DNA of 64,000 nt. It comes from Rhodospirillaceae bacterium. GTDB taxonomy: Bacteria > Pseudomonadota > Alphaproteobacteria > Rhodospirillales > Rhodospirillaceae. The stretch covers positions 248,001-312,000 of the forward strand of contig JAPKDQ010000001.1 in assembly GCA_028822445.1 (NCBI GenBank), written 5' to 3'. A program made the position numbers and the translations under genes. The notes beneath the pieces are model-generated. The model was not told where the DNA came from. It saw only the letters and a list, made by a program, of their open reading frames with translations, and searched no databases. Of the stretch, positions 1 to 64,000 are shown one piece after another (within the stretch, counting starts at the first letter, position 1; each line of letters begins with the position of its first letter).

Positions 1-1710
1 AAAGAACTGGTTGAAAACGCGCTTGATGCCGGCGCGCGTCATGTTGACGTCACCATGAATGATGGCGGTCGATCGTTGATCGTTGTGTCCGATGATGGCC
101 GGGGTATGGATGAGCGTGAGTTGCATCTCGCGGTTGAGCGTCATGCCACATCGAAATTACCTGACGATGACCTGACAGAAATTGGATTCTTCGGGTTTCG
201 TGGCGAAGCGCTTCCCTCTATCGGGGCGGTTGCTCGGTTAACCATCACCAGTCGCCCGCCTGGCGCATCGAGCGCGTGGTATATCCGTGTTGAGGGCGGA
301 CGTCGTGAGGGCCCTGTGCCGGCGCCACATCCAAAAGGAACGCGGGTCGAAGTGCGTGACTTGTTTTACGCCACACCCGCGCGATTAAAATTTATAAAAA
401 CCGCACGAACAGAGCTCAACCATGCAGTCGGCACCATTGAGAGGTTAGCCATGGCCAACCCCATGGTGGCATTTACGCTTACCGCTGATGGTCGCGACCG
501 TGTTTCTCTTGAAGCGCAATCCGGTGATTTATTTGATGTGCGGTTGTCGCGCCTCGGCGCTATTATGGGTAAAGACTTTATCCCCAATGCGGTTCAAGTC
601 TCGGCGGATAGAAACGGTATGCGCCTTACCGGCTATGCCGGTGTGCCGACTTATAACCGGGGCAATGCATTGGCCCAGCACATGTTCGTCAATGGCCGTC
701 CGGTGCGGGATCGCTTGTTGCAAGGCGCGGTGCGTGGCGCCTATCAGAATTTTCTGGCTTCCAACCGCCACCCCTATCTTGCGTTATTCTTGGACGTGCC
801 GCCTAAGGAAGTCGACGTCAACGTGCATCCGGCTAAAGCCGAGGTTCGCTTTAGAGATGCTGGCCAAGTGCGCGGTCTGATCGTTGGCGCGCTGAAGCAT
901 GCGTTAGCCGGTGCTGGACACCAAGCCTCTACCACAGTCAGCCAAGCGGCGCTCGGTGCCATGACGCCGGGCATGTTGCCACCACGTTCTTCACGGTCGT
1001 TGTTCAGTATGGTGCAGGCGTCGCGAGCACCGCTCAACGAGCTAGGTTTTGCAGAAGGCCAAGCCCGTTACGATGACGCCCCAACCGCCGTTGCGTTTGA
1101 CCCCGGCCCCGATGTTGCGGCTGCAGAGGACTATCCCCTCGGTGCTGCCCGCGCCCAGGTGCATGAAACCTATATCGTTGCGCAAACCAGTGATGGCTTG
1201 GTTATCGTCGATCAACACGCGGCCCATGAGCGCCTTGTCTACGAGCATATGAAAGAGATGTTGGCCGACACGGGGATTACACGGCAGATATTGCTGTTGC
1301 CAGAAGTGGTCGACCTTGATGAAGCCTTGGCCCAAAAATTGGCCAGTCGTGCAGAAGAGTTAGCCGAGCTCGGGCTTGTGCTCGAACAATTCGGAGAAGG
1401 CGCGGTGATGGTCCGTGAGGTGCCGGCCTTGTTGGGCGACACCAATGTCCAGGGTTTAGTCAAAGATCTGGCCGATGAGTTGGCTGACCTTGGCGATACC
1501 TTAGCCTTGCAGGATAAGCTCGCCGATGTCTGCGGCACCATGGCCTGTCATGGCTCGATTCGCGCCGGTCGCCGCCTCGGCGGCCCCGAAATGAACGCCC
1601 TCCTGCGTGAAATGGAGCAGACCCCACATGCCGGCCAGTGCAACCATGGACGTCCGACCTATGTCACGCTTAAACTCACGGATATAGAAAAGCTGTTCGG
1701 TCGGCGTTAA
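1..1710 (+). CDS. mutL: DNA mismatch repair protein MutL, 5' end missing
   Basis: MutL links mismatch recognition by MutS to strand removal. The reading frame is open from the first base of the window, so the true start and roughly the first 30 residues lie upstream; 569 residues are present. The GHKL ATPase motifs are visible: [12 protein letters not shown] at the left edge, then DDGRGMD and [10 protein letters not shown]. The C-terminal dimerisation domain carries DQHA-x2-E-x4-E, the metal-binding motif of MutL proteins with endonuclease activity, followed by ACHGSIRAG and CNHGRPT. This fits an organism that nicks with MutL rather than MutH (known for the family). A Tag glycosylase gene follows after 49 bases. 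Confidence 0.97.
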
Positions 1711-1759
1711 GCGCTTGTAGTGACGGCGACGGCCTAGAAGACGTCTGAGGGTCACCGGC

Positions 1760-2398
1760 ATGTCGAAAAAGTTATCCGAAGGCGTTCTCATGGGTGCCGA
1801 CGACAAACCCAAATGTTTCTGGGGCATAAATTATCCCGACTATGAGGCCTATCACGACAACGAATGGGGCCAGCCCGTCGACGGCGATATCCGGTTGTTT
1901 GAAAAGCTCTGTCTTGAAGGGTTTCAGGCAGGACTATCCTGGCTGACCATCCTGCGTAAGCGCGAGGATTTTCGCAAAGCGTTTAAGGGGTTTGATTTCA
2001 AAAAGGTCGCCCACTTTGGCGAGAAAGATGTCGAACGTCTGTTGCAAGATTCTGGCATTGTTCGGCACAGGGGTAAAATCGAAGCGACTATCAATAACGC
2101 CCAACGGGCTTTGGAATTAGTTGACGAAGCCGGGTCCATCGCGGCATTTGTCTGGCGTTACGAGCCGGACCCCAAAACCCGCCCGAAGGAACTCACCAAA
2201 AACGTACTAATGAGACTGAACCAGACCGCGGAAAGCGCCGCGCTGAGTAAGGAACTGAAGAATCGCGGCTGGCGTTTCGTCGGTCCCACTACAATGTACG
2301 CCTTTATGCAATCGATAGGCATGGTCAACGATCACATCGAAGGCTGTTCATCCCGCGGCGGGGTGGAGAAGGTTCGCAAGATATTCAAGCGGCCTTGA
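1760..2398 (+). CDS. tag: DNA-3-methyladenine glycosylase I
   Basis: Excises 3-methyladenine from alkylated DNA to start base excision repair. The 212-residue product has the family signature near the N-terminus (Cys19, then YEAYHDNEWG), the EGFQAGLSW helix with the catalytic glutamate region, and a C-terminal NDHIEGC stretch providing the His and Cys that bind the structural zinc in Tag enzymes. The ATG at 1760 has a GAGGG-type ribosome site about 8 bases upstream; an in-frame ATG at 1790 is an alternative. It lies directly behind mutL on the same strand, so the two repair genes may be co-transcribed. Confidence 0.95.
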   Translation: MSKKLSEGVLMGADDKPKCFWGINYPDYEAYHDNEWGQPVDGDIRLFEKLCLEGFQAGLSWLTILRKREDFRKAFKGFDFKKVAHFGEKDVERLLQDSGIVRHRGKIEATINNAQRALELVDEAGSIAAFVWRYEPDPKTRPKELTKNVLMRLNQTAESAALSKELKNRGWRFVGPTTMYAFMQSIGMVNDHIEGCSSRGGVEKVRKIFKRP

Positions 2399-2648
2399 AT
2401 TATGCTAGAGGCCCCTACGACCGATCAAATGCTAGCACTAATTTTAATTTGTGTGACATGGGATATGTTCTTTAAACGTCTCGGTGCAACGTTCGAAGGC
2501 AGGTAAATGATGAAGAGCGCGCTTTATGATCCAGTAAAATTTACGTCTTATGGCGTAGGGTTAACGAAGTCAGGCCAATTTTAATATTGATCTGTGGCAG
2601 GCTTATAGCCCTTATCTGAGTCTTTTGTTTGGTGCGTTGGGTTGCGCC

Positions 2649-3227
2649 TTACTTTGGACCCGGCCTTGGTGTAGCTGTCAGAATTTCATTAAGTTCAACG
2701 CGGATGCCATTTGGATCGCGCAAAAACATTTGCTTCGAGGTGCCGCTGCCCGAGAAGATTGGGGGTTTAATCACGTCATATCCACCGGCTATAGCGCGGG
2801 AATAGACTTCATCCATATTTTTCACCAAGTGTATCAGCATGACATCGCCAAAGGCATTCGCAACACCGTCTGGACGAAGTAGCGTGCCTAGGCTTGCATC
2901 TTCAAGTCCCATTACCGCCACATATGCGCCATCACGGGATTTGAGGTAGGTCATCCGTAAGTGTGAGCCAGCCGGAATGCCCCAAGCGTTGTCGGCGTCG
3001 TAGGGGCCAACATTGCGAAAGGTCTTTCCTTCCTCGTAGCCCAGCACGTCTTTGTAAAAGATGATGGTAGCGTCCGGTTCGGCTACAAAAAAGGCCGCCC
3101 GGGTTAAGATCGAGTAGGCCTCGTCTTGGGCATTGCTTGGAAAACTGAACAGCATTGTGAGGAGGGGGGCGATAATGCCCAGAATTTTTGTTTTGGGTAT
3201 CCGGCGCACAGGCTCACACAGCTTCAT
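2649..3227 (-). CDS. exported VOC/glyoxalase-fold protein
   Basis: A 192-residue protein with an N-terminal signal peptide (hydrophobic IIAPLLTMLFSF, probable cleavage after SNA) followed by a single vicinal-oxygen-chelate module of two beta-alpha-beta-beta-beta halves: FYKDVLGYEEG near residue 58 and FLRDPNGIRVEL near the C-terminus. VOC members bind a metal and act in glyoxalase, dioxygenase or resistance chemistry; the substrate cannot be told here. An SD-like GAGGAG lies about 8 bases before the ATG. Export is unusual for this fold. It sits just downstream of an exported NAD(P)-binding protein on the same strand and may share its transcript. Confidence 0.75.
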   Translation of the reverse strand: MKLCEPVRRIPKTKILGIIAPLLTMLFSFPSNAQDEAYSILTRAAFFVAEPDATIIFYKDVLGYEEGKTFRNVGPYDADNAWGIPAGSHLRMTYLKSRDGAYVAVMGLEDASLGTLLRPDGVANAFGDVMLIHLVKNMDEVYSRAIAGGYDVIKPPIFSGSGTSKQMFLRDPNGIRVELNEILTATPRPGPK

Positions 3228-3295
3228 TTTTTCATCTCCTCATCAGCTGAGAAGAGAATAGTACCTAAAGGCTATGGGTGCGAGAGCGACTTAAA

Positions 3296-4099
3296 CTACT
3301 CGGCTTTTTTGCCGCGACGTTTGTCCTCAAACGCTTGCAAGCCCTCAAAGGCTTTTATCATGTCGGCCCTGTTCAGCGGCGGGATGGCTGGGTCGTAGGT
3401 GTGGAATGTTTTATTGGCGCAGTCCGGGTTATCAACGCAGGCGGCGGTCATCGCTGAAAAGTCGAACACGTTAGCAGCATGACGTACGGTCCGGTCTTCG
3501 GTTAATTCGACTGTGCCAGTTGGCTTGTCGGTTAAAATGATGCCCGTTCTGACGATGGTGTACGTTAGGCCGCTGGCGCGCAGGAAATTTTCTGCTGAGG
3601 TTTTATCGGCATAGATTTGCTTGAATGAGGTGCGTTGCCGCTCGCCCAACGTGCCCGCGCTATTACCTGCGCCGACTGTACCCATAAGAATAAGCTGCTT
3701 CACACCACCTAAAAGCGCTGCGGCTGTGATGGCATTGTTGCCCGTGCGGTGAATGGTAACACCCTCTTGGGCTGAGCCAAAGGCGCCGGACCGAGAGATG
3801 GAACTCACAACCGTGTCGTAGTTGCCTTCTTTAAATACGCGATGAAGAGAGTCTGCATCCAGCACGTCGCCGACCACATGAGGGACGTCGATTTTGTCTA
3901 GGTCGCCTACATTTGATGTGGCCCGGACTAGGACGGTCACGTCTTGTCCTTGATCTTTCAGCGCCTTGACGATCTCATAGCCCAGCATTCCAGTACCTCC
4001 AAACACGAGCACTTTAGCTTGGGCGCTCTGCGCGCTTGCGAAGGGTAGGGTGGAGAGGGTGAGGAGCAAAGCTAGTGGAGAGAAGAAACGTGAGAGCAT
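3296..4099 (-). CDS. NAD(P)-binding atypical SDR with signal peptide
   Basis: The 267-residue product begins with a Sec-type signal or membrane anchor (LALLLTLSTLPFASA), then a Rossmann nucleotide-binding motif GGTGMLG at about residue 34, as in NmrA-like and atypical short-chain dehydrogenase/reductase proteins. VVGDVLDADSL and the later VRTGIIL are also typical of that group. The start has AAGGA about 8 bases upstream. The reaction is unknown. An exported Rossmann enzyme is odd because NAD(P) is cytoplasmic; the hydrophobic segment may instead anchor the protein facing the cytoplasm. It is between the RraA-like gene and the exported VOC gene, all on the minus strand. Confidence 0.75.
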   Translation of the reverse strand: MLSRFFSPLALLLTLSTLPFASAQSAQAKVLVFGGTGMLGYEIVKALKDQGQDVTVLVRATSNVGDLDKIDVPHVVGDVLDADSLHRVFKEGNYDTVVSSISRSGAFGSAQEGVTIHRTGNNAITAAALLGGVKQLILMGTVGAGNSAGTLGERQRTSFKQIYADKTSAENFLRASGLTYTIVRTGIILTDKPTGTVELTEDRTVRHAANVFDFSAMTAACVDNPDCANKTFHTYDPAIPPLNRADMIKAFEGLQAFEDKRRGKKAE

Positions 4100-4124
4100 A
4101 AAAACAATCCTTAATCGCTGTCAG

Positions 4125-4754
4125 TTATGATTGACCCCGGTTCCCTGATTTCGCGAGGATGTCAGCCAAAGGCACCCCGGCCTTGATGCGATCGCTGCGG
4201 CTTTGTTCCTCTGCTTTTAAGTGTTTGGCTTTCGTGATCACGGCGTCAACCTCATCGCCTGGAATTACTACAACACCGTCCGAGTCACCGCAGACAAAAT
4301 CACCCGGCCGAATCATAATGTCACCGATGATGATGTCTACTCCGGTTTCACCGGGCTGCCCCTTAGTCGAGCCACGCAAGGAAAGGCCGGCGGAAAATAC
4401 TGGAAACCCAGCGGTAACAATAGCGTCGATGTCGCGGATGGCACCGTTAGTGACGCAGCCTGCAATGCCTTTGTATTGACTTGCGAAAGTTGCGTTTTCG
4501 CCCCAAACCGCCGTCCGCGGCGGTCCACCGCAATCGATCACTATGACACTGCCGGAGGGCGCTATGTCGACGGCACGGGTCACGGCGGTGTTGTCGCCTA
4601 AGGGGCAGCGCACCGTGAATGCTGGTCCGACGACCCGTGTGCCGGGCGATTGGCTACGGATTACGGGTGGTAGGTCGCAGGGTTTGGCGGTGGCTTCCGA
4701 CAAAGTCGCTGCTGGTAAAGACGTCAGCGCGTTTAAAACCTCTTCGTCGTTCAT
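4125..4754 (-). CDS. RraA-family protein (HMG/CHA aldolase-like)
   Basis: A 209-residue protein of the RraA/dimethylmenaquinone-methyltransferase-like family. Members include 4-hydroxy-4-methyl-2-oxoglutarate/oxaloacetate aldolases of aromatic degradation and RNase E inhibitors. The core signature CVTNGAIRDIDAI carries the Arg-Asp pair that contacts substrate and metal in the aldolases, and GDSDGVVVIPGDEV near the C-terminus is also conserved. A GGGAGAG ribosome site precedes the ATG. Given nearby oxygenase and VOC genes an aldolase role is more likely than RNase E control, but this is inference. Confidence 0.85.
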   Translation of the reverse strand: MNDEEVLNALTSLPAATLSEATAKPCDLPPVIRSQSPGTRVVGPAFTVRCPLGDNTAVTRAVDIAPSGSVIVIDCGGPPRTAVWGENATFASQYKGIAGCVTNGAIRDIDAIVTAGFPVFSAGLSLRGSTKGQPGETGVDIIIGDIMIRPGDFVCGDSDGVVVIPGDEVDAVITKAKHLKAEEQSRSDRIKAGVPLADILAKSGNRGQS

Positions 4755-4959
4755 TGTGCTCTCCCGGGCGTACTGCAGGCTTTTACCATAGGCTGAATGG
4801 TGTTTCCTAGCATAGGTTTAGGGCACAAGATGAAACCGACGCCTATAATAATCACTAGTAAGAGGTGGGTGCACGCTGCGCTCGTTAGTCGTCAACGTCT
4901 ATCTCACGGTATACGGGCACGGCTAAAAAAGAGTTCAGTTTCGAGGCCTTGTCGCGTGG

Positions 4960-5529
4960 CTAAGCCCGTATCAAATATGTGAGAGCGCCATGGCCATAGC
5001 TACGCACGTCTTCGATTTCTAATCCGTCTGGTGCGGTGAGAGTTTCGGTGGCGGCAGTTTCGACTACGACCACGGCGGTCTCGGTTAGCCAGCCTTTGTT
5101 GAGCAGCATTGCTAACGTCGGTTCAGCTAGGCCTAAACCGTAGGGCGGGTCTAGCAGGGCCAGGTCGACGGGTCGCGCGGCGGCGGGTAGGGCAGAGGCG
5201 TCGGCCGTTAGAATGTTAACCTTGTCCTCGACACCTAGCGTGTAGATGTTGCGCTTGAGTACAGCTAGGGAGTTTTTGTTCTGCTCCACAAAGGTTACAT
5301 GCGCCGCGCCGCGGCTCAGGGCATCCAAGCCTAGAGCGCCGGTACCGGCGAAAAGATCGACCACGCGCGCGCTGCGCAGTTTGAAGCCGATATTTTGAAA
5401 GCTGTGTCCGAGCCGATTGAATAGTGCTTGGCGGGCACGGTCTGAGGTTGGGCGGACACTGTCGCCTGCGGGTACGGCCAATGTTTTATTCTTGAATACG
5501 CCGGCTGTTATTCGAATTCTACCAGACAT
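4960..5529 (-). CDS. rsmD: 16S rRNA (guanine966-N2)-methyltransferase
   Basis: Methylates G966 of 16S rRNA with S-adenosylmethionine. The 189-residue protein has the RsmD start (RITAGVFKNKTL), RPTSDRARQALFN, the SAM motif DLFAGTGALGLDALSRGA, and the N-methyltransferase motif LLDPPYGLGL containing DPPY. It begins 9 bases after the rluB stop, so the two form one operon. The rluB-rsmD order facing tadA is common in alphaproteobacteria. Confidence 0.95.
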   Translation of the reverse strand: MSGRIRITAGVFKNKTLAVPAGDSVRPTSDRARQALFNRLGHSFQNIGFKLRSARVVDLFAGTGALGLDALSRGAAHVTFVEQNKNSLAVLKRNIYTLGVEDKVNILTADASALPAAARPVDLALLDPPYGLGLAEPTLAMLLNKGWLTETAVVVVETAATETLTAPDGLEIEDVRSYGHGALTYLIRA

Positions 5530-5538
5530 GATCGTGGG

Positions 5539-6342
5539 TTACTTTTTACGGCTATTCTTGCCGGCGCTCTTTTGAAACCCTGGGAGGTCAGCACCTAATT
5601 GTTCTTTGAGAACCTTATGAGGCATTTCAGTTATCTCGCCAGGCTTGAGTGAGCCCAATTGAAAGGGGCCGTAAGCCGTCCGCATTAAACGGTTCACTTT
5701 GAGGCCGACGTGTTCCATTACCCGCCTTATTTCCCTATTTTTTCCTTCTTTTAACGTGACTGTTAGCCAGGAGTTGACCCCAGGCTTGCGGTCTAGTTTC
5801 ACCTGCACGGGCCCGTAGTTAACACCTTCGACGGTGACCCCTCTGGCCAGGGAGTCGAACATGCCGTCTTTGATATCGCCATGGACGCGCACCCGATACC
5901 GTCGGGTCCAGCCGCGCGATGGGTGCTCCATGGATCGCGCTAAGGTGCCGTCGTTGGTCAACAGAAGGAGGCCTTCGGAATTGAGATCGAGGCGCCCGAT
6001 AGAAATCACACGCGGCATATATAAAGGGAGAGTGTCGAACACAGTTTCGCGGCCGCGTTCATCCTTATGACTCGTCACCAGGCCGGGTGGTTTGCTATAG
6101 CGCCACAAACGAGGTGGCTCGAGCGCCGGGAGTTTCTCACCGTCGACGCGCACTATATCATCAGCGGTCACTTTCACGCCGGGCTGGGTCAAAGCCTCAC
6201 CATTGACGCTGACACGCCCCTGTTCAATCAGCACTTCGGCCTCACGGCGAGAACAGATGCCCGCCCGTGCAATCACTTTTGCAACACGGTCTCCGGCGCG
6301 GCTTGGTGCACTAGTTTCTTGTGATTTCTTTGGCGCGTTCAT
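5539..6342 (-). CDS. rluB: 23S rRNA pseudouridine synthase, RluB family
   Basis: A 267-residue RsuA/RluB-type enzyme that converts a uridine in 23S rRNA to pseudouridine. Residues about 20-75 form an S4 RNA-binding domain (VAKVIARAGICSRREAE). The catalytic motif GRLDLNSEGLLLLTNDG includes the essential Asp. A short basic tail ends in KNSRKK. Its ATG overlaps the stop of the upstream glutaminase-like gene by four bases (ATGA), indicating translational coupling. RluB is preferred over RsuA or RluE because of the synteny with rsmD and tadA. Confidence 0.92.
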   Translation of the reverse strand: MNAPKKSQETSAPSRAGDRVAKVIARAGICSRREAEVLIEQGRVSVNGEALTQPGVKVTADDIVRVDGEKLPALEPPRLWRYSKPPGLVTSHKDERGRETVFDTLPLYMPRVISIGRLDLNSEGLLLLTNDGTLARSMEHPSRGWTRRYRVRVHGDIKDGMFDSLARGVTVEGVNYGPVQVKLDRKPGVNSWLTVTLKEGKNREIRRVMEHVGLKVNRLMRTAYGPFQLGSLKPGEITEMPHKVLKEQLGADLPGFQKSAGKNSRKK

Positions 6343-7049
6343 GAGCAGGCCTTGATGAAGGAGTCATAGAGGCGTCGGTCGCCCTCTGAGATGTGGAATT
6401 CGGGATGCCATTGCACACCGATGCACCATGTCTTGTTTGGATCTTCGATGCCCTCAATGACGCCGTCTGAGGCGACCGCATTAATTACGATGCTATCCGG
6501 CACGACCTTCACCGCCTGATGGTGGGCGCTATTCACGGCCAATGTGTCTGATCCGACGATATTATGCAGTAGCGAACCCACTGTAATGCGAACCTCGTGC
6601 CCGGCCTGGTCACGGGGGTTATGCTGCTCATGGGCGAGGGCGGTATCGATCTCATCGGGAAGGTGTTGGATTAAACTGCCGCCGAGTGCCACGGCTAACA
6701 ATTGTTGACCACCGCAGATGCCGAACAAGGGGCGGTCTTCCTCATGGAAGCGCTTTGTCAGGCCTAGTTCAAAGTCGGTGCGGTCTGCTTTCAACACAAT
6801 AGTGTCATGGAGGCTTTCTTCACCGAACAAGGTCGGGTCGACATCGAAGGCGCCGCCGGAAACGATCAGTCCATCAATCATCTCCGCGTACTGATCAATC
6901 AGGGCCACGTCGGGTGGAAGAATAATGGGGATGCCTCCAGCCGTTCGCACTGCTGAACAGTAGTTCACGCGCAGCGCATACCAGGAAAACTTCGAATACC
7001 CGCCTGGGCCTTCTCTATCAGCTGTTATACCTATGATGGGAGCGTTCAT
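6339..7049 (-). CDS. class I glutamine amidotransferase-like hydrolase (PuuD type)
   Basis: A 236-residue stand-alone class I glutaminase of the gamma-glutamyl-gamma-aminobutyrate hydrolase family. The nucleophile lies in LFGICGGQQLLAVALGG and the His/Glu pair in VQWHPEFH; a GLIVSGGAFDVDP oxyanion-loop motif is also present. PuuD cleaves gamma-glutamyl-GABA in putrescine breakdown, but the substrate is not proven here and no other putrescine gene is visible. It sits between tadA and rluB and overlaps rluB by four bases. Confidence 0.88.
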   Translation of the reverse strand: MNAPIIGITADREGPGGYSKFSWYALRVNYCSAVRTAGGIPIILPPDVALIDQYAEMIDGLIVSGGAFDVDPTLFGEESLHDTIVLKADRTDFELGLTKRFHEEDRPLFGICGGQQLLAVALGGSLIQHLPDEIDTALAHEQHNPRDQAGHEVRITVGSLLHNIVGSDTLAVNSAHHQAVKVVPDSIVINAVASDGVIEGIEDPNKTWCIGVQWHPEFHISEGDRRLYDSFIKACS

Positions 7050-7237
7050 GCCCGGGCTTTACGCTGTTGCTAACCTGCAGGTCAAGCTCACGCTCACGCG
7101 TATCCGTTTGTTTGAATAGACGTGCGGGCTTGCTGAGCCTGCAGTTGCGGGCCTCAAAAGTTACCATAACCTCACCACCCGATGGTTTCGACACTGAGGC
7201 TCTTGACGGGCTGGGCCTCTGTCCCGATTGTTCGGCC

Positions 7238-7702
7238 ATGGAGAAACAATTAGAACAACCGGATTTTATGGCTTTAGCCCTCTCTGAGGCGCAGAAAGCT
7301 GGCGATCGTGGCGAGGTTCCTGTTGGCGCAGTTCTGGTTGACCCGACAGTTCAGACCGTCGTGGCGTCTGCAGGAAACCAGGTCGAGGCTGATCACGATC
7401 CTACGGCCCATGCGGAAATACTGGTTATCCGGGCTGCGGCAGCCGCTCACAGTGATGCCCGGCTGGCTGGATGCGACCTCTATGTGACCCTGGAGCCGTG
7501 CCCCATGTGCGCCACCGCGATTTCGTTTGCGCGGCTTCGAAGGGTGGAGTTTGGTGCCTATGACCCAAAAGGCGGCGGCGTAGACCACGGGCCTAAAATT
7601 TTTTCTCAACCCACTTGCCATCACCAGCCAGAGGTTATTGGTGGGGTTCGAGAGCTAGAGGCCGCGGAAATGCTTAAAGCCTTCTTTGCCGAGCGTCGTT
7701 GA
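7238..7702 (+). CDS. tadA: tRNA-specific adenosine deaminase
   Basis: Deaminates A34 to inosine in the tRNA-Arg anticodon. The zinc-dependent cytidine-deaminase fold is clear: HAEILVIRAA holds the His and catalytic Glu, and EPCPMCA the two zinc Cys. The frame is open back to 7067, but the ATG at 7238 gives the normal length (154 residues) and family start; the longer N-terminus is low-complexity and overlaps the divergent gene's leader region. It is transcribed away from the glutaminase-rluB-rsmD operon. Confidence 0.95.
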   Translation: MEKQLEQPDFMALALSEAQKAGDRGEVPVGAVLVDPTVQTVVASAGNQVEADHDPTAHAEILVIRAAAAAHSDARLAGCDLYVTLEPCPMCATAISFARLRRVEFGAYDPKGGGVDHGPKIFSQPTCHHQPEVIGGVRELEAAEMLKAFFAERR

Positions 7703-7910
7703 TGCTAGCCCGCTGGTACGGGCTCGTTAGGATGGCACCACGATGAAGGTGATCGCAAGGCTGAGCTAACTAATAAGGTGCTGACTTACATTAGTGATAT
7801 GACGGACGAACGGTATTACGAAGCCATTGAATTCATGGGGGGTACGAAGAGATCGCGAAGACCCACAAAACCTCCCCAACATCCTTAGGTAGGGCTCGTG
7901 CGGTTGGCCT

Positions 7911-9002
7911 TTACAGGTTGACTAGGTTCCTAAGTCCGTGATCCCAGACATCCATAGAACGAGTGTAAACCGCTTCTCTCCAGACGTCTGAATCTGGTGA
8001 AAAGGCCTCCTTCAATTCTGCTTTGGTCTTGGCCGCGAAATCAGAATTTAAATCGCCATGCAGATGCAGCCAGTTATCGGCGCGCAGGGCGTGATACACG
8101 TCGTTGAGCGGGTGGGTGCCAAACTCCAGAGTGTTGCCATAGAAGGCCTTCGGAGCGAGTTCACGCGCAATACCAGTCAGATTGTATCCAGCGTGGGCCT
8201 GTTGTCTGCCGCTGGATGCCAGAACGGTCACGCCATTGTCGCCCCACAATACATTTGCCTTTTCAACACCTGGATCACCTTCGCTGCCAACGATGTAGCA
8301 CTCGCCATGCCCAGACGGGCCAAGGCCGGTATGAAAGTCGATCAAAGCAATATGATCTGCATTAGCCGTATGTGCGTCTAATGTTGCAAGAATATTTATG
8401 CGTGACCATGTTGGTGCGGTGCCGCCATAAAATACGCCGTCGGGCCGACTGAATTGCCCGCCCATCACTACGCGGTTCAGCGTTTTCTGTCCGTGCTCTT
8501 CCGAATAGGCATTGAGAATATTCTGGGCCTCTTTCAGCGCTGAGTTTGTCCAGTCGTCAGGACAAATCGCCGCATGAAGACGGTCGTATTCCAGCTTCTC
8601 TGGCACTGGTTCCGCGTAGTCGAGGAAATTTCGGTTAAGGTCCACATTTCCTTCGGTCACGCGCCGTAACCATGCGAAGCCATGGGGGTTCACCGCGTGC
8701 ATTAGCACAACAGCCACGCCTTTAGGTATGTCGTGATAGCGCCCTTCGGTCAGCCAACCGGTTTGCGCGGCTGATCCTAAGAACCCCTCTCCGCCGTGGG
8801 TGGCAGACATGGTGACGAACACTTTCTTCGCATCAAGGTCTCCGAACGCGACAACGTCTAGTGCTAACTCTTCGCCCCTTGGTCCCTTCAAGGGATGAAT
8901 ATGTTTTGTTACTGCAGCACCGGATTCTTCTGCTGCTGTCAGGAAATTCTGTCTGGCATTGATATACGTCGCTGCGAAATATGAATGCGGCGCGGGGATC
9001 AT
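7911..9002 (-). CDS. DUF2817 M14-like zinc peptidase/deacylase
   Basis: A 363-residue DUF2817 protein, a branch of the M14 carboxypeptidase/succinylglutamate desuccinylase clan. Visible zinc-site elements are SATHGGEGFLGSAAQ (His and Glu ligands), NVDLNRNF and LIDFHTGLGPSG. No signal peptide, so it probably works in the cytoplasm on a peptide or N-acyl amino acid. The ATG lies two bases after the purD stop, so the genes are one transcript; the functional link with purine synthesis is not evident. Confidence 0.85.
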   Translation of the reverse strand: MIPAPHSYFAATYINARQNFLTAAEESGAAVTKHIHPLKGPRGEELALDVVAFGDLDAKKVFVTMSATHGGEGFLGSAAQTGWLTEGRYHDIPKGVAVVLMHAVNPHGFAWLRRVTEGNVDLNRNFLDYAEPVPEKLEYDRLHAAICPDDWTNSALKEAQNILNAYSEEHGQKTLNRVVMGGQFSRPDGVFYGGTAPTWSRINILATLDAHTANADHIALIDFHTGLGPSGHGECYIVGSEGDPGVEKANVLWGDNGVTVLASSGRQQAHAGYNLTGIARELAPKAFYGNTLEFGTHPLNDVYHALRADNWLHLHGDLNSDFAAKTKAELKEAFSPDSDVWREAVYTRSMDVWDHGLRNLVNL

Positions 9003-9004
9003 GG

Positions 9005-10288
9005 CTACGCCTTCGTTTTTCGTTCAATGGCGCGCCAGCCGATATCGCGACGGCAGAAGCCTCCGGGCCAGTCGATTGCTTCGATTGCTTTGTATGCGTT
9101 GGTCTGGGCCGCTATGACCGAGCCCCCCATGGCTGTTACACTAAGAACGCGCCCACCTGTTGCGGTCAGTGTTCCGTTTTCGTCTTTGGTGCCCGCGTGA
9201 AAGACGACAACGCCGGCTTGATCATTTGCTGTTTCGACACCTTTGATCTCAGAACCTTTTTTATAGGAGCCTGGATAGCCATTGGCAGCCATTACGACGA
9301 CCATGGCCGCATCGTCGTGCCAGCGCAGATTAAACCGATCCAATTGACCATCCGCTGCTGCAATAAGAGCGGGCAGAATGTCTGACTTCAGGCGGCGCAT
9401 CAGAACTTGGCACTCGGGGTCACCGAAGCGCACATTGTATTCGAGGACCTTGGTGCCAGATTTTGAAATCATGAGGCCAGCGAAAAGAACACCAACATAA
9501 GGCGTTCCCATGTCCACCATTGTCTTCACGGTCGGATTAATGATGGTGTTCATAACCTCTTCGGTGATGGCATCCGTCATCACTGGCGCGGGGGAGTAAG
9601 CCCCCATGCCACCGGTATTCGGCCCGATGTCCCCTTCGCCGACGGCTTTGTGATCTTGCGCTGAAATTAGGGGTAACGCATGCGTGCCATCAACCAGCAC
9701 AAAGAAGCTCGCCTCTTCACCAACCAGGAACTCTTCGATAACGACTTCGTTTCCAGCATCACCAAAGGCTTTGTCCGTCATCATCGAATCGACGGCTGCG
9801 TGAGCTTCTTCAATAGTGTCGCACAAAATGACGCCTTTTCCAGCCGCTAGGCCGTCTGTCTTTACGACAATGGGGGCGCCCTGTTCCGTGATGTAGGTTT
9901 TCGCCGCATTACTATCCTTGAAGCGCCCATAAGCTGCAGTTGGGACGCCGCTCTTCATGAGTAGGTCCTTCATATAGGCCTTGGAGCCTTCGATTTGGGA
10001 GGCCGCGGCGCTCGGCCCAAATGTTTTTATTCCTGCTTCGCGCAGCCGATCGGCTAGTCCCATAACAAGGGGGACCTCAGGGCCTACGACCACAAAATCG
10101 ACGGCCTTATCTTTTGCAAACCTAACCAGCCCGTCGATATCTTCCGCACTGATCGGCACGCACTCCGCCTCTTGCGCGATACCGGGATTGCCTGGCGCGC
10201 AGTAAAGGTGGTCGCAGAGCGGGGACGCTGCAATTGACCAGCACAGGGCATGCTCACGGCCACCACCGCCGACAACCAGTACATCCAT
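9005..10288 (-). CDS. purD: phosphoribosylamine-glycine ligase
   Basis: Second step of purine synthesis: ATP-dependent joining of glycine to phosphoribosylamine. The 427-residue product starts with the family motif VVGGGGREHALCW, contains the ATP-grasp loop (VVKTDGLAAGKGV) and the PurD signature RFGDPECQ. A CGGAGA ribosome site is about 8 bases upstream of the ATG. Length is normal. Confidence 0.97.
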   Translation of the reverse strand: MDVLVVGGGGREHALCWSIAASPLCDHLYCAPGNPGIAQEAECVPISAEDIDGLVRFAKDKAVDFVVVGPEVPLVMGLADRLREAGIKTFGPSAAASQIEGSKAYMKDLLMKSGVPTAAYGRFKDSNAAKTYITEQGAPIVVKTDGLAAGKGVILCDTIEEAHAAVDSMMTDKAFGDAGNEVVIEEFLVGEEASFFVLVDGTHALPLISAQDHKAVGEGDIGPNTGGMGAYSPAPVMTDAITEEVMNTIINPTVKTMVDMGTPYVGVLFAGLMISKSGTKVLEYNVRFGDPECQVLMRRLKSDILPALIAAADGQLDRFNLRWHDDAAMVVVMAANGYPGSYKKGSEIKGVETANDQAGVVVFHAGTKDENGTLTATGGRVLSVTAMGGSVIAAQTNAYKAIEAIDWPGGFCRRDIGWRAIERKTKA

Positions 10289-10502
10289 GAAAACAATCTC
10301 CGGTATTTAGTGTTGTATTTGTTTGGCGCAGAAGGCTTGTTTGTACAAGATCGTTGTTGCACCCCTATCATCTAATTCCAAGGACTAAGCGCTGATCTGA
10401 ATGGACACATGCCGCGACTAGCCGTCGCGTTGGGCAGTCATATCCGTTATAATTCTAACCTATGGGTGGTTTGGTCACTCACAATGGAAAGGAAGAGCTC
10501 TT

Positions 10503-10652
10503 ATGGGTCTCGTGGTTTGGATCGTTACGTTGATTGTCCTGTGCTTTCCCATAAGTCATATGCAAAAAGAACTAGCTGATGCCAAGGATATGAAGGTCTA
10601 CAGAGATGCCCTGTCCCCCATGTTCATGTCTACAAAGACTGAACGCGCGTAG
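10503..10652 (+). CDS. possible 49-residue membrane peptide upstream of xseA
   Basis: A short frame, ATG at 10503 to TAG at 10652, with a GGAAAGGAAG ribosome-binding stretch upstream. The predicted peptide has one hydrophobic helix (LVVWIVTLIVLCF) followed by a charged tail (MQKELADAKDMKVYRD). It ends 10 bases before the xseA start, which suggests a transcript shared with xseA. No family is recognised. It may be a genuine small protein or a leader peptide; conservation in relatives would decide. Confidence 0.4.
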   Translation: MGLVVWIVTLIVLCFPISHMQKELADAKDMKVYRDALSPMFMSTKTERA

Positions 10653-10662
10653 GCTCGTTGCT

Positions 10663-12120
10663 ATGGCTGATCAACCCGTGTCTTTCAACGTTCCAGAATT
10701 CACCGTCTCTGAGGTGTCCATCGCTCTTAAGCGCACCGTAGAGGACGCGTTTGGCTATGTCCGCATTCGCGGCGAAATTTCCCAGCCCAAGGTTGCGGCG
10801 TCGGGCCACTGTTATATGCGTTTAAAAGACGATTCTGCGGTTATCGATGGTATAATCTGGCGCGGCAGCATGAGTAAGCTCGCTCACCAGCCAGAAGAAG
10901 GTATGGAGGTCATCGCCTCTGGCCGCTTAACGACCTATCCTGGTCGCTCATCCTATCAGATTATTATCGAAACCTTTGAGCTCGCTGGAGAGGGGGCTCT
11001 CCTCAAGCTACTTGAAGACCGGCGCAAAGCGTTGGCAGGGGAAGGTCTATTTTCGGAAGACCGCAAGAAACCATTACCGCGCCTTCCTGATGTGATTGGT
11101 ATCGTGACTTCCCCAACGGGGGCGGTAATCCAAGATATACTCCATCGCCTTCAACATCGTTTCCCGCGTCGTGTTTTATTGTGGCCGGTCCGTGTTCAAG
11201 GTGTAGGATCTGCAGCCGAAATTGCACAAGCCATCAAGGGGTTTAGTGCATTGCCCCCGGACGGAGATATTCCCAGGCCAGACCTTGTGATCGTGGCTCG
11301 TGGTGGCGGGTCTCTGGAAGACCTTTGGGCGTTTAACGAGGAAGTTGTTGTTCGCGCCGCAGCGGGCTCGGAGATTCCGTTAATCTCAGCAGTCGGTCAC
11401 GAGACCGATACGACCCTGATTGACTTTGCCTCTGACCGCAGGGCGTCAACGCCAACTGCTGCGGCTGAAATGGCGGTGCCAGTCCGCCTCGAACTGATCT
11501 CCCAGGTCCGAGAAAATGGACTCCGATTGGAGCGGTCCGTTAATCGCTTATTGTCGGAAAGCACGCTCCAAATACAGGGGCTCGCTCGTGGCCTACCCAA
11601 TCTCAATCAGATGGTTGAGCAAAAGCAGCAAGATTTTGATGGTCTAATCGAGAGGTTAGGTGCCGGCCCCGCGCGGCTTTTGGTGGCCAAGAGCCAAGAG
11701 CTGTCAGTCGTTGCGACCGGTCTTAAGTCATCTCATTTGGCTCGCGATGTTCAGAGATACGAAAGGGTTATATCTGATTGGTCTAAACGCCTCGGTGATG
11801 CTTTGGGGCGGTCAACGGACCTCACTGGGGAACGCTTGGAGGGGCTCGCTGCTCGGTTGGAGTCTGTTTCACCTAAGCGGGTGTTGGAGCGCGGCTATGC
11901 CCTTGTTCGGGATGGGAACGGTAAACCGATTACGGTCGCGGTAGCAGCGGAGGAGGGCGCCCCTTGGCAAGTGGAGTTTAGCGATGGTGCTGTTAATGTA
12001 ACGGTGGAATTTGATACCTTCCAGCCCCTGGTTACAACACCTCTGAAGTCACCACCCCCCCGTAAACCTAAGTCTGGTAGTCAATCTAAGGCTGGTGGTC
12101 GCCAAGGGAGTCTTCTGTAG
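10663..12120 (+). CDS. xseA: exodeoxyribonuclease VII large subunit
   Basis: Catalytic subunit of the nuclease that degrades single-stranded DNA to oligonucleotides, working with XseB (not seen in this window). The 485-residue product has the N-terminal OB-fold (VRIRGEISQPK, GHCYMRLKDD), the TSPTGAVIQDI motif and the ARGGGSLEDLWAFN signature of the catalytic core, then long helices. The frame is open from 10606, but the start at 10663 (MADQPVSFNVPEF) matches the family. The stop is followed immediately by the ATG of an M23 peptidase gene. Confidence 0.95.
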   Translation: MADQPVSFNVPEFTVSEVSIALKRTVEDAFGYVRIRGEISQPKVAASGHCYMRLKDDSAVIDGIIWRGSMSKLAHQPEEGMEVIASGRLTTYPGRSSYQIIIETFELAGEGALLKLLEDRRKALAGEGLFSEDRKKPLPRLPDVIGIVTSPTGAVIQDILHRLQHRFPRRVLLWPVRVQGVGSAAEIAQAIKGFSALPPDGDIPRPDLVIVARGGGSLEDLWAFNEEVVVRAAAGSEIPLISAVGHETDTTLIDFASDRRASTPTAAAEMAVPVRLELISQVRENGLRLERSVNRLLSESTLQIQGLARGLPNLNQMVEQKQQDFDGLIERLGAGPARLLVAKSQELSVVATGLKSSHLARDVQRYERVISDWSKRLGDALGRSTDLTGERLEGLAARLESVSPKRVLERGYALVRDGNGKPITVAVAAEEGAPWQVEFSDGAVNVTVEFDTFQPLVTTPLKSPPPRKPKSGSQSKAGGRQGSLL

Positions 12121-12951
12121 ATGCGGTTGCTTGTTGTTTTTGTTACGCTTGCACTCTTGTGCGCCACTACGTCGGCAGGTTCTATTCATCTATCAGGTCG
12201 CATGGAACAGGGCGGCATCGTTTTCGGAACCGTTGACGCAGGCACCCAGATAACAGTCGATGGCCGTGCGGTCTCGGTATCTGATCGCGGACGTTTCATC
12301 TTTGGCCTGAGCCGCAATGCAAAACCTTCGTCCACCTTGGCGTTGAGCTATGCTGATGGTGGAGAAGCGACCCATGTAATTTCTGTCGCGCAGCGCGACT
12401 GGCTCGTCGAGCGAGTCGATGGATTGCCGCAAAACACTGTCACGCCAAACCCTAAGGCAGTGAAGCTCATCCAAGCCGAGAACGGTATGATTCTTGCCGC
12501 CCGCAATCGAACTGAGAAAACGCCATTTTTCGAAACGGGTTTTCTGCAACCGGCCCAAGGGCGCATTTCAGGCGTGTTTGGCAGTCAGCGCATTCTTAAT
12601 GGCAAACCGCTGTCTCCTCACTCTGGCCTCGACATTGCCGCGCCTACGGGGACTCTAATCGTCGCGACAGCAGACGGTATTGTGAGTTTAGTTCATGAGG
12701 GGATGATTCTCACCGGTAAAACGATAATGATTGATCATGGCTTCGGACTTGATTCGGTTTACATCCACATGAGTGAAATCAAGGTTGAGTATGGGCAAGC
12801 TGTGCGCCAAGGAGACCCCATTGGCGCGATCGGCATGACTGGCCGAACCAACGGCCCGCACCTTCATTTTGGCATTTCTTGGTATGGTGCGAAGCTTGAT
12901 CCCCAAGCGGTTCTGGCAGCCTTACCGGCTGGTGAGGGCCTTCTGAAGTAG
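12121..12951 (+). CDS. exported M23/LytM-type peptidase
   Basis: A 276-residue exported protein: signal peptide (LLVVFVTLALLCATTSAG), a beta-rich N-terminal part, and a C-terminal LytM domain. The zinc/catalytic motifs are complete: HSGLD (H-x3-D), an IHMS motif and GPHLHFG (H-x-H). Such enzymes cleave or regulate cleavage of peptidoglycan cross-links in the periplasm. Its ATG directly follows the xseA stop, so the pair is an operon. The 3' end overlaps the convergent lpxK gene by 30 bases. Confidence 0.92.
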   Translation: MRLLVVFVTLALLCATTSAGSIHLSGRMEQGGIVFGTVDAGTQITVDGRAVSVSDRGRFIFGLSRNAKPSSTLALSYADGGEATHVISVAQRDWLVERVDGLPQNTVTPNPKAVKLIQAENGMILAARNRTEKTPFFETGFLQPAQGRISGVFGSQRILNGKPLSPHSGLDIAAPTGTLIVATADGIVSLVHEGMILTGKTIMIDHGFGLDSVYIHMSEIKVEYGQAVRQGDPIGAIGMTGRTNGPHLHFGISWYGAKLDPQAVLAALPAGEGLLK

Positions 12952-13896
12952 CGCATCTAAACCTGCGTGGTTTTTGTACCGAGCAGTCACACGCAATACG
13001 TTGACCTGCTGACGCTGATCTGGAGATAAACGCATAGCGTCTTTTTCTGTCGTTACTGGCAATGCATCAAGCGAGAAAGCCTCATCTAAGATCGTCTGAA
13101 TATCCGCTGGCTTATAAAGATGATGATCGTCAAAGGGGTGCGCTGCGACAATAATAGCGCCTAAGTTTATCAGTGTATCGAAGAATTTCTTCGGTCTTCC
13201 AAGGCCGGCAAACGCGACAACTTTCTGTCTGTGAAGGTGAGCGGACTCAGGCCCAGCTTCCAGGGTGCCAGCAACGGTCGTGAGGAAGTTGGGTAATCGT
13301 GTTGTTAAAGCGGTGTCGTCTTGCCCCAGGATGATCAGGCCATTGGCACGCGAAAGTCCGGCGCGGACGTCTTCGCGCAAGGGGCCGGCGGGTATGATGC
13401 GATGATTGCCAAAGCCAACCGCCCCATCGACAACGAGGAGGGAGAGATCTTTATGAACGCTCGTGTGTTGGTGGGCGTCGTCGAGCACGATGACTGTCGC
13501 TCCGGCTGCAATAGCGGCTTTCGCTCCATCATATCGTTTGCGCGCGACCCAGGTTGTGCCATCTCGCGCGTGCAGGAGTGCCTCATCACCGACGTCTAAA
13601 GCCGTGTGGACATCAGGGTCGATGCGGACAGGACCTTTTAAGTGACCGCCATAGCCACGCAGGACGACCGCTGGTGTCTTGCCTAGTTCTTTAAGGCGTT
13701 TCACCAGATCGCGGGCGACTGGTGTTTTGCCGGCTCCCCCCACGGTTAAATTCCCAACCGAAATTACTGGCACTGAGACTCGCTCTGGCGATGCATGTTT
13801 GATGCGCCAAGCTGTGACGGCTCCATAGACGCTACCGATTGGGCTTAAGACCCGCCCTGCTGGGCCATCAGTTTGCCAAAAATCAGGATCGCGCAT
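12922..13896 (-). CDS. lpxK: tetraacyldisaccharide 4'-kinase
   Basis: Phosphorylates the 4' position of the lipid A precursor at the inner membrane. The 324-residue protein has the LpxK Walker A motif in SVGNLTVGGAGKTPVARDL, then VLRGYGG and VVDGAVGFGNH. It shows that the organism makes a lipid A. It starts three bases after the stop of the DUF374 acyltransferase. In many alphaproteobacteria waaA lies between these two genes; it is absent here. Confidence 0.95.
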   Translation of the reverse strand: MRDPDFWQTDGPAGRVLSPIGSVYGAVTAWRIKHASPERVSVPVISVGNLTVGGAGKTPVARDLVKRLKELGKTPAVVLRGYGGHLKGPVRIDPDVHTALDVGDEALLHARDGTTWVARKRYDGAKAAIAAGATVIVLDDAHQHTSVHKDLSLLVVDGAVGFGNHRIIPAGPLREDVRAGLSRANGLIILGQDDTALTTRLPNFLTTVAGTLEAGPESAHLHRQKVVAFAGLGRPKKFFDTLINLGAIIVAAHPFDDHHLYKPADIQTILDEAFSLDALPVTTEKDAMRLSPDQRQQVNVLRVTARYKNHAGLDALLQKALTSR

Positions 13897-13899
13897 GAT

Positions 13900-14637
13900 T
13901 CACGTGTCCCTCCGTGCAGGCGCAATTACTGTCTGACCAACCATTGCATCGGCGCGGTTGCTTACCGCAATTAAAGAGTGTTCCAATTCTTCCCGAAGCT
14001 GGCTCAAGTCCGACGCATCACAGTCCTGTGGGACCGAAATAGGGGCACCCCAAACGCGAGCACCTTTGGAAAAGGGTAGGGGAATGATGAGCTTATCCCA
14101 ACTCGATAAAAGCCTACGCCGGCTGGTTGCTACTGCTGCCGGGACAATGGTAACGCCAGAAAGTTTGGCGAGGGCGACTGCGCCGTCTCCAGACTGCATC
14201 CTGGGCCCGCGCGGGCCGTCAGGGGTGATGCCAACAGCTGTTCCGTTTTGCAACAGACGAACCAACTCCCGTGTCGCTTGGCTGCCGCCCTTGGAGCTTG
14301 ACCCAATTACCGTCGAGATGCCGAACCAGGACACGGTCTTGGAAATGAGGCGCCCATCGGCATGGGCGGAAATGAGCATGTGAAACGCTGCCCGCGATGG
14401 CCAGCAATAGGGCATGAGAAATAGCCGGTTGTGCCAGAAGGCGATAATAACTGGCTCCGACCCTGCCCAAGCCGCCTGGGTTACGTCCTTATTTTCATCT
14501 ACCCAAGAGCTAGTCACCCGCACGATCCAAACATAGCCAGCCGCGATCATGCCGAGCAGGCTCTGAACCAAAGTATTCCGGAAAAAGGCCTTGCGCAGGC
14601 TTTTCATGATGACAGCGGATTCCTTTGAGGTGCCCAT
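13900..14637 (-). CDS. DUF374 lysophospholipid acyltransferase-family protein
   Basis: A 245-residue DUF374 protein, related to the lauroyl/lysophospholipid acyltransferases. It has an N-terminal membrane segment (LVQSLLGMIAAGYVWIV), the AFWHNRLFLMPY motif, SAHADGRLI (replacing the usual H-x4-D) and TPDGPRGPR. The family is linked to lipid A or lipopolysaccharide assembly because its gene clusters with lpxK, as here. An in-frame ATG at 14607 is an alternative start. Confidence 0.85.
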   Translation of the reverse strand: MGTSKESAVIMKSLRKAFFRNTLVQSLLGMIAAGYVWIVRVTSSWVDENKDVTQAAWAGSEPVIIAFWHNRLFLMPYCWPSRAAFHMLISAHADGRLISKTVSWFGISTVIGSSSKGGSQATRELVRLLQNGTAVGITPDGPRGPRMQSGDGAVALAKLSGVTIVPAAVATSRRRLLSSWDKLIIPLPFSKGARVWGAPISVPQDCDASDLSQLREELEHSLIAVSNRADAMVGQTVIAPARRDT

Positions 14638-14724
14638 GCGGCAGCTCAGCTCATATTACATAAAAGTGCCAGAGGATAACCTGTTCGTTCTGTCGCGTCG
14701 AACGCCTCGTTTCTCTTTCCTGTC

Positions 14725-16065
14725 CTAGCTGCCAGCCACGCTCATTCCATCGATGCGGATTGTCGGGCTGTCGATGCCGCGGCTTAGATCCAGGTCGTTC
14801 GCCGGTGTTACGGACATGAACATCTCCTTTAGATTACTGGCGATGGTGATCTCGTTTACTGGATAGGAGATTTCCCCGTTCTCAATCCAAAACCCGCCGA
14901 CGCCACGGCTATAATCACCGGTAACGCCGTTGACCCCTTGGCCAAAGGCATCGGTCACAAAAAGACCGGTTTGAATTTCGGCGATCAGCTCTTCTGGTGT
15001 CTGTGAGCCTGCTTCCAAAACCACATTGGTGACCGACGGAGAGGGTGGAGACGAAGGGCCCCGGCTGGCGTGTCCGGTGGGTGTTAATCCAAGTTTTCGG
15101 GCTGAGCGAAGATCAAGCACCCATGTTGTTAGCACGCCGTTATCGATAAGGTTGCGGCGCATGTTGGCTAAGCCTTCTGCATCGCAGGGTTTAGACCGCA
15201 GTCCACGCGCCCGATGTGGGTCCTCAGAGACTATAATGCCGTCGGAAAAAACAGCCTTCTCCATATGATCTTTGAGGAATGTTGTGCCGCGTGCTACGGC
15301 AGCCCCATTGATGGCGCCGAGGAAGTGGCTCACCATGCCGCTTGCCGCGCGGGATTCGAAAACTATCGGGAATTTTCCGCTCTTAATTTTACGGGCGCCT
15401 AGTTTTCTAACGGCGCGCTCTCCTGCTGCGCGACCCACTTCTTCTGGTGTTTTAAAATCCTCTGCATAGACCGCCGAGGTGTACTCGTAGTCAGTCTCCA
15501 TGCCAGTTTCCACATCACCGGCGAGAACAGACGCTGAAAATGAGCCGCCGGTGCTTTCGTATGCCCGTTGAAAGCCGTTGCTTGCTGCGATGGCGACGCG
15601 GGTGCGGCCCCAATTGGCTTGTGCTCCTTCTGAGTTGGTGACGCCTTTGATGGCGCGGGCAGCTTCTTCGCAGGTGCGGGCTGCTTCAATGAGGGTCTCG
15701 GTTGAGATGTCATCGGGATCGCACATATCCAGATCGATTAAGTCCGTCGCCAACTGATCCGGATCGGCCAAGCCCAGCAATTCATCGTCAGGAACGGTTT
15801 TGGCCATGGCGACGGCTCGGTCGACCAATTCAGATAACGCTTCTGGTGACCGATCCGATGACGAGACGATGGCCTGTTTTTTCCCGACCAGAACGCGCAA
15901 GCCGATATCGCCACCTTCCGAATGTTCTAATTGCTCAAGTTCGCCTAAGCGATAGGTCACGGACGTTGATTCACCATCCGCAATGATTGCATCAGCGGCA
16001 TCAGCGCCGGCCGTTTTGGCTTTGGCGATGAGGTCAGTCAGAACGTTAAGGGACTCTTCGGACAC
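14725..16065 (-). CDS. pmbA: TldD/PmbA-family metalloprotease subunit PmbA (TldE)
   Basis: A 446-residue PmbA protein. With TldD, PmbA forms a peptidase that processes modified peptides and antitoxins; PmbA itself lacks the metal motif and is the structural partner. Recognisable parts are LGELEQLEHSEGGDIGLRV, NGVTGDYSRGVGGFWIENGE and the DLDLSRGIDSP C-terminus. The frame opens with TTG at 16098, but GTG at 16065 has a TTGGAG ribosome site six bases upstream and gives the normal N-terminus (MSEESLNVLTDLI). It follows ubiD by 14 bases. Confidence 0.93.
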   Translation of the reverse strand: MSEESLNVLTDLIAKAKTAGADAADAIIADGESTSVTYRLGELEQLEHSEGGDIGLRVLVGKKQAIVSSSDRSPEALSELVDRAVAMAKTVPDDELLGLADPDQLATDLIDLDMCDPDDISTETLIEAARTCEEAARAIKGVTNSEGAQANWGRTRVAIAASNGFQRAYESTGGSFSASVLAGDVETGMETDYEYTSAVYAEDFKTPEEVGRAAGERAVRKLGARKIKSGKFPIVFESRAASGMVSHFLGAINGAAVARGTTFLKDHMEKAVFSDGIIVSEDPHRARGLRSKPCDAEGLANMRRNLIDNGVLTTWVLDLRSARKLGLTPTGHASRGPSSPPSPSVTNVVLEAGSQTPEELIAEIQTGLFVTDAFGQGVNGVTGDYSRGVGGFWIENGEISYPVNEITIASNLKEMFMSVTPANDLDLSRGIDSPTIRIDGMSVAGS

Positions 16066-16079
16066 ACTGTTCTCCAAAC

Positions 16080-17597
16080 TTATGTTTTGTCTTTCCAAAT
16101 CGGCGCGCCGCTTCCGGGTAGGCCGTAATCATTCCATTTTTTTGTCACGAGGTCGACGATGTCATCGTCCATACTGATCTTCTCACCCCAATCCCTGTTG
16201 GTCTCGGGTGGAATTTTTGTCGTCGCATCTAGGCCGAGTTTTCCGCCCAATCCAGGTTGCGGCGACGCGAAGTCGAGGTAATCAATGGGCGTGTTTTCTA
16301 TCACGGTGATGTCTCTCGCTGGATCCATACGTGTGGAAATTGCCCACATTACGTCTTTCCAGTCGCGTGCATTTATGTCGTCATCAACGACAATGACAAA
16401 CTTCGTATACACAAACTGACGCAAGAAGCTCCAAACCCCCATCATCACTCGTTTGGCATGACCAGCGTATGACTTCTTCATGCTAACCACTGCGATGCGA
16501 TAACTGCACCCCTCGGGTGGCAGCCAGAAATCGACGATCTCTGGAAACTGCTGGATCAACAGAGGAATGAAAACCTCGTTTAATGCTTCCCCGAGAATGC
16601 TTGGTTCGTCGGGTGGCCGACCTGTGTAGGTCGAGAGGTAAATTGGTTTCTTGCGCATGGTGACAGCAGATATCTGAAAGACAGGGAATTGTTCTACCGA
16701 ATTGTAGTAACCAGTGTGGTCACCATAGGGGCCTTCGTCGGCGTACTCATCTAGCAATACATGACCTTCTAGAACGATTTCTGCCTCTGCTGGCACTTGC
16801 AGCGGAATTGTCTTGCAGTTGACGAGGTCAACTTTCCGGCCGCGCAGAAGCCCGGCGAATTGGTACTCGGACAATGTATCGGGAACGGGCGTTACGGCTG
16901 CGAGTAACGTTCCCGGATCAGCGCCAATGACTGCCGCGGCGGGAAGAGGTTCAGCTTTGCTCTTTTTCCAGCGGTCATATTGCCCGGCACCTCCTCGGTG
17001 CTTGAGCCAGCGCATCAGTGTTTTGTTTTTGCCCGTGACCTGCATTCTGTAAATGCCGAGGTTGGCGACGTCCCGCTTGTCATCACCGGGGCCTTTGGTG
17101 ACCACGAGCGGCCATGTGATCAGCGGTGCTGGTTCACCTGGCCAGCAGTTTTGGATTGGCAGTTTTGTAAGATCGATATCATCGCCCGTAAGAACAACCT
17201 CTTGGCAGGGTGCTTTGGAAACTATGCGTGGCTTCATAGCCATTACGGTTTTGAGTAGTGGAAACATCTCCATCGCTTCGCGCCAACCACCGGGTGGTTC
17301 TGGCTGCTTTAGAAAAGCAAGGGTTTCCCCAACTTCGCGAAGTTTGTCTGGCTCGCGGTCCATGCCCCAAGCCACTCGCTCAACGGTCCCAAACAGGTTT
17401 GCTAGAACTGACATGCCATAGGGGCTGCCATCATCTCGGATGACATTCTCAAAAAGTAGTGCTGGTCCGCCTTCAGCAAGTATGCGGGTCTGTATCTCCG
17501 TCATTTCAAGATTGGGCGACACGGGTGCGGATACACGGGCCAATTGACCATCGCGCTCCAGGCGTTCAATGAAATCACGTAGGGAAGAAAAGGGCAT
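16080..17597 (-). CDS. ubiD: 4-hydroxy-3-polyprenylbenzoate decarboxylase
   Basis: Decarboxylates the prenylated 4-hydroxybenzoate intermediate of ubiquinone synthesis using prenylated FMN made by UbiX (not in this window). The 505-residue product has the family start ([17 protein letters not shown]), [19 protein letters not shown], and [13 protein letters not shown] with a catalytic Glu region. The ATG at 17597 is preferred to an upstream one at 17678 because the family begins near FSSLRDF; no strong ribosome site is visible. It is on the same strand as ubiA, one gene upstream. Confidence 0.95.
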
Positions 17598-17976
17598 GTG
17601 GCGAATTCTGCCGTTGTTCGAGAGGTGCGGGATCCGGTCTAGCCGGCTCTCCCGTTGGCTTAAAGGTTCGGCCCACAAGGCGTCAAGATTCTCAGTGGGT
17701 TTTCCGATTCGGAGATAACGGAAAAAATGAGCGGTCGTTTGGTCGCCGCTCCGCAGTTAAAAATAGATATCTCACATCAATGTGGCTTTTATGGCATGTT
17801 TCTACGCCGTCAGTTCTTGTATGCTAGAATAGCTAAAACCCATAGTTTAAGTGATGTGAGTGAACAGTCACATGCTCGAAAAGGCTTAGCTGATGCAGTC
17901 CCTTGGCGTTGTATTTGGCTCACTATTTTTGTTTTTTGGGTGCGGACGGCTGAGGCAATGCGACCTGAGGCCCAAA
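17598..17976. other. 379-base stretch between ubiA and ubiD without a recognised gene
   Basis: Both flanking genes run on the minus strand, so this is the leader of ubiD. Short open frames on both strands have no family resemblance and no convincing ribosome sites. No terminator with a T-run was found. A ubiD promoter here is likely but no box is clear enough to name. Confidence 0.5.
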
Positions 17977-18912
17977 CTAAAATTTTGAAATAAGTATCGC
18001 AATTGCGATGAGTAGCCCGGCATCCCGATTGGATCGGAAACGGGTCAAGCAGTTCGCCGCATCGTCGCTGTCTAGTGTGGCCGCCTGCCAGGTGAAGTGA
18101 AATGCGGTGGCGCTCAGTAATGCGCCCGTACTCCATGAAAACCCTGTCAGCCCTATAGCAACAGCGATAAGTACGATGGTTAGAGCGTACATTGCGATGA
18201 CAAATGGCAGTGTCTGCTTTCCCAAGGCGAGGGCAGTTGATTTCACACCAATCAACTCATCATCTTCTTTGTCCTGATGTGCGTAGACCGTGTCGTAACC
18301 CAGGGTCCAGAAGAAACCTGCCGCATAAAGCGCGACCGCAGGCCAAGCCAAAGACCCTGTAATGGCCGTCCACCCCATTAGTGCGCCCCAATTAAAGGTG
18401 AGGCCAAGCCAGGCCTGGGGCCAATAGGTGATGCGTTTCATGAAGGGGTAGGTCAGAACTAGAACAAGTGAGGCTATGCCTAGGGCAACTGTGGTGGTGT
18501 CGAGTTGCAGGAGCACGATCAAACCCACAAGAAGCTGAAGGCCTAGAAATACCCAGGCCTGCCGCACTGTAACGTCGCCGGCTGGGATCGGGCGTTGGGC
18601 AGTCCGTGCCACTTTGGCATCGAAATCACGGTCGACGATGTCGTTGTAGGTGCAGCCCGCACCGCGCATGACTATGGCGCCAAGCGCAAACAGAAGTATG
18701 AGGTCGTATCGTGGCTGACCTAGTTCGACCGGAGTGGCGAGCAAGACCGCCCAAACGCAGGGCCAAAATAGCAGCCAGGTGCCAATAGGACGGTCCATGC
18801 GGGCTAGAATTAGATAGCCTCGGGCCCATGCTGGGGCGAGCCGGACCCAGCCGTCCTGTGTCATGTCCGATTTGTCGGACTGCAGTGATTGTGATGGCTT
18901 GGTCTCGGTCAT
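17977..18912 (-). CDS. ubiA: 4-hydroxybenzoate polyprenyltransferase
   Basis: Integral membrane enzyme that attaches the polyprenyl tail to 4-hydroxybenzoate in ubiquinone synthesis. The 311-residue protein has many hydrophobic helices and both Asp-rich substrate motifs: YNDIVDRDFDAKVART and YDTVYAHQDKEDDELIGVKS. The RMDRPIGTWLLFWPC start is typical. It is divergent from rsmE with 58 bases between starts, the usual alphaproteobacterial layout. Confidence 0.96.
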   Translation of the reverse strand: MTETKPSQSLQSDKSDMTQDGWVRLAPAWARGYLILARMDRPIGTWLLFWPCVWAVLLATPVELGQPRYDLILLFALGAIVMRGAGCTYNDIVDRDFDAKVARTAQRPIPAGDVTVRQAWVFLGLQLLVGLIVLLQLDTTTVALGIASLVLVLTYPFMKRITYWPQAWLGLTFNWGALMGWTAITGSLAWPAVALYAAGFFWTLGYDTVYAHQDKEDDELIGVKSTALALGKQTLPFVIAMYALTIVLIAVAIGLTGFSWSTGALLSATAFHFTWQAATLDSDDAANCLTRFRSNRDAGLLIAIAILISKF

Positions 18913-18970
18913 ACTGTCTGTAAACTAAGGAGATCATCTGTCAGGAACAATCCTTCTTTGGAACTCAGTT

Positions 18971-19732
18971 ATGTCTAGCCCAGCCAGCCCCCTGCGTTTG
19001 TTTGTGCCCGGTGACCTCGCCACCGGATTAATTATCGAGTTGTCCTCAGATCAAGCCCATTATGTGGCCCATGTCATGCGGCGATCCGTCGGCGACGCAG
19101 TTCTTTTATTCAATGGTCGAGATGGTGAGTGGCAGGGCGATTTGGCGGAAATTCAAAAGAAAGCAGCAAGTGTTTTTATTACAGCCCAAACGCAGGGCCA
19201 GCCAATAGAGCGCAATCTGACCCTCTTGTTTGCACCGATCAAGCGGATGGCGACGGATATGATTGTTCAAAAGGCAAGCGAACTCGGTGTAACCGTTATT
19301 CAGCCAGTGATCACAGCCAGAACCAATAGCGATCGGGTCAGGGTGGGCCGCCTAACGGCCATCGCGACCGAAGCCTCCGAGCAGTGTGAGCGCCTGACCC
19401 TCCCGGTGATTTTTGAGCCGGTATCAATTCAGGACAAGCTCGAAAGTTGGCCAGAAGATCGCGTCTTATTCGTTATGGACGAAACGGGAACCGGAGCCCC
19501 TATCGCCGACGTGCTATCGGAATCCGCTGCTCAGGACGCGGCTGCTGCCGCATTTGTGATCGGCCCGGAGGGAGGGTTTTCCGAGACGGAGCTTGACCTC
19601 ATGCGCTCTCTACCGTTTTCTAGGTTTATGTCCCTGGGACCGCGCATTCTACGCGCGGATACGGCGGCGCTTGCGGCTTTGACATGCTGGCAGGCATTGT
19701 GTGGGGACTGGCGGCACGCGAACAAAGGTTAG
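18971..19732 (+). CDS. rsmE: 16S rRNA (uracil1498-N3)-methyltransferase
   Basis: SPOUT-class enzyme that methylates U1498 of 16S rRNA. The 253-residue product has an N-terminal PUA-like domain (RLFVPGDL, HYVAHVMR) and the knotted SAM site motifs FVIGPEGGFSE and LGPRILRADTAALAAL. It is followed after 44 bases by gshA on the same strand. Confidence 0.96.
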   Translation: MSSPASPLRLFVPGDLATGLIIELSSDQAHYVAHVMRRSVGDAVLLFNGRDGEWQGDLAEIQKKAASVFITAQTQGQPIERNLTLLFAPIKRMATDMIVQKASELGVTVIQPVITARTNSDRVRVGRLTAIATEASEQCERLTLPVIFEPVSIQDKLESWPEDRVLFVMDETGTGAPIADVLSESAAQDAAAAAFVIGPEGGFSETELDLMRSLPFSRFMSLGPRILRADTAALAALTCWQALCGDWRHANKG

Positions 19733-19776
19733 TGCAGCACCTACCAATTTTAGGCCGGGACAGTTAAGTACACAGC

Positions 19777-21141
19777 ATGACATCGTTTCCTTCCAAACAA
19801 TCCGAGCCTATTACAAGCAAGGATCAACTGGCCGCGTACGCAGAAGCCGGTAATAAGCCTCGTGACCAGTGGCGTGTTGGCACCGAGCATGAAAAATTTT
19901 TGTACTGTCTTGAGAGCTATAAGGCGCTGACCTACGAGGGCGATAGCGGCATCCGCGCTGTTCTCGAAGGGATGCAGCGATTTGGCTGGCAGCCGGTCTT
20001 CGAGGGTGAGAACGTAATCGCTCTCACGGCGCCGGGGAAGGGTTCAGTGAGTCTGGAGCCTGGCGGACAATTTGAGCTCTCAGGTGCGCCATTGGCGACC
20101 GTTCATCAGACGTGCAGCGAAGTGACTGAGCATCGCAAGCAAGTCAAAGAAGTCGCTGAAGAATTAGGGTGCGGTTTGCTCGGCTTGGGTATGACCCCTA
20201 ATTGGCGTCGAGAGGACGTTCATTGGATGCCAAAGGGCCGCTATAAAATTATGCGCGAGTACATGCCCAAGGTTGGTAATCTCGGCATCGATATGATGAC
20301 CCGGACGTGCACCGTGCAAGTGAATCTCGATTACGCCTCTGAAGCCGATATGGTTCAAAAGATGCGGGTGTCTCTGGCCTTGCAGCCCATTGCGACGGCG
20401 CTGTGGGCGAACTCTCCGTTTACTGAAGGCAAGCCCAATGGAAAGCTGAGTCAGCGTGCTGCAATCTGGCATGATACCGATAGAGATCGTACAGGCATGA
20501 TGCCTTTTGCGTTTGAAGATGGAATGGGCTTTGAGCGCTACGTCGATTTTGTTCTCGATGCGCCAATGTATTTTGTCTATCGCGATGGATATTTAGACGC
20601 ATCTGGTCAATCCTTCCGTGATTTTATGAATGGCACATTGCCAGCGTTGCCCGGGCAAACGCCAACGATAAAAGATTGGGAAGACCACCTATCAACCGTC
20701 TTTCCTGAAGTCCGGCTCAAGAAATTTCTTGAGATGCGCGGCACGGACTCTGGTCCTTGGGCACGCCTTTGTGCCATGCCGGCATTTTGGATGGGGCTTC
20801 TCTATGACCAGCAGGCGCTGGATGCGGCTTGGGATTTGGCCAAGGCCTGGACCGCAGAAGAACGCGAGCTGCTTTACTGTGCTGTTCCAACTCAGGGCCT
20901 GAAGGCTGAGGTTGCGGGGCGAACGGTTCAAGAGATCGCGTTACAGGTCTTGGATATCGCTCGCTCGGGCCTGACACGCAGGGCCTGTATGGATTCAGCC
21001 GGCAATGATGAAACCGGCTTTCTCACCCCCTTGCAAGATATCGCGGCATCAGGGATAACTCCAGCAGAGCAGATGCTTGAGGCGTACCACTCTAAGTGGG
21101 GCGGCGACATCACCAAGGTTTTTTCCGAACATAGCTATTAG
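19777..21141 (+). CDS. gshA: glutamate-cysteine ligase, plant/alphaproteobacterial type
   Basis: First step of glutathione synthesis. The 454-residue protein belongs to the plant-like GCS branch: RVGTEHEKFLY near residue 32, SLEPGGQFELSGAPL, and RTCTVQVNLDY. This branch is typical of alphaproteobacteria and differs from the enterobacterial GshA. Several neighbours could use glutathione (MAPEG, peroxiredoxin, glyoxalase-like proteins). It is followed by the chorismate mutase gene 10 bases later. Confidence 0.95.
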   Translation: MTSFPSKQSEPITSKDQLAAYAEAGNKPRDQWRVGTEHEKFLYCLESYKALTYEGDSGIRAVLEGMQRFGWQPVFEGENVIALTAPGKGSVSLEPGGQFELSGAPLATVHQTCSEVTEHRKQVKEVAEELGCGLLGLGMTPNWRREDVHWMPKGRYKIMREYMPKVGNLGIDMMTRTCTVQVNLDYASEADMVQKMRVSLALQPIATALWANSPFTEGKPNGKLSQRAAIWHDTDRDRTGMMPFAFEDGMGFERYVDFVLDAPMYFVYRDGYLDASGQSFRDFMNGTLPALPGQTPTIKDWEDHLSTVFPEVRLKKFLEMRGTDSGPWARLCAMPAFWMGLLYDQQALDAAWDLAKAWTAEERELLYCAVPTQGLKAEVAGRTVQEIALQVLDIARSGLTRRACMDSAGNDETGFLTPLQDIAASGITPAEQMLEAYHSKWGGDITKVFSEHSY

Positions 21142-21151
21142 TGCGATCCTT

Positions 21152-21481
21152 ATGAATGATCAGAATGACAACGAAGGCCCGTGGTTGCAGGAATGTGATT
21201 CCCTCGATCAAGTTCGGGAACATATCGACCGGCTCGATAGGGTGATTGTTCCTCTGTTGGTGGAGCGCAATCACTATGTCATGCAGGCGGCAAAATTGAA
21301 GGGTGATGTTAATGCAGCGCGTGTGCCAGCTCGCATAGAAGATGTTGTCGCAAAAGTTCGTGGTGTTGCCGAAGAGCGGGGCAGTAACCCGGAAATCGTT
21401 GAAGCGATTTACCGTGCGATGATCGAGATAAATATTCAGCTCGAGCAAGAGCAGATCGAAAAGAGAACCGGCGGTAGCTGA
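21152..21481 (+). CDS. chorismate mutase, AroQ type
   Basis: A 109-residue all-helical AroQ chorismate mutase, converting chorismate to prephenate for Phe/Tyr synthesis. The first helix has the family pattern VREHIDRLDRVIVPLLVERNHY, with the conserved Arg and Asp, followed by AAKLKGD and a C-terminal helix ending YRAMIEINIQLE. The ATG at 21152 is chosen; a longer frame back to 21077 would overlap gshA. An isochorismate-pyruvate-lyase-like role is possible. It ends two bases before the acetyltransferase gene. Confidence 0.88.
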   Translation: MNDQNDNEGPWLQECDSLDQVREHIDRLDRVIVPLLVERNHYVMQAAKLKGDVNAARVPARIEDVVAKVRGVAEERGSNPEIVEAIYRAMIEINIQLEQEQIEKRTGGS

Positions 21482-21483
21482 GT

Positions 21484-22062
21484 ATGGCTGGTGATGGCAC
21501 CGTGATTCTAAAAGGCGCTGGCTACCTACTCAGGCCCTTGCGCCATGAAGACGCGAGTTCGTTGTCTCAATTTACCAACGATGAAAATTATTGGCGCTAC
21601 CTTTCTGACGGGCCCCGCGGACCTGCGCAGACGAAAGATTTTGTCGCTGGCTTGGTCGCTGCTTCGAGAGACCTAAATAGTGGAGAAGTTTGGTTGGCGG
21701 TCGTGGACCCGAAGTCGCATTATGCGTCGCTTAGCTTAGTCGGGACCGCGAACATCAAGAGTATTGGCAATCCAGAGGACCGAAGCGGTTCAGTTGGGTG
21801 CACCCTTTCGCCAGACGCTCAAGGGCGTGGGCTCGGTGCCAGTCTGGGTTGGGATTTAATTGGCCTTGCCTTTAAGGCGTTTAACCTCCACCGCGTTGAA
21901 TGCACTTGTGCTCTCGATAACGAAGCCTCTGTTCACATCATGCGGGATAAATATGGGCTGACCTATGAAGGCATTCGTCGCGATCATCGGTTGACACCAC
22001 GCGGGTGGTGGAGTTCCCACGTCTTCTCCATCCTTGAAGACGAATATGGGCAACGAGAATGA
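21484..22062 (+). CDS. GNAT-family N-acetyltransferase (RimJ/RimL-like)
   Basis: A 192-residue acetyl-CoA-dependent acyltransferase. The N-terminus reads LLRPLRHEDASSL, typical of RimJ/RimL-type enzymes; the acetyl-CoA loop is in CTLSPDAQGRGLGASLGWDLIG, and FNLHRVECTCALDNEASVHIM is the usual C-terminal core. Substrate unknown (ribosomal protein or small amine). It is the last gene of the gshA-chorismate mutase run. Confidence 0.85.
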   Translation: MAGDGTVILKGAGYLLRPLRHEDASSLSQFTNDENYWRYLSDGPRGPAQTKDFVAGLVAASRDLNSGEVWLAVVDPKSHYASLSLVGTANIKSIGNPEDRSGSVGCTLSPDAQGRGLGASLGWDLIGLAFKAFNLHRVECTCALDNEASVHIMRDKYGLTYEGIRRDHRLTPRGWWSSHVFSILEDEYGQRE

Positions 22063-22381
22063 CAGGATATCTTTTTTAAGCAGATAGTTAGAGGGGTGAC
22101 GCACTCTTTGTTTCGAACGCCAGGTTGTATTCAGCGCCTGACTGCGGCGCTTTGCGTGGGCCTTGGTGCGCAAGCTGGTTTCTTTGGCCTGTTCGCCATG
22201 TTTAGCATTTTTACCCATTTAGGTGTTCCTAGACTTCGGTGCAAATTTATCCATGGCATGGCCCTGTATCTGGGGCTAGAAAAGCTTTCCGCTGCGCTAA
22301 GGGCAGAGTGAGTGGCCGGAATCAATAACGAGATCGTAGGTAGTCCATCTCTTAGATGAAGCGCCTATACATCGAATAAGG
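22063..22381. other. 319-base stretch without a supported gene
   Basis: Lies between the end of the acetyltransferase gene and the end of the first DUF1838 gene, i.e. between convergent genes. A GTG-initiated frame of 71 codons (22096-22311) has one hydrophobic stretch but no family resemblance and no spaced ribosome site. No T-run terminator is evident. Confidence 0.5.
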
Positions 22382-23260
22382 TTAAATCCCCGGGTTGGTA
22401 AAGAAGCTCGGATAATCCTTTTTAATCCGAGTGCGTAGCCAAGACGGAACGTCTTCGGGTGTTTCCATCTTTTCTGCCAGATAGCGCATCATCATGTGTC
22501 CCGGCACATCATCCATATCCAACCATCCAGACCACGGCGTGTCGTTGGTAATATGGGCAAAGCTTTTAGCGCTTATCAGCTCAGGATTCTGGACGTCGCT
22601 AACATCTGCAGAGAATGTAACCATCTCGGTTAACTGAACATCGCTGCGGCGCGGGTTTCCTGTCGTCACCGGTTCTGCATCGCCGGGGCGGAACATCAAA
22701 ATGTCATCGTTGAAGAAAACCCGCCCTCCCCCGAATAGGGGTGGCCCCAATTTATTAACAAATATCGCCGGAGCTTCCCATTCGATGTCTGGGTTGAATC
22801 CACCGGTTGGGTTGATGCGGACAAGCGGCCCTGGCGCAGGCTTTCGGTGTTGGACCGGAACCAGCTTTCCCGTGATGGGATTGTCGTAAAATTCGTCGAT
22901 CAATGCGCCCGTTTCCGGGTGCTGGGTATAATTGCATTCCATGTAACGTAAATCGATGGTGCGATCTTCACGCACAGTCATTCGGTGCTGGCTGACACCC
23001 TCAAGACGGAACATCAATTGTGCGATGCCGCGGTCTGGTATGCCGTAGACATCAGCAACATAGTGGTAGAGGCTGATACCACCATCGAGGCGGCCACGAA
23101 CTTTTGCGTATGCCGTAAGGCAGTCGTATGGGTTGGTGAATTTGTAGGGTCCAGTCATGGGGCCACCTTTTTTATCCTGAGCCAGCGCCCCGTGACTCAA
23201 TACGCCCGCTCCAGCGGCTGCGGATGCTAAAAATTGTCGGCGGGCCAATGACTGTGACAT
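22382..23260 (-). CDS. DUF1838 protein, Tat-exported (paralog 1)
   Basis: A 292-residue protein of the uncharacterised DUF1838 family. The N-terminus has a twin-arginine signal (LARRQFLASAAAGAGVL, cleavage near ALA-Q). The mature part carries the features shared with the other four paralogs in this window: an N-P-I-T-G segment near the middle and the C-terminal motif TPWSGWLDMDDVPG. It is one of the more divergent copies. A GAGG ribosome site precedes the ATG. It is divergent from paralog 2, with 176 bases between starts. No enzymatic activity is known for the family; a periplasmic role is inferred from the signal. Confidence 0.85.
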   Translation of the reverse strand: MSQSLARRQFLASAAAGAGVLSHGALAQDKKGGPMTGPYKFTNPYDCLTAYAKVRGRLDGGISLYHYVADVYGIPDRGIAQLMFRLEGVSQHRMTVREDRTIDLRYMECNYTQHPETGALIDEFYDNPITGKLVPVQHRKPAPGPLVRINPTGGFNPDIEWEAPAIFVNKLGPPLFGGGRVFFNDDILMFRPGDAEPVTTGNPRRSDVQLTEMVTFSADVSDVQNPELISAKSFAHITNDTPWSGWLDMDDVPGHMMMRYLAEKMETPEDVPSWLRTRIKKDYPSFFTNPGI

Positions 23261-23324
23261 TTGGATACCTCATAAGGGATGCGTTTCAAACACACTCCCT
23301 GAACCGCGCTGCTCTGTCCACCCT

Positions 23325-23354
23325 TTGAGCAGCAGGCCTATTCTGCGCTAGAAT
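23325..23354 (+). promoter_or_regulatory. candidate sigma70-like promoter of DUF1838 paralog 2
   Basis: TTGAGC at 23325 and TAGAAT at 23349 with an 18-base spacer, 83 bases before the chosen start of paralog 2. It is in the 176-base region between two divergent DUF1838 genes, where both promoters must lie. Assigned by eye only. Confidence 0.35.
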
Positions 23355-23436
23355 GGCATCCTCGGCGCGGGTAGGGTCCGTCCATAATGCTACCCCGCTC
23401 CGTGCTATCGCAGTGCATTCACTCAGGGAGATATCT

Positions 23437-24450
23437 ATGACTTTTAAAGGCACAGGCGTTCCACTCATTAACCGTCGACAAGCGCTTCAATTCTCGTCTG
23501 GCATAGGCCTGGGCGTTGCAGCGTCGACGATTCTGGCCACGCCAGCCGAAGCGATCGGCGGCATGGGCAATGATGCGCGGATCAACGGTCCATATCTAGA
23601 TCTCCGCACCAAAGAAGGCACCATGGAAGCCAATGGTCGGATCTATGGCAATACCGATGCGGGTGTCCCTAAGTTTGGCTGGTATGATGGCTATGTCATG
23701 GGCGTCGCGCCCGGTGGTCCGGTTAAGAACATCTGTGGCTTTAAAGGCATGAGTTCTTCGAAGCTAATTCCTAACGAAGGTAAGCCTGGGTGGCGTAAAG
23801 TGTTGCGCGAGGTCGGCTTCTACTACGATCTAAAGACTGGTGAAATCCTGGAAGAAATGATCAACCCGTATACAGAGGAAAAAGTCCGTGTCGTTCATGT
23901 CGCCAACGATCCGTTCAATCAGACCATTGAGCCTTACTATCCGCCGCCGCCCAACTACGGTGGCTTGAATGAACAAAAAGAACCGATGCCTCAGATACCC
24001 ATTATCCTGACTTGGAATGTGTCCGGGGATGAGCGCCTGCTCATGGAACGCCATATTCACCTGTATTATCCAAATGCGCTTAAGCCGAGCAAGTGGGTAC
24101 GGGAAAGTTCTGGTCCGATGAACCGTGTGTCGGAAATGTTCTTCTTCAATATGTCTCTTGAAGACATGCAGAACCCAGATCTGACGTCTATTGAATATTC
24201 TGGGACCTGGGGTCGCATCACGCCATGGCTGCCATGGCTGCTAATGGGCCAAGCGCCTGGCAACGTCGTCTATCAGACCTTCATGGGCGGGTACGACAAG
24301 CTGGAAGATATTCCCAAAGATATCTTGGATTACACGACCCAGAACTATGAGAAGTACCTGACACCGCCTCCAGACGATTACGGCCCGTCACTTTCGAGCC
24401 TTGAAATGTACGCGCGGGAACAAGAGCCGGCGCAACCCGGCGGCGTGTAA
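23437..24450 (+). CDS. DUF1838 protein, Tat-exported (paralog 2)
   Basis: A 337-residue DUF1838 protein. The frame is open from 23353, but the ATG at 23437 has CAGGGAG six bases upstream and gives a proper twin-arginine signal (INRRQALQFSSGIGLG, end near PAEA). Mature-domain landmarks are MGVAPGG, KNICGFKGM, LREVGFYYDL, the NPYT segment, RHIHLYY, RESSGPMNRVSE, and TPWLPWLLMGQAPG. It is a close relative of paralog 3 (long matching blocks to the identical-style tail REQEPA-Q-GGV). It ends at a strong terminator. Function unknown. Confidence 0.88.
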   Translation: MTFKGTGVPLINRRQALQFSSGIGLGVAASTILATPAEAIGGMGNDARINGPYLDLRTKEGTMEANGRIYGNTDAGVPKFGWYDGYVMGVAPGGPVKNICGFKGMSSSKLIPNEGKPGWRKVLREVGFYYDLKTGEILEEMINPYTEEKVRVVHVANDPFNQTIEPYYPPPPNYGGLNEQKEPMPQIPIILTWNVSGDERLLMERHIHLYYPNALKPSKWVRESSGPMNRVSEMFFFNMSLEDMQNPDLTSIEYSGTWGRITPWLPWLLMGQAPGNVVYQTFMGGYDKLEDIPKDILDYTTQNYEKYLTPPPDDYGPSLSSLEMYAREQEPAQPGGV

Positions 24451-24473
24451 GACAGTTTAAGGTGATCACCGTG

Positions 24474-24503
24474 AAAGAGGTGCCTTCGGGCGCCTCTTTT
24501 TTT
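24474..24503 (+). terminator. Rho-independent terminator with UUCG tetraloop
   Basis: An 11-bp stem (24474-24484 pairing with 24489-24499, one T-G pair) closed by a C-TTCG-G tetraloop and followed by a run of seven T. It ends the DUF1838 paralog 2 transcript. The stop codon of the convergent VOC gene falls inside the T-run, so the hairpin can also serve the opposite strand, though its U-tract there is short. Confidence 0.9.
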
Positions 24504-24936
24504 AGGGCGCCTGTTTCTCGTCTAATGGGAAATCCACATGAATGTGGTTGCCGTCTGGGTCACGGAAGTTGACCTGCACCATGCCGACGTCTGGCATGTT
24601 GGCAAGGTTGTAGGCACAGTTCTCGCCTTCGAGCCGGTTTAGAAAGATGTTCATGCCTTCCGCGGTGAAGGCGAAGTGTTCAATCTGTGAATTTCCCTGG
24701 CCCGGCTCAGTCGCTCCGACCTCGATAAAATGCACCTGCGCCGCTTGATACTCATTTTTTACTGCGTCCAGTGTCTCGGCCATTTTCTCCTCGGCATAAA
24801 GCCAGGCTCCGCCAGCACCATCAAAGTGGGGGCGTGGTCCCGGCTTCAAATCCATCACGCGATCGTAAAACCCAAGCATGGCGCCTAAGTTAGCCGTGCG
24901 GATGTTAATGTGATCGAGGGTGAGGCTGAGTCCCAT
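24502..24936 (-). CDS. VOC/glyoxalase-fold protein
   Basis: A 144-residue cytoplasmic vicinal-oxygen-chelate protein. It has the paired modules LDHINIRTANL...FYDRVMDLKPG and IEHFAFTAEGM...FRDPDGNHIHVDF; the His of LDHIN and EHFAF and the acidic end of HVDF are the usual metal-ligand positions. The ATG at 24936 is chosen; a TTG at 24963 in frame would overlap the MBL gene by 20 bases. It is the last gene of the binding protein-MBL-VOC run. Substrate unknown. Confidence 0.8.
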   Translation of the reverse strand: MGLSLTLDHINIRTANLGAMLGFYDRVMDLKPGPRPHFDGAGGAWLYAEEKMAETLDAVKNEYQAAQVHFIEVGATEPGQGNSQIEHFAFTAEGMNIFLNRLEGENCAYNLANMPDVGMVQVNFRDPDGNHIHVDFPLDEKQAP

Positions 24937-24943
24937 GCGAGCG

Positions 24944-25837
24944 TCAAACAGCTTCAGGGGCAATTTGGAATTTCCGGCGGTCGCCGCCCTTTTGGGAAAT
25001 GATCCTACCGGCTGTCGGCCCGGCGAAATGGGCTGGCAATAGGGTCACGTCTTGGTCGGTCAAGCTATCGACCAAGGCGGCTCGCGTTGCATTTGCTTTG
25101 GCTTTATCTTCGCAGAAGGTTGTCGTCCATTCTGGGTGGGCAATGCCGACGGCTGAGTGTAGCACGTCGCCTGTTAGTATGCCTTTGCGATTGCCGCTGT
25201 CTATTTGGACACAGTAGTGACCTGGCGTATGCCCATGTGTGGGTAGAACGGTCAGGGCATCGTCCAACGAAAAATCAGTGTCGATGATCTCTGCTTGTTG
25301 CGCCTCAATGATCGGCAGAACACTTTCTTGGAAGGATGGTGCGATGTACGCCGTCTGGGCATCTTTCGCCCGTTCCTTTGACGCGTCCAGGTCGTTTTTT
25401 GAAAAAACGTACTTGGCGCGGGGGAAGGTTGGCACCCAGCGACCATCCCTCAATTGCGTATTCCAACCGACGTGATCGGCGTGGAGGTGAGTGCACATTA
25501 CGTAATCAATTTCTTGCGGAGATACGCCAACTGCCGCGAGATTACCGAGGAAGGGCCCTTCCCGCTTGCCCCATTTTTCCAGCATGCCGCCAAAGGTTTT
25601 GTGATTGCCGACACAGGTGTCAATTAGGATCGTATGGAAAGGCGTGCGGATGATATAGCTGTGGAAGCTCAGGATGATCGCTTGGGCCTGAAAATCGTAG
25701 AAATGTGGCTCCAGCCAATCCCGGCACTGCCCGGCTGGTGTGAGGTCTTCTGTTGGATAGGCACGTGCCGCAGGAAACGGCTCGACCATATCAATAATCT
25801 TTTCAACCCTGACGTCACCAAACAACTGGGGCTTCAT
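24944..25837 (-). CDS. MBL-fold metallo-hydrolase
   Basis: A 297-residue metallo-beta-lactamase-fold hydrolase related to the N-acyl homoserine lactonase/AttM-like group. The di-metal site is complete: THLHADHVGW (H-x-H-x-D-H), LPTHGHTPGH, ILTGDVLHS (bridging Asp), and LLPAHFAGP. The ATG at 25837 has AAGGAG seven bases upstream, inside a longer frame from 25864, so 25837 is the start. Lactone or ester hydrolysis is likely. It is co-directional with the binding-protein gene upstream and VOC gene downstream. Confidence 0.88.
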   Translation of the reverse strand: MKPQLFGDVRVEKIIDMVEPFPAARAYPTEDLTPAGQCRDWLEPHFYDFQAQAIILSFHSYIIRTPFHTILIDTCVGNHKTFGGMLEKWGKREGPFLGNLAAVGVSPQEIDYVMCTHLHADHVGWNTQLRDGRWVPTFPRAKYVFSKNDLDASKERAKDAQTAYIAPSFQESVLPIIEAQQAEIIDTDFSLDDALTVLPTHGHTPGHYCVQIDSGNRKGILTGDVLHSAVGIAHPEWTTTFCEDKAKANATRAALVDSLTDQDVTLLPAHFAGPTAGRIISQKGGDRRKFQIAPEAV

Positions 25838-25847
25838 GTTTATCTCC

Positions 25848-25958
25848 TTAGGTTCCTGGCTCAACCTCTACCAGGTGAAAACTCAGAATGTCGTTCCAAG
25901 GTTCCCAGTACGTCAACCGACGGTGAAGGCCGCGGAGGCCGGCGCTGGTAACCAAGCC
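25848..25958 (-). pseudogene. C-terminal remnant of a second family-5 binding protein
   Basis: Read on the minus strand, 36 codons end in TAA at 25848 and have no start: a TAG lies two codons upstream of the matching part. The peptide (HRRLTYWEPWND, then FHLVEVEPGT) lines up with the C-terminus of the intact neighbour (HRRVKTWEPMND, then YHLVELHDD). It is best explained as the tail of a tandemly duplicated binding-protein gene whose body was deleted. Its stop lies at the ribosome site of the MBL gene. Confidence 0.7.
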
Positions 25959-25981
25959 ATGCTAATATATAGCGTTTAGCC

Positions 25982-27487
25982 TCAGTCGTCGTGAAGTTCG
26001 ACTAGATGGTACATGAGGCGGTCATTCATGGGCTCCCAGGTTTTAACCCGCCGGTGAACGGCGTCCAGGCCCACGACTGGGAATAGAAACAGTGACTGTG
26101 CTACGTCATGATAATATTTTACTACTTGCCGGGTGAGGCGGGTTCGTTCTGCGATATCCATAGTCCGTTCTGCTTCATCGATAACAGGTTGGATAACCTG
26201 ATCGCAAAACCAAGGACCGGGACCGGTGCAGGCGTGATTGGTGTTGAGCAGTGGCTGTAAGGCATCGGCATAGCGGTTAGTGAAGTCCATGAGGAAGCCG
26301 TCGCCGTCTAGTTGCCCCAGTATGGTCCGCTGTAATAGTTGCGGATAAGTTATTAGTCGCACATCCATCTTCATGCCGACTTTTAGGACGTCCGATGTGA
26401 TTTGCTGCAGGATGGCGGTGTCGTTCGGCAGAATCCCTGCGAGAGATTCGATAACAAAGGATACCCCGTCCTCATATCCAGCTTCAATTAGTAAGGCGCG
26501 GGCTCGCTCCGGATCATAGGGGTAGGGCTTAACGCCGGGTGCATACCCAACGGCAGATGGTGTCGCGCCTTGCCCAGCGGGTTCAACTAATCCAGCCAGA
26601 AGAATCTCAGTAATGATTTCTTTATTTATCGCGTAATTAAATGCTTGCCGGACCCGCATGTCGCTAAAGGGGGAGGCTTGGTCGTTTGATTTCAGGGCAA
26701 AAACCAGAATGCGACTTGGGTTGCGCAAAACTGTGCGATGGCCGTTCAACTCCAGCATATCTATTTGATCAGTACTGATGACGGTTGCGACGTCGATCTG
26801 TCCGGTCTCCAGGGCTTGAATGCGGGCTGAGGCGTCCGGCACGAAATAGGCTTCCATCTTGTCGACCTTCGGTGGGCGCCAAGAGTCACGATTGGCCGAC
26901 AACGTCACTTTTTCTGGTTCCCAGCGGTCAACGGTAAATGGACCGCTCCCGATCGGCTCGTTGACTAACCCTGCGAGACCAACATTTTGAACATGACCTT
27001 CGGGTGCAATGAATAGGGCAGAGAGGTAAGCTGGCAGAACCGCATTAGGTTTAAGTGTGTGAAATGCCACGGTGAGTTCGTCAATAACTTCTACGAGCGG
27101 ATAAAAACCTTCCTGACGAGACCAATAGACGGCGTTGATTCTATCGTTACGCATGAGATCAAAGACGGTCTTTACGGACTGGGCCGTGACAGGCTCACCG
27201 TTTGAGAATTTTACATTTGGTCTCAGCTTAAAGTGCCATTCCAGGTCGTTTACTGATTGCCAGGACAAAGCTAACTCGGGAACTATGTTGCCCTCGTTAT
27301 CTATGTCGGTCAGGCGGTCATAAATGGCTGTCCATAAAAAAGTCGGCGTCGTGCCTATTGTCGAAAATGGGTTACCTTTCGATGGGGGTGCCGCACTCAG
27401 GGCAATTCGAAAGGTTAAATCAGCGTGGGCGGTTCCGGCGACTAAAAGGCTGAGAAGCAGTGTGAGTGTGTGAACTGTATTTTTCAT
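25982..27487 (-). CDS. ABC transporter substrate-binding protein, family 5
   Basis: A 501-residue periplasmic solute-binding protein of the peptide/nickel/glutathione (SBP_bac_5) class. A Sec signal (TLTLLLSLLVAGTAHA) precedes the mature part; typical blocks are ALSWQSVNDLEWHFKLRPNVKFSNGEPV, FTVDRWEPE, ASARIQALETGQIDVA and VRQAFNYAINKEII. No permease or ATPase genes are adjacent, so it is an orphan or uses a distant transporter. It heads the MBL-VOC run, suggesting that its ligand is the compound those enzymes process (inference). Confidence 0.92.
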   Translation of the reverse strand: MKNTVHTLTLLLSLLVAGTAHADLTFRIALSAAPPSKGNPFSTIGTTPTFLWTAIYDRLTDIDNEGNIVPELALSWQSVNDLEWHFKLRPNVKFSNGEPVTAQSVKTVFDLMRNDRINAVYWSRQEGFYPLVEVIDELTVAFHTLKPNAVLPAYLSALFIAPEGHVQNVGLAGLVNEPIGSGPFTVDRWEPEKVTLSANRDSWRPPKVDKMEAYFVPDASARIQALETGQIDVATVISTDQIDMLELNGHRTVLRNPSRILVFALKSNDQASPFSDMRVRQAFNYAINKEIITEILLAGLVEPAGQGATPSAVGYAPGVKPYPYDPERARALLIEAGYEDGVSFVIESLAGILPNDTAILQQITSDVLKVGMKMDVRLITYPQLLQRTILGQLDGDGFLMDFTNRYADALQPLLNTNHACTGPGPWFCDQVIQPVIDEAERTMDIAERTRLTRQVVKYYHDVAQSLFLFPVVGLDAVHRRVKTWEPMNDRLMYHLVELHDD

Positions 27488-27836
27488 GAGGGAATGGTAC
27501 CCTATTAAACATGGTGAAAAGAAGAGGCTGATGTTCGGTTTTTGGACGTCAGATCTACTTCATTTCTACTTCAATAACCCAACAACGGCGCTTAGGGCTC
27601 TATACATAGGAATATTATAGCAGCCACCGATGTATAGTAATTTTCTTGGTTGAGATGAAAGTATGTAATTAATGCCAAGGGGTTCTGTTGCCGCGACGCT
27701 TATGGCCACGCCGTCGCTAGCATGGGCGACAAGACCGCTCAGCGGTTACATCTATAGGTGAACATTTGCGGAGACCCGTATTTTTCTTCAGTTTCCCTGT
27801 GATAGCGTGGTGTCATCTTATACAGGGAGAATACCA
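27488..27836. other. 349-base divergent intergenic region
   Basis: Separates the binding-protein gene (minus) from DUF1838 paralog 3 (plus), so promoters for both should be here. It holds a short frame resembling a decayed signal peptide (27672-27761, listed separately). The last 45 bases before paralog 3 resemble the leader of paralog 2 (see findings). No other gene was found. Confidence 0.55.
27672..27761 (+). pseudogene. possible decayed signal-peptide fragment
   Basis: A 29-codon frame from ATG 27672 to TGA 27759 encodes VAATLMATPSLAWATRP, which has the hydrophobic core and A-x-A cleavage site of an export signal and resembles the signal end of DUF1838 paralog 2 (VAASTILATPAEA). The twin-arginine part is missing and nothing follows. 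It may be what is left of another DUF1838 gene, or chance. Confidence 0.25.
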
Positions 27837-28916
27837 GTGACAGATGTAACAGGACCAAACGGTAATATTGAAGTGCGGACCGGCCTTGTGGTTGAGGATT
27901 ACGATAGCCTCGGAGGGCCAGCTACCAGCCTTAGTCGTCGTCAGGCGCTGAGTTCCGGCCTTGGCGCTGGTATAGGGGTAATGAGCGTGGCCGGCATGAC
28001 AGGCAGCGCAGGGGCCGCGACACCGGACCTTTATAAACGCATCGAGAATGCGTCGCTCAAAGGCCCCTATCTCGACCTTACGACGCCAGAAGGCAACATG
28101 ATCGCAATGGCGCGTATCGATTCTGACATCGACATGAAAACCACTACTTACGGCTGGTACGATGGTTTGGTGATGGGGGTTGCGCCGGGTGGTTCGATTA
28201 AGAACATTTGCGGCTTTAAAGGCATGAGCTGTAAGCGATTAATTCCCTATGAAGAAGGTAATGGTTATCGCAAGCTTCTGCGCGAAGTGGGTTTTTATTA
28301 CGACCTCGCGACGGGCGAGATCTTAGAAGAGATGGTCAACCCGTATACCGATGAAAAAGTGCGTGTCGTGCATGTGGCAAACGATCCATTCAACGGCATC
28401 ATCCGCGATACAATCCCGCCAGGGCCGTCTTACGGTGGCCTTAATTCTGGTAAGCGCGAGCCCAAGCCGTTCTTGCTTGATTGGCAAATCAAAGATGAGT
28501 GGTTGCTATTCCAACGGCACATTCATCTCTATTACAAAAATGCTCTCGATCCGCAAGAATGGGTCCGGGAGAGCTCCGGCCCCATGAATCGTGTGTCGGA
28601 ATTATTCTACCACGTGCATTCATTGAACCAGATTCAAAATAAAGAGCTCACCCATGTATATGGCACAGGCACGTGGGCGCGGATCACTCCATGGCTGCCG
28701 TGGATGCTGATGGGCCAGGCGCCTGGCCATGTGGTCTATCAAACATTTATGGGTAGTCGGCATTCTCTGAATGACATTCCGCAAGACATTGTTGAATACA
28801 CAGCGAAGAATTACCCCAAATATTTGGAAGCACCAGATGTGTGGGAAGAGCCGTCTCTATCATCCATCGAGCGCTATTCCCGTGAACAGGAACCAGCATT
28901 GCAGGGCGGGGTTTAA
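27837..28916 (+). CDS. DUF1838 protein, Tat-exported (paralog 3)
   Basis: A 359-residue DUF1838 protein starting at GTG 27837, with CAGGGAGA seven bases upstream; this matches the start context of paralog 2. A roughly 35-residue polar N-region precedes the twin-arginine signal (LSRRQALSSGLGAGIG). Shared landmarks are MGVAPGG, KNICGFKGM, LREVGFYYDL, NPYTDEKVRV, RHIHLYY, RESSGPMNRVSE and TPWLPWMLMGQAPG. It heads an apparent operon with an 8-TM protein and an exported thioredoxin-like protein. Function unknown. Confidence 0.87.
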   Translation: MTDVTGPNGNIEVRTGLVVEDYDSLGGPATSLSRRQALSSGLGAGIGVMSVAGMTGSAGAATPDLYKRIENASLKGPYLDLTTPEGNMIAMARIDSDIDMKTTTYGWYDGLVMGVAPGGSIKNICGFKGMSCKRLIPYEEGNGYRKLLREVGFYYDLATGEILEEMVNPYTDEKVRVVHVANDPFNGIIRDTIPPGPSYGGLNSGKREPKPFLLDWQIKDEWLLFQRHIHLYYKNALDPQEWVRESSGPMNRVSELFYHVHSLNQIQNKELTHVYGTGTWARITPWLPWMLMGQAPGHVVYQTFMGSRHSLNDIPQDIVEYTAKNYPKYLEAPDVWEEPSLSSIERYSREQEPALQGGV

Positions 28917-28947
28917 CCCGCGCGCTATAGTTTGTGAGGGAGCATTT

Positions 28948-29823
28948 ATGTTTGGTAATTTTTACCGACCACCATTCGTTGGAATCATTGCTTTTGTCAC
29001 CGTCATTATGGCCCAGCCGTTGGGGCACACCTTGTTCGTTTTGCTTAAAGGTGTACTCGGGTCGCCGGACGAGGCATCGCTCACAGCCAGTTTCCTATGC
29101 GGCCTTGCTGGTTTCGCATTGGTCTGGGTTGGCTTGAAGAAGCCAGAAACAGCGGCCACGTGGCTCGGCTTTGTCGGCGGCATTCTCATTTGGACGGGGT
29201 GGTTCGAATATACGTGGGAACTGTTTGCACACCTACTCAATGTTCAGCCACTCTACACAGCCAGCGGAGAGGTGGCGATGAGCCCTGGTCTCCAGATCAT
29301 TCAGGCGTCTGGCATCGTCATGTTTGCTGTAACCATGCTGTTCTACTTTAATCGCGACACGCGATGCACAGCCTTTAAATGGTTACACCGCAACGCGCAT
29401 ATGAATCCTGGAAAAGCGGGGGCCGGCAAAGACCGTGACTATGCTAGGATCACCGCGCTTGAGACCATCTTCGTAATTTGGTTCATCTACGTCATCAATC
29501 TCACGCTTTATGATGAGCGCATTCTTGGCATAGAGCACCCCGTCACATACGGCGTCTTTTTTGGCTTTCTGGTTTGGGCGATCTATCTCAATACTCGTCT
29601 TATCAAGTACGCCCGTATGGCGCCCGCTGTTCGGTATGCTATCCCCACGACCATCATAACGTGGCTCGATATTGAAGTGCTGAGCCGGTGGGGAATCCTC
29701 AAAGAGTTCTGGCTGATGCCTCGCGACTATGCTTTGGAAATGGGGCTTGTCGTGGCGGCTTTTGTTATTGCCGGGATCGCCATATATTTAACGCCAGAGC
29801 GTGGTGAAGAAAACGCATCTTGA
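28948..29823 (+). CDS. polytopic membrane protein, family not recognised
   Basis: A 291-residue protein with about 7-8 hydrophobic segments (for example VGIIAFVTVIMAQPLGHTL, GFVGGILIWTGW, IVMFAVTMLFYF, TIFVIWFIYVINLTLY and VVAAFVIAGIAIYL). It starts at ATG 28948 with GAGGGA just upstream, 31 bases after the DUF1838 paralog 3 stop. Aromatic and His residues inside helices (FEYTWELFAHLL) could suit cofactor binding, but no motif names a function. The spacing makes co-expression with the DUF1838 gene very likely. Confidence 0.75.
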   Translation: MFGNFYRPPFVGIIAFVTVIMAQPLGHTLFVLLKGVLGSPDEASLTASFLCGLAGFALVWVGLKKPETAATWLGFVGGILIWTGWFEYTWELFAHLLNVQPLYTASGEVAMSPGLQIIQASGIVMFAVTMLFYFNRDTRCTAFKWLHRNAHMNPGKAGAGKDRDYARITALETIFVIWFIYVINLTLYDERILGIEHPVTYGVFFGFLVWAIYLNTRLIKYARMAPAVRYAIPTTIITWLDIEVLSRWGILKEFWLMPRDYALEMGLVVAAFVIAGIAIYLTPERGEENAS

Positions 29824-29895
29824 GTAGGGTTAAACCCCACGCTTTTGAACTGTTTCCCCAGGCGCCTATGACGGCGCAAGGTTTCTTGAGGAGAT

Positions 29896-30432
29896 ATGAA
29901 CAGCATGCATAAGAATATTTTGATTGCATTAGCCCTGTCCATCAGCGTACTTGGCGCACCCGCTGTCGGGCAGGAATCCGTGTTTCCAACTGTAAAGGCG
30001 CGGACTCTCAACAAAGATAAGATTACGGTTCCAAAGGATTTTTCTGCCGCCCGAAACGTTCTGCTTATTTCTTTTGGTCGAGACATGCAGGATACTGTCG
30101 ATGCCTGGGATGTGGCGCTTACGCCCTTGCGTAAATCATCTGATGCCGTGCAGGTCTATAACTCTCCTCTAATTCCAAATCCTGGCGCGTTAGTGCGCGG
30201 GTTTATCAACGGTGGATTTCGCGGGATATATAAAGGCAAAATGCTAAGAGAGCGGGTTGTCATTCTTTATATTGATGAAGATGAAGTGTTTCCGGCCCTT
30301 AGCATTACGGATGGGGATAAAGCTGTGCCGTTAGTGCTGGTCACCGATCAAGCAGGCGTGATTCTTGGCCGTGTCTCTGGGCTTGCGGATGAATCTAATG
30401 TTGCAGCCGTAACGGAGCTTGCTTCGCCATAG
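29896..30432 (+). CDS. exported thioredoxin-like-fold protein lacking redox cysteines
   Basis: A 178-residue protein with a Sec signal (NILIALALSISVLGAPAVG). The mature part suggests a thioredoxin fold: a first strand and helix (NVLLISFGRDMQDTVDAW), and a later AVPLVLVTDQAG with a likely cis-Pro, but the usual C-x-x-C or peroxidatic Cys is absent. Third gene of the DUF1838 paralog 3 run, 72 bases after the membrane protein gene. A chaperone or binding role is possible; the fold call is an inference from pattern. Confidence 0.55.
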   Translation: MNSMHKNILIALALSISVLGAPAVGQESVFPTVKARTLNKDKITVPKDFSAARNVLLISFGRDMQDTVDAWDVALTPLRKSSDAVQVYNSPLIPNPGALVRGFINGGFRGIYKGKMLRERVVILYIDEDEVFPALSITDGDKAVPLVLVTDQAGVILGRVSGLADESNVAAVTELASP

Positions 30433-30434
30433 CT

Positions 30435-30662
30435 GAAGGTGCTGGGGTTCGTCTTCAGGGCCTTTTCATCGGTTTTTCAGAATACCAGAAGGGCAGCCTA
30501 TCTGCTCGCTTGTACGATGAGTTAGCAAAGCGTGACGGCAAGAAAAACCATGAACTGTTTGTTGTCGGGGAGCATACGGTCTCGGTTGAGAAGGCGATAA
30601 CCACACTAGGCGAGCAACATATGCAAGATGTGGAGAGCGTACAATTTCCCGAGCGGAGATGA
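30435..30662 (+). pseudogene. coding remnant without a start codon
   Basis: A 75-codon open stretch ending in TGA at 30660 reads like real protein (GLFIGFSEYQKGS, ARLYDELAKRDGKKNHELFV, then VSVEKAITTLGEQHMQD) but has no usable start in frame before the neighbouring gene. The family is not recognised. It is interpreted as the C-terminal end of a gene whose front was lost, just downstream of the DUF1838 paralog 3 operon. Confidence 0.4.
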
Positions 30663-30681
30663 TTAGGCTTGTTGGAGGTTA

Positions 30682-31512
30682 TTAGGCCCAGGGGTCTTTA
30701 AGGAACCCTGGGCGCCGGTCGTTCAAAAATGCCAAGACCCGCTCGGGCGCTTCGGTTGCGTTTGGATGCTTGAGTCCCACGAGTTCAAAGCTACAGATGC
30801 CAGCCTTTTGACCCATGCGCATCCAAGGGTACCAACCGCTCATGGACTGGTAGTGCATCGTCGTTGGAACGAAATCTTTGTCCAGGTCGGCAATGTTGGC
30901 TTTATAAGTGACTAAAGACGTGCTGGTACTCACTTGACCGCCGTAGACTAGGGGATCAGAACCCGCTGCAGGTTCTGGTCGACTGGTCTTTGTAATCAGT
31001 CGCTCCTGAGACCAAATAACAGGGCCGTTTGTGATAGGTGAGACTATGGTGCCCTCGGCATACCGCATTGCCGCACGCCGGTCTTCGGGCAATTCCCAAT
31101 TTCCGTGCTTATCAAAAGATAAGCTCTGAGAAGACTTGAAGTGCTTTGGCTCACACTCAAGGCCATTCATGGGGTTTGTCCAGGCGTCAGCGAGTTCACC
31201 CGTGCCCGGGTGTTGCCAGAAACCACACTCGATCATTTTCTGATCGACGCCACCGTCTTCATGCAGGATCATTGTGTTGAAGCTGAACCCGTCAACGCGA
31301 AAGAGTTGACGGGCGATCTCTCCTTGAGGCTTGCCCCAATATGCGCCGGAGTATGACCACAAGCCGTCATTGCCATCCAAATTACCACGTAGTTGAACGT
31401 ACAGCTTGTTTTTGTCGATCGGGCTCTGTGCCTTTGCCGACGTCATAGACAGGCCTGTTGTCGCTGCAAGCCCGGTCAAAGTGGCACGGCGTGAGAGGGC
31501 GGCTGGTTTCAT
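30682..31512 (-). CDS. DUF1838 protein, Tat-exported (paralog 4)
   Basis: A 276-residue DUF1838 protein. The frame extends to 31671, but that part overlaps the upstream MAPEG gene; the ATG at 31512 (or 31518) begins a twin-arginine signal (LSRRATLTGLAATTGL, end near AKA). Shared features are an N-P-M-N-G segment and the motif SGWYPWMRMGQKAG; a GLWSYSGAYW stretch near the start of the mature domain parallels WYYNG in paralog 5. It is 19 bases downstream of a MAPEG gene on the same strand. Confidence 0.85.
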   Translation of the reverse strand: MKPAALSRRATLTGLAATTGLSMTSAKAQSPIDKNKLYVQLRGNLDGNDGLWSYSGAYWGKPQGEIARQLFRVDGFSFNTMILHEDGGVDQKMIECGFWQHPGTGELADAWTNPMNGLECEPKHFKSSQSLSFDKHGNWELPEDRRAAMRYAEGTIVSPITNGPVIWSQERLITKTSRPEPAAGSDPLVYGGQVSTSTSLVTYKANIADLDKDFVPTTMHYQSMSGWYPWMRMGQKAGICSFELVGLKHPNATEAPERVLAFLNDRRPGFLKDPWA

Positions 31513-31531
31513 AATCATGTTCCGTGTTGAT

Positions 31532-31930
31532 TTAAAGGAGCGCCATGACCACGCCGGCGAGGGAGCCGAGCAGGAGCACGATGGTTGCAAGGGAGGAAAG
31601 GCCGAACCCACGACTGCGTTTTTTAGCAGCCTTGTAATAACCCTGAGCATAGAGAATCCGTCCAACGACAAATAGGGCGCCGAGAATAGCCGCCCACAGG
31701 TCTTCCCACGCGATTGCGAATAGCCAAAGAGCAGGTAAGAACATAATGAGTTGCTCTTCCATGTTCTGGTGAACGCGGTTTACGCGCAGAAACTCTTCCG
31801 GGCCATCAACAGATGGTGGTTGCACGCCGTGCTTATAGCGGGCACGCCCGACTTGGATCATGCAGTAAAAGTAGACGAAAAGGGCGCTGAGGGTGGCCAG
31901 TGCTGTTAACGGAAATTGTTCGAGAATCAT
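31532..31930 (-). CDS. MAPEG-family membrane protein
   Basis: A 132-residue four-helix membrane protein of the MAPEG family (membrane-associated proteins in eicosanoid and glutathione metabolism). The signature FLRVNRVHQNMEEQLIMFLP is clear, with GRILYAQGYY in helix 3. Bacterial members are often glutathione transferases that act on hydrophobic substrates. AGGAG precedes the ATG. Its position 19 bases before DUF1838 paralog 4 suggests that the two are co-transcribed. Confidence 0.9.
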   Translation of the reverse strand: MILEQFPLTALATLSALFVYFYCMIQVGRARYKHGVQPPSVDGPEEFLRVNRVHQNMEEQLIMFLPALWLFAIAWEDLWAAILGALFVVGRILYAQGYYKAAKKRSRGFGLSSLATIVLLLGSLAGVVMALL

Positions 31931-32021
31931 TTAAAAGCTCCTGTGTTATTTATCGTCTGGGCTGTCACTATAGGATCATTATGGAAGCACGCCGGTGAGC
32001 CTGCAATGGGGAGATTAGAGG

Positions 32022-32513
32022 ATGACCGAACGCACGAGCCCGGTTAAAAGAACAACGATTTTCTGCCGGAATATAGAAGTTTCACTCAAGCTATATCGCG
32101 ATATTCTGGGGTTCTCAGTCGCTGAGGACAAGACTGTCGCTGGCCCCGCAATGGCTAAAATGATCGGGCTATCCGATTGCAGCATGCATATTTGCCACTT
32201 AAGAGCCCATAACAGTGAAGACGGTCTCATTGGACTCTATGAGATCACCGCCGATGATGTGCCAGAGACATCTCGTCCACCGGAAGGTGTTATTCACCTT
32301 GGGCAAGTTGCGATCGTTGTGAATACCGACCAGCCCGCTGAAATTGCAGCTGACCTGGAAGCCAAAGGCTACCCCTTCCTGACGCCGCCAACGAAGTACG
32401 TCAAAGAAGAAGACGGCGAATACATGAAGGCTGGCACTTACACAGAAATGATTTTCTATGACCCCGATGGCGTTCTGGTCAGCGTCCTGGGGTATAAACC
32501 CAAGGCGGCTTAA
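32022..32513 (+). CDS. VOC/glyoxalase-fold protein
   Basis: A 163-residue single-chain VOC protein without signal peptide: TIFCRNIEVSLKLYRDILGF at the N-terminus and MIFYDPDGVLVSVLG at the C-terminus. It resembles the exported VOC at the left of the window in module layout. Ribosome site GGGGAG lies about nine bases before ATG. Divergent from the MAPEG gene. Substrate not predictable. Confidence 0.8.
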   Translation: MTERTSPVKRTTIFCRNIEVSLKLYRDILGFSVAEDKTVAGPAMAKMIGLSDCSMHICHLRAHNSEDGLIGLYEITADDVPETSRPPEGVIHLGQVAIVVNTDQPAEIAADLEAKGYPFLTPPTKYVKEEDGEYMKAGTYTEMIFYDPDGVLVSVLGYKPKAA

Positions 32514-32629
32514 CGCTTGGCCGAGCCAGAGAAGGCGACTAAATACACGTCGGTTGTGTTTAGTCACGCTGACGGGCGGTATCACATTGTCGAAAGCTGA
32601 AACGGTCTTGCTGGCGGCACGAATAGAAA

Positions 32630-32653
32630 CGGCGGCCCTCGCAGGGGCCGCCG
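32630..32653. terminator. GC-rich hairpin between convergent genes
   Basis: A perfect 9-bp stem (32630-32638 with 32645-32653) with a six-base loop lies between the ends of the VOC and peroxiredoxin genes. There is no T-run on either side, so it may be a weak or factor-assisted terminator. Confidence 0.4.
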
Positions 32654-32677
32654 CACATAGTGTCTATAGTTGCTTGA

Positions 32678-33154
32678 TTAGATGGCGCAGGTTTTTTCCG
32701 CACTTGTTAGATCATACCCACTTTCGTCGATGTTGACTTGCTCTGCCACGCCGTCGTTCACAACGACGGAGAAGCGCTTGCCGCGTATTCCAAGGCCAAA
32801 CCCAGAAGCATCAAGTTCGAGGCCTAGGGCCTTGGTGTAATCGCCATTTCCATCTGCAAGCATGACGATTTTTTCGCCAACGCCGCGGTCTTCGCCCCAT
32901 GCCTTCATGACAAATGCATCGTTGACTGCCATGCAAGCAATCGTATCGAAGCCCTTTGCTTTAATGGCATCAAAGTTCTTGAGGTAGCTGGGAAGATGCT
33001 CATTTGAGCACGTTGGTGTAAACGCGCCTGGCACCGAAAAAAGAGCAACTTTTTTACCAGAGAATAGGTCGTCGGCGCTCATGTCATGAACCCCGTCACT
33101 GGTCATTACTTTGAAGCTGCCGGCTGGCATTTTATCGCCATTGCTAATTGTCAT
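32678..33154 (-). CDS. peroxiredoxin, Prx5 type
   Basis: A 158-residue thiol peroxidase that reduces hydroperoxides using thiols such as glutathione. The Prx5 motif PGAFTPTCSNEHLP contains the peroxidatic Cys at about position 49; GFGLGIRGKRFSVVV near the C-terminus is also typical. Another Cys lies near the end (KTCAI). A GGAGA ribosome site precedes the ATG. It stands alone between the VOC gene and hspQ. Confidence 0.93.
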   Translation of the reverse strand: MTISNGDKMPAGSFKVMTSDGVHDMSADDLFSGKKVALFSVPGAFTPTCSNEHLPSYLKNFDAIKAKGFDTIACMAVNDAFVMKAWGEDRGVGEKIVMLADGNGDYTKALGLELDASGFGLGIRGKRFSVVVNDGVAEQVNIDESGYDLTSAEKTCAI

Positions 33155-33328
33155 GGTATCCGTCTCCTGTTTGTCAAAATACTGGCGCGTCAGTCGCGTC
33201 CAATTTACGGCGCACCATCGGTGCAGGCCTGTTGCCTGACTAACCTAAGCACTGAAGCGGTAATTTCCAATCGTGGAATCGCATGGAACATCGAGAATCG
33301 TCTTAAATATTTCAAATCTTGATGCCGA

Positions 33329-33679
33329 CTAGTTCTTATAGGTTTCATGCAAGACGTAAATGCCGTCGTCCACTTCCTCGAAATAGTCTGGAATATCAGG
33401 GTGCATTACCGGGTCGCCAGTCTCGTCTTCAAGCAGGTTCTGCTGTGAAACATAGGCAACGTAGTGAGACGATTCGTTCTCTGCAAAGACATGGTAGAAT
33501 GGCTGATCCTTGCGGGGGCGAGATTGTTCTGGAATAGATTTCCACCACTCATCGGTGTTGCTGAATTCAGCATCCACATCAAAGATGACGCCCCGAAACG
33601 GGAACAAGCGGTGACGAACCACCTGTCCAATCCGGAATTTAACTTCCGGTGATTGACTCGCGGACCATATCGACGACAT
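33329..33679 (-). CDS. hspQ: heat shock protein HspQ
   Basis: A 116-residue HspQ/YccV-family protein, known in E. coli as a heat-induced hemimethylated-DNA-binding and Lon-related specificity factor. The family core FRIGQVVRHRLFPFRGVIFDVD is followed by DQPFYHVF and YVAYVSQQNL. AAGGA lies directly upstream of the ATG. Single gene. Confidence 0.92.
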   Translation of the reverse strand: MSSIWSASQSPEVKFRIGQVVRHRLFPFRGVIFDVDAEFSNTDEWWKSIPEQSRPRKDQPFYHVFAENESSHYVAYVSQQNLLEDETGDPVMHPDIPDYFEEVDDGIYVLHETYKN

Positions 33680-33828
33680 GAAAGTTCCTTGTAGTTCTCA
33701 CGTCACTGGGTAACGCATCAAGAGTATCAGATAGGAGGTGGCTATGCTCAAGGCAAGACTAGGCACCCTTTTCTGATAGGGTGGAAGCTCGTAAACTATT
33801 CTTCACTGATTGAAAATAGGGGGACTCG

Positions 33829-34923
33829 ATGTCTGGCTCACTAAGAAATGACACGGATACCCTTGAAGTCCCAGAAAGCAGGGATTTCCGGGCCTATCAT
33901 GCGTTCCTCCGGTCATGCAGGAATTTCATGGATGGGTCATTGGTCCGTCAGATGGGAGCCTCTTATGACGCGGTGGTAGCGAATGGTGAGGCCCCACAGA
34001 CGATTGATGACGCGAATCCAATTCTAGACGACCTCCTGGAATTTCAACTCTATTCCTGGTGCTTCCGCCATTTTCAGCGGTTTAAATATCACCGTCCAGA
34101 CTTCGGTATTTTCGATGTTATTGAACGGGACAGGGATCGCATTATTGCAGATTTGGACTCTGTGGCGAGCTCGGCTGGCGATGATCTGCGCCTGAACGCG
34201 ACGCTTGAGATTCCCGAGTATTATCGCTTTGTTGATTTCCACCAGCACACTGGCGGTGTGCACTCTGATCCGCTTGATGGTGTGGCGTATGAGTTTGGGC
34301 GAAGAACAACAAACCCAGCGCATATGGATCCCAACCTCATCTATCGCCTTTCTTATAGCCAGTTCCCTGACCGTGCTTTTGATAAGGTTTTGGACTGGGG
34401 AACAGGTCATGGAGCTGGTCTTGTCGAATGGCAGAAGCTTCACCCGGAGTCAGAATGCTATGGCGTTGATCTGTCGGCGCCGTGCTTGAAGCTTGCCCAT
34501 AAACGGGCCAGGGAACATGGCTTTAAGTTCAAGTTGTCTCAGCAGGATGTGGAGCATCTGGATTTCGAGGATGATACTTTTGACTGTATTTTCCATCTTT
34601 TTATGTTCCATGAAATCCCGCCTATCAATTTGAAGAATGCCCTAAAAGAAGTTCTGCGTGTACTCAAGCCAGGCGGAATTTTTATTGGCCCTGAATTTGG
34701 TCAAGGAGACGGGGGGCCCATGCAGCAGGCGGTTCAGGTATCTCATACCTGGAATAACAACGAGACGTATACGGCGTCTTGGATTCAGTTTGATATTGAG
34801 AAGGCCGCTCGGGACGTTGGGTTTCGCAGGGTCTCGATAGAGCCTTTTAAGCCCTATGAGCCTGGTAAGGCTGAACAAGGCTCCCGTGTGACATCGTGGC
34901 GCTTTTATCAACTTGAGAAATAG
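33829..34923 (+). CDS. class I SAM-dependent methyltransferase (paralog A)
   Basis: A 364-residue protein. Residues 1-180 form a helical domain of unknown type; residues about 185-360 are a class I methyltransferase with motif I VLDWGTGHGAG, motif II VDLSAPCLKLAHKRA, and the post-motif VLRVLKPGGIFI. It shares the inter-domain HTGGVHSDPLDG and the S-x-PCL-x-x-AH-x-RA motif with the 38312-39460 gene, so the two are homologous. Substrate unknown. A small coiled-coil gene follows eight bases later. Confidence 0.82.
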   Translation: MSGSLRNDTDTLEVPESRDFRAYHAFLRSCRNFMDGSLVRQMGASYDAVVANGEAPQTIDDANPILDDLLEFQLYSWCFRHFQRFKYHRPDFGIFDVIERDRDRIIADLDSVASSAGDDLRLNATLEIPEYYRFVDFHQHTGGVHSDPLDGVAYEFGRRTTNPAHMDPNLIYRLSYSQFPDRAFDKVLDWGTGHGAGLVEWQKLHPESECYGVDLSAPCLKLAHKRAREHGFKFKLSQQDVEHLDFEDDTFDCIFHLFMFHEIPPINLKNALKEVLRVLKPGGIFIGPEFGQGDGGPMQQAVQVSHTWNNNETYTASWIQFDIEKAARDVGFRRVSIEPFKPYEPGKAEQGSRVTSWRFYQLEK

Positions 34924-34931
34924 GAAGAGTA

Positions 34932-35282
34932 GTGTCTAAAAAAGAATTTAAAGCGGTCAAGACTGGCCCTATCACTGGTGAAGAGCCGGACTGGATTCAT
35001 GACCTGCCGGTCGATAACATGGTTGGGGCGATTACGGCTCTGTCAGCAGAAGTCTATATCCTTAAAGAACGGATGCGTGCCACGGAGCGTGAGCTGGTTC
35101 GGAGAGACGCTTTGGCAGAGTCGTCCGTCGAAGATCATGAGCCGACGCAAGAAGAACGCGAGACTGACCAAAAGGATCTCGACGCGTTTGTGAATCGCAT
35201 CTGGACTGAGATTATGCGCGATCGCAAGACTGTCTCGAATGTTGACCCGGGCGCGGTCAACTATTTCAAGCAACCGGATTAG
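34932..35282 (+). CDS. small hydrophilic protein, unknown function
   Basis: A 116-residue acidic protein starting at GTG 34932 with GGAAG upstream, eight bases after the methyltransferase stop. The central part (ALSAEVYILKERMRATERELVRR) is a likely coiled coil; the C-terminal half is rich in Glu/Asp and ends NYFKQPD. No family recognised. Tight spacing indicates co-expression with methyltransferase A, possibly as its partner. Confidence 0.6.
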   Translation: MSKKEFKAVKTGPITGEEPDWIHDLPVDNMVGAITALSAEVYILKERMRATERELVRRDALAESSVEDHEPTQEERETDQKDLDAFVNRIWTEIMRDRKTVSNVDPGAVNYFKQPD

Positions 35283-35288
35283 AGTATC

Positions 35289-36647
35289 CTAGGCCTTTTC
35301 GGCCCAGGCTTGTGCTTCATCTGATGCCACCGCGTAATGCTTTAAGCCCCATATAATTAGCAAGATTGCTGGAATGCCAACAACAAGCGGGATTCCAGCC
35401 ATGGCGTAGCGCAGCATGCTTGGGTCACCCATAAGGTCGGTTAAGAACCCGACTGACGTTGGTCCGAGCATGAGTCCAACAACATTGATGATCAACCAGT
35501 AGATCGCGGTTGCCTGGCCCCTGACTTGGTTGGGCGCGATGTGGACGACTGCTGCAGCTCCGCACGCGGATGCCATTGCACCTCCGAGTATGGATGGAAT
35601 GTAGATAACCATAGCCCAATTCCCGGTTGGCATCAGCGGATACAAGATGTTCGTGATTACCGTTACAATGACGCCGTAATACATGGCGCGCATGGGGCCG
35701 TCTTTTCCGCCCATCTTAGTGAGCTTGTCCGCCAACCACCCGCCACTGGTTGCGCCGATTGGCCCGAATATGAGGCCGGCTGTCCCTAAGGCGATGCCTA
35801 TAGAGCCTATGTCCCAACCCCATGTCCGTTGGAACAGTGGCGCATTCCAAAATCCGGTGTAGCCGACCAAAGTTACGACTGACATGCCGAAGAAGAGGCT
35901 GCCATAGGCCTTCCAACGTTTACCTAAGAATTTCATGCTTTCTTTAAATGAAAGCCCATTCTTATTCGTATTAGCCCTAACCTGCGTTTCAATAAGGCCG
36001 CGCCGGATCGGCTCTTTTACGGTGATCATTAGCAGGGCCACGACAAGCCCAGGGAGACCAACCACCATGAATGCTGTCTGCCAAGCGCGTAATTCGCCTA
36101 CAACCGGTAATTCGAAAGGCGGCATTGCGAGCAAGACCGCAATAAGGGGCCCGCCAACTAAGTTAGCGATGCCTTGGCCTAGAGAAATGCCCGACATATA
36201 GACGCTGACCGCCCGGGCCCGCTTCTTCTGTGGGAAGTAGTCGCTGATCAGAGATAGGGCGCTGGGTGTGAGAACCGCTTCACCGGCTCCGACACCAATG
36301 CGCGCCAGAAACAACTGAGGGAAGTTGCGCGCCAGACCACAGGCTGCCGTCATGATGCACCATACGGTGATACCGACCCCAATAATGGTGCGCCGGCTTT
36401 TTCGGTCGGCTAGACAGCCTATGGGAATGCCAAGTGTTACATAAAAAATTGCGAAGGCCGGGCCTAGGATGAGACCAATTTGGAAATCAGTGAGGAGTAG
36501 ATCTGCTTTGATCGGTTCGATCAGTAGGCTCATTATTTGCCGGTCAATAAACGACAATATGTAGGCGAGGAGGAGAAGGGTGGTGACGTACCAGGCGTAT
36601 TTGGTATTGGGATAAGGAGGTTTAGTCGCTTGCGCTGTGTCGGTCAT
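35289..36647 (-). CDS. MFS transporter, spinster-like (copy 1)
   Basis: A 452-residue 12-helix major facilitator protein. N-terminal YILSFIDRQIMSLLIEPIK and the loop-2 motif GCLADRKSRRTIIG are typical of the spinster-like group; GVGAGEAVLTPSALSLI is the antiporter-like motif C region. The ATG at 36647 is chosen (GTG at 36656 is in frame). It is highly similar to the next gene, with which it forms a tandem pair. Substrate unknown; organic anions or aromatic acids are common for this group. Confidence 0.9.
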   Translation of the reverse strand: MTDTAQATKPPYPNTKYAWYVTTLLLLAYILSFIDRQIMSLLIEPIKADLLLTDFQIGLILGPAFAIFYVTLGIPIGCLADRKSRRTIIGVGITVWCIMTAACGLARNFPQLFLARIGVGAGEAVLTPSALSLISDYFPQKKRARAVSVYMSGISLGQGIANLVGGPLIAVLLAMPPFELPVVGELRAWQTAFMVVGLPGLVVALLMITVKEPIRRGLIETQVRANTNKNGLSFKESMKFLGKRWKAYGSLFFGMSVVTLVGYTGFWNAPLFQRTWGWDIGSIGIALGTAGLIFGPIGATSGGWLADKLTKMGGKDGPMRAMYYGVIVTVITNILYPLMPTGNWAMVIYIPSILGGAMASACGAAAVVHIAPNQVRGQATAIYWLIINVVGLMLGPTSVGFLTDLMGDPSMLRYAMAGIPLVVGIPAILLIIWGLKHYAVASDEAQAWAEKA

Positions 36648-36735
36648 CCTTGACACCCTTTTAGTGATGGCTAGACGTTATTTCCCAGAGTGTTCTCTGA
36701 TCAGGCAGGCCTGACAAGCGATCCTTTCTAGCCCT

Positions 36736-38094
36736 TTACAACTCCCCCCAGCTCTCAGCTTCAATGACGCTGGCGCGATATGGCTTCAGATTAAAGACGA
36801 GGATCCAAATGAAAGACCCAGCTACGGCGGAGACTAGAGATAAACCGTATCGGATATCTTTGGGTCCATCGAAGAAAATGTCCGATGCCAAAGCGACTGC
36901 GGTGGGCCCAATCACTAGGCCTAGAATACTGAACACGAACCAGTAAACGGCAGAAATTTGGCCGCGCATCTCGTTCGGTGTGATCATCATCAGGGCAGCT
37001 GGTCCACATGCGGTGGAAATTCCAGAGCCGATGGCGTGAGGAATTAATAACAGCAGGCCGAGCCATGGATTTGGCATGAGCGGAACCAGGACGGCCACAA
37101 TGACCAGCATTGTAGTTCCAATTAAAACAGCCCGCATATGACCATCCTTAATGCCTCGCTCGTACATCTTGTCGCCCATCCAACCACCCAGATAGGCGCC
37201 ACTGACTCCGCCGATGCTGACCACGAGGCCGTAATAGAGGCTGATCTCGGCAATACCCCAACCCCAGGTGCGAATGAAAACCGTCGGGATCCATGCCAAA
37301 TATGCGTTGCCGATAATGCCCATAATGGATAGGCCTAAGAAATGACTGCCGTAGGTGCGCCAATGAGAAAGCAGGAAACGAATGACAGCGCTGATAGGTA
37401 GTTGTTCAACTTCTTTGCCGTCGACGACGATGCGATCCCGTCGGTAGGGCTCCTTGATGGTTAGCATTAACGCTGCAATTAAAAGCCCTGGTAGGCCAAC
37501 AACAAGAAATACGACCTGCCAGCCGTAAATATCACCAACAATGGGTAGTGAAATTTGCGGTCCATCCATGATGGATGCAACGACCTGGCCGCCCAGAACG
37601 AAGGCAAGCCCGGCACCGATGCCTAGTCCCATGGAATAGACGCTAATTGCCCGGCCTCGTTTTTCACGGGGAAAGTAATCACTGAGCACCGAAGCCGCGC
37701 ACGGCTGAAGTGTTGCCTCGCCGACGCCGACACCAATTCGAAACATCATGAGTTGCGTGAACGTTTTTGCCAGCCCGCAGGCAGCGGTCATGATGCTCCA
37801 GATCGCTATGCCGATCCCAATGATTGTTCTGCGACTTCTTTTATCGGCGAGCCGGCCCACTGGAATGCCAAGGGTGACGTAGAAGACAGCAAATGCAGGG
37901 CCTAGCAAAAGACTCATCTGAAAATCGGTAACACCGATATCTCGTTTAATAGGCTCTACAAGGAGGGAGAGGATTTGCCGATCAAGAAAGGCAAATACGT
38001 ATGCGAGCATGAGTACGGCCACCACATACCAAGAATACCGAGCGCTAGGGTAAGGCGGTGCTATCGATTTATGGGTGTCGGCAGAGTGAGGCAT
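36736..38094 (-). CDS. MFS transporter, spinster-like (copy 2)
   Basis: A 452-residue 12-helix major facilitator protein with FAFLDRQILSLLVEPIKRDIG, GRLADKRSRRTIIG, and GVGVGEATLQPCAASVL. It aligns without large gaps to copy 1, including the DFQ(M/I) and ITP(W)E motifs, so it is a tandem duplicate. It is 88 bases from copy 1 on the same strand. Both copies lie between the two paralogous methyltransferase genes. Confidence 0.9.
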   Translation of the reverse strand: MPHSADTHKSIAPPYPSARYSWYVVAVLMLAYVFAFLDRQILSLLVEPIKRDIGVTDFQMSLLLGPAFAVFYVTLGIPVGRLADKRSRRTIIGIGIAIWSIMTAACGLAKTFTQLMMFRIGVGVGEATLQPCAASVLSDYFPREKRGRAISVYSMGLGIGAGLAFVLGGQVVASIMDGPQISLPIVGDIYGWQVVFLVVGLPGLLIAALMLTIKEPYRRDRIVVDGKEVEQLPISAVIRFLLSHWRTYGSHFLGLSIMGIIGNAYLAWIPTVFIRTWGWGIAEISLYYGLVVSIGGVSGAYLGGWMGDKMYERGIKDGHMRAVLIGTTMLVIVAVLVPLMPNPWLGLLLLIPHAIGSGISTACGPAALMMITPNEMRGQISAVYWFVFSILGLVIGPTAVALASDIFFDGPKDIRYGLSLVSAVAGSFIWILVFNLKPYRASVIEAESWGEL

Positions 38095-38311
38095 GTGTCG
38101 GCTGCTCCCCTAGAATTATTATTCGGCTAGGGCCGAACTCTATAGTTGAGAGAAATAAGTCGAAAGTCTCACGCCAGGGCAAACCCAATTATGTTTAGGT
38201 GTATTCACGGTGCGGGCAAGGTGGCCTGCTGCTGGGGAGACTTGATATAATGGACTTGGGGATAATGTTCGTGCGCAGATACAAAGCCTAGGCTTGTCCG
38301 TTGTTGCCGAT

Positions 38312-39460
38312 CTAGTGTGCCTTCACTGCACCAGTTACAAAGTATGATTGACTGAATCCGGGTGTTGCATTTGGGTCTATATTTTGGTCATTGATGTAGA
38401 GGCCTGGAATAAAACTCTCAACGTAGGCGTCGGGGTCAAATCCGTTAGCTGAATACAGGTCCTGCAATGACATGTCGTAAACCTTAAGCATGAAGGGTTC
38501 GTTGTTACAGGTGGCGTCCCAATCTCTGAGCGAGGCCTGGTAGGGCGTAATAGCGTTGAATTGCGGTGCATCGCAGTGGAGCATAAGTCCGCCTGGTTTC
38601 AATAGTCTGTGACATTCTTGAATAATGAGCGGCAGTGATTTGGCAGACGTTTCGTGTAGAAGAATGCGAGAGACGATAAGGTCTAAAGACTCGTCGTCAA
38701 AACCAGTTTCCTCAGCGTTTACTTGATGAAAGTGAACGTCGGCTCCGAGTGCGCAGGCCCTCGCGTGCGCGTATCTAAGGCAAGGGCCACTTACGTCAAT
38801 GCCGTGCACTTCTGCTTCCGGAAATACGCTCTTGTACGGCAAAGTATTGTTGCCAATGGTGCAGCCCATGTCGAGAATTTTTGTCGGCTTCAAGTTGGGG
38901 CGGGTCGTCTTGACCCAGGTTGCCATGCTGTGTGCCGGGTCATCATTGTTGATGCCCTGACTCCCCATATTGTGAACTGCTATTGTGCGCTCATACTGAG
39001 CGCCGGTAGAGATGTCACCTTCAAAAGCCTCTAAATGGTAACCTCCTGGTTTGCGATGGATATCTATTTCAGTAAGGTGGCGCGGCATCTTTAGGTCGGG
39101 GGCCAGCGATAGTGAGCCATGGGTGCCGAATTTGCGCGCGGCGTTTGCGGCCAGCGTTTGCGCTTGTCGGCCGATCATGTCGCCAGTGACTGAGTACATC
39201 CGGTCTTGATTGTCTGTTCGTAGGCGATACCAGATCTGAGTGTTCGCCTCGGTTCTCATCGCTTTAGAGATCTCACGAAAGTTTGGGTCTCGACCGTGTT
39301 GCGCCGCCAAGCGCGGCTTGACTTTTTTATCGTAGAGTTTTTTAAGATGCGGGCGGATATCGGTGGCAAGCTTTACAGCGAGGTTCCGACAGAAATGCTC
39401 TCGTGCTTCTTCGTCGTGTGTGCCAGTTGGCAAGAAGTCGTAGTCGGGAAGTGGGAGCAT
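38312..39460 (-). CDS. class I SAM-dependent methyltransferase (paralog B)
   Basis: A 382-residue protein with a helical N-terminal half (about 180 residues, basic) and a class I methyltransferase half: motif I ILDMGCTIGNN, motif II IDVSGPCLRYAHARA, and CHRLLKPGGLMLH. It shares the linker PGGYHLEAFEG and the PCL-x-x-AH-x-RA block with methyltransferase A. The ATG at 39460 (AGGA upstream) is preferred to 39517, which would overlap the bicupin gene. It follows the bicupin gene by ten bases and is co-directional with it. Confidence 0.82.
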   Translation of the reverse strand: MLPLPDYDFLPTGTHDEEAREHFCRNLAVKLATDIRPHLKKLYDKKVKPRLAAQHGRDPNFREISKAMRTEANTQIWYRLRTDNQDRMYSVTGDMIGRQAQTLAANAARKFGTHGSLSLAPDLKMPRHLTEIDIHRKPGGYHLEAFEGDISTGAQYERTIAVHNMGSQGINNDDPAHSMATWVKTTRPNLKPTKILDMGCTIGNNTLPYKSVFPEAEVHGIDVSGPCLRYAHARACALGADVHFHQVNAEETGFDDESLDLIVSRILLHETSAKSLPLIIQECHRLLKPGGLMLHCDAPQFNAITPYQASLRDWDATCNNEPFMLKVYDMSLQDLYSANGFDPDAYVESFIPGLYINDQNIDPNATPGFSQSYFVTGAVKAH

Positions 39461-39470
39461 TACCTTAATC

Positions 39471-40319
39471 CTAATATGGCGTTGGCGCTGTGAAAGGTTC
39501 CTTGCCGTGGTGGACAAGCGAGTCCGGAAGGTCTGGCTTGTGTTCGGGTGTTAACGTGAACGGCAACTTCTCGTCGCCCCATTTATTAACGTGATGCCCC
39601 TCCATGAAACGAATAAGGCAGAGATTTCCATTCCGCGACCCGAACGGGCCATGCCAAATGTTCGGGGGGCGCCAAAAATAGGACCCCGCGTGCATTGTTC
39701 CACGCTCGCCCAGGATGTCGCCAGATAGGAGAAACATTTCTTCGACGCAAGGGTGTGATAGAGCCGCTTCTTTCCAATCTTCTGGATGGCTTTGTGCCCC
39801 GCAATTGAGGATCATCGTCTTCTCACCTTTGTCTTCGTCATTGCGTAGTACCTTGTGTGCGATACGTAAGAAATCCAGATCAGGGTCGACGTCTACAGAA
39901 CTCCATTTCATGTCGTGAAGACTGATGTGCCGAGCCGCAGTTGGTGGATCTATCTGTGAGCCGGTGCTTGCCTCAGGAGACGCAGAGAAGAAAGTGAGTG
40001 TGACTGCCCCGCCTTCGCTGCACCAGTTATTGTGCTGCGTTCCAGCTGGAAGGTAGCCATAGTGGTCGAAGTTGTGACGTTGACTACCAATGGCAATCGA
40101 ACCCTCAAGCACGAGGAACTCATGGTCAGCAGATAAATAGTTTACCCCTGAAGGTGACCAGCCTTTTGGATATCTAAGCAAGGTTGAGCAAGCGCCTGTT
40201 TCTTTGTCGAGGCTCAATATCTTGCATTCGACCGTATCGAAAGGTGCTGGCAATACGCCGGATTGCCACTCGAGCGCCTGAGCATGAATAAATTCAATAT
40301 GAGGTCTCGCCATCATCAT
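39471..40319 (-). CDS. bicupin protein (DUF4437-like)
   Basis: A 282-residue protein with two cupin modules. Cupin 1 includes ADHEFLVLEGSIAIGSQRHNF and GYLPAGTQHNNW; cupin 2 includes CVEEMFLLSGDILGERG and GSYFWRPPNIWHGPFGS. The arrangement matches the DUF4437 group. The residues HEFLV, TQHNN and WHGPF are candidate metal ligands. Possibly a dioxygenase or isomerase; the substrate is unknown. It is in an operon with methyltransferase B. Confidence 0.7.
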   Translation of the reverse strand: MMMARPHIEFIHAQALEWQSGVLPAPFDTVECKILSLDKETGACSTLLRYPKGWSPSGVNYLSADHEFLVLEGSIAIGSQRHNFDHYGYLPAGTQHNNWCSEGGAVTLTFFSASPEASTGSQIDPPTAARHISLHDMKWSSVDVDPDLDFLRIAHKVLRNDEDKGEKTMILNCGAQSHPEDWKEAALSHPCVEEMFLLSGDILGERGTMHAGSYFWRPPNIWHGPFGSRNGNLCLIRFMEGHHVNKWGDEKLPFTLTPEHKPDLPDSLVHHGKEPFTAPTPY

Positions 40320-40622
40320 TCCTTATGGCTGGAAGTAGCTCTCGTCCCTAGTTTACCTCGCCAACACTATTCGTCCACCGCCAGGCTCACTAACAATGAA
40401 TATGCCACGCCTGACTAACCCTAAAAGCCAAAACCCTTGAATGTTGCAGATGCAGGGTCACTAGAGATCGAAATCAAACCCTTTTTGTATATCGTCGGCA
40501 CCATACCCCGGTGCGTCACGTCTGGCATTGTTGGCACATTCTGTGACACGGCGTCTTGCTGGGTCTTGCAATCTAGTAAAAAGGTGCGTCTTAATAAGGC
40601 CTTAGAGTATAGGGGAACTGTG
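40320..40622. other. 303-base region upstream of the NCS1 permease gene
   Basis: Separates two divergent genes (bicupin on minus, permease on plus), so it should hold both promoters. The permease frame is open back to 40437, but the peptide before residue 63 does not look like permease sequence. No clear boxes or hairpins were found. Confidence 0.45.
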
Positions 40623-42023
40623 ATGATGAACAAACTGAAAGCATGGTGGACGCTAGACGAAGCTGCCGAAGCCGAAAGCGACGATAATCCGTTTGCACCG
40701 CTTACGCCGGCGCAACGTCAAGACACGCTGCCAATGCTAACTTTGGCCTTTGGTTGGGGATTTCTCATCACAGGTTTGTTGACTGGCGGTCAGCTCGGGG
40801 CTGGCGTCGCGTTTTGGCCAGATCTGATTCTGGCGACCCTTGTAGGAAACACGATCAATTTTGTCATTGGCGGTTTAGTCGCGTATATCGGATACAAGAC
40901 GGCTTGCAACTCAGGTTTGCTTTATCAATTTGTGTATGGGCGAATTGGGGTCTTTCTACCTGTTATATTTTTGGCGCTGCTAACCACTGGCTGGCAGGCC
41001 ATCGTTGTCGGCGCTTTTGGGTTCGCATGGGCGCAGGATTTTGATAGCCCAACCTTCTATGCCGTCGCAATTTTCGGTGGGCTTTTGTTTACCGTTACAA
41101 CGTACTACGGCGTAAAAGGGATTGAGCGCGTGAGCGTTCCCTCCGTTGCTATCCTGGTGTTGGTTGGCCTTTACGCTATTTATCTGAACGTCGATCAAGC
41201 AGGCGGTGGTGCGGCGTTCCTGGCCATGTCACGGGACACTGCGGCGCAGAACCCAATTTCGTTTGTGACTGCCGTTAACCTTGTCGTGGGGTCATGGATT
41301 GTTGGCGCTGTTGTGATGGCAGAGTACACGCGTTTCGCCAAGAAGGTTTGGGTCGCGCTCGCGATACCCTTTATTGTGATGATTATTGCGCAGTGGTTCC
41401 TGCAAATCGTTGGCGCACTAGGCGGCGTTGTGTCTGGATCAGCCGATTTCACGACGTACTTGTTGCAACAAGGGATGGTTATAGGCGGCATCGGACTTAT
41501 CGGCATGAGCTTAGCGCTCTGGACGACCGGCGATGCCAACCTCTACTTGCCAGTTATTCAGACATCCGCTGTCTTCAAACGTCCAAAACGAGTGATGGTC
41601 GTCGTTTGGGGCGTGCTCGGCACGATTCTCGGCCTGGGCCTTTACCAATATTTCTTGGCTTGGATCAGCCTATTGGCCGCCCTCGTGCCACCATTAATCG
41701 GACCGCTCGTTGTCGACTATTATGTCGTGCATAAAAGGCAATATGACGCCAATGACCTCAAGCGGCTACATACTTGGAACTGGGCGGCTGTCCTTTCCTA
41801 CGCAATCGGCGCTTACGTCGCGTATGGCGTGACCTATGGCGTTCTGGACCTGCCAGACATTCTTATTCCGTCTCTTCTGGGCTTGGTGGTTTCAATGGTT
41901 GCCTATGCTGCCATCTATTTTGTTGCTGCGGCGATGAATAAGAAGGTCGGCTACGCCAGTGTTTCATCGCGTCCGTACGAAGCTAATCCAAACAGTATTT
42001 CGCGGCAAACGCCTGCAGAATAA
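40623..42023 (+). CDS. NCS1-family permease (purine/cytosine permease-like)
   Basis: A 466-residue, about 12-helix membrane protein of the nucleobase:cation symporter-1 family. Marks include LAFGWGFLITGLLTGGQLG, the conserved DNPFAPLTPAQRQDT start, GSWIVGAVVMAEYTRFAK and GMSLALWTTGDANLYL. The start is ATG 40623 or 40626; GTG 40620 is also in frame. NCS1 substrates include cytosine, uracil, allantoin and hydantoins. The following nitrilase-like gene suggests an amide- or nitrile-containing substrate (inference). Confidence 0.88.
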   Translation: MMNKLKAWWTLDEAAEAESDDNPFAPLTPAQRQDTLPMLTLAFGWGFLITGLLTGGQLGAGVAFWPDLILATLVGNTINFVIGGLVAYIGYKTACNSGLLYQFVYGRIGVFLPVIFLALLTTGWQAIVVGAFGFAWAQDFDSPTFYAVAIFGGLLFTVTTYYGVKGIERVSVPSVAILVLVGLYAIYLNVDQAGGGAAFLAMSRDTAAQNPISFVTAVNLVVGSWIVGAVVMAEYTRFAKKVWVALAIPFIVMIIAQWFLQIVGALGGVVSGSADFTTYLLQQGMVIGGIGLIGMSLALWTTGDANLYLPVIQTSAVFKRPKRVMVVVWGVLGTILGLGLYQYFLAWISLLAALVPPLIGPLVVDYYVVHKRQYDANDLKRLHTWNWAAVLSYAIGAYVAYGVTYGVLDLPDILIPSLLGLVVSMVAYAAIYFVAAAMNKKVGYASVSSRPYEANPNSISRQTPAE

Positions 42024-42093
42024 TAAGCGTAGCGCCATACCTGGCATCGTTCGTATTGCTGAATTGAAAGAGACGACAGGCAGTGATTTTTTT

Positions 42094-42807
42094 ATGCACA
42101 GCTTCGTAAGTCAATCTGGTGGTGTTTCTAGACGCTCTGTGATGGCTTTTACGTTAGGAAGTGTAACGGCCAGCGTTATCTCTGGGTCGGCCTTTGCTTT
42201 GCCGCAGGCCGTCGGCGCGCCAAAATCTCATGTGCGTATGGTGGTTGTTCAGGCTTCTCACGGTGGGGGAGGCCTCTCAAATTTACAGATGGCGCTAGAG
42301 TGGGCAGACCGGCGTGTCGGCGAATACGATCTCATTTCATGCCTGGGGTGGAATTTTGATGCCTCTTTCAATGGCATGAATGATGTCTCCGCTTGGGCAC
42401 ATCTGAAGTCTAGGTATGTTGCCGTAGCGGGGAAACATCCAAAGCTGCTTGGCCCGAATGGTGAGTGTGATGCTTATGAGTCTCGCAACGGCATCAAAGT
42501 CTTTGCGACGGAGCTAGCGGCGATTGCGGTGGGGGCTCGCCGCTCAAATGCTATTGAATGCGCCGGTTCCACTCAACTTAGTGCGGACATTATTGTCGAT
42601 GACGGTAATTATAGAGAATCCAGGGGGGCTTTCGTTGCGGGCTTATCGCGTTCTGCAACTGGTCCCCGAAGGGGTGCTGTTATCTATGGTCCAGATTTAG
42701 AGCCTTTGACCCAAGCGTCAGGTGAGTGTCCGTGTGGTGTTGTAGCGACACTAAATGTGTCAGCCCTAAGGCGTGATCGCTCTAAGCACGCTCAAGGTCG
42801 CGATTAA
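42094..42807 (+). CDS. Tat-exported nitrilase-superfamily-like protein, degenerate
   Basis: A 237-residue protein with a twin-arginine signal (VSRRSVMAFTLGSVTAS). The mature part shows the fold pattern of the C-N hydrolase superfamily (VVVQASHGGGGLSNLQMALEW at the start; IYGPDLEPLTQ and GVVATLNVSALRRDR at the end), but the Glu-Lys-Cys triad motifs are not visible: where the first Glu is expected it reads DLISCLGWNFDA. It may be a binding or pseudo-enzyme protein. The ATG at 42094 is chosen over a frame starting inside the permease gene. It is 70 bases behind the NCS1 permease. Confidence 0.5.
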   Translation: MHSFVSQSGGVSRRSVMAFTLGSVTASVISGSAFALPQAVGAPKSHVRMVVVQASHGGGGLSNLQMALEWADRRVGEYDLISCLGWNFDASFNGMNDVSAWAHLKSRYVAVAGKHPKLLGPNGECDAYESRNGIKVFATELAAIAVGARRSNAIECAGSTQLSADIIVDDGNYRESRGAFVAGLSRSATGPRRGAVIYGPDLEPLTQASGECPCGVVATLNVSALRRDRSKHAQGRD

Positions 42808-42927
42808 AATTTTTTCAAGAACGGAGTGGCGTCCTAATGCTGATGTTTAGCTTTGCTGCTGAGTTGTCGCGCTTACGTTCGTTACATTGAGAGCTGGCGG
42901 TTTTTTTTGGTGCTCATTATGGATCAC

Positions 42928-43866
42928 TTACGAGCATGCAGCACCGCCAATAACGCAAAACCTAGCGCAATGAGGATGATTTAGGGAAACGTGGTGGGTG
43001 GAGTCTTTCAGGGTTTGGCCAAGTTCAAATTCATTGTCGTATGGAAGTAGTGTGCACGCAATAACCGCTGGTGTTTCTGCCCCATTACGTTTGACCACCA
43101 TGCGTGACGATGCGCACATAATGCTGTCGGGGTGGACATCTAAAATTCCCCAGCATTCAGTGGTGATCTCGGCCACATCTAGTGTCGCGTCCATCTCGGG
43201 GAATAAGACCAACTCTTCAGGGTTATTTGCATCAATTGATAAGCCTAAGGATGCGAAAAGCGCGGCATAGCCGTCCCTGGTTGTCGATTCCGCCTCGTCA
43301 ATAAATGTTCGGCCAGCAATATTGATATTGAAATCGTTACTGTTTAACCAGGACAGTCCGTCTAGAGCAGGTTGCCAACTTCTAGCGCCTCTTTCTGCTT
43401 CGTGCCCTTCTTTTGTGTGGTGGTCGAGCGATACGCGGATGGTCAGTTGCCCCCCATACCGTGAGCCAATGTATTTTAGTTTATCTGCGGACCTGAGCAT
43501 GGGTTTCATTGCGTTGGTAAGGATTATGACTTTGAAGCGACGCTGAAGAGCGTCCTCAATCATTGTGAGGGCGTCAGGGTTCATAAACGGCTCTCCGCCC
43601 GTGAAGCCAATTTCGGTAGTCCCTAAGTTTTGCTCTTTTATTTCATCGAGATAGCTCGCGACTTCGGCGGCAGAAATATAGACAAGGGCATCGTTCTTTG
43701 GCGAAGATTCGATATAGCAGTTACGGCACGTGAGGTTGCATAGGGTGCCGGTGTTGACCCAAAGGGTCTTCAACTCATTTAAGGCAATGGTCGCGCGCGC
43801 CTTACCACCGGCTGTGAATGCTGGGTCCTGGAATTTCTCTGGTCGTAAAATAGCCTCAGCTTGCAT
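42928..43866 (-). CDS. radical SAM protein with C-terminal cysteine motif
   Basis: A 312-residue radical SAM enzyme. The 4Fe-4S motif is CNLTCRNCY near residue 43; GFTGGEPFMNPD is the SAM-binding region, and KVIILTNAMKPM follows. Near the C-terminus are further Cys (IACTL, HPHCARFCVIGGAACS) that could hold a second cluster. This pattern is found in peptide-maturase or nucleotide-modifying families, but no substrate peptide is seen next to it. It is convergent with the nitrilase-like gene. Confidence 0.85.
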   Translation of the reverse strand: MQAEAILRPEKFQDPAFTAGGKARATIALNELKTLWVNTGTLCNLTCRNCYIESSPKNDALVYISAAEVASYLDEIKEQNLGTTEIGFTGGEPFMNPDALTMIEDALQRRFKVIILTNAMKPMLRSADKLKYIGSRYGGQLTIRVSLDHHTKEGHEAERGARSWQPALDGLSWLNSNDFNINIAGRTFIDEAESTTRDGYAALFASLGLSIDANNPEELVLFPEMDATLDVAEITTECWGILDVHPDSIMCASSRMVVKRNGAETPAVIACTLLPYDNEFELGQTLKDSTHHVSLNHPHCARFCVIGGAACS

Positions 43867-44286
43867 CGGTTTTTCCTAGATGTTTAGCGTATCCTACAGA
43901 CCTCATTTTTGGTGTAATAATTTGGTGCTATCAGCACCCAAACTTCCACCTAATGTGAGTGACACCGTTCAAAGTTCGGCTGACGCGATAAATTTTATAT
44001 CAGTCGAATGTCTCATAACTCTGGGGATTCTGCTTTTCTCCGGTACGGCTTTTCACGAATAAGCTAGCTTCGAGTTTCTTGTTTCCATCATTTTAGGTGG
44101 GCTTTTCGATGTACCGCTGCCTTATTATAGCGCCTTTTTGCGGCCACCTTTGGCGCGAATGTGGTGATCTATAAGTCGTTTAAAAAAGAAGAGCCTCTTA
44201 AGACGATTAGTGCCGTTATGGCCGGGGAAAGGATTGCTCCAGGTGCGGGCATGTAAAGCCGCCACTGGTTTTGATGGCTTTGTTCT
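43867..44286. other. 420-base stretch with a decayed coding fragment
   Basis: On the plus strand, 44131-44256 reads as 41 codons after a TAG: AATFGANVVIYKSFKKEEP, then KTISAVMAGERIAPGAGM and TAA. Just before it, in another frame, is a hydrophobic stretch (FLVSIILGGLFDV). Together they look like a frameshifted remnant of a small membrane protein, not an intact gene. A 60-codon frame at 43880-44062 ends in ITLGILLFSGTAFHE and may be another part of it. Family not identified. Confidence 0.4.
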
Positions 44287-44721
44287 TTAGGCGCGAAGTA
44301 GGTCCCGTAAGACTTTTTCCATATTAACAGATAGAGCCCTTCGATCTTGTTCTTCGAGTTTATCGATCGCATCTGCTAACGCTTGCAGTGGGTCTTTAAT
44401 CAATAGTTCTTCGCCTGTCTGGGTGAGCATGAGGCGATGGACACGCCGGTCATTCTTGTCTGCGACCTTTTCTAAGTGGCCCTTACGAACCAGAGCCGTG
44501 ACGGTCTGTGAGGCTGTCCCCTTTGTCGTGCCTTGGAAATTAGCGAATCCGGTAACGGTTCTGCGATCTGCTGTGGTCTCTTTGGAATAGCGCAACGCGG
44601 CCCATTGCGCCGGGTTGAGACCCGGCGTATAGCCAAGATTGTGGCAAGCTTTGCCCACTTTCTCGATGAGCCTGGCTAGCCCACGGGATGATAATTTTAG
44701 ATCAGGACAAACAATAGACAA
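44287..44721 (-). CDS. MarR-family transcriptional regulator
   Basis: A 144-residue winged-helix regulator: helices with LNPAQWAALRYSKE, the recognition helix TKGTASQTVTALVRKGHLEKV, and the wing DKNDRRVHRLMLT, all typical of MarR. The only start giving this length is TTG at 44719-44721, preceded by a TAG four codons upstream; no ATG is near. MarR proteins usually sense phenolic or other small ligands and repress neighbouring catabolic or efflux genes; the target here is not evident. Confidence 0.9.
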   Translation of the reverse strand: MSIVCPDLKLSSRGLARLIEKVGKACHNLGYTPGLNPAQWAALRYSKETTADRRTVTGFANFQGTTKGTASQTVTALVRKGHLEKVADKNDRRVHRLMLTQTGEELLIKDPLQALADAIDKLEEQDRRALSVNMEKVLRDLLRA

Positions 44722-44884
44722 AACGCTTTGCTAAACCCCCAGGTAACGTGGCAACTATAGCTTTAAGCCACTAAGCAGAAGAACAAAAAACCCATGGTTT
44801 TTCTACTAGTTATTCTAAATATATCCGTGAGAATGGATCGGAGCTCTAAAGTATTGGTCGATATTGAACCCTGGGCTGGCACAT

Positions 44885-45955
44885 ATGCCTAATTTTTACC
44901 CATTGATGAAACCATTTTTGTGGCGCTTGGATGCTGAGAGATCACATAGACTGGCGCTTTTGGCTGTTAAGGCTGCGCCAGCCTGGAGTCTGCCGTCGCC
45001 AGGCGTGTCGGTTGGCCTGGAAACAAAGGTTTGGGGGCGTGTTTTTTCCAACCCGGTAGGCCTTGCCGCTGGGTTTGATAAGCACGCGGAGGCTGTTTCA
45101 GCCCTTTATCGCCTTGGGTTCGGTTTTGTGGAGGTGGGCGGTGTAACGTTCTGGCCACAAACTGGAAACTCAAAGCCAAGATTGTTCCGTTTGTCAGAAG
45201 ACGAGGCTGTCATTAATCGAATGGGTCTGAACAGTGTGGGGGTTGATAAGGTCGCATTGGCATTGGTTGACCAGAGGAGGCGTTTATTACCAGGGCCGCT
45301 GGCTGTTAACCTAGGCCTAAATAAAGGCTCCAATAATCCCCCGTCTGACTATGCGGGCCTAGCGCGTGTGTTGTCCCCGCTGGCTGAAGTTTTAACTATA
45401 AACGTGTCGTCTCCCAATACGCCCGGTCTTCGAGCGTTGCAGGACCCAAGAAAGTTAATGGCCATCGTAGAGGCTGTGAGAGCGGCTGCGCTGTCTGCGC
45501 CCGATACATTGAAGCCGGCGGTTCTGGTGAAAATAGCCCCCGACCTTAAACAGAAAGATATAGAAGATATTTGTGCTCTGGCAATTAAAGAGGGTTTTGA
45601 CGGACTGGTGGTCTCAAATACCACAGTGGATCGACCAGAAACGTTGCTGTCTTCGGCGCAGGCGGAGACGGGCGGATTAAGTGGCCGGCCCTTGCTCTCA
45701 AAATCAACGGAGTTGTTGAGAGAGATATACTCTCGGACTGAGGGGAATGTCCCTCTTGTTGGTGTGGGTGGGGTATCGTCTTCGGCCGATGCATATGAAA
45801 AAATAAGGGCTGGCGCTAGTTTAGTTCAGTTGTATTCTGCGCTGGTCTTTAAAGGCCCGGCTCTCGTAGGAGAGATAAAGAGTGGTCTTGTCGAGAGCCT
45901 CAAGGCCGATGGCTTTGCGTCCATAATGGATGCCGTAGGTGCGGACCACCGGTGA
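44885..45955 (+). CDS. pyrD: dihydroorotate dehydrogenase (quinone), class 2
   Basis: Membrane-bound FMN enzyme that oxidises dihydroorotate to orotate with quinone as acceptor. The 356-residue product has the class 2 N-terminal amphipathic helix (LMKPFLWRLDAERSH), NPVGLAAGFDKHAE, GFVEVGGVTFWPQTGN, and VSSPNTPGLRALQ with the catalytic-loop Ser. ATG at 44885 preferred to TTG at 44864. The 3' end is followed by the HAD gene at 45966. Confidence 0.96.
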   Translation: MPNFYPLMKPFLWRLDAERSHRLALLAVKAAPAWSLPSPGVSVGLETKVWGRVFSNPVGLAAGFDKHAEAVSALYRLGFGFVEVGGVTFWPQTGNSKPRLFRLSEDEAVINRMGLNSVGVDKVALALVDQRRRLLPGPLAVNLGLNKGSNNPPSDYAGLARVLSPLAEVLTINVSSPNTPGLRALQDPRKLMAIVEAVRAAALSAPDTLKPAVLVKIAPDLKQKDIEDICALAIKEGFDGLVVSNTTVDRPETLLSSAQAETGGLSGRPLLSKSTELLREIYSRTEGNVPLVGVGGVSSSADAYEKIRAGASLVQLYSALVFKGPALVGEIKSGLVESLKADGFASIMDAVGADHR

Positions 45956-45965
45956 GGGAAAAGGC

Positions 45966-46832
45966 ATGAAGGCGCTGCAAGGATTGTCGGAAGTTTCAGA
46001 AGACTTCGACGGCTTTATTCTCGACCTTTGGGGCTTGATACACGACGGCGTTAGGGCCTACCCGGGCGTGGTAGAAACGTTTCTTGCCCTCAAAGAGAGT
46101 GGCATTAAGACGATCTTGCTTTCGAATGCGCCGCGCCGAAGCCGTCTACTTATCGACGGCATGACAAATATGGGTATCGATGCAGGTCTGTATGGTGATG
46201 TTTTCTCATCTGGTGAGGCGACGTGGCAGGAGCTTAAATCCAGAACGGACCCGTTCTTCGCTGGTCTGGGGAACCGTGCTTACCATATCGGACCAGAGCG
46301 CGATGTGAGTGTACTAGAAGGCACTGGTATTCAGCGGCTTAATATTATGGAGCAGGCTGACTTCGTCTTAAACACAGGCCCTGTAGAATTGAATCATGGC
46401 CTTGGCACCTATGAACTAATTCTAGCGGATGCGCTTGCGCATGGTCTACCAATGGTCTGTGCGAATCCGGATGATGTTGTAATGCGTGAGGGGAAGCGCG
46501 TTGTCTGCGCTGGAGCGATTGCCCGTCGCTACGAGGCGCTTGGCGGAAAAGCTATCTACCGCGGCAAGCCAGACCCTGCCGTGTACCACCTCGCTGCTGA
46601 CCGGTTGGGTATCACTGATCTCAATCGCATCGCTGTTATCGGAGATGCGCTAGAGACTGATGTCGCTGGGGCAAATGCATCTGGGCTAAAAGCGATTTGG
46701 TGCACCGGTGGGGTCCATGCTGAAGCACTTGGGGTTGTTTACGGTGAGACTGCTGATCTAGAGAAAGCCTCTGATCTCGCTAGGCGCCAGGACCGCGAGC
46801 CTTGGGCGGCCATTCCTGGCTTTCGTTGGTAA
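45966..46832 (+). CDS. HAD-IIA family hydrolase (TIGR01459-like)
   Basis: A 288-residue HAD-superfamily phosphatase: FDGFILDLWGLIHDG (motif 1 with two catalytic Asp), LLSNAPRRS (motif 2), GKPDPAVYHLAADRLG and IAVIGDALETDVAGANASG (motif 4). This is the alphaproteobacterial HAD-IIA type. Start at ATG 45966 has GAGGGAAAAGG upstream. It follows pyrD by 10 bases, so it is co-expressed with pyrD; the substrate is unknown. Confidence 0.88.
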   Translation: MKALQGLSEVSEDFDGFILDLWGLIHDGVRAYPGVVETFLALKESGIKTILLSNAPRRSRLLIDGMTNMGIDAGLYGDVFSSGEATWQELKSRTDPFFAGLGNRAYHIGPERDVSVLEGTGIQRLNIMEQADFVLNTGPVELNHGLGTYELILADALAHGLPMVCANPDDVVMREGKRVVCAGAIARRYEALGGKAIYRGKPDPAVYHLAADRLGITDLNRIAVIGDALETDVAGANASGLKAIWCTGGVHAEALGVVYGETADLEKASDLARRQDREPWAAIPGFRW

Positions 46833-47913
46833 CACCTCGCCTTTTCCTGCGCCATTTCTCCAGAGCGGCAAACACAACGGGTCCAATCATTACAATCAAG
46901 GCGATGCGCACAATGTGGTGCGTTGTAACAAAGGCGATGTCCTGATCCAAGGCTAAGGCCATGAGGCTCATTTCTGTGACGCCACCAGGAGCTAAAGCTA
47001 AGAGCAGCGCCATGGAATTGATGCCGACAATAGGGCCAAGGATTATTGCCCCAATACCGCTTAAGGTGATCATTCCAATCGTTACCACAACGGCTAAACC
47101 CAGTATTTTTCGACTTGTTGCGAGGGTGAGGCCAGAAAAACGTGAGCCGACGGACGCGCCTAACACGACCTGTGCAGAAGCAATGAGGACTTCTGGCGGG
47201 GACGAAGCAGTCAATCCGCTGACGTGAACCGCAGCGCTGAGCATAAGTGGTCCAGCAAGGGCGCCCGCTGGAAATTTTATCTTTAATCCAAACCAAAGTC
47301 CGGCAATGCAACAGGCTGAGAGAAGCCCGATATCGCAAAGAGACACATTGCGCGGCACAGCGCTCATTGTGTCTGGCCGTTCATAACCGGCAAAGGTGAC
47401 CATAAGAAACGGAATGGCGAAGGCCACGATAAACACTCGGACTGTATGGGTGAGTGCGATGGTTTGCGGGTTGCCCCCATTGTCCGAGCCAACAGCCGTC
47501 ATTTCAGTTAGGCCGGCCGGCAAGGCAGAAAAGAATGCCGTTGCCCTGTCGTAGCCAGCCCTTCGCAGAAACATTGGCACCAAGATGGCGAGGAGTACGA
47601 GGAAGACCGCTAGGATAGCTAAGCTTACAGCCCATTGAGTGATCTGGTCGGCAAGGTCTGGAGTGAAGGCGCTGCCGAGGAGGACCCCAATCACCGCGAT
47701 CATAAAGTTGCGGAGGTGTTTTGACATGGCCAGCTGCGCCCCGCTGATAGCGGCCACTGATGTAGCGGCCATGGCGCCGAGCATCCAGGGCAGGGGCAAA
47801 GATAAAGCAAAAAATATGGCACCACCGGTGCTGCCGAGGCCAAGCGCTATGGTAATGTTTCTGAGACTTGCAGTTGGTAAAGAAGAGGGAGTGCCGTTAG
47901 GCGACCCATTCAC
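46780..47913 (-). CDS. AbrB-family membrane protein
   Basis: A 377-residue protein with about 10 hydrophobic helices containing two similar halves, as in the AbrB duplication family of putative transporters. [28 protein letters not shown] and [23 protein letters not shown] are the repeated family signatures. Substrate not known. The gene overlaps nadK by four bases (translation coupling) and is convergent with the HAD gene, overlapping it by 53 bases. Confidence 0.88.
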
Positions 47914-48677
47914 GGTGAGAATTGCTCAGCCAGAATTCTCTCTTCCAGATTGTGTTCGGGGTCGAAAAGTAACTTAATGGATTGTGTGCGATCTTCTTTT
48001 ATCGTGACCTCAACGACGTGACGAACCTCAGCGCGGTCAGCCACTGCACTGACTGGTCTCTTGTCAGGGTCCAAGACCTGAAATTTTATGACCGCATTAT
48101 TCGGTACAATTGCGCCGCGCCAGCGACGTGGGCGGAAGGCGCTAATAGGCGTAACAGCAAGGAGGTTAGCGCCCAGCGGTAATGTTGGGCCGTGGACCGA
48201 AAGATTGTACGCTGTGCTGCCGGCTGGTGTGCACACAAGCGCGCCGTCGCAAACCAATTCTTCCATGCGGCAGCGATCATTGACGAAGACCTTTAGTTTC
48301 GCTGCTTGTCGGGATTCCCTCAACATGGACACTTCGTTGATGGCAAGAGCGCATGACTCCTTTCCGGCGGAATCAATTGTCGTCATTTTTAGAGGATGCA
48401 GCTCAACGGTTTCGGCTTTCGCAAGGCGAGCTGGAAGGCCGTCTTCCGAATAGTCATTCATCAAGAAACCGATAGTTCCGCGGTGCATGCCAAACACCGG
48501 CTTAGCGAGTGGAAGGAACGTATGTAAGGCCTCAAGCATGTACCCGTCGCCGCCTAGGGCAACAATGACGTCTGCGTCTTTGGGATTCAGTTGCCCATAT
48601 CGTTTATGCAGGCTCTGGAGGGCAGCCTGTGCGGGTTCGCTATCTGTGGCTACGAAGGCAACGCTTGGTTTGCTCAT
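47910..48677 (-). CDS. nadK: NAD kinase
   Basis: Phosphorylates NAD to NADP. The 255-residue protein carries [16 protein letters not shown] (GGDG motif), INEVSMLR (NE-type motif), and [21 protein letters not shown]. It is a short, alphaproteobacterial-type NadK. Overlaps the AbrB-family gene by four bases and is followed upstream by moaA, a common adjacency. Confidence 0.95.
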
Positions 48678-48751
48678 GGTCGTACCGGTGCACGGTTAAT
48701 AACGTGGGTTAATCGATTGTAGAAAAGTATATAGGCGGAACAGTGAAGAAC

Positions 48752-49741
48752 CTAACCGCCAGTTACACTCATATGACGGGATACTGCCGGACGGTTGTTT
48801 CTCCGGTCGATGATGAAATCATGGCCTTTTGGTTTACGTTCTATTGACTCATGGATTGCAGCAATGAGCGGCTCGTTACTTTCGCTCTGTCTTAACGGGG
48901 TGCGGAGGTCTGCAGCATCATCCTGACCGAGACACATGTATAGTGTGCCGGTGCATGTGAGACGAACTCGGTTGCAGGACTCGCAGAAATTGTGGGTCAT
49001 CGGAGTTATGAAGCCCACGCGTTGTCCAGTCTCTTTGCAGACTGTGTAACGAGCGGGGCCGCCAGTCTGATAGTCCGTATCTTCCAGCGTCCATTCTTTT
49101 TGGAGATTCGCGCGCACTATGCTGAGCGGCATGTATTGCTCAGTGCGGTCACCATCAATATCGCCTAAAGGCATAGTTTCTATAAACGTGAGATCAAACC
49201 CTTGGTCTCCACACCAAGAAACCATATCGTTTATGTCGTGCTCATTGGCGTCTCGCATCGCTACCGTATTGATTTTGATGGCCAGGCCCGCTTTTTTAGC
49301 CGCTTCGAGGCCGGCCAAGACCTTATCTAGATCGCCCCACCGTGTAATCTTGCGGAATGTATCCGGGTTCAATGTGTCCAGTGACACGTTGATGCGCTTC
49401 ACTCCTGCGTTTGCCAATCGGTCTGCAAACTTGGCAAGTTGTGTTCCGTTGGTGGTCAAGGTTAGTTCGTCTAGCGCCCCTGTCTTGAGGTGCCGCGCCA
49501 ACGACTCGATGAGAGACATAACGTCGCGCCTCACCAAAGGTTCTCCGCCCGTTAGGCGCAGCTTGCGTACGCCAAGGTCGACGAACGTGCTGCAAAGGCG
49601 ATCAAGTTCCTCCAGCGTCAAAAGGTCGCGTTTGGGAAGGAAAACCATATCTTCTGCCATGCAATACACACACCGCAAATCGCACCGGTCCGTAACCGAA
49701 ACACGAAGATAGGTAACTTCTCTGCCAAATGGGTCAATCAT
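48752..49741 (-). CDS. moaA: GTP 3',8-cyclase (molybdenum cofactor synthesis)
   Basis: Radical SAM enzyme of the first step of molybdopterin synthesis. The 329-residue product has the N-terminal cluster motif [26 protein letters not shown], the C-terminal cluster motif [11 protein letters not shown]...C with spacing C-x2-C-x13-C, and ends in GG, which is essential in MoaA. Other moa genes are not in the window. Complete and of normal length. Confidence 0.96.
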
Positions 49742-49844
49742 GCCGACTGTTTATCATGGTGGTGGTCAATTTGTTAATTGCTGTGCATTAATTTCTTTAG
49801 AAATCTTAGTGTTGCTGGACATATGGTGATAACGACAGCGAAAC

Positions 49845-50033
49845 TCAATCCCTTGGTAATTCGTCGCGATCCATGATTTCAAGCTCAATAATCGCGGTAT
49901 TGACTACAATTTTTCCTATATTCTCAAAATTCACAGTCACTTTCGTGCCTATGGCAGATTGAACTTGTCCTAAACCCCAATCAGGCTGGTTGGGGTTTAG
50001 GACAAGGTCCCCAGGGACATGGTCTAATTGCAT
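49845..50033 (-). CDS. DUF3553 small protein
   Basis: A 62-residue protein of the alphaproteobacterial DUF3553 family: VLNPNQPDWGLGQVQSAIG and KVTVNFENIGKIVV, similar to the beta-barrel core of CarD/Tudor-like domains. Function unknown. It is divergent from chpT, with 107 bases between starts, a position often seen in this group. Confidence 0.88.
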   Translation of the reverse strand: MQLDHVPGDLVLNPNQPDWGLGQVQSAIGTKVTVNFENIGKIVVNTAIIELEIMDRDELPRD

Positions 50034-50140
50034 TCGGTTTTCCTACCCTGATAATATTTTATTCTAGTGTACAGGCTGTTGGGCGACGACCAACAGTCTT
50101 GCTATGATGGATCAATTAATTTTCCCTGATATGACGAAAA

Positions 50141-50800
50141 ATGAAAACTGACCTTAAAATCGCCCATCTTTTATGTACGCGCCTTTGCCATGATTTGGCT
50201 GGCCCGATTGGTGCAATTTCGGCTGGCGTCGAGTTGATGGGCATTGGTGCTGAAATGATTGATGACGAAACTATCTCGCTACTGTCCGGCAGTGCAGGCG
50301 CGGCGTTTCGTAAACTAAAATTTCTTCGCGAGGCGTTTGGTTGGTCTGGTGGCAGTTCAGCAAAGTTCGATGACTTGGAGCGCACTCTTATTGAATACAT
50401 TTATGCAACATCTGGCTTAAGTGGTGCGCCGACCCTTGAATGGCCGATGCAAGAGGGCTTAGAGCGAGTGGCGGAACGTCTAGGCAATAGTGGACCGCAG
50501 ATAGTCTCAAACCTTGCTCTCTTAGGTCTTGAATGTATGCATAGTTGCGAAACCCTGTCGCTAACCGTGACCTTTGCCGCCGATGCCCTTGATGTCGTTG
50601 TTGTTAACCGTACGACAACGGAGAGGACTTCAAAATTGCGTGAGGACACGGAGGCTGCTATTTCTAGTCCGGGTGGCGCGCCGATGACGGCGCAGAATGT
50701 TCAGGCTCACCTGACACGATCCCTCGTCATGGGAACTGGGGGCGCCTTGGCTATTAGAGACGACGGTGGCGGAGCGGTTCTTACCGCGCATTGGCCGTAA
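50141..50800 (+). CDS. chpT: histidine phosphotransferase ChpT
   Basis: A 219-residue dimerised HPt-like protein. LLCTRLCHDLAGPIGAISAG carries the phospho-accepting His around residue 17, followed by a degenerate ATPase-like C-terminal domain ending GGALAIRDDGGGAVL. In alphaproteobacteria ChpT relays phosphate from CckA to CtrA and CpdR; ctrA is about 3.3 kb to the right. No CckA is in the window. Start at ATG 50141 lacks a clear ribosome site. Confidence 0.85.
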   Translation: MKTDLKIAHLLCTRLCHDLAGPIGAISAGVELMGIGAEMIDDETISLLSGSAGAAFRKLKFLREAFGWSGGSSAKFDDLERTLIEYIYATSGLSGAPTLEWPMQEGLERVAERLGNSGPQIVSNLALLGLECMHSCETLSLTVTFAADALDVVVVNRTTTERTSKLREDTEAAISSPGGAPMTAQNVQAHLTRSLVMGTGGALAIRDDGGGAVLTAHWP

Positions 50801-50862
50801 AGGTGGCGAGTTGCCCCAGGAAAATTAAACAGTATCGAGCGGATCGCTCTGCCGCCCCATAC

Positions 50863-52698
50863 TTAATCGAGTTCGAAAGATTCTGCGTAACTTTCGGCTA
50901 GTTTGGGGTCTTGCTCGTTTTTATAGAGCACACAGTCACCAATGATTAATACGTCCATTCCGGTTGCCATAAAGCACCTAAATGCATCCTCAGGCGTGCA
51001 CACGATGGGCTCGCCGCGTACGTTGAAGCTGGTGTTCACCAAGATTGGAACGCCAGTCTTTTCTTTGAATTTTTTGATGAGGCTGTGGAATCTCGGATTG
51101 GTCTCACGGTGAACCGTTTGGACTCGTGCTGAGAAGTCAACGTGCGTCACCGCGGGGATGGTTGACCGTTGCGCATTGACGCGGTCAATACCCCGTCGCT
51201 CCAGGTCCAGGCGAGATAAAGGTATGCATTGATTGTTTTCGACAGGCGCGACGATCAGCATGTACGGACTGTCGGCATCGAGGTCGAACCAATCTCTAAC
51301 GTCTTCTCGTAAAACGGCTGGTGCAAAAGGTCGAAAACTCTCTCTGAACTTTACTTTTAGATTTAATGTGCGTTGGGTTTCGGCGTTGCTCGGATTACCA
51401 AGAATCGACCTTGCCCCGAGAGCGCGCGGGCCGAACTCCATCCTGCCTTGGAACCACCCGACGCCTTTGTTTTTTGCCAACGCTTCTGCTGTGTGGTCGA
51501 TCACGGCGGTCTCATCAAGGCACTTAAACACGGCCCCAGCCTTGGATAGCCTGGCTTCAATATCGGACTGTTCGAAGCCAGGCCCGAGGTAGGTTCCAGA
51601 CATGCCGTCACCGCTTGAAACCGGGTTTCTATCACCGTCTTTGTAGAGGTGATGTGCGACCAAGGCTGCCCCCAAAGCACCACCCGCGTCACCTGCTGCC
51701 GGTTGAATCCATAATTGGTCGAATATGCCTTCCGCCTGTATTTTCCCGTTGGCTACACAATTCAGGGCTACCCCCCCTGCGAGGCATAGGTTCGATGCGT
51801 TCGTTTCTTTTTTAATTCCGCGAGCGAGGCGTAAAACGACGTCTTCTGTGACCGATTGAATCGAGGCGGCAAGGTCCATTTCTCTTTGCCCAATCTCCGT
51901 CTCTGGGCTTCTGGCCGGGCCGCCAAACAACTTGGCGAACTTGTCGTTCGTCATGGTGAGCCCAGTCGCATAGTTAAAATAGCTCAAGTCCAACCTGAAC
52001 GTTCCGTCTTCCTTGATATCAATGAGGTTGTCCATAATCTTTTGAGCGAATCGAGGGCGTCCATATGGAGCGAGACCCATTACCTTGTATTCTCCGGAAT
52101 TCACCTTGAAGCCGGTGTACGCGGTGAACGCGGAATAAAGGAGGCCGAGGGAGTGCGGGAAATGAATCTCTTTCTGCATCGAAAGGTGATTGCCGTGGCC
52201 ATGTGCCAGGGAGGTCGTGGCCCACTCACCAACCCCGTCCATGGTTAGGATTGCGGCTTCATCGAAAGGAGAGGGAAAGAAGGCTGATGCCGCGTGGCTC
52301 AGGTGGTGTTCAGAGAAAATGAGCTTTGAAGCCCAGTCGATATCTTGATCAAACGTCTTGAGGTAAGTGATTAAATTGTCTTTCTGGAACAGTTTTTCTT
52401 TCACCCAAACCGGAATGGCGCGGCGGAAAGATGTAAACCCCCGAGGAGCAAAGGCGGCGTATGTCTCTAGAAGACGCTCGAATTTTAGAAATGGTTTTTC
52501 GTAAAACGCAACGACGTCGATGTCGGCTGGCTTAAGGCCCGCGTACTCGAGGCAGTAATTGATCGAATGTGTTGGCAAAGACGCATCATGTTTGATGCGT
52601 GTGAAACGTTCTTCTTGGGCCCCTGCAACAATTCGACCATCAATAATCAGTGCGGCTGCACTGTCGTGATAAAGAGCGGACAGACCAAGAATACGCAC
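50863..52698 (-). CDS. carbamoyltransferase, NodU/CmcH family
   Basis: A 611-residue carbamoyltransferase of the NodU/TobZ type: an Asp/His-rich N-terminal kinase-like domain (GLSALYHDSAAALI, FSEHHLSHAASAFF, LTMDGVGEWATTSL) and a C-terminal domain (GWFQGRMEFGPRALGARSILG, INTSFN-like VNTSFNVRGEPIV). It transfers a carbamoyl group from carbamoyl phosphate to a hydroxyl of a sugar or natural product; the acceptor is unknown. GTG start with AGGAA upstream. Last gene of the SxtJ-DUF5989-carbamoyltransferase run. Confidence 0.93.
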   Translation of the reverse strand: MRILGLSALYHDSAAALIIDGRIVAGAQEERFTRIKHDASLPTHSINYCLEYAGLKPADIDVVAFYEKPFLKFERLLETYAAFAPRGFTSFRRAIPVWVKEKLFQKDNLITYLKTFDQDIDWASKLIFSEHHLSHAASAFFPSPFDEAAILTMDGVGEWATTSLAHGHGNHLSMQKEIHFPHSLGLLYSAFTAYTGFKVNSGEYKVMGLAPYGRPRFAQKIMDNLIDIKEDGTFRLDLSYFNYATGLTMTNDKFAKLFGGPARSPETEIGQREMDLAASIQSVTEDVVLRLARGIKKETNASNLCLAGGVALNCVANGKIQAEGIFDQLWIQPAAGDAGGALGAALVAHHLYKDGDRNPVSSGDGMSGTYLGPGFEQSDIEARLSKAGAVFKCLDETAVIDHTAEALAKNKGVGWFQGRMEFGPRALGARSILGNPSNAETQRTLNLKVKFRESFRPFAPAVLREDVRDWFDLDADSPYMLIVAPVENNQCIPLSRLDLERRGIDRVNAQRSTIPAVTHVDFSARVQTVHRETNPRFHSLIKKFKEKTGVPILVNTSFNVRGEPIVCTPEDAFRCFMATGMDVLIIGDCVLYKNEQDPKLAESYAESFELD

Positions 52699-52719
52699 CG
52701 TGAGTTCCTGCCTGTCAGA

Positions 52720-52869
52720 CTAAAAAATCGTATAGATGAAGGGCGCAACAGCGCTGCCCTGCGCGAGTACAATTAGGCCACCAAAGAGAACGAGCATGAA
52801 AATCATTGGCAGAAGCCAGAATTTCTTGCGGACTCTCAGGAATTGCCAGAATTCGATGATAAAAGACAT
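52720..52869 (-). CDS. DUF5989 membrane micro-protein
   Basis: A 49-residue single-helix protein (FIIEFWQFLRVRKKFW, then LPMIFMLVLFGG and the invariant end LAQGSAVAPFIYTIF). This is the DUF5989 family, which is typically found between an SxtJ-like gene and a carbamoyltransferase gene, as here. It is too short for most gene finders. Function unknown; it probably helps assemble the carbamoyltransferase at the membrane (inference). Confidence 0.88.
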   Translation of the reverse strand: MSFIIEFWQFLRVRKKFWLLPMIFMLVLFGGLIVLAQGSAVAPFIYTIF

Positions 52870-52878
52870 GTGGTAAAC

Positions 52879-53307
52879 TCAGAACTGTTGCGGCAGTGAT
52901 TTCGGATCGGGTCCAGGCGGATCCCGTTCAATCCAGTAACTTAAAGCGTTAGGATCACGTTTGAGGCGCAGTGGATCTTTGCTGGTCATCTTCAAATAAA
53001 GCCCTGTCGGTATCACGGCAATAATGTAGAGGACACCAAGAATAATAGGGCTGACAACCAGGTGGAGTGCCTGCCCAAGACCTAACCAAGCCCAGGCGAT
53101 AGGGGCCAGTGCACGGGGTAAGACGAGGGATAGAACGGCGAGGCCCGCAGCTACGGAAATAGCCCATGTGTGCAACGGCGCGTCGTCAAGCAAAGGCCAG
53201 GCGCCAATAAGCGCGAATACGATTGCTAGCACGACCCCGACAGACCTATTAGACGCGCGGGGTGCATCGTCTCTGGCGTTTACCTGCTCGTGATGTTCTG
53301 AAGTCAT
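52879..53307 (-). CDS. SxtJ-family membrane protein
   Basis: A 142-residue protein with two to three helices (VGVVLAIVFALIGAWPLL, AISVAAGLAVLSLVLP, PIILGVLYIIAVIPTGLYL) and a polar tail ending DPPGPDPKSLPQQF. It matches the SxtJ family. First gene of the three-gene set; nine bases separate it from DUF5989. Confidence 0.85.
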   Translation of the reverse strand: MTSEHHEQVNARDDAPRASNRSVGVVLAIVFALIGAWPLLDDAPLHTWAISVAAGLAVLSLVLPRALAPIAWAWLGLGQALHLVVSPIILGVLYIIAVIPTGLYLKMTSKDPLRLKRDPNALSYWIERDPPGPDPKSLPQQF

Positions 53308-53368
53308 GGCGGAACTATACCATTCTAGTTACGACACCGCAGCAGGAAACCGATAACTTTTGTATTGG

Positions 53369-54085
53369 TTACGCAGCCGCTATTTTAGCAGAGGGTAGGT
53401 CTTCAGCGGCCATGCTTTCGCGCAGGACGTAGCCCCGACCCCAAACGGTTTCGATATAGTGGTCGCCGCCCGTGGCATTCGCAATTTTCTTTCGTAATTT
53501 ACATATAAAGACGTCGATTATTTTCAGCCCAGGCTCGTCCATGCCGCCGTAAAGGTGATTTAAGAACTGCTCTTTCGTGAGGGTCGCGCCTTTGCGGAGC
53601 GCAAGCAGCTCAAGGATGTTGTATTCTTTGCTGGTGAGGTGAAGGGGTTCGCCTTTAACCTGGGCAGTGTGATCTTCTAAGTGGACAGTCAACTTGCCGA
53701 CTTCAACTTTTGGCTGTGAGTGCCCTTTGGACCGCCGAACAATAGCCTGGATGCGTGCCATCAGTTCGTCGCGATTAAAGGGCTTTGTCAGATAGTCGTC
53801 AGCACCTATGCCGAGGCCTTGAACCTTTTTCGTGGGCTCGGTCAGCCCAGAAAGAATAAGAACCGGCGTATTTACTTTGGCGTTGCGTAGCTGCCGAAGA
53901 ACTTCGAGGCCATCCATGTCCGGTAACATCAGATCAAGGATCACGAGGTCGTACTCATAAAGCTTGCCTATTTCGACACCGTCTTCGCCCATATCGGTGA
54001 TGTCGACCACCCAATCTTCTTTCTTTAGAATGGCTTCGATCGATTGTGCTGTAGATTGATCATCTTCAACCAGTAGAATACGCAT
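53369..54085 (-). CDS. ctrA: cell cycle response regulator CtrA
   Basis: Master OmpR-type regulator of cell cycle and motility genes in alphaproteobacteria. The 238-residue protein has the receiver domain ([13 protein letters not shown], phospho-Asp in [14 protein letters not shown], Lys in DDYLTKPF) and the winged-helix domain ([36 protein letters not shown]), which is nearly invariant in CtrA. ATG at 54085 with GGAAGGGG upstream; a longer frame from 54124 is rejected. It is phosphorylated by ChpT, encoded nearby. Confidence 0.95.
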
Positions 54086-54117
54086 TGCAAGCAGCCCCTT
54101 CCGCTCATATCCCAGCC

Positions 54118-54131
54118 TTAACACCTATTAA
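54118..54131. promoter_or_regulatory. possible CtrA-box-like TTAA-N6-TTAA
   Basis: TTAA, six bases, TTAA, at 33-46 bases upstream of the ctrA ATG. The known CtrA site is TTAA-N7-TTAA; one base shorter here, so this is a weak match. It would fit ctrA autoregulation as in Caulobacter. Confidence 0.3.
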
Positions 54132-54350
54132 TATACCATGATGGGCTTTCCGAAGCCAGTATTCCAGCCGAGTCGGGGGAACTAAGGAATAAAGAATTTT
54201 CCGGCCTATCCGGCCTTTACCCCACGTTAACGGCGGGGCTGTATGCTCGGTTTATCGACCGCAGTTAGTAACCACTACCGATTAGTCAGGCTTGTAGCGT
54301 TGGTGTTAGGCCGTCTCATTGCAACCCAAATCCAACTGAGGAGTAGAGAC

Positions 54351-55148
54351 ATGTTTAAACGGCGTGTTTTGGCGTGGTACCTTTCTCTTCTTGGTTGTCT
54401 GCTCGGTGCTAGTGGCATATCTGCTATCGCGCAGCAGCCGACCGTGCTTGTGACAGGCTCCAATCGTGGCATCGGGTTGGAGTTCGTTCGACAGTATGCG
54501 GCGATGGGTTGGACAGTCATTGCGACCACGCGGCGCCCCATGCAGGCTAAAGCGCTACAGCACTTGGCTCGCGCTCAACCGAATGTCACGGTTGAACTCT
54601 TGGACGTGACGGACGGACAACATTTGGATGCCCTGGTTGAGAAGTATGCTGGTCAGCCTATCGATGTTCTTATCAACAATGCAGGTGTGTCTGGAGATTT
54701 CCAAGGACCAGGGCAAAGCTTTGGGACGCTCGATTACACAACAGTTCATACGTTTATGAGCGTTAATGCGATTGGTCCGCTTCGCGTCACCGAGGCGTTC
54801 TATGAAAACATAAAGCTCGGGCGGCAGAAGAAGGTTATAGCCATCACGGCTTTGCTAGGCGTCCATAGTTTTGACTATGGGAATTTCCCCGGGGGCTATT
54901 GGTATAAAGTGAGCAAGGCAGCAATGAACGCCGCCGTTTATAACCTCTCGAAAGAAGCGGCAAAGGACGGCATAACTGTTGCCATGCTCACGCCAGGTGA
55001 AGTGGCGGTGGAGAAAGTCACTGACCCTGGCCCTAGCTTCATTACGCCAGATGTTTCAATTCGAGGCATGATCGGAGTTATCGCCGACCTTACATTAGAT
55101 GATGCTGGCGCAATTATTCGCTTTACTGGTAAACGATACGATTTCTAG
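54351..55148 (+). CDS. short-chain dehydrogenase/reductase with signal peptide
   Basis: A 265-residue classical SDR: Rossmann TGSNRGIG, NNAG, and the catalytic YxxxK in YKVSK. Before it is a hydrophobic leader (VLAWYLSLLGCLLGASGISAIA). GAGGAG lies before ATG 54351; the longer frame from 54243 is rejected. NAD(P) would not be available outside the cytoplasm, so the leader may be an inward-facing anchor. Substrate unknown. Confidence 0.8.
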   Translation: MFKRRVLAWYLSLLGCLLGASGISAIAQQPTVLVTGSNRGIGLEFVRQYAAMGWTVIATTRRPMQAKALQHLARAQPNVTVELLDVTDGQHLDALVEKYAGQPIDVLINNAGVSGDFQGPGQSFGTLDYTTVHTFMSVNAIGPLRVTEAFYENIKLGRQKKVIAITALLGVHSFDYGNFPGGYWYKVSKAAMNAAVYNLSKEAAKDGITVAMLTPGEVAVEKVTDPGPSFITPDVSIRGMIGVIADLTLDDAGAIIRFTGKRYDF

Positions 55149-55175
55149 CAAAGCTTCTAAAGCTGTAGGCTCTGG

Positions 55176-56006
55176 CTATGCGTTTGGGTTTGCCGTTGTG
55201 CGGTCTGGGTGCTCGCCTAGGAGGCGTGCCTTATAAGTGGGCGGCAAATCATCAATAGAATCGAGTTTCGCTCCAGAGGCATGCCAAATGACGTGTCCAG
55301 GTTGGTCGCCCATTTCCATCCAATGAGGCCATGGGGAGAAGAATGTCGCTGAAAACGCCGCCGGAATTTTACGTACAGTGGGGTCTGCAAAATGCTCCCG
55401 GAGGGCGAAGTTTGTTTGTCGTTGTTTGCGCGGCGCGGGCAAACCCGGTGGGTAGACGGTTTCATTGTGCAGCCACACGTAGTTACCAGCTGCCGTCCAC
55501 CATAGCTTTAACGGCTTATCTTCTATCTTATCTGTAGCCCATGATGGCTCGACGCCATCGACCGTATAGTTAAAGCCCCGTTTTGGGTTTCCACCTTGAA
55601 CGGCGGCAGGGACATCTACAGTCTTACCCGTGTAAGGATTCTTCATCTGTCGCAGCCAGTCGCCGGATTCAACATCGGTCATAAACGAGACTGTGTTTCC
55701 GGTAAACCGGTATCGACCCTCTTTCACCTTCTGTGCCCAATACATCTCCATGCCTTGGAATGTCATAATTGGACGGGGGGCTTCTTCGCCGACTATCGCG
55801 AAAATGGTGCCGTTGTAATACCAAGGGCAATCTTCGGGATCTAAGCTAGCAGACATGCGGAGTAAATTACGGAGGTTCCCAGTAGGGCTTTCAATGTCAG
55901 GCAAATCTTTTGCTTGGGCCGTGCCTGGCAAGCCAGCGGCTAGTCCACTCAGCCCCAACAGGCTAAACCCTGTCAACGTATCCCGTCTTGATACTTGTTC
56001 GCTCAT
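55176..56006 (-). CDS. DUF1838 protein, Tat-exported (paralog 5)
   Basis: A 276-residue DUF1838 protein with a twin-arginine signal (VSRRDTLTGFSLLGLSGL, end near AQA). Mature landmarks: WYYNGTIFAIVGE, the NPYTGKTVDV segment and SPWPHWMEMGDQPGHVIW. ATG 56006 chosen over 56096, which would enter the Rieske gene. It is 53 bases after the Rieske oxygenase stop on the same strand, so it is probably co-expressed with it. Function unknown. Confidence 0.87.
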   Translation of the reverse strand: MSEQVSRRDTLTGFSLLGLSGLAAGLPGTAQAKDLPDIESPTGNLRNLLRMSASLDPEDCPWYYNGTIFAIVGEEAPRPIMTFQGMEMYWAQKVKEGRYRFTGNTVSFMTDVESGDWLRQMKNPYTGKTVDVPAAVQGGNPKRGFNYTVDGVEPSWATDKIEDKPLKLWWTAAGNYVWLHNETVYPPGLPAPRKQRQTNFALREHFADPTVRKIPAAFSATFFSPWPHWMEMGDQPGHVIWHASGAKLDSIDDLPPTYKARLLGEHPDRTTANPNA

Positions 56007-56058
56007 GTTTGCCTCGTCGAAGTTTGTTACTGTTGAAAAACTGTAATTTTTTCTTTCG

Positions 56059-57171
56059 CTAAGTGCAGGCCAGAGCCTCTGTCGGTATCGGGTCAATCAC
56101 CCAACCCTTGAACTTATTTCGGTCAGGGCTGGGCACCGCGTAGACTATCTTTTTTTCATTGAGGGTGACCTGAGCGCTGTCGATGCGCCAACCTTTGGCA
56201 TCCCAGGTTCTTAGATACTCTCTGTAGCGAACCAAAGCTTTGTCGTGGGGCATCATGTTTTCTTTTGTGTTGGTTAGGGGGGCGAGGATCGGTTCAAGCT
56301 CTTCTAATACCACGATGTCTTGCTGGGCAATGGCTCGTTGACGCTTCTCAATGGCAATGTCGTGTTCGTCTTCCAGCAATGCATTCCGCATGTTGACCAA
56401 CCAGCTCCGCGTATGTGTTTCATCAACCGGTGTTCTGAACGTGTACTGGTGAAACCAATTTGTTGGTGACATATGAATTTTTGTCCATGTCTGGTGCGGC
56501 CCAAAATGTCCTGTTCCCGCCTCTAGGTCTCCTGCAAAACCCCGTAGCTTTTTCATTGTTACATCTGTGAGGGCGGGAGACTGAAAGATCATCGTGAAGC
56601 CGCAGCCGTATTCGGTTTCGTCCAAGGTGTAGTCCTGAACCTTGTAGTCGTCTTTTGTGCCTTCAAAACCATGCGTGGGATGAACGAACTCATTATGTCC
56701 TGGGTCAAGTGTGTTTTCAACGGATCGCTCATAATTTGCGGCGTATTCGTTGTACATGATGGATGGCTTCCAGCCGTCGATCCCGTATTCTGGAACATCC
56801 ATGACCGGAGGACGTTGTTCCTCAATGCAGTCGCCGAGGAACGCAAAAACGAGGCCGTATTTCTCTTGTACGGGATAGCTATCAATTCTTGTGCGGGAGG
56901 GGATCTTTCCACCTTTGCCGATGGAAGGGATTTTTGTACACTCACCTGCTCCGTTAAACTGCCAGCCATGATATGGACACTCGATGGTATCAGTATGAAC
57001 TTTTCCGTTGCCGAGTGATCCGCCTCGATGCGTACAGGCGTTTGATAAGCAGTGAGCCGTACCGGCGCTGTCCCGGAATAGGACAAAATTCTGACCCAGC
57101 ATTTTCACCTTAACTGGGCCTTTTGCGAGGCCCCCTGATGCGGCAGCTGTATACCAGAAATTAGTGTACAT
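56059..57171 (-). CDS. Rieske non-heme iron oxygenase (copy 1)
   Basis: A 370-residue ring-hydroxylating-type oxygenase alpha subunit. The Rieske cluster motif is CTHRGGSLGNGKVHTDTIEC...H (C-x-H-x17-C-x2-H, with YHGW). The catalytic non-heme iron site has NTLDPGHNEFVHPTHG (Asp/His2). It would need a separate reductase; none is seen. AGGAG precedes the ATG. Similar to copy 2, 150 bases upstream. Confidence 0.93.
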   Translation of the reverse strand: MYTNFWYTAAASGGLAKGPVKVKMLGQNFVLFRDSAGTAHCLSNACTHRGGSLGNGKVHTDTIECPYHGWQFNGAGECTKIPSIGKGGKIPSRTRIDSYPVQEKYGLVFAFLGDCIEEQRPPVMDVPEYGIDGWKPSIMYNEYAANYERSVENTLDPGHNEFVHPTHGFEGTKDDYKVQDYTLDETEYGCGFTMIFQSPALTDVTMKKLRGFAGDLEAGTGHFGPHQTWTKIHMSPTNWFHQYTFRTPVDETHTRSWLVNMRNALLEDEHDIAIEKRQRAIAQQDIVVLEELEPILAPLTNTKENMMPHDKALVRYREYLRTWDAKGWRIDSAQVTLNEKKIVYAVPSPDRNKFKGWVIDPIPTEALACT

Positions 57172-57212
57172 AGGGTGGCTCCTACTTGTCGGTGCGGACC
57201 TCTGTTAATCGA

Positions 57213-57235
57213 GGCTGCACAAGAGGGGTGCAGCC
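57213..57235. other. intergenic hairpin between the two Rieske genes
   Basis: An 8-bp perfect stem (57213-57220 with 57228-57235) with a seven-base loop, in the 150-base gap. There is no T-run, so it is not a standard terminator. It may set relative expression or mRNA stability. Confidence 0.3.
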
Positions 57236-57321
57236 CCGGCCCCCGATTGACTTGGGTCATTTGGAGACCAAGTTTCTCAATCACCTCAACGTATATTGGA
57301 TGGGCAGCCTGAGGAGAATGC

Positions 57322-58452
57322 CTACTCGGCAGCGGCTTGCAGTGGTTCTTGCATATCGCAAGTAGGGGCTGGATCGATTGCCCATCCTTTTGAGGTGCGC
57401 CTGGCCGGACTCGGAATGGCGAAGGCCTTTTCTTCACGCAGAGAATTGACTTTGGCCGTATCAATTCTCCACCCACGCTGCTCCCAATCTGAGATGAACT
57501 TCCGATAGCGGGTCACCACTGTATCGGATTTGACCAGCACTTCTTCTGTCGAAGATTGAGGCGTGTAGAACGGCTCAATGCGTTCGATCACCACTTTATC
57601 CTGCGTCATAACCGCTGAATTGCGCTCGTTAATGGTTTCATCCATTTCTGGATCAGCTCGGAAATTACGAGCCTGGAGAAAATAGCGCTTTAGCGTCTTT
57701 TCATCGACGGGTGTGGAGAACCCATATTGGTGGGCCCAGGCATGCGGGCTGAAATGCAATTTGGTCCAGGCGCTTGAGGGGCCGTGGTTTCCCGCGCCGG
57801 CTTCCATTTCCCCTTCGCCTTTGAGGCCTTTCATTTTTGAATTGGGTAGGTCGGGAGAAACGAACGTTGTCATCGTGCCACACCCCCAGTCCTCTTCGAT
57901 TAACGTGAGGTCCGGCACATGGTAATCATCGCGATCACCTCCGTAGCCCATCGAGGGGTGAACAAACTCGGTGTGGGCTGGGTCTAATGTGTTCTCGACG
58001 GCACGCTGAAAATTGGCGGTCCACTCATAAACTTGTGTGGTGAGGCGCCAACCATCCTTGCCATATTCGGGTAGTTCCATGATCGGCGGACGTTCTGCTT
58101 CGGGCAGGTCACCGAGGAATGCAAAAATAAGCCCGTATTTCTCTTGGACTGGGTAGCTGTCAACTTTGGCGCGGGCTGGTATTTTGGCATCTGGACCAAG
58201 GGATGGAATTTTCGCGCAAACACCGTCTGCGCCTTTGAATTGCCAGCCGTGGTAGGGGCACTCAATATTATCGCCCTTAACCTTACCATGAGCGAGCGAT
58301 GCGCCGCGATGTATACAAAGGTTAGACAAGCAATGGGCCTGGCCAGCTGAATCCCTAAACAGAACATAATCGAATCCGAGCATGCGGACTTTGACCGGCG
58401 TATCTGTAATGTTTTCGCTTAATTCCGCGACGTACCAGAAATTCATAAACAT
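57322..58452 (-). CDS. Rieske non-heme iron oxygenase (copy 2)
   Basis: A 376-residue Rieske oxygenase alpha subunit: CIHRGASLAHGKVKGDNIEC with YHGW (Rieske motif) and NTLDPAHTEFVHPSMGYGG (His2-carboxylate iron site). Colinear with copy 1 over its length, including FWY near the start and the AWT/TWT-KLHFSPH block. Oxygenases of this type hydroxylate or demethylate aromatic substrates; the specific compound is not determinable. No ferredoxin reductase gene is nearby. Confidence 0.93.
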   Translation of the reverse strand: MFMNFWYVAELSENITDTPVKVRMLGFDYVLFRDSAGQAHCLSNLCIHRGASLAHGKVKGDNIECPYHGWQFKGADGVCAKIPSLGPDAKIPARAKVDSYPVQEKYGLIFAFLGDLPEAERPPIMELPEYGKDGWRLTTQVYEWTANFQRAVENTLDPAHTEFVHPSMGYGGDRDDYHVPDLTLIEEDWGCGTMTTFVSPDLPNSKMKGLKGEGEMEAGAGNHGPSSAWTKLHFSPHAWAHQYGFSTPVDEKTLKRYFLQARNFRADPEMDETINERNSAVMTQDKVVIERIEPFYTPQSSTEEVLVKSDTVVTRYRKFISDWEQRGWRIDTAKVNSLREEKAFAIPSPARRTSKGWAIDPAPTCDMQEPLQAAAE

Positions 58453-58772
58453 AGCTTGTTCCCCTTGCCGTCCACGCGGCTGCGTTTTTATCTATTAAAT
58501 TTATTCATAAACCGCGATTAGTGATGGCGAAAGGCCGTTAATCGAACTGACCGCATTTTGGCTATGACGATTTATATTACGAGGCTTAAGCACGTGCAGA
58601 TCAATCCAGCTGCGTTCAAAGAGTTTCAGTTGAAACGGATAGTTTCGAATGTGATGCAGCTAAAAGTCTAATGAAAGCCTCTGATACTAGGCCTCCACTC
58701 AACAGAGTTCACCCAAGATGAAGGTGCCCGGGGCCGGTAAATAATCTGGGAGGTGCCAGGATTATGCCAAAC
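58453..58772. other. 320-base stretch without a recognised gene
   Basis: Upstream of Rieske copy 2 (transcribed leftwards) and downstream of the TPR gene end. Rather AT-rich near 58490-58515, which suits a promoter for the Rieske run. No gene, hairpin or repeat was recognised. Confidence 0.45.
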
Positions 58773-60701
58773 TTACTTTATGCGCAGAAACTCTTCTAAG
58801 TCTGCGGCAACGCGATTAATTACGTTGGTCCAGCCTTTCCACTCAGTTTGCCGGTAGAGTCTTATAGACTTGTACCAGGGACTGCGCTCACCCTCTTTGA
58901 ACCAATACCACAAAGCGCCTCCAGATCCGACCCGCGGCACCATTATCCATGCTGGCACCCCAAGGGAGCCCGCCATATGAGCCGCAGTGTTGCTGTTGGT
59001 AATAACAAGGTCCATCGTTGCGACTTGGGCGGCGAATGAATCCATATTATTCAATGCGTCGATATTTGGGTCGAGAATGATATCGCATCCAAGCGCGGCG
59101 GAGACGTCCGCGATTTCTTTACTGTGGTCGCCGTATTGAAGCGATATAAATGTTGCGTTGGGCTGGCCAAGAATTGAGCCCCATAAATTTAATGGTATCG
59201 TTTTCTCCCAACCACCCTTGGTACGACCGCTAAACCACGCCACGCCAATGCGCGTGGCGTGCGGGCTTATAGAGCTGTACCGCTCGACCAAATCAGCTTG
59301 TTGATCACTATCGCTTCTTAGATACGCGGAACCCTCTGGAAAGGATTTAAAGTCTGGCCGGAAATGCGGAACTAGGTCGCCCATCGCTAACTGAAAGTCG
59401 ACCTCCATATTGTTTAGAACCGTAGGTGCTGGGTTTGTGCGCGCTACGACCATTGCCTGCGGAAAAGAACGAGAAAATAACGGGACTAGCCGGGCCTCAC
59501 ATTCTAGGATCACATGACTCGCAACGGAAAGAAGGTCAGGCAACATGCTGGAGTGCAGGATCTCGTCCCCTACCCCTTGCTCTCCCCAAACCAGAATCGT
59601 TTTATCTGCAAGATCACTTCCGTCCCACGCTGGGTAAGCATGATCTCTTCGTCCTGCAAAATGTGGTGGAATTTGAAAACGCCATTTTTGATCAACCCAC
59701 CCGTCTGCGAGCTTACCGTCTATGAGTAGCGGGTGACTTCTGGCTATGTGCGCTTTCGCATCGTCGGGTGTCATGGCAATGCCTTGATCTAAAAGTTTTA
59801 GGGCTTCCCCTAAGCCTTTTGTTTCATGAAGCATGTGAGCCAGGTTGCCGCGTGCCGGCGTCATTTTTGGATCGAGTTCCAGTGCTTGCCTAAACGCAGA
59901 TTCTGCGTCGTCAGTCAGGTCCATGGTCCTCAGGGTTACGCCTCGGTTGTTCAAGGCCTCCGCGTTGCCTGGTTGCAGCCTTAATGCCGTATCAAAGCTT
60001 TCAAGAGCATTTTCGAGGTCACCCATTTGTAAATAACTTGAGCCTAAAGACATTCGGCTAGGCACGTCATGTGGATTGAATACCAGGTAATGCTGGAGGG
60101 GAGCGATGCTGTCCGAGAATCGTTCTGCGTCTAATAGCGTCAGGCCAAGGTTTCTCCATGCCGAGGGAATGGCAGGATAGTCAGTGGTTACAGATTTGTA
60201 GTGCTCTATAGCGGCGAAGAGGTTGCCGGCATGTTTAAGGGCCTCACCTAAATTGACTAGCGCCGCGCTCAAATCTGGTTGAAGTTTGAGTGCTTTTTCG
60301 AAACAGGCTTTCGCTTTTATTGGGTCACCTTGTCGCAGTCGACAATCACCCAGCGTTGAGAATCCTGCGGCGGGCAACTTATTTTTGCGTGCCAATGGCT
60401 CCAGCGCTTCAGCGGCTGAATCAACGTTCCCATAGGCGAGATGCGCCTGGGCTAAACTATTCGCAATTTCACCGTCTAATTTCTTAGCGCGCGCTGCGTT
60501 TTTGAGAAGTGGCAAAGCCGCTGGGGCGTCTCCCATCTGAAGGCGACTAAGTCCTGCGATGTGCAATGCTTCTGGATTGGTGGGTGCGTTAACGAGGACT
60601 CGGTCAGCCACTGCTGCAGCTTCTGCCAAGCGACCACTGTTAAAATGGTTTATTGAGGCCTGAAGGGCTGTGTTTAGATCTTCAGGTGTTGCGTTGGGCA
60701 T
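58773..60701 (-). CDS. TPR protein with glycosyltransferase-like C-terminus
   Basis: A 642-residue protein. Residues about 1-340 are consecutive tetratricopeptide repeats (LNPxx-type helices, e.g. GDAPAALPLLKNAARAKK and ALNNRGVTLRTMDLTDDAESAFRQAL). The C-terminal part has the GT-B-like features ILVWGEQGVGDEI, ARLVPLFSRSFP and NSNTAAHMAGSLGVPAW, as in proteins related to heptosyltransferase/OGT-like families. Possibly protein or cell-surface glycosylation; partner unknown. Alone on the minus strand, divergent from the hydrolase. Confidence 0.85.
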   Translation of the reverse strand: MPNATPEDLNTALQASINHFNSGRLAEAAAVADRVLVNAPTNPEALHIAGLSRLQMGDAPAALPLLKNAARAKKLDGEIANSLAQAHLAYGNVDSAAEALEPLARKNKLPAAGFSTLGDCRLRQGDPIKAKACFEKALKLQPDLSAALVNLGEALKHAGNLFAAIEHYKSVTTDYPAIPSAWRNLGLTLLDAERFSDSIAPLQHYLVFNPHDVPSRMSLGSSYLQMGDLENALESFDTALRLQPGNAEALNNRGVTLRTMDLTDDAESAFRQALELDPKMTPARGNLAHMLHETKGLGEALKLLDQGIAMTPDDAKAHIARSHPLLIDGKLADGWVDQKWRFQIPPHFAGRRDHAYPAWDGSDLADKTILVWGEQGVGDEILHSSMLPDLLSVASHVILECEARLVPLFSRSFPQAMVVARTNPAPTVLNNMEVDFQLAMGDLVPHFRPDFKSFPEGSAYLRSDSDQQADLVERYSSISPHATRIGVAWFSGRTKGGWEKTIPLNLWGSILGQPNATFISLQYGDHSKEIADVSAALGCDIILDPNIDALNNMDSFAAQVATMDLVITNSNTAAHMAGSLGVPAWIMVPRVGSGGALWYWFKEGERSPWYKSIRLYRQTEWKGWTNVINRVAADLEEFLRIK

Positions 60702-60850
60702 GGATGGGTCTTCACTCAGCCGTCGTGTCTATAAAGTTTTCATGATGGTATCTTGTCTGGTCCGTCTTCAATAGTGCTGAACAAAGAAATTGTGCAAAGG
60801 CCCGACTTCAAGAGGTATGGTCAACCCAGACTTAGCATATTGGGGGTGAG

Positions 60851-61684
60851 ATGTCAGAGAGTGTTGCGCGTCGTTTTTATGTCGATGGACCATTCGGGCA
60901 GGTTCATCTACGAGAGGCGTCGCCAAAAGGCGGTGTTGCCGATAAGACACCTCTGATTTGTTTCCATCAAAGTCCAATGTCAGGTATTCAATACCGACCA
61001 TTCCAAGATGAAATGGCGTCGGATCGCATTGTCTGGTGTCCAGACACCCCTGGGTTCGGCGGATCGGATGCGCCACCTGATTTGGTGACGGTGGGGGAAT
61101 ATGCCAATGTAATGTCTATTGTGATCGAAGCGCTTGGTTATGGACCCAATGGAATAGGTCCAGTCGACGTTTTCGGTGGTCACACCGGGAGCGTTATCGG
61201 TACGGAACTAGCCATCACCCATCCAGACATGGTTCGGAAGATTGCCTATCCGTCGGTTGCCTTATTCTCCGATGAGCAGAAGACGATGATGATGCAACGG
61301 TTCGGTGGGCCGCCCGGGTATTTCACCGACCCTGATTTTATTGGGTCTACATACAAACAAACAGTTCTCGATGGTAATCCTGAACTTGGTCCAGAACGGC
61401 GGCTCGAATTGTTCACCGAGCGCCTGAGGTCAGGCATGAAAGCCTGGTATGCGCCGGAAGCTGTGATGAGTTACGACGCGGCTGGTCAGTTAAAGAAGTT
61501 AACCCAGCCAGCGCTTGTGCTTGTGCTGGATGATATGCTTGCGGAGAATACGCGATTGGCTGGCGAGTTGATTCCGAATTCCATACTTGTAGAAATGACC
61601 CATATTCCACACGCGTTGGCTTGGGATGTTCATGCTGCTGAGATCGCGAAGGCAGCCCGATTCTTTTTTGACGCTGCGTTGTAG
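60851..61684 (+). CDS. alpha/beta hydrolase with Thr at the nucleophile position
   Basis: A 277-residue alpha/beta-hydrolase-fold protein. LICFHQSPMSG is the oxyanion loop, and DTPGFGGSDAP is the typical cap boundary. The nucleophile elbow reads FGGHTGS, where Ser is usually found; Thr is at that position. LDDMLAEN (acid) and THIPHALAW (His) are the other triad candidates. It may still be active, or a degenerate member. It is followed by the MFS transporter gene five bases later, so they form an operon. Confidence 0.8.
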   Translation: MSESVARRFYVDGPFGQVHLREASPKGGVADKTPLICFHQSPMSGIQYRPFQDEMASDRIVWCPDTPGFGGSDAPPDLVTVGEYANVMSIVIEALGYGPNGIGPVDVFGGHTGSVIGTELAITHPDMVRKIAYPSVALFSDEQKTMMMQRFGGPPGYFTDPDFIGSTYKQTVLDGNPELGPERRLELFTERLRSGMKAWYAPEAVMSYDAAGQLKKLTQPALVLVLDDMLAENTRLAGELIPNSILVEMTHIPHALAWDVHAAEIAKAARFFFDAAL

Positions 61685-61689
61685 GGTTT

Positions 61690-62934
61690 ATGGGTTACCT
61701 TAGTTTTTTGCTTGCCCATCGCAGGTTTCTAAGCTTCGGGTTTGGCCTCAACGTTTTTGTTGCGCTGGGGCAGACGTTTTACATCTCTCTTTACAACGGT
61801 GAAATCCGCGCGGCCTTAAATTTGAGTCATGGAGAATTAGCGGCTCTCTACGGAATCGCCACAATCGTTGGTTCTATTTGTTTGCTTGCCACGGGCCGCT
61901 TGCTGGACCGCGTAGACCTGCGTTGGTTCACGGCGGCTACGACGGTTTTTGTCGCTATCGGGTGCTGGCTCTTTTCGATCACGACCACGGTCACGGGTCT
62001 TTTTCTTGCCGTTTTTGCTATCCGGTTTGCAGCTCAAGGTCTTTGGGGTGTGTGCGCGCAGGTTAGCATGGCGCGCTATTTTCATGCCGACCGAGGCAAG
62101 GCTGCTGCTGTGTCGACTGCCGGTTATGCGCTAGGGTTTGCTATTTTCCCATTAATCGGCGCTTGGTTACTCATGACGTTTGGGTGGCGGGAGGCTTGGG
62201 CGTTTTCAGCCTGGTTCGTCGTTCTCGTTATTCTTCCACTGACCATGTTTCAGCTATGGGGCCACGGAAAACGTCACCTGGCGTACGAAGAAAAACTGGC
62301 TGGACTTGTAGACGAAAAAACTGGAACTAAAGTTCGCCAGTGGGCTCTTAAAGAGGTCCTGTCAGATGTTCGGTTTTGGTTCCTTCAACCCGCCATGTTG
62401 GCTGTTCCGGCGATCATATTCTCGATTCAGTTTCATCAACTCTATTTAATTGAATCTAGAGGCTGGGCGCTGACCGCGTTTGCCGGGGGCTACACAGTTT
62501 ATTCTGTGGTTTCGTTGCTTGCGATATTGATTACGGGTTCGATGATTGATCGGTATGGATCGTATAAACTTGTCATTCTTTATCTATGCCCTTTAGTGCC
62601 GGCTCTGCTTGTGCTTGCATTCGTCTCATCAGCGATCTCTATTCCTATTTTTATGGCATTGACCGGCGTAACGTTTGGCATGAGCCTGGTTGTATTCATG
62701 ACGGTATGGGCGGAGATGTACGGCACGAAAAATATGGGTGCCATTCGCTCATTTAATATATTTTTGAACGTATCTTTTGCTTCGTTAGTCATGGTTCTGA
62801 CGGGATGGTTGATCGATGGTGGGGTTAGTATTGAAGCCATGTGCCTCGGAGGAGTAGGGGTCGTCGCCCTGTCCTTAATTTCGACAACAGTCGCCCGCCG
62901 CATGCCTGAACCGCACCGAGCCTCAGTGTCCTAA
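61690..62934 (+). CDS. MFS transporter
   Basis: A 414-residue 12-helix major facilitator protein: LNLSHGELAALYGIATIVG, GRLLDRVDLRWF (loop 2-3 motif), RGKAAAVSTAGYALGFAIFP, and the second-half LITGSMIDRYGSYKLVIL. Different from the 35-38 kb pair. It probably moves the substrate or product of the preceding hydrolase or the following serine hydrolase (inference). Confidence 0.9.
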   Translation: MGYLSFLLAHRRFLSFGFGLNVFVALGQTFYISLYNGEIRAALNLSHGELAALYGIATIVGSICLLATGRLLDRVDLRWFTAATTVFVAIGCWLFSITTTVTGLFLAVFAIRFAAQGLWGVCAQVSMARYFHADRGKAAAVSTAGYALGFAIFPLIGAWLLMTFGWREAWAFSAWFVVLVILPLTMFQLWGHGKRHLAYEEKLAGLVDEKTGTKVRQWALKEVLSDVRFWFLQPAMLAVPAIIFSIQFHQLYLIESRGWALTAFAGGYTVYSVVSLLAILITGSMIDRYGSYKLVILYLCPLVPALLVLAFVSSAISIPIFMALTGVTFGMSLVVFMTVWAEMYGTKNMGAIRSFNIFLNVSFASLVMVLTGWLIDGGVSIEAMCLGGVGVVALSLISTTVARRMPEPHRASVS

Positions 62935-62947
62935 CGGGAGATTAACA

Positions 62948-64000
62948 ATGCTGGCTAAGAAGGTGATTGCCGTGACGTCCGGCCTGGTTGTGATCGCCGG
63001 CCTGGCATTTCTTTGGTCGAATAGAGTTCTGATTGAACGCCACTACACACAAGGCACGCCTAACCAAGTGAATGGGTATGCTTGGTATGAGCCGACGGAT
63101 AAGATTGCCGGCGCGCACGCAGGGTTTTATGACGTTGTAGCGCTTGAGCAGCGCTCTATATCTGCGGATGCTATCTCGGCGGCGAGTGTTTATGCCAAGA
63201 GTAAGCGCTCAGAGAGTTTATTGATCTGGCATCGTGGCAAGCTTCAATATGCTGAATACTGGCTTGGCCTTGGTCCGGATGATGTCGTCAATTCCCGTAG
63301 CATGCATAAGATGGCGGGCGGGCTACTCATCGCGCGCGCGATCTCTGACGGGCACATCAAATCTTTGGATGACTCCGTGGCTGAGTATATCCCGGCATGG
63401 CAAGGCACTGACAAAGCCAGCATAACGATCCGCAACGTCTTGCAAATGTCGAGCGGCCTGAGGTGGTTCAGTATCCGCGACACGCCGCCGTTTGGGCTCA
63501 GCTCAAGGCGCTATCTTGACCCTGAATGGGATAAGGTTTTGCTGAAAGACGTTCCAATGTCGTTTGAGCCGGGAACGGAATACGACTACAGCGACACCAC
63601 AGCCGATGTCATGCCTCACATTATTCAGGGTGCGACCGGGAAGCGTTACGCGGAATATTTCTCCGAAGCTCTAATTCAACCCCTCGGCGCAAAAGGTGGG
63701 TTTGTTTGGATTAACCGAAATGGCGGCATGCCTCATGGCGGATGTTGCCTTATGCTTCCGCCCGAAACCTGGCTGCGCTTCGGGCTATTGCTCTTGAACG
63801 GTGGCGCTTGGGATGGGCAGCAATTATTGCCGGACACCTGGATGGCCGAGATGCTTACGCCATCCCTCAACAAAGAACAATTTGGTCTGATGATTTGGCT
63901 AGGTAAACCGTATCTCGAACGGCGGCTATATCACCGGCCAGAGTCACCAATCAATCAGGTGCCGAAACCCGGTGTCTATAACTCGGAACCGTTTCTTGCT
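62948..64000 (+). CDS. beta-lactamase-family serine hydrolase, 3' end beyond window
   Basis: 351 codons are visible from ATG 62948; the frame is open to the end of the window. An N-terminal hydrophobic segment (VIAVTSGLVVIAGLAFLW) is a signal or anchor. The serine-x-x-Lys motif is SMHK at residues 118-121; the second motif reads YDYSD, and HGG near residue 260 may be the third. This is the beta-lactamase/penicillin-binding-like (class C type, esterase EstB-like) family. Its role is unknown; it starts 13 bases after the MFS stop, so it is part of that transcript. Confidence 0.87.
   Translation, partial: MLAKKVIAVTSGLVVIAGLAFLWSNRVLIERHYTQGTPNQVNGYAWYEPTDKIAGAHAGFYDVVALEQRSISADAISAASVYAKSKRSESLLIWHRGKLQYAEYWLGLGPDDVVNSRSMHKMAGGLLIARAISDGHIKSLDDSVAEYIPAWQGTDKASITIRNVLQMSSGLRWFSIRDTPPFGLSSRRYLDPEWDKVLLKDVPMSFEPGTEYDYSDTTADVMPHIIQGATGKRYAEYFSEALIQPLGAKGGFVWINRNGGMPHGGCCLMLPPETWLRFGLLLLNGGAWDGQQLLPDTWMAEMLTPSLNKEQFGLMIWLGKPYLERRLYHRPESPINQVPKPGVYNSEPFLA

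Follow-up and report, generated by a model that had tools for sequence, protein, structure and literature searches.

Why does one stretch of a Rhodospirillaceae genome carry five apparently exported members of DUF1838, a protein family of no assigned function, and what might such a set of paralogs do? The stretch that we analysed, 64,000 nucleotides long (the window; positions 248001–312000 of its contig), had been read from its letters alone as holding these five genes. They lie where that sequence-only reading placed them (Table 1), and 5/5 pass the curated Pfam cut-off for PF08894 of 25 bits (55.9, 146.7, 149.9, 58.3 and 79.4 bits for P0001 to P0005, in order). The true start of P0005 is probably the ATG near 56006. 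In alignment A2, an RR signal lies close to the N terminus of 5/5 proteins, consistent with the twin-arginine-type signals proposed for all of them; the extension N-terminal of the RR in P0003 is also present in its 90% identical ortholog (L026). The motif [TS][PG]W..W[LM].M[GD][QD].[PA]G, described earlier as common to the five, occurs in 5 of the 116 window ORFs of at least 90 aa, exactly those five, and the NPx[TN] segment can be read in each of their translations. P0002 and P0003 are 59% identical and form the sole close pair among the four clustered genes. Long local repeats in the window reflect this similarity; three further short repeats are of no importance. The window yielded no tRNA or Rfam matches, and none of these proteins is covered by an NCBIfam model.

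Table 1. Positions of the DUF1838 genes, their motifs and neighbouring genes in the window.
Feature	Coordinates	Strand	Basis or remark
P0001, DUF1838 paralog, Tat-type signal, divergent subfamily, predicted beta barrel	22382..23260	-	Pfam, model pLDDT 91.4
P0002, DUF1838 core-subfamily paralog, divergently transcribed from P0001	23437..24450	+	Pfam, identity, neighbours
NPYT segment of P0002; N-P at least 90% conserved in family	23863..23874	+	
TPWLPWLLMGQAPG motif of P0002	24220..24261	+	
VOC/glyoxalase-fold protein beside P0002, conserved position	24502..24963	-	Pfam, locus comparison
Metallo-beta-lactamase-fold protein, conserved position	24944..25864	-	AHL-lactonase similarity distant, far below cut-off
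SBP_bac_5 solute-binding protein, conserved position	25982..27487	-	Pfam, locus comparison
P0003, DUF1838 core-subfamily paralog	27837..28916	+	Pfam, model pLDDT 95.9
P0004, DUF1838 paralog, divergent subfamily	30682..31518	-	Pfam, ortholog comparison
MAPEG family protein adjoining P0004; MAPEG-like gene in same place in L131 and L152	31532..31930	-	
Second VOC protein, position conserved in L131 and L152	32022..32513	+	
SDR adjoining P0005; SDR also adjoins P0005 ortholog in L129	54243..55148	+	
P0005, DUF1838 paralog, downstream of two Rieske genes	55176..56096	-	Pfam, neighbours
Rieske oxygenase, VanA_C type	56059..57171	-	
Rieske oxygenase, VanA_C type	57322..58452	-	

The genome as a whole (2.85 Mb, 98.9% complete, 41 contigs) encodes 24 DUF1838 genes, to which an iterative profile search of the fetched stretches reduced 28 family-search matches. 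All 24 were recovered by the DUF1838 family or by a profile built from the window copies; 6/6 further copies that we scanned pass the PF08894 cut-off (lowest, 28.1 bits), and the remaining ones scored above it in the genome search. An RR is aligned in 23/24 copies (A2 rows). A stricter RR pattern is found in 22/24, a count that includes L009, whose RR (residue 59) lies outside its signal and which, judged by eye, has a Sec-like start in place of the RR signal. A relative of the same genus (G005, about 4.0 Mb) carries 43 DUF1838 genes, a member of another genus (G009) 36, one of them a fragment, and a member of another family of the class (G525) 24. Contamination of the metagenome-assembled genome is an unlikely source of the expansion because 7/7 genomes of the genus carry it, with 28–47 matches each. 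A few DUF1838 copies in G001, G002, G003, G006 and G009 contain in-frame stops.

Within the sampled Rhodospirillaceae, DUF1838 occurs in 19/59 genomes and 6/23 genera, leaving 17 genera without any. Counting this genome each time, it was found in 2/199 genomes of the order sample (both from the same family), 6/337 of the class sample and 4/398 of the phylum sample; match numbers of DUF1838-rich genomes in these four samples are lower bounds. Class and phylum carriers outside this family and G525 have 1–3 matches each. In the family of G525, 3/5 genomes have a match, and the expansion is confined to G525, the others having 0–2. DUF1838 is thus uncommon across the class and phylum samples, in contrast to the 24, 36 and 43 genes of three genomes here, mostly with RR signals. 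Relatives of the core subfamily, among the best 80 of 401 matches (78 loci), include Rhodospirillaceae, Chromatiales, Sphingomonadaceae, Steroidobacteraceae and Aliiglaciecola; Sphingorhabdus is a further carrier named there and, like Aliiglaciecola, can be cultured.

How old is this repertoire? Reciprocal best hits link 20 of the 24 genes to G005, 21 to G009 and 10 to G525. The closest paralog within the genome has a median identity of 36% (27–60%). In a FastTree phylogeny of 126 sequences from four genomes, from which one 91-aa fragment was excluded, 23/24 genes cluster with genes of other genomes before any paralog of their own, with low support (0.12, 0.50 and 0.68) in three of those clades. 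Sixteen chosen ortholog pairs, 14 of which belong to the 20 pairs with G005, are 70–91% identical, with dN of 0.05–0.23, pS of 0.63–0.84 and dS from 1.4 up to saturation. The mature part of P0001 is 71–82% identical to its orthologs in L029, L031, L033, L034, L109 and L138. The DUF1838 repertoire is old and maintained under purifying selection. Recent tandem duplication as the main cause is contradicted by the reciprocal best hits and by the grouping with other genomes in the tree. The earlier suggestion that the copies had specialised by duplication therefore stands in that the family diversified by duplication, but the duplication is old and genome-wide, not local.

Gene order around the window copies is also kept outside this genome, with blocks containing VOC, metallo-beta-lactamase (MBL), Rieske and MAPEG-like genes in two genera. 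The order GNAT, P0001, P0002, VOC, MBL and SBP_bac_5 is repeated in L029, L031, L033 and L138, with small additional ORFs within the P0001/P0002 block in L031 and L138; L034 lacks the GNAT gene, and L109 lacks VOC, MBL and SBP_bac_5. P0004 with the MAPEG-like and VOC genes is found again in L131 and L152. P0005 again stands near Rieske genes in L129, with one Rieske gene and two other ORFs between, and in L140, with two Rieske genes and a second DUF1838 gene. Of these loci, L109, L129 and L131 come from G005, and L138, L140 and L152 from G009.

Across 170 loci, 169 of them with a DUF1838 gene, the commonest neighbours within two genes were TonB receptors (26 loci), SDRs (18) and PF00144 proteins (15), followed by MFS transporters (14), FGE-like proteins (13) and CN-hydrolases (12); each cluster was labelled from a Pfam scan of one to a few of its members. 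Because the loci were taken around DUF1838, part of this nearness follows from the sampling, and 690 of the 1,494 neighbour ORFs lie within two genes. Whole-genome positions in three genomes place FGE genes near DUF1838 in 12/47 cases (3.2 expected) and PF00144 genes in 11/41 (2.7 expected). For G005, 40 DUF1838 positions entered this test, and for G009, 35 (gene counts, 43 and 36); some gene ends were rounded, a PF03781 match in pieces counted as one, and a PF00144 match of G009 interrupted by stops was left out. VanA_C-type Rieske genes lie within 3.5 kb of DUF1838 in 6/21 cases (1.4 expected) in the three genomes. The majority of genes in all three families are not near DUF1838.

Copy numbers vary together as well. 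PF03781 (FGE-sulfatase family) matches number 10–25 in six DUF1838-rich genomes and 0–4 in twelve genomes without DUF1838; for VanA_C the ranges are 4–11 in five rich genomes and 0–1 in nine genomes without. Within one genus (g2), G042, G007 and G029 have 0, 3 and at least 20 DUF1838 matches alongside 2, 10 and 19 PF03781 matches, and G007 has one VanA_C match. Spearman correlations with DUF1838 copy number, uncorrected for phylogeny, are 0.87 for FGE (n = 19) and 0.88 for VanA_C (n = 15) among hand-picked genomes, with gene counts for this genome, G005 and G009 and raw match counts for the others. One FGE-like neighbour is a strong PF03781 match (184 bits). Canonical formylglycine-generating enzymes have an active-site Cys pair after a GS[WFY] segment. 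By contrast, the 9 of 14 FGE-like neighbours in which a C-terminal GS[WFY] segment was located have no Cys within the 25 residues after it, and hence no such pair.

These patterns bear on one alternative, that the gene family has grown in an ordinary way without any shared system, copies accumulating and drifting while the neighbours mirror a generally catabolic genome. The mixed neighbours and the few copies with in-frame stops would fit such growth. Against it stand the retention of orthologs in 20–21 of 24 cases, which weakens it, together with purifying selection, the conserved neighbour blocks and the correlation of FGE and VanA_C numbers with DUF1838. We regard it as quite unlikely.

What kind of protein is DUF1838? 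AlphaFold models of P0003 (pLDDT 95.9) and P0001 (pLDDT 91.4) confidently predict a barrel and an N-terminal helix. The modelled barrel resembles the calycins BFA1, CpeS and nitrobindin, and outer-membrane barrels score about equally. Calycins (BFA1/DUF3598, CpeS/CpcS lyases, nitrobindin and Rv2717c) are marked by a closed antiparallel barrel with an N-terminal helix, and DUF1838 may be of this kind. However, identity to these proteins is 4–9%, transmembrane barrels score as high, and DUF1838 has additional C-terminal helices and no conserved His column. Foldseek searches with both models returned no good match, and a sequence search with P0002 against solved structures returned none. Profile A3 matched PDB sequences with E values of 0.0012–5, mainly in signal regions and in a few short C-terminal stretches; its own signal region weakly matches those of PDB entries, Tat ones included (best E, 0.0012). 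Comparing A3 and A4 with seven neighbour families, one of them CpeT-like, hhalign gave probabilities of 0.1–8%, and the top result, A4 against a 171-aa family of cluster 41 (E 0.004), reached a probability of only 8%.

Conservation within the barrel may separate a shared scaffold from a variable part. In all fetched loci, the strict tryptophan–methionine motif occurs in 69/230 DUF1838 ORFs (232 hits minus two overlapping weaker ones) and 1/4,125 others, and a looser form, W..[WF][MLW].M, in 191/230 and 3/4,125. The strict motif is specific to DUF1838 but not universal within the family. In the secondary structure of the P0003 model it falls in the loop at residues 225–237, between two late strands. 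Five columns of A3 reach at least 90% conservation, the N and P of NPx[TN] among them. In the core subfamily, E90, E195, R222, Y94, Y173 and Y241 (numbering of the mature P0003 model) are conserved in strands, and strand conservation alternates (permutation p = 0.0026). These Glu, Arg and Tyr residues fall mostly on the better-conserved alternate strand face, matching the expectation for a polar pocket.

Among 71 divergent sequences no alignment column holds His or Cys at 70% or above, and among 31 core sequences none does so at 95%, so the cofactor-binding or oxidative role that the sequence-only reading had entertained is not supported. The ligand-binding half of that proposal fares better, as the modelled barrel would be compatible with small ligands. 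A rival reading has DUF1838 bind a redox or tetrapyrrole cofactor, in the manner of nitrobindin or a haemophore. In nitrobindin the haem ligand is a His, but a conserved axial His is not a family trait of DUF1838 in A3. With no His or Cys kept family-wide, a redox cofactor is unlikely, and we hold this reading as a whole to be quite unlikely.

DUF1838 proteins could instead be true periplasmic enzymes, lipocalin-like isomerases, cyclases or hydratases, with a Glu/Arg/Tyr site in the core subfamily. Barrels of the AttH/CrtC and OssO types are the models for this analogy. The polar set is eroded in divergent members, however (E195 in 48%, R222 in 23%), and therefore no single chemistry would serve the whole family. 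The one DUF1838 protein that we found in the open-licence literature, ArtU (248 aa) of the aurantimycin cluster in Streptomyces aurantiacus, also gives this reading no help, as no function for it is stated in the part of PMC5031334 consulted. ArtU is a single gene in an antibiotic cluster, and its likeness to the present set is one of annotation. Taken as an account of the whole family, the enzyme reading seems to us rather doubtful.

Our preferred reading, to which we give an even chance, is that DUF1838 proteins are periplasmic small-ligand barrels of calycin type whose paralogs differ in the small organic molecule bound. On the strength of their signals, they would be exported folded through Tat and act in the periplasm, where each paralog may bind a different molecule in its predicted barrel. 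Core-subfamily members would probably also convert the bound molecule, and such enzymatic conversion is likely. Further degradation inside the cell could then fall to the Rieske, VOC, lactonase-type MBL, SDR and hydrolase enzymes of adjacent genes. The loops that most members share, WxxWMxMG and N-P, have the look of scaffold, and specificity would come from variable barrel positions. A bolder extension, which we consider unlikely, joins three groups into an undescribed co-expanded system running from periplasm to cytoplasm: DUF1838, FGE-fold proteins that look secreted and lack the canonical Cys pair, and Rieske oxygenases of the VanA type. One alphaproteobacterial clade would use it to dismantle many organic compounds, and DUF1838 proteins would form a novel enzyme class of periplasmic barrels, a single cell holding dozens of specificities.

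The five genes thus belong to a genuine expansion of a known, uncharacterised family, of which we found no earlier description in the open-licence literature. A genome of 2.85 Mb devotes 24 genes to it and a 4.0-Mb relative 43, and most copies have orthologs that persist across genera. That so many genes go to proteins carrying export signals points to their importance for the life of these bacteria, which are known from metagenome-assembled genomes. The parallel growth of FGE-like proteins sets a second unexplained family alongside DUF1838. Its sets of orthologs, its modelled barrel and the gene blocks kept around it provide defined targets for establishing a first function for DUF1838.

Within the fetched loci, a DUF1838 gene lies no more than two genes from 13 of the 14 members of an FGE-sulfatase-family cluster and no more than three from the remaining one. 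For a cluster of LytTR regulators, the distance is at most two genes for eight of nine fetched members and at most three for the ninth. The comparison figure for both families is 690 of 1494 neighbour ORFs within two genes of DUF1838, a baseline taken from DUF1838-centred loci, so nearness to DUF1838 is partly built in. The FGE-sulfatase family is itself expanded, with 10–25 matches per DUF1838-rich genome; by eye, the cluster members have secretion-like N-termini, and they share several conserved cysteines. The LytTR regulators, which appear to be of a membrane type by eye, are possibly ligand sensors. Two carbon-nitrogen hydrolase genes immediately adjoin DUF1838, and their products have N-termini that look Tat-like by eye (RR in L042, RK in L127).

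Locations of the features in fetched loci and in the window (L, fetched DUF1838-centred locus)
Feature	Location
FGE-sulfatase-family cluster	L010, L021 (two), L026, L083, L090, L106, L110, L122, L123, L135, L144, L149, L155
LytTR regulators	L025:7634-8434, L037, L081, L114, L129, L136, L170, L171, L177
Carbon-nitrogen hydrolases	L127:5893-7059, L042:8939-10078
Rieske genes	window 56059-58452
Exported-looking ORF	window 41959-42807

In the window, the best NCBIfam model for the two Rieske proteins was 4beta-methylsterol monooxygenase SdmA, at about 100 bits against a cut-off of 600, which gives a faint hint of terpenoid or sterol-like substrates. The exported-looking ORF carries an RR segment, and a Pfam scan found no match for it.

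G525, a genome from another family of the same class whose fetched loci are L159-L177, has 24 DUF1838 genes, compared with 0–2 matches in four relatives from its own family. Because ten DUF1838 copies of the source genome have reciprocal best hits in G525, it is possible, judging from these sequence matches, that the DUF1838 repertoire moved between lineages by transfer.
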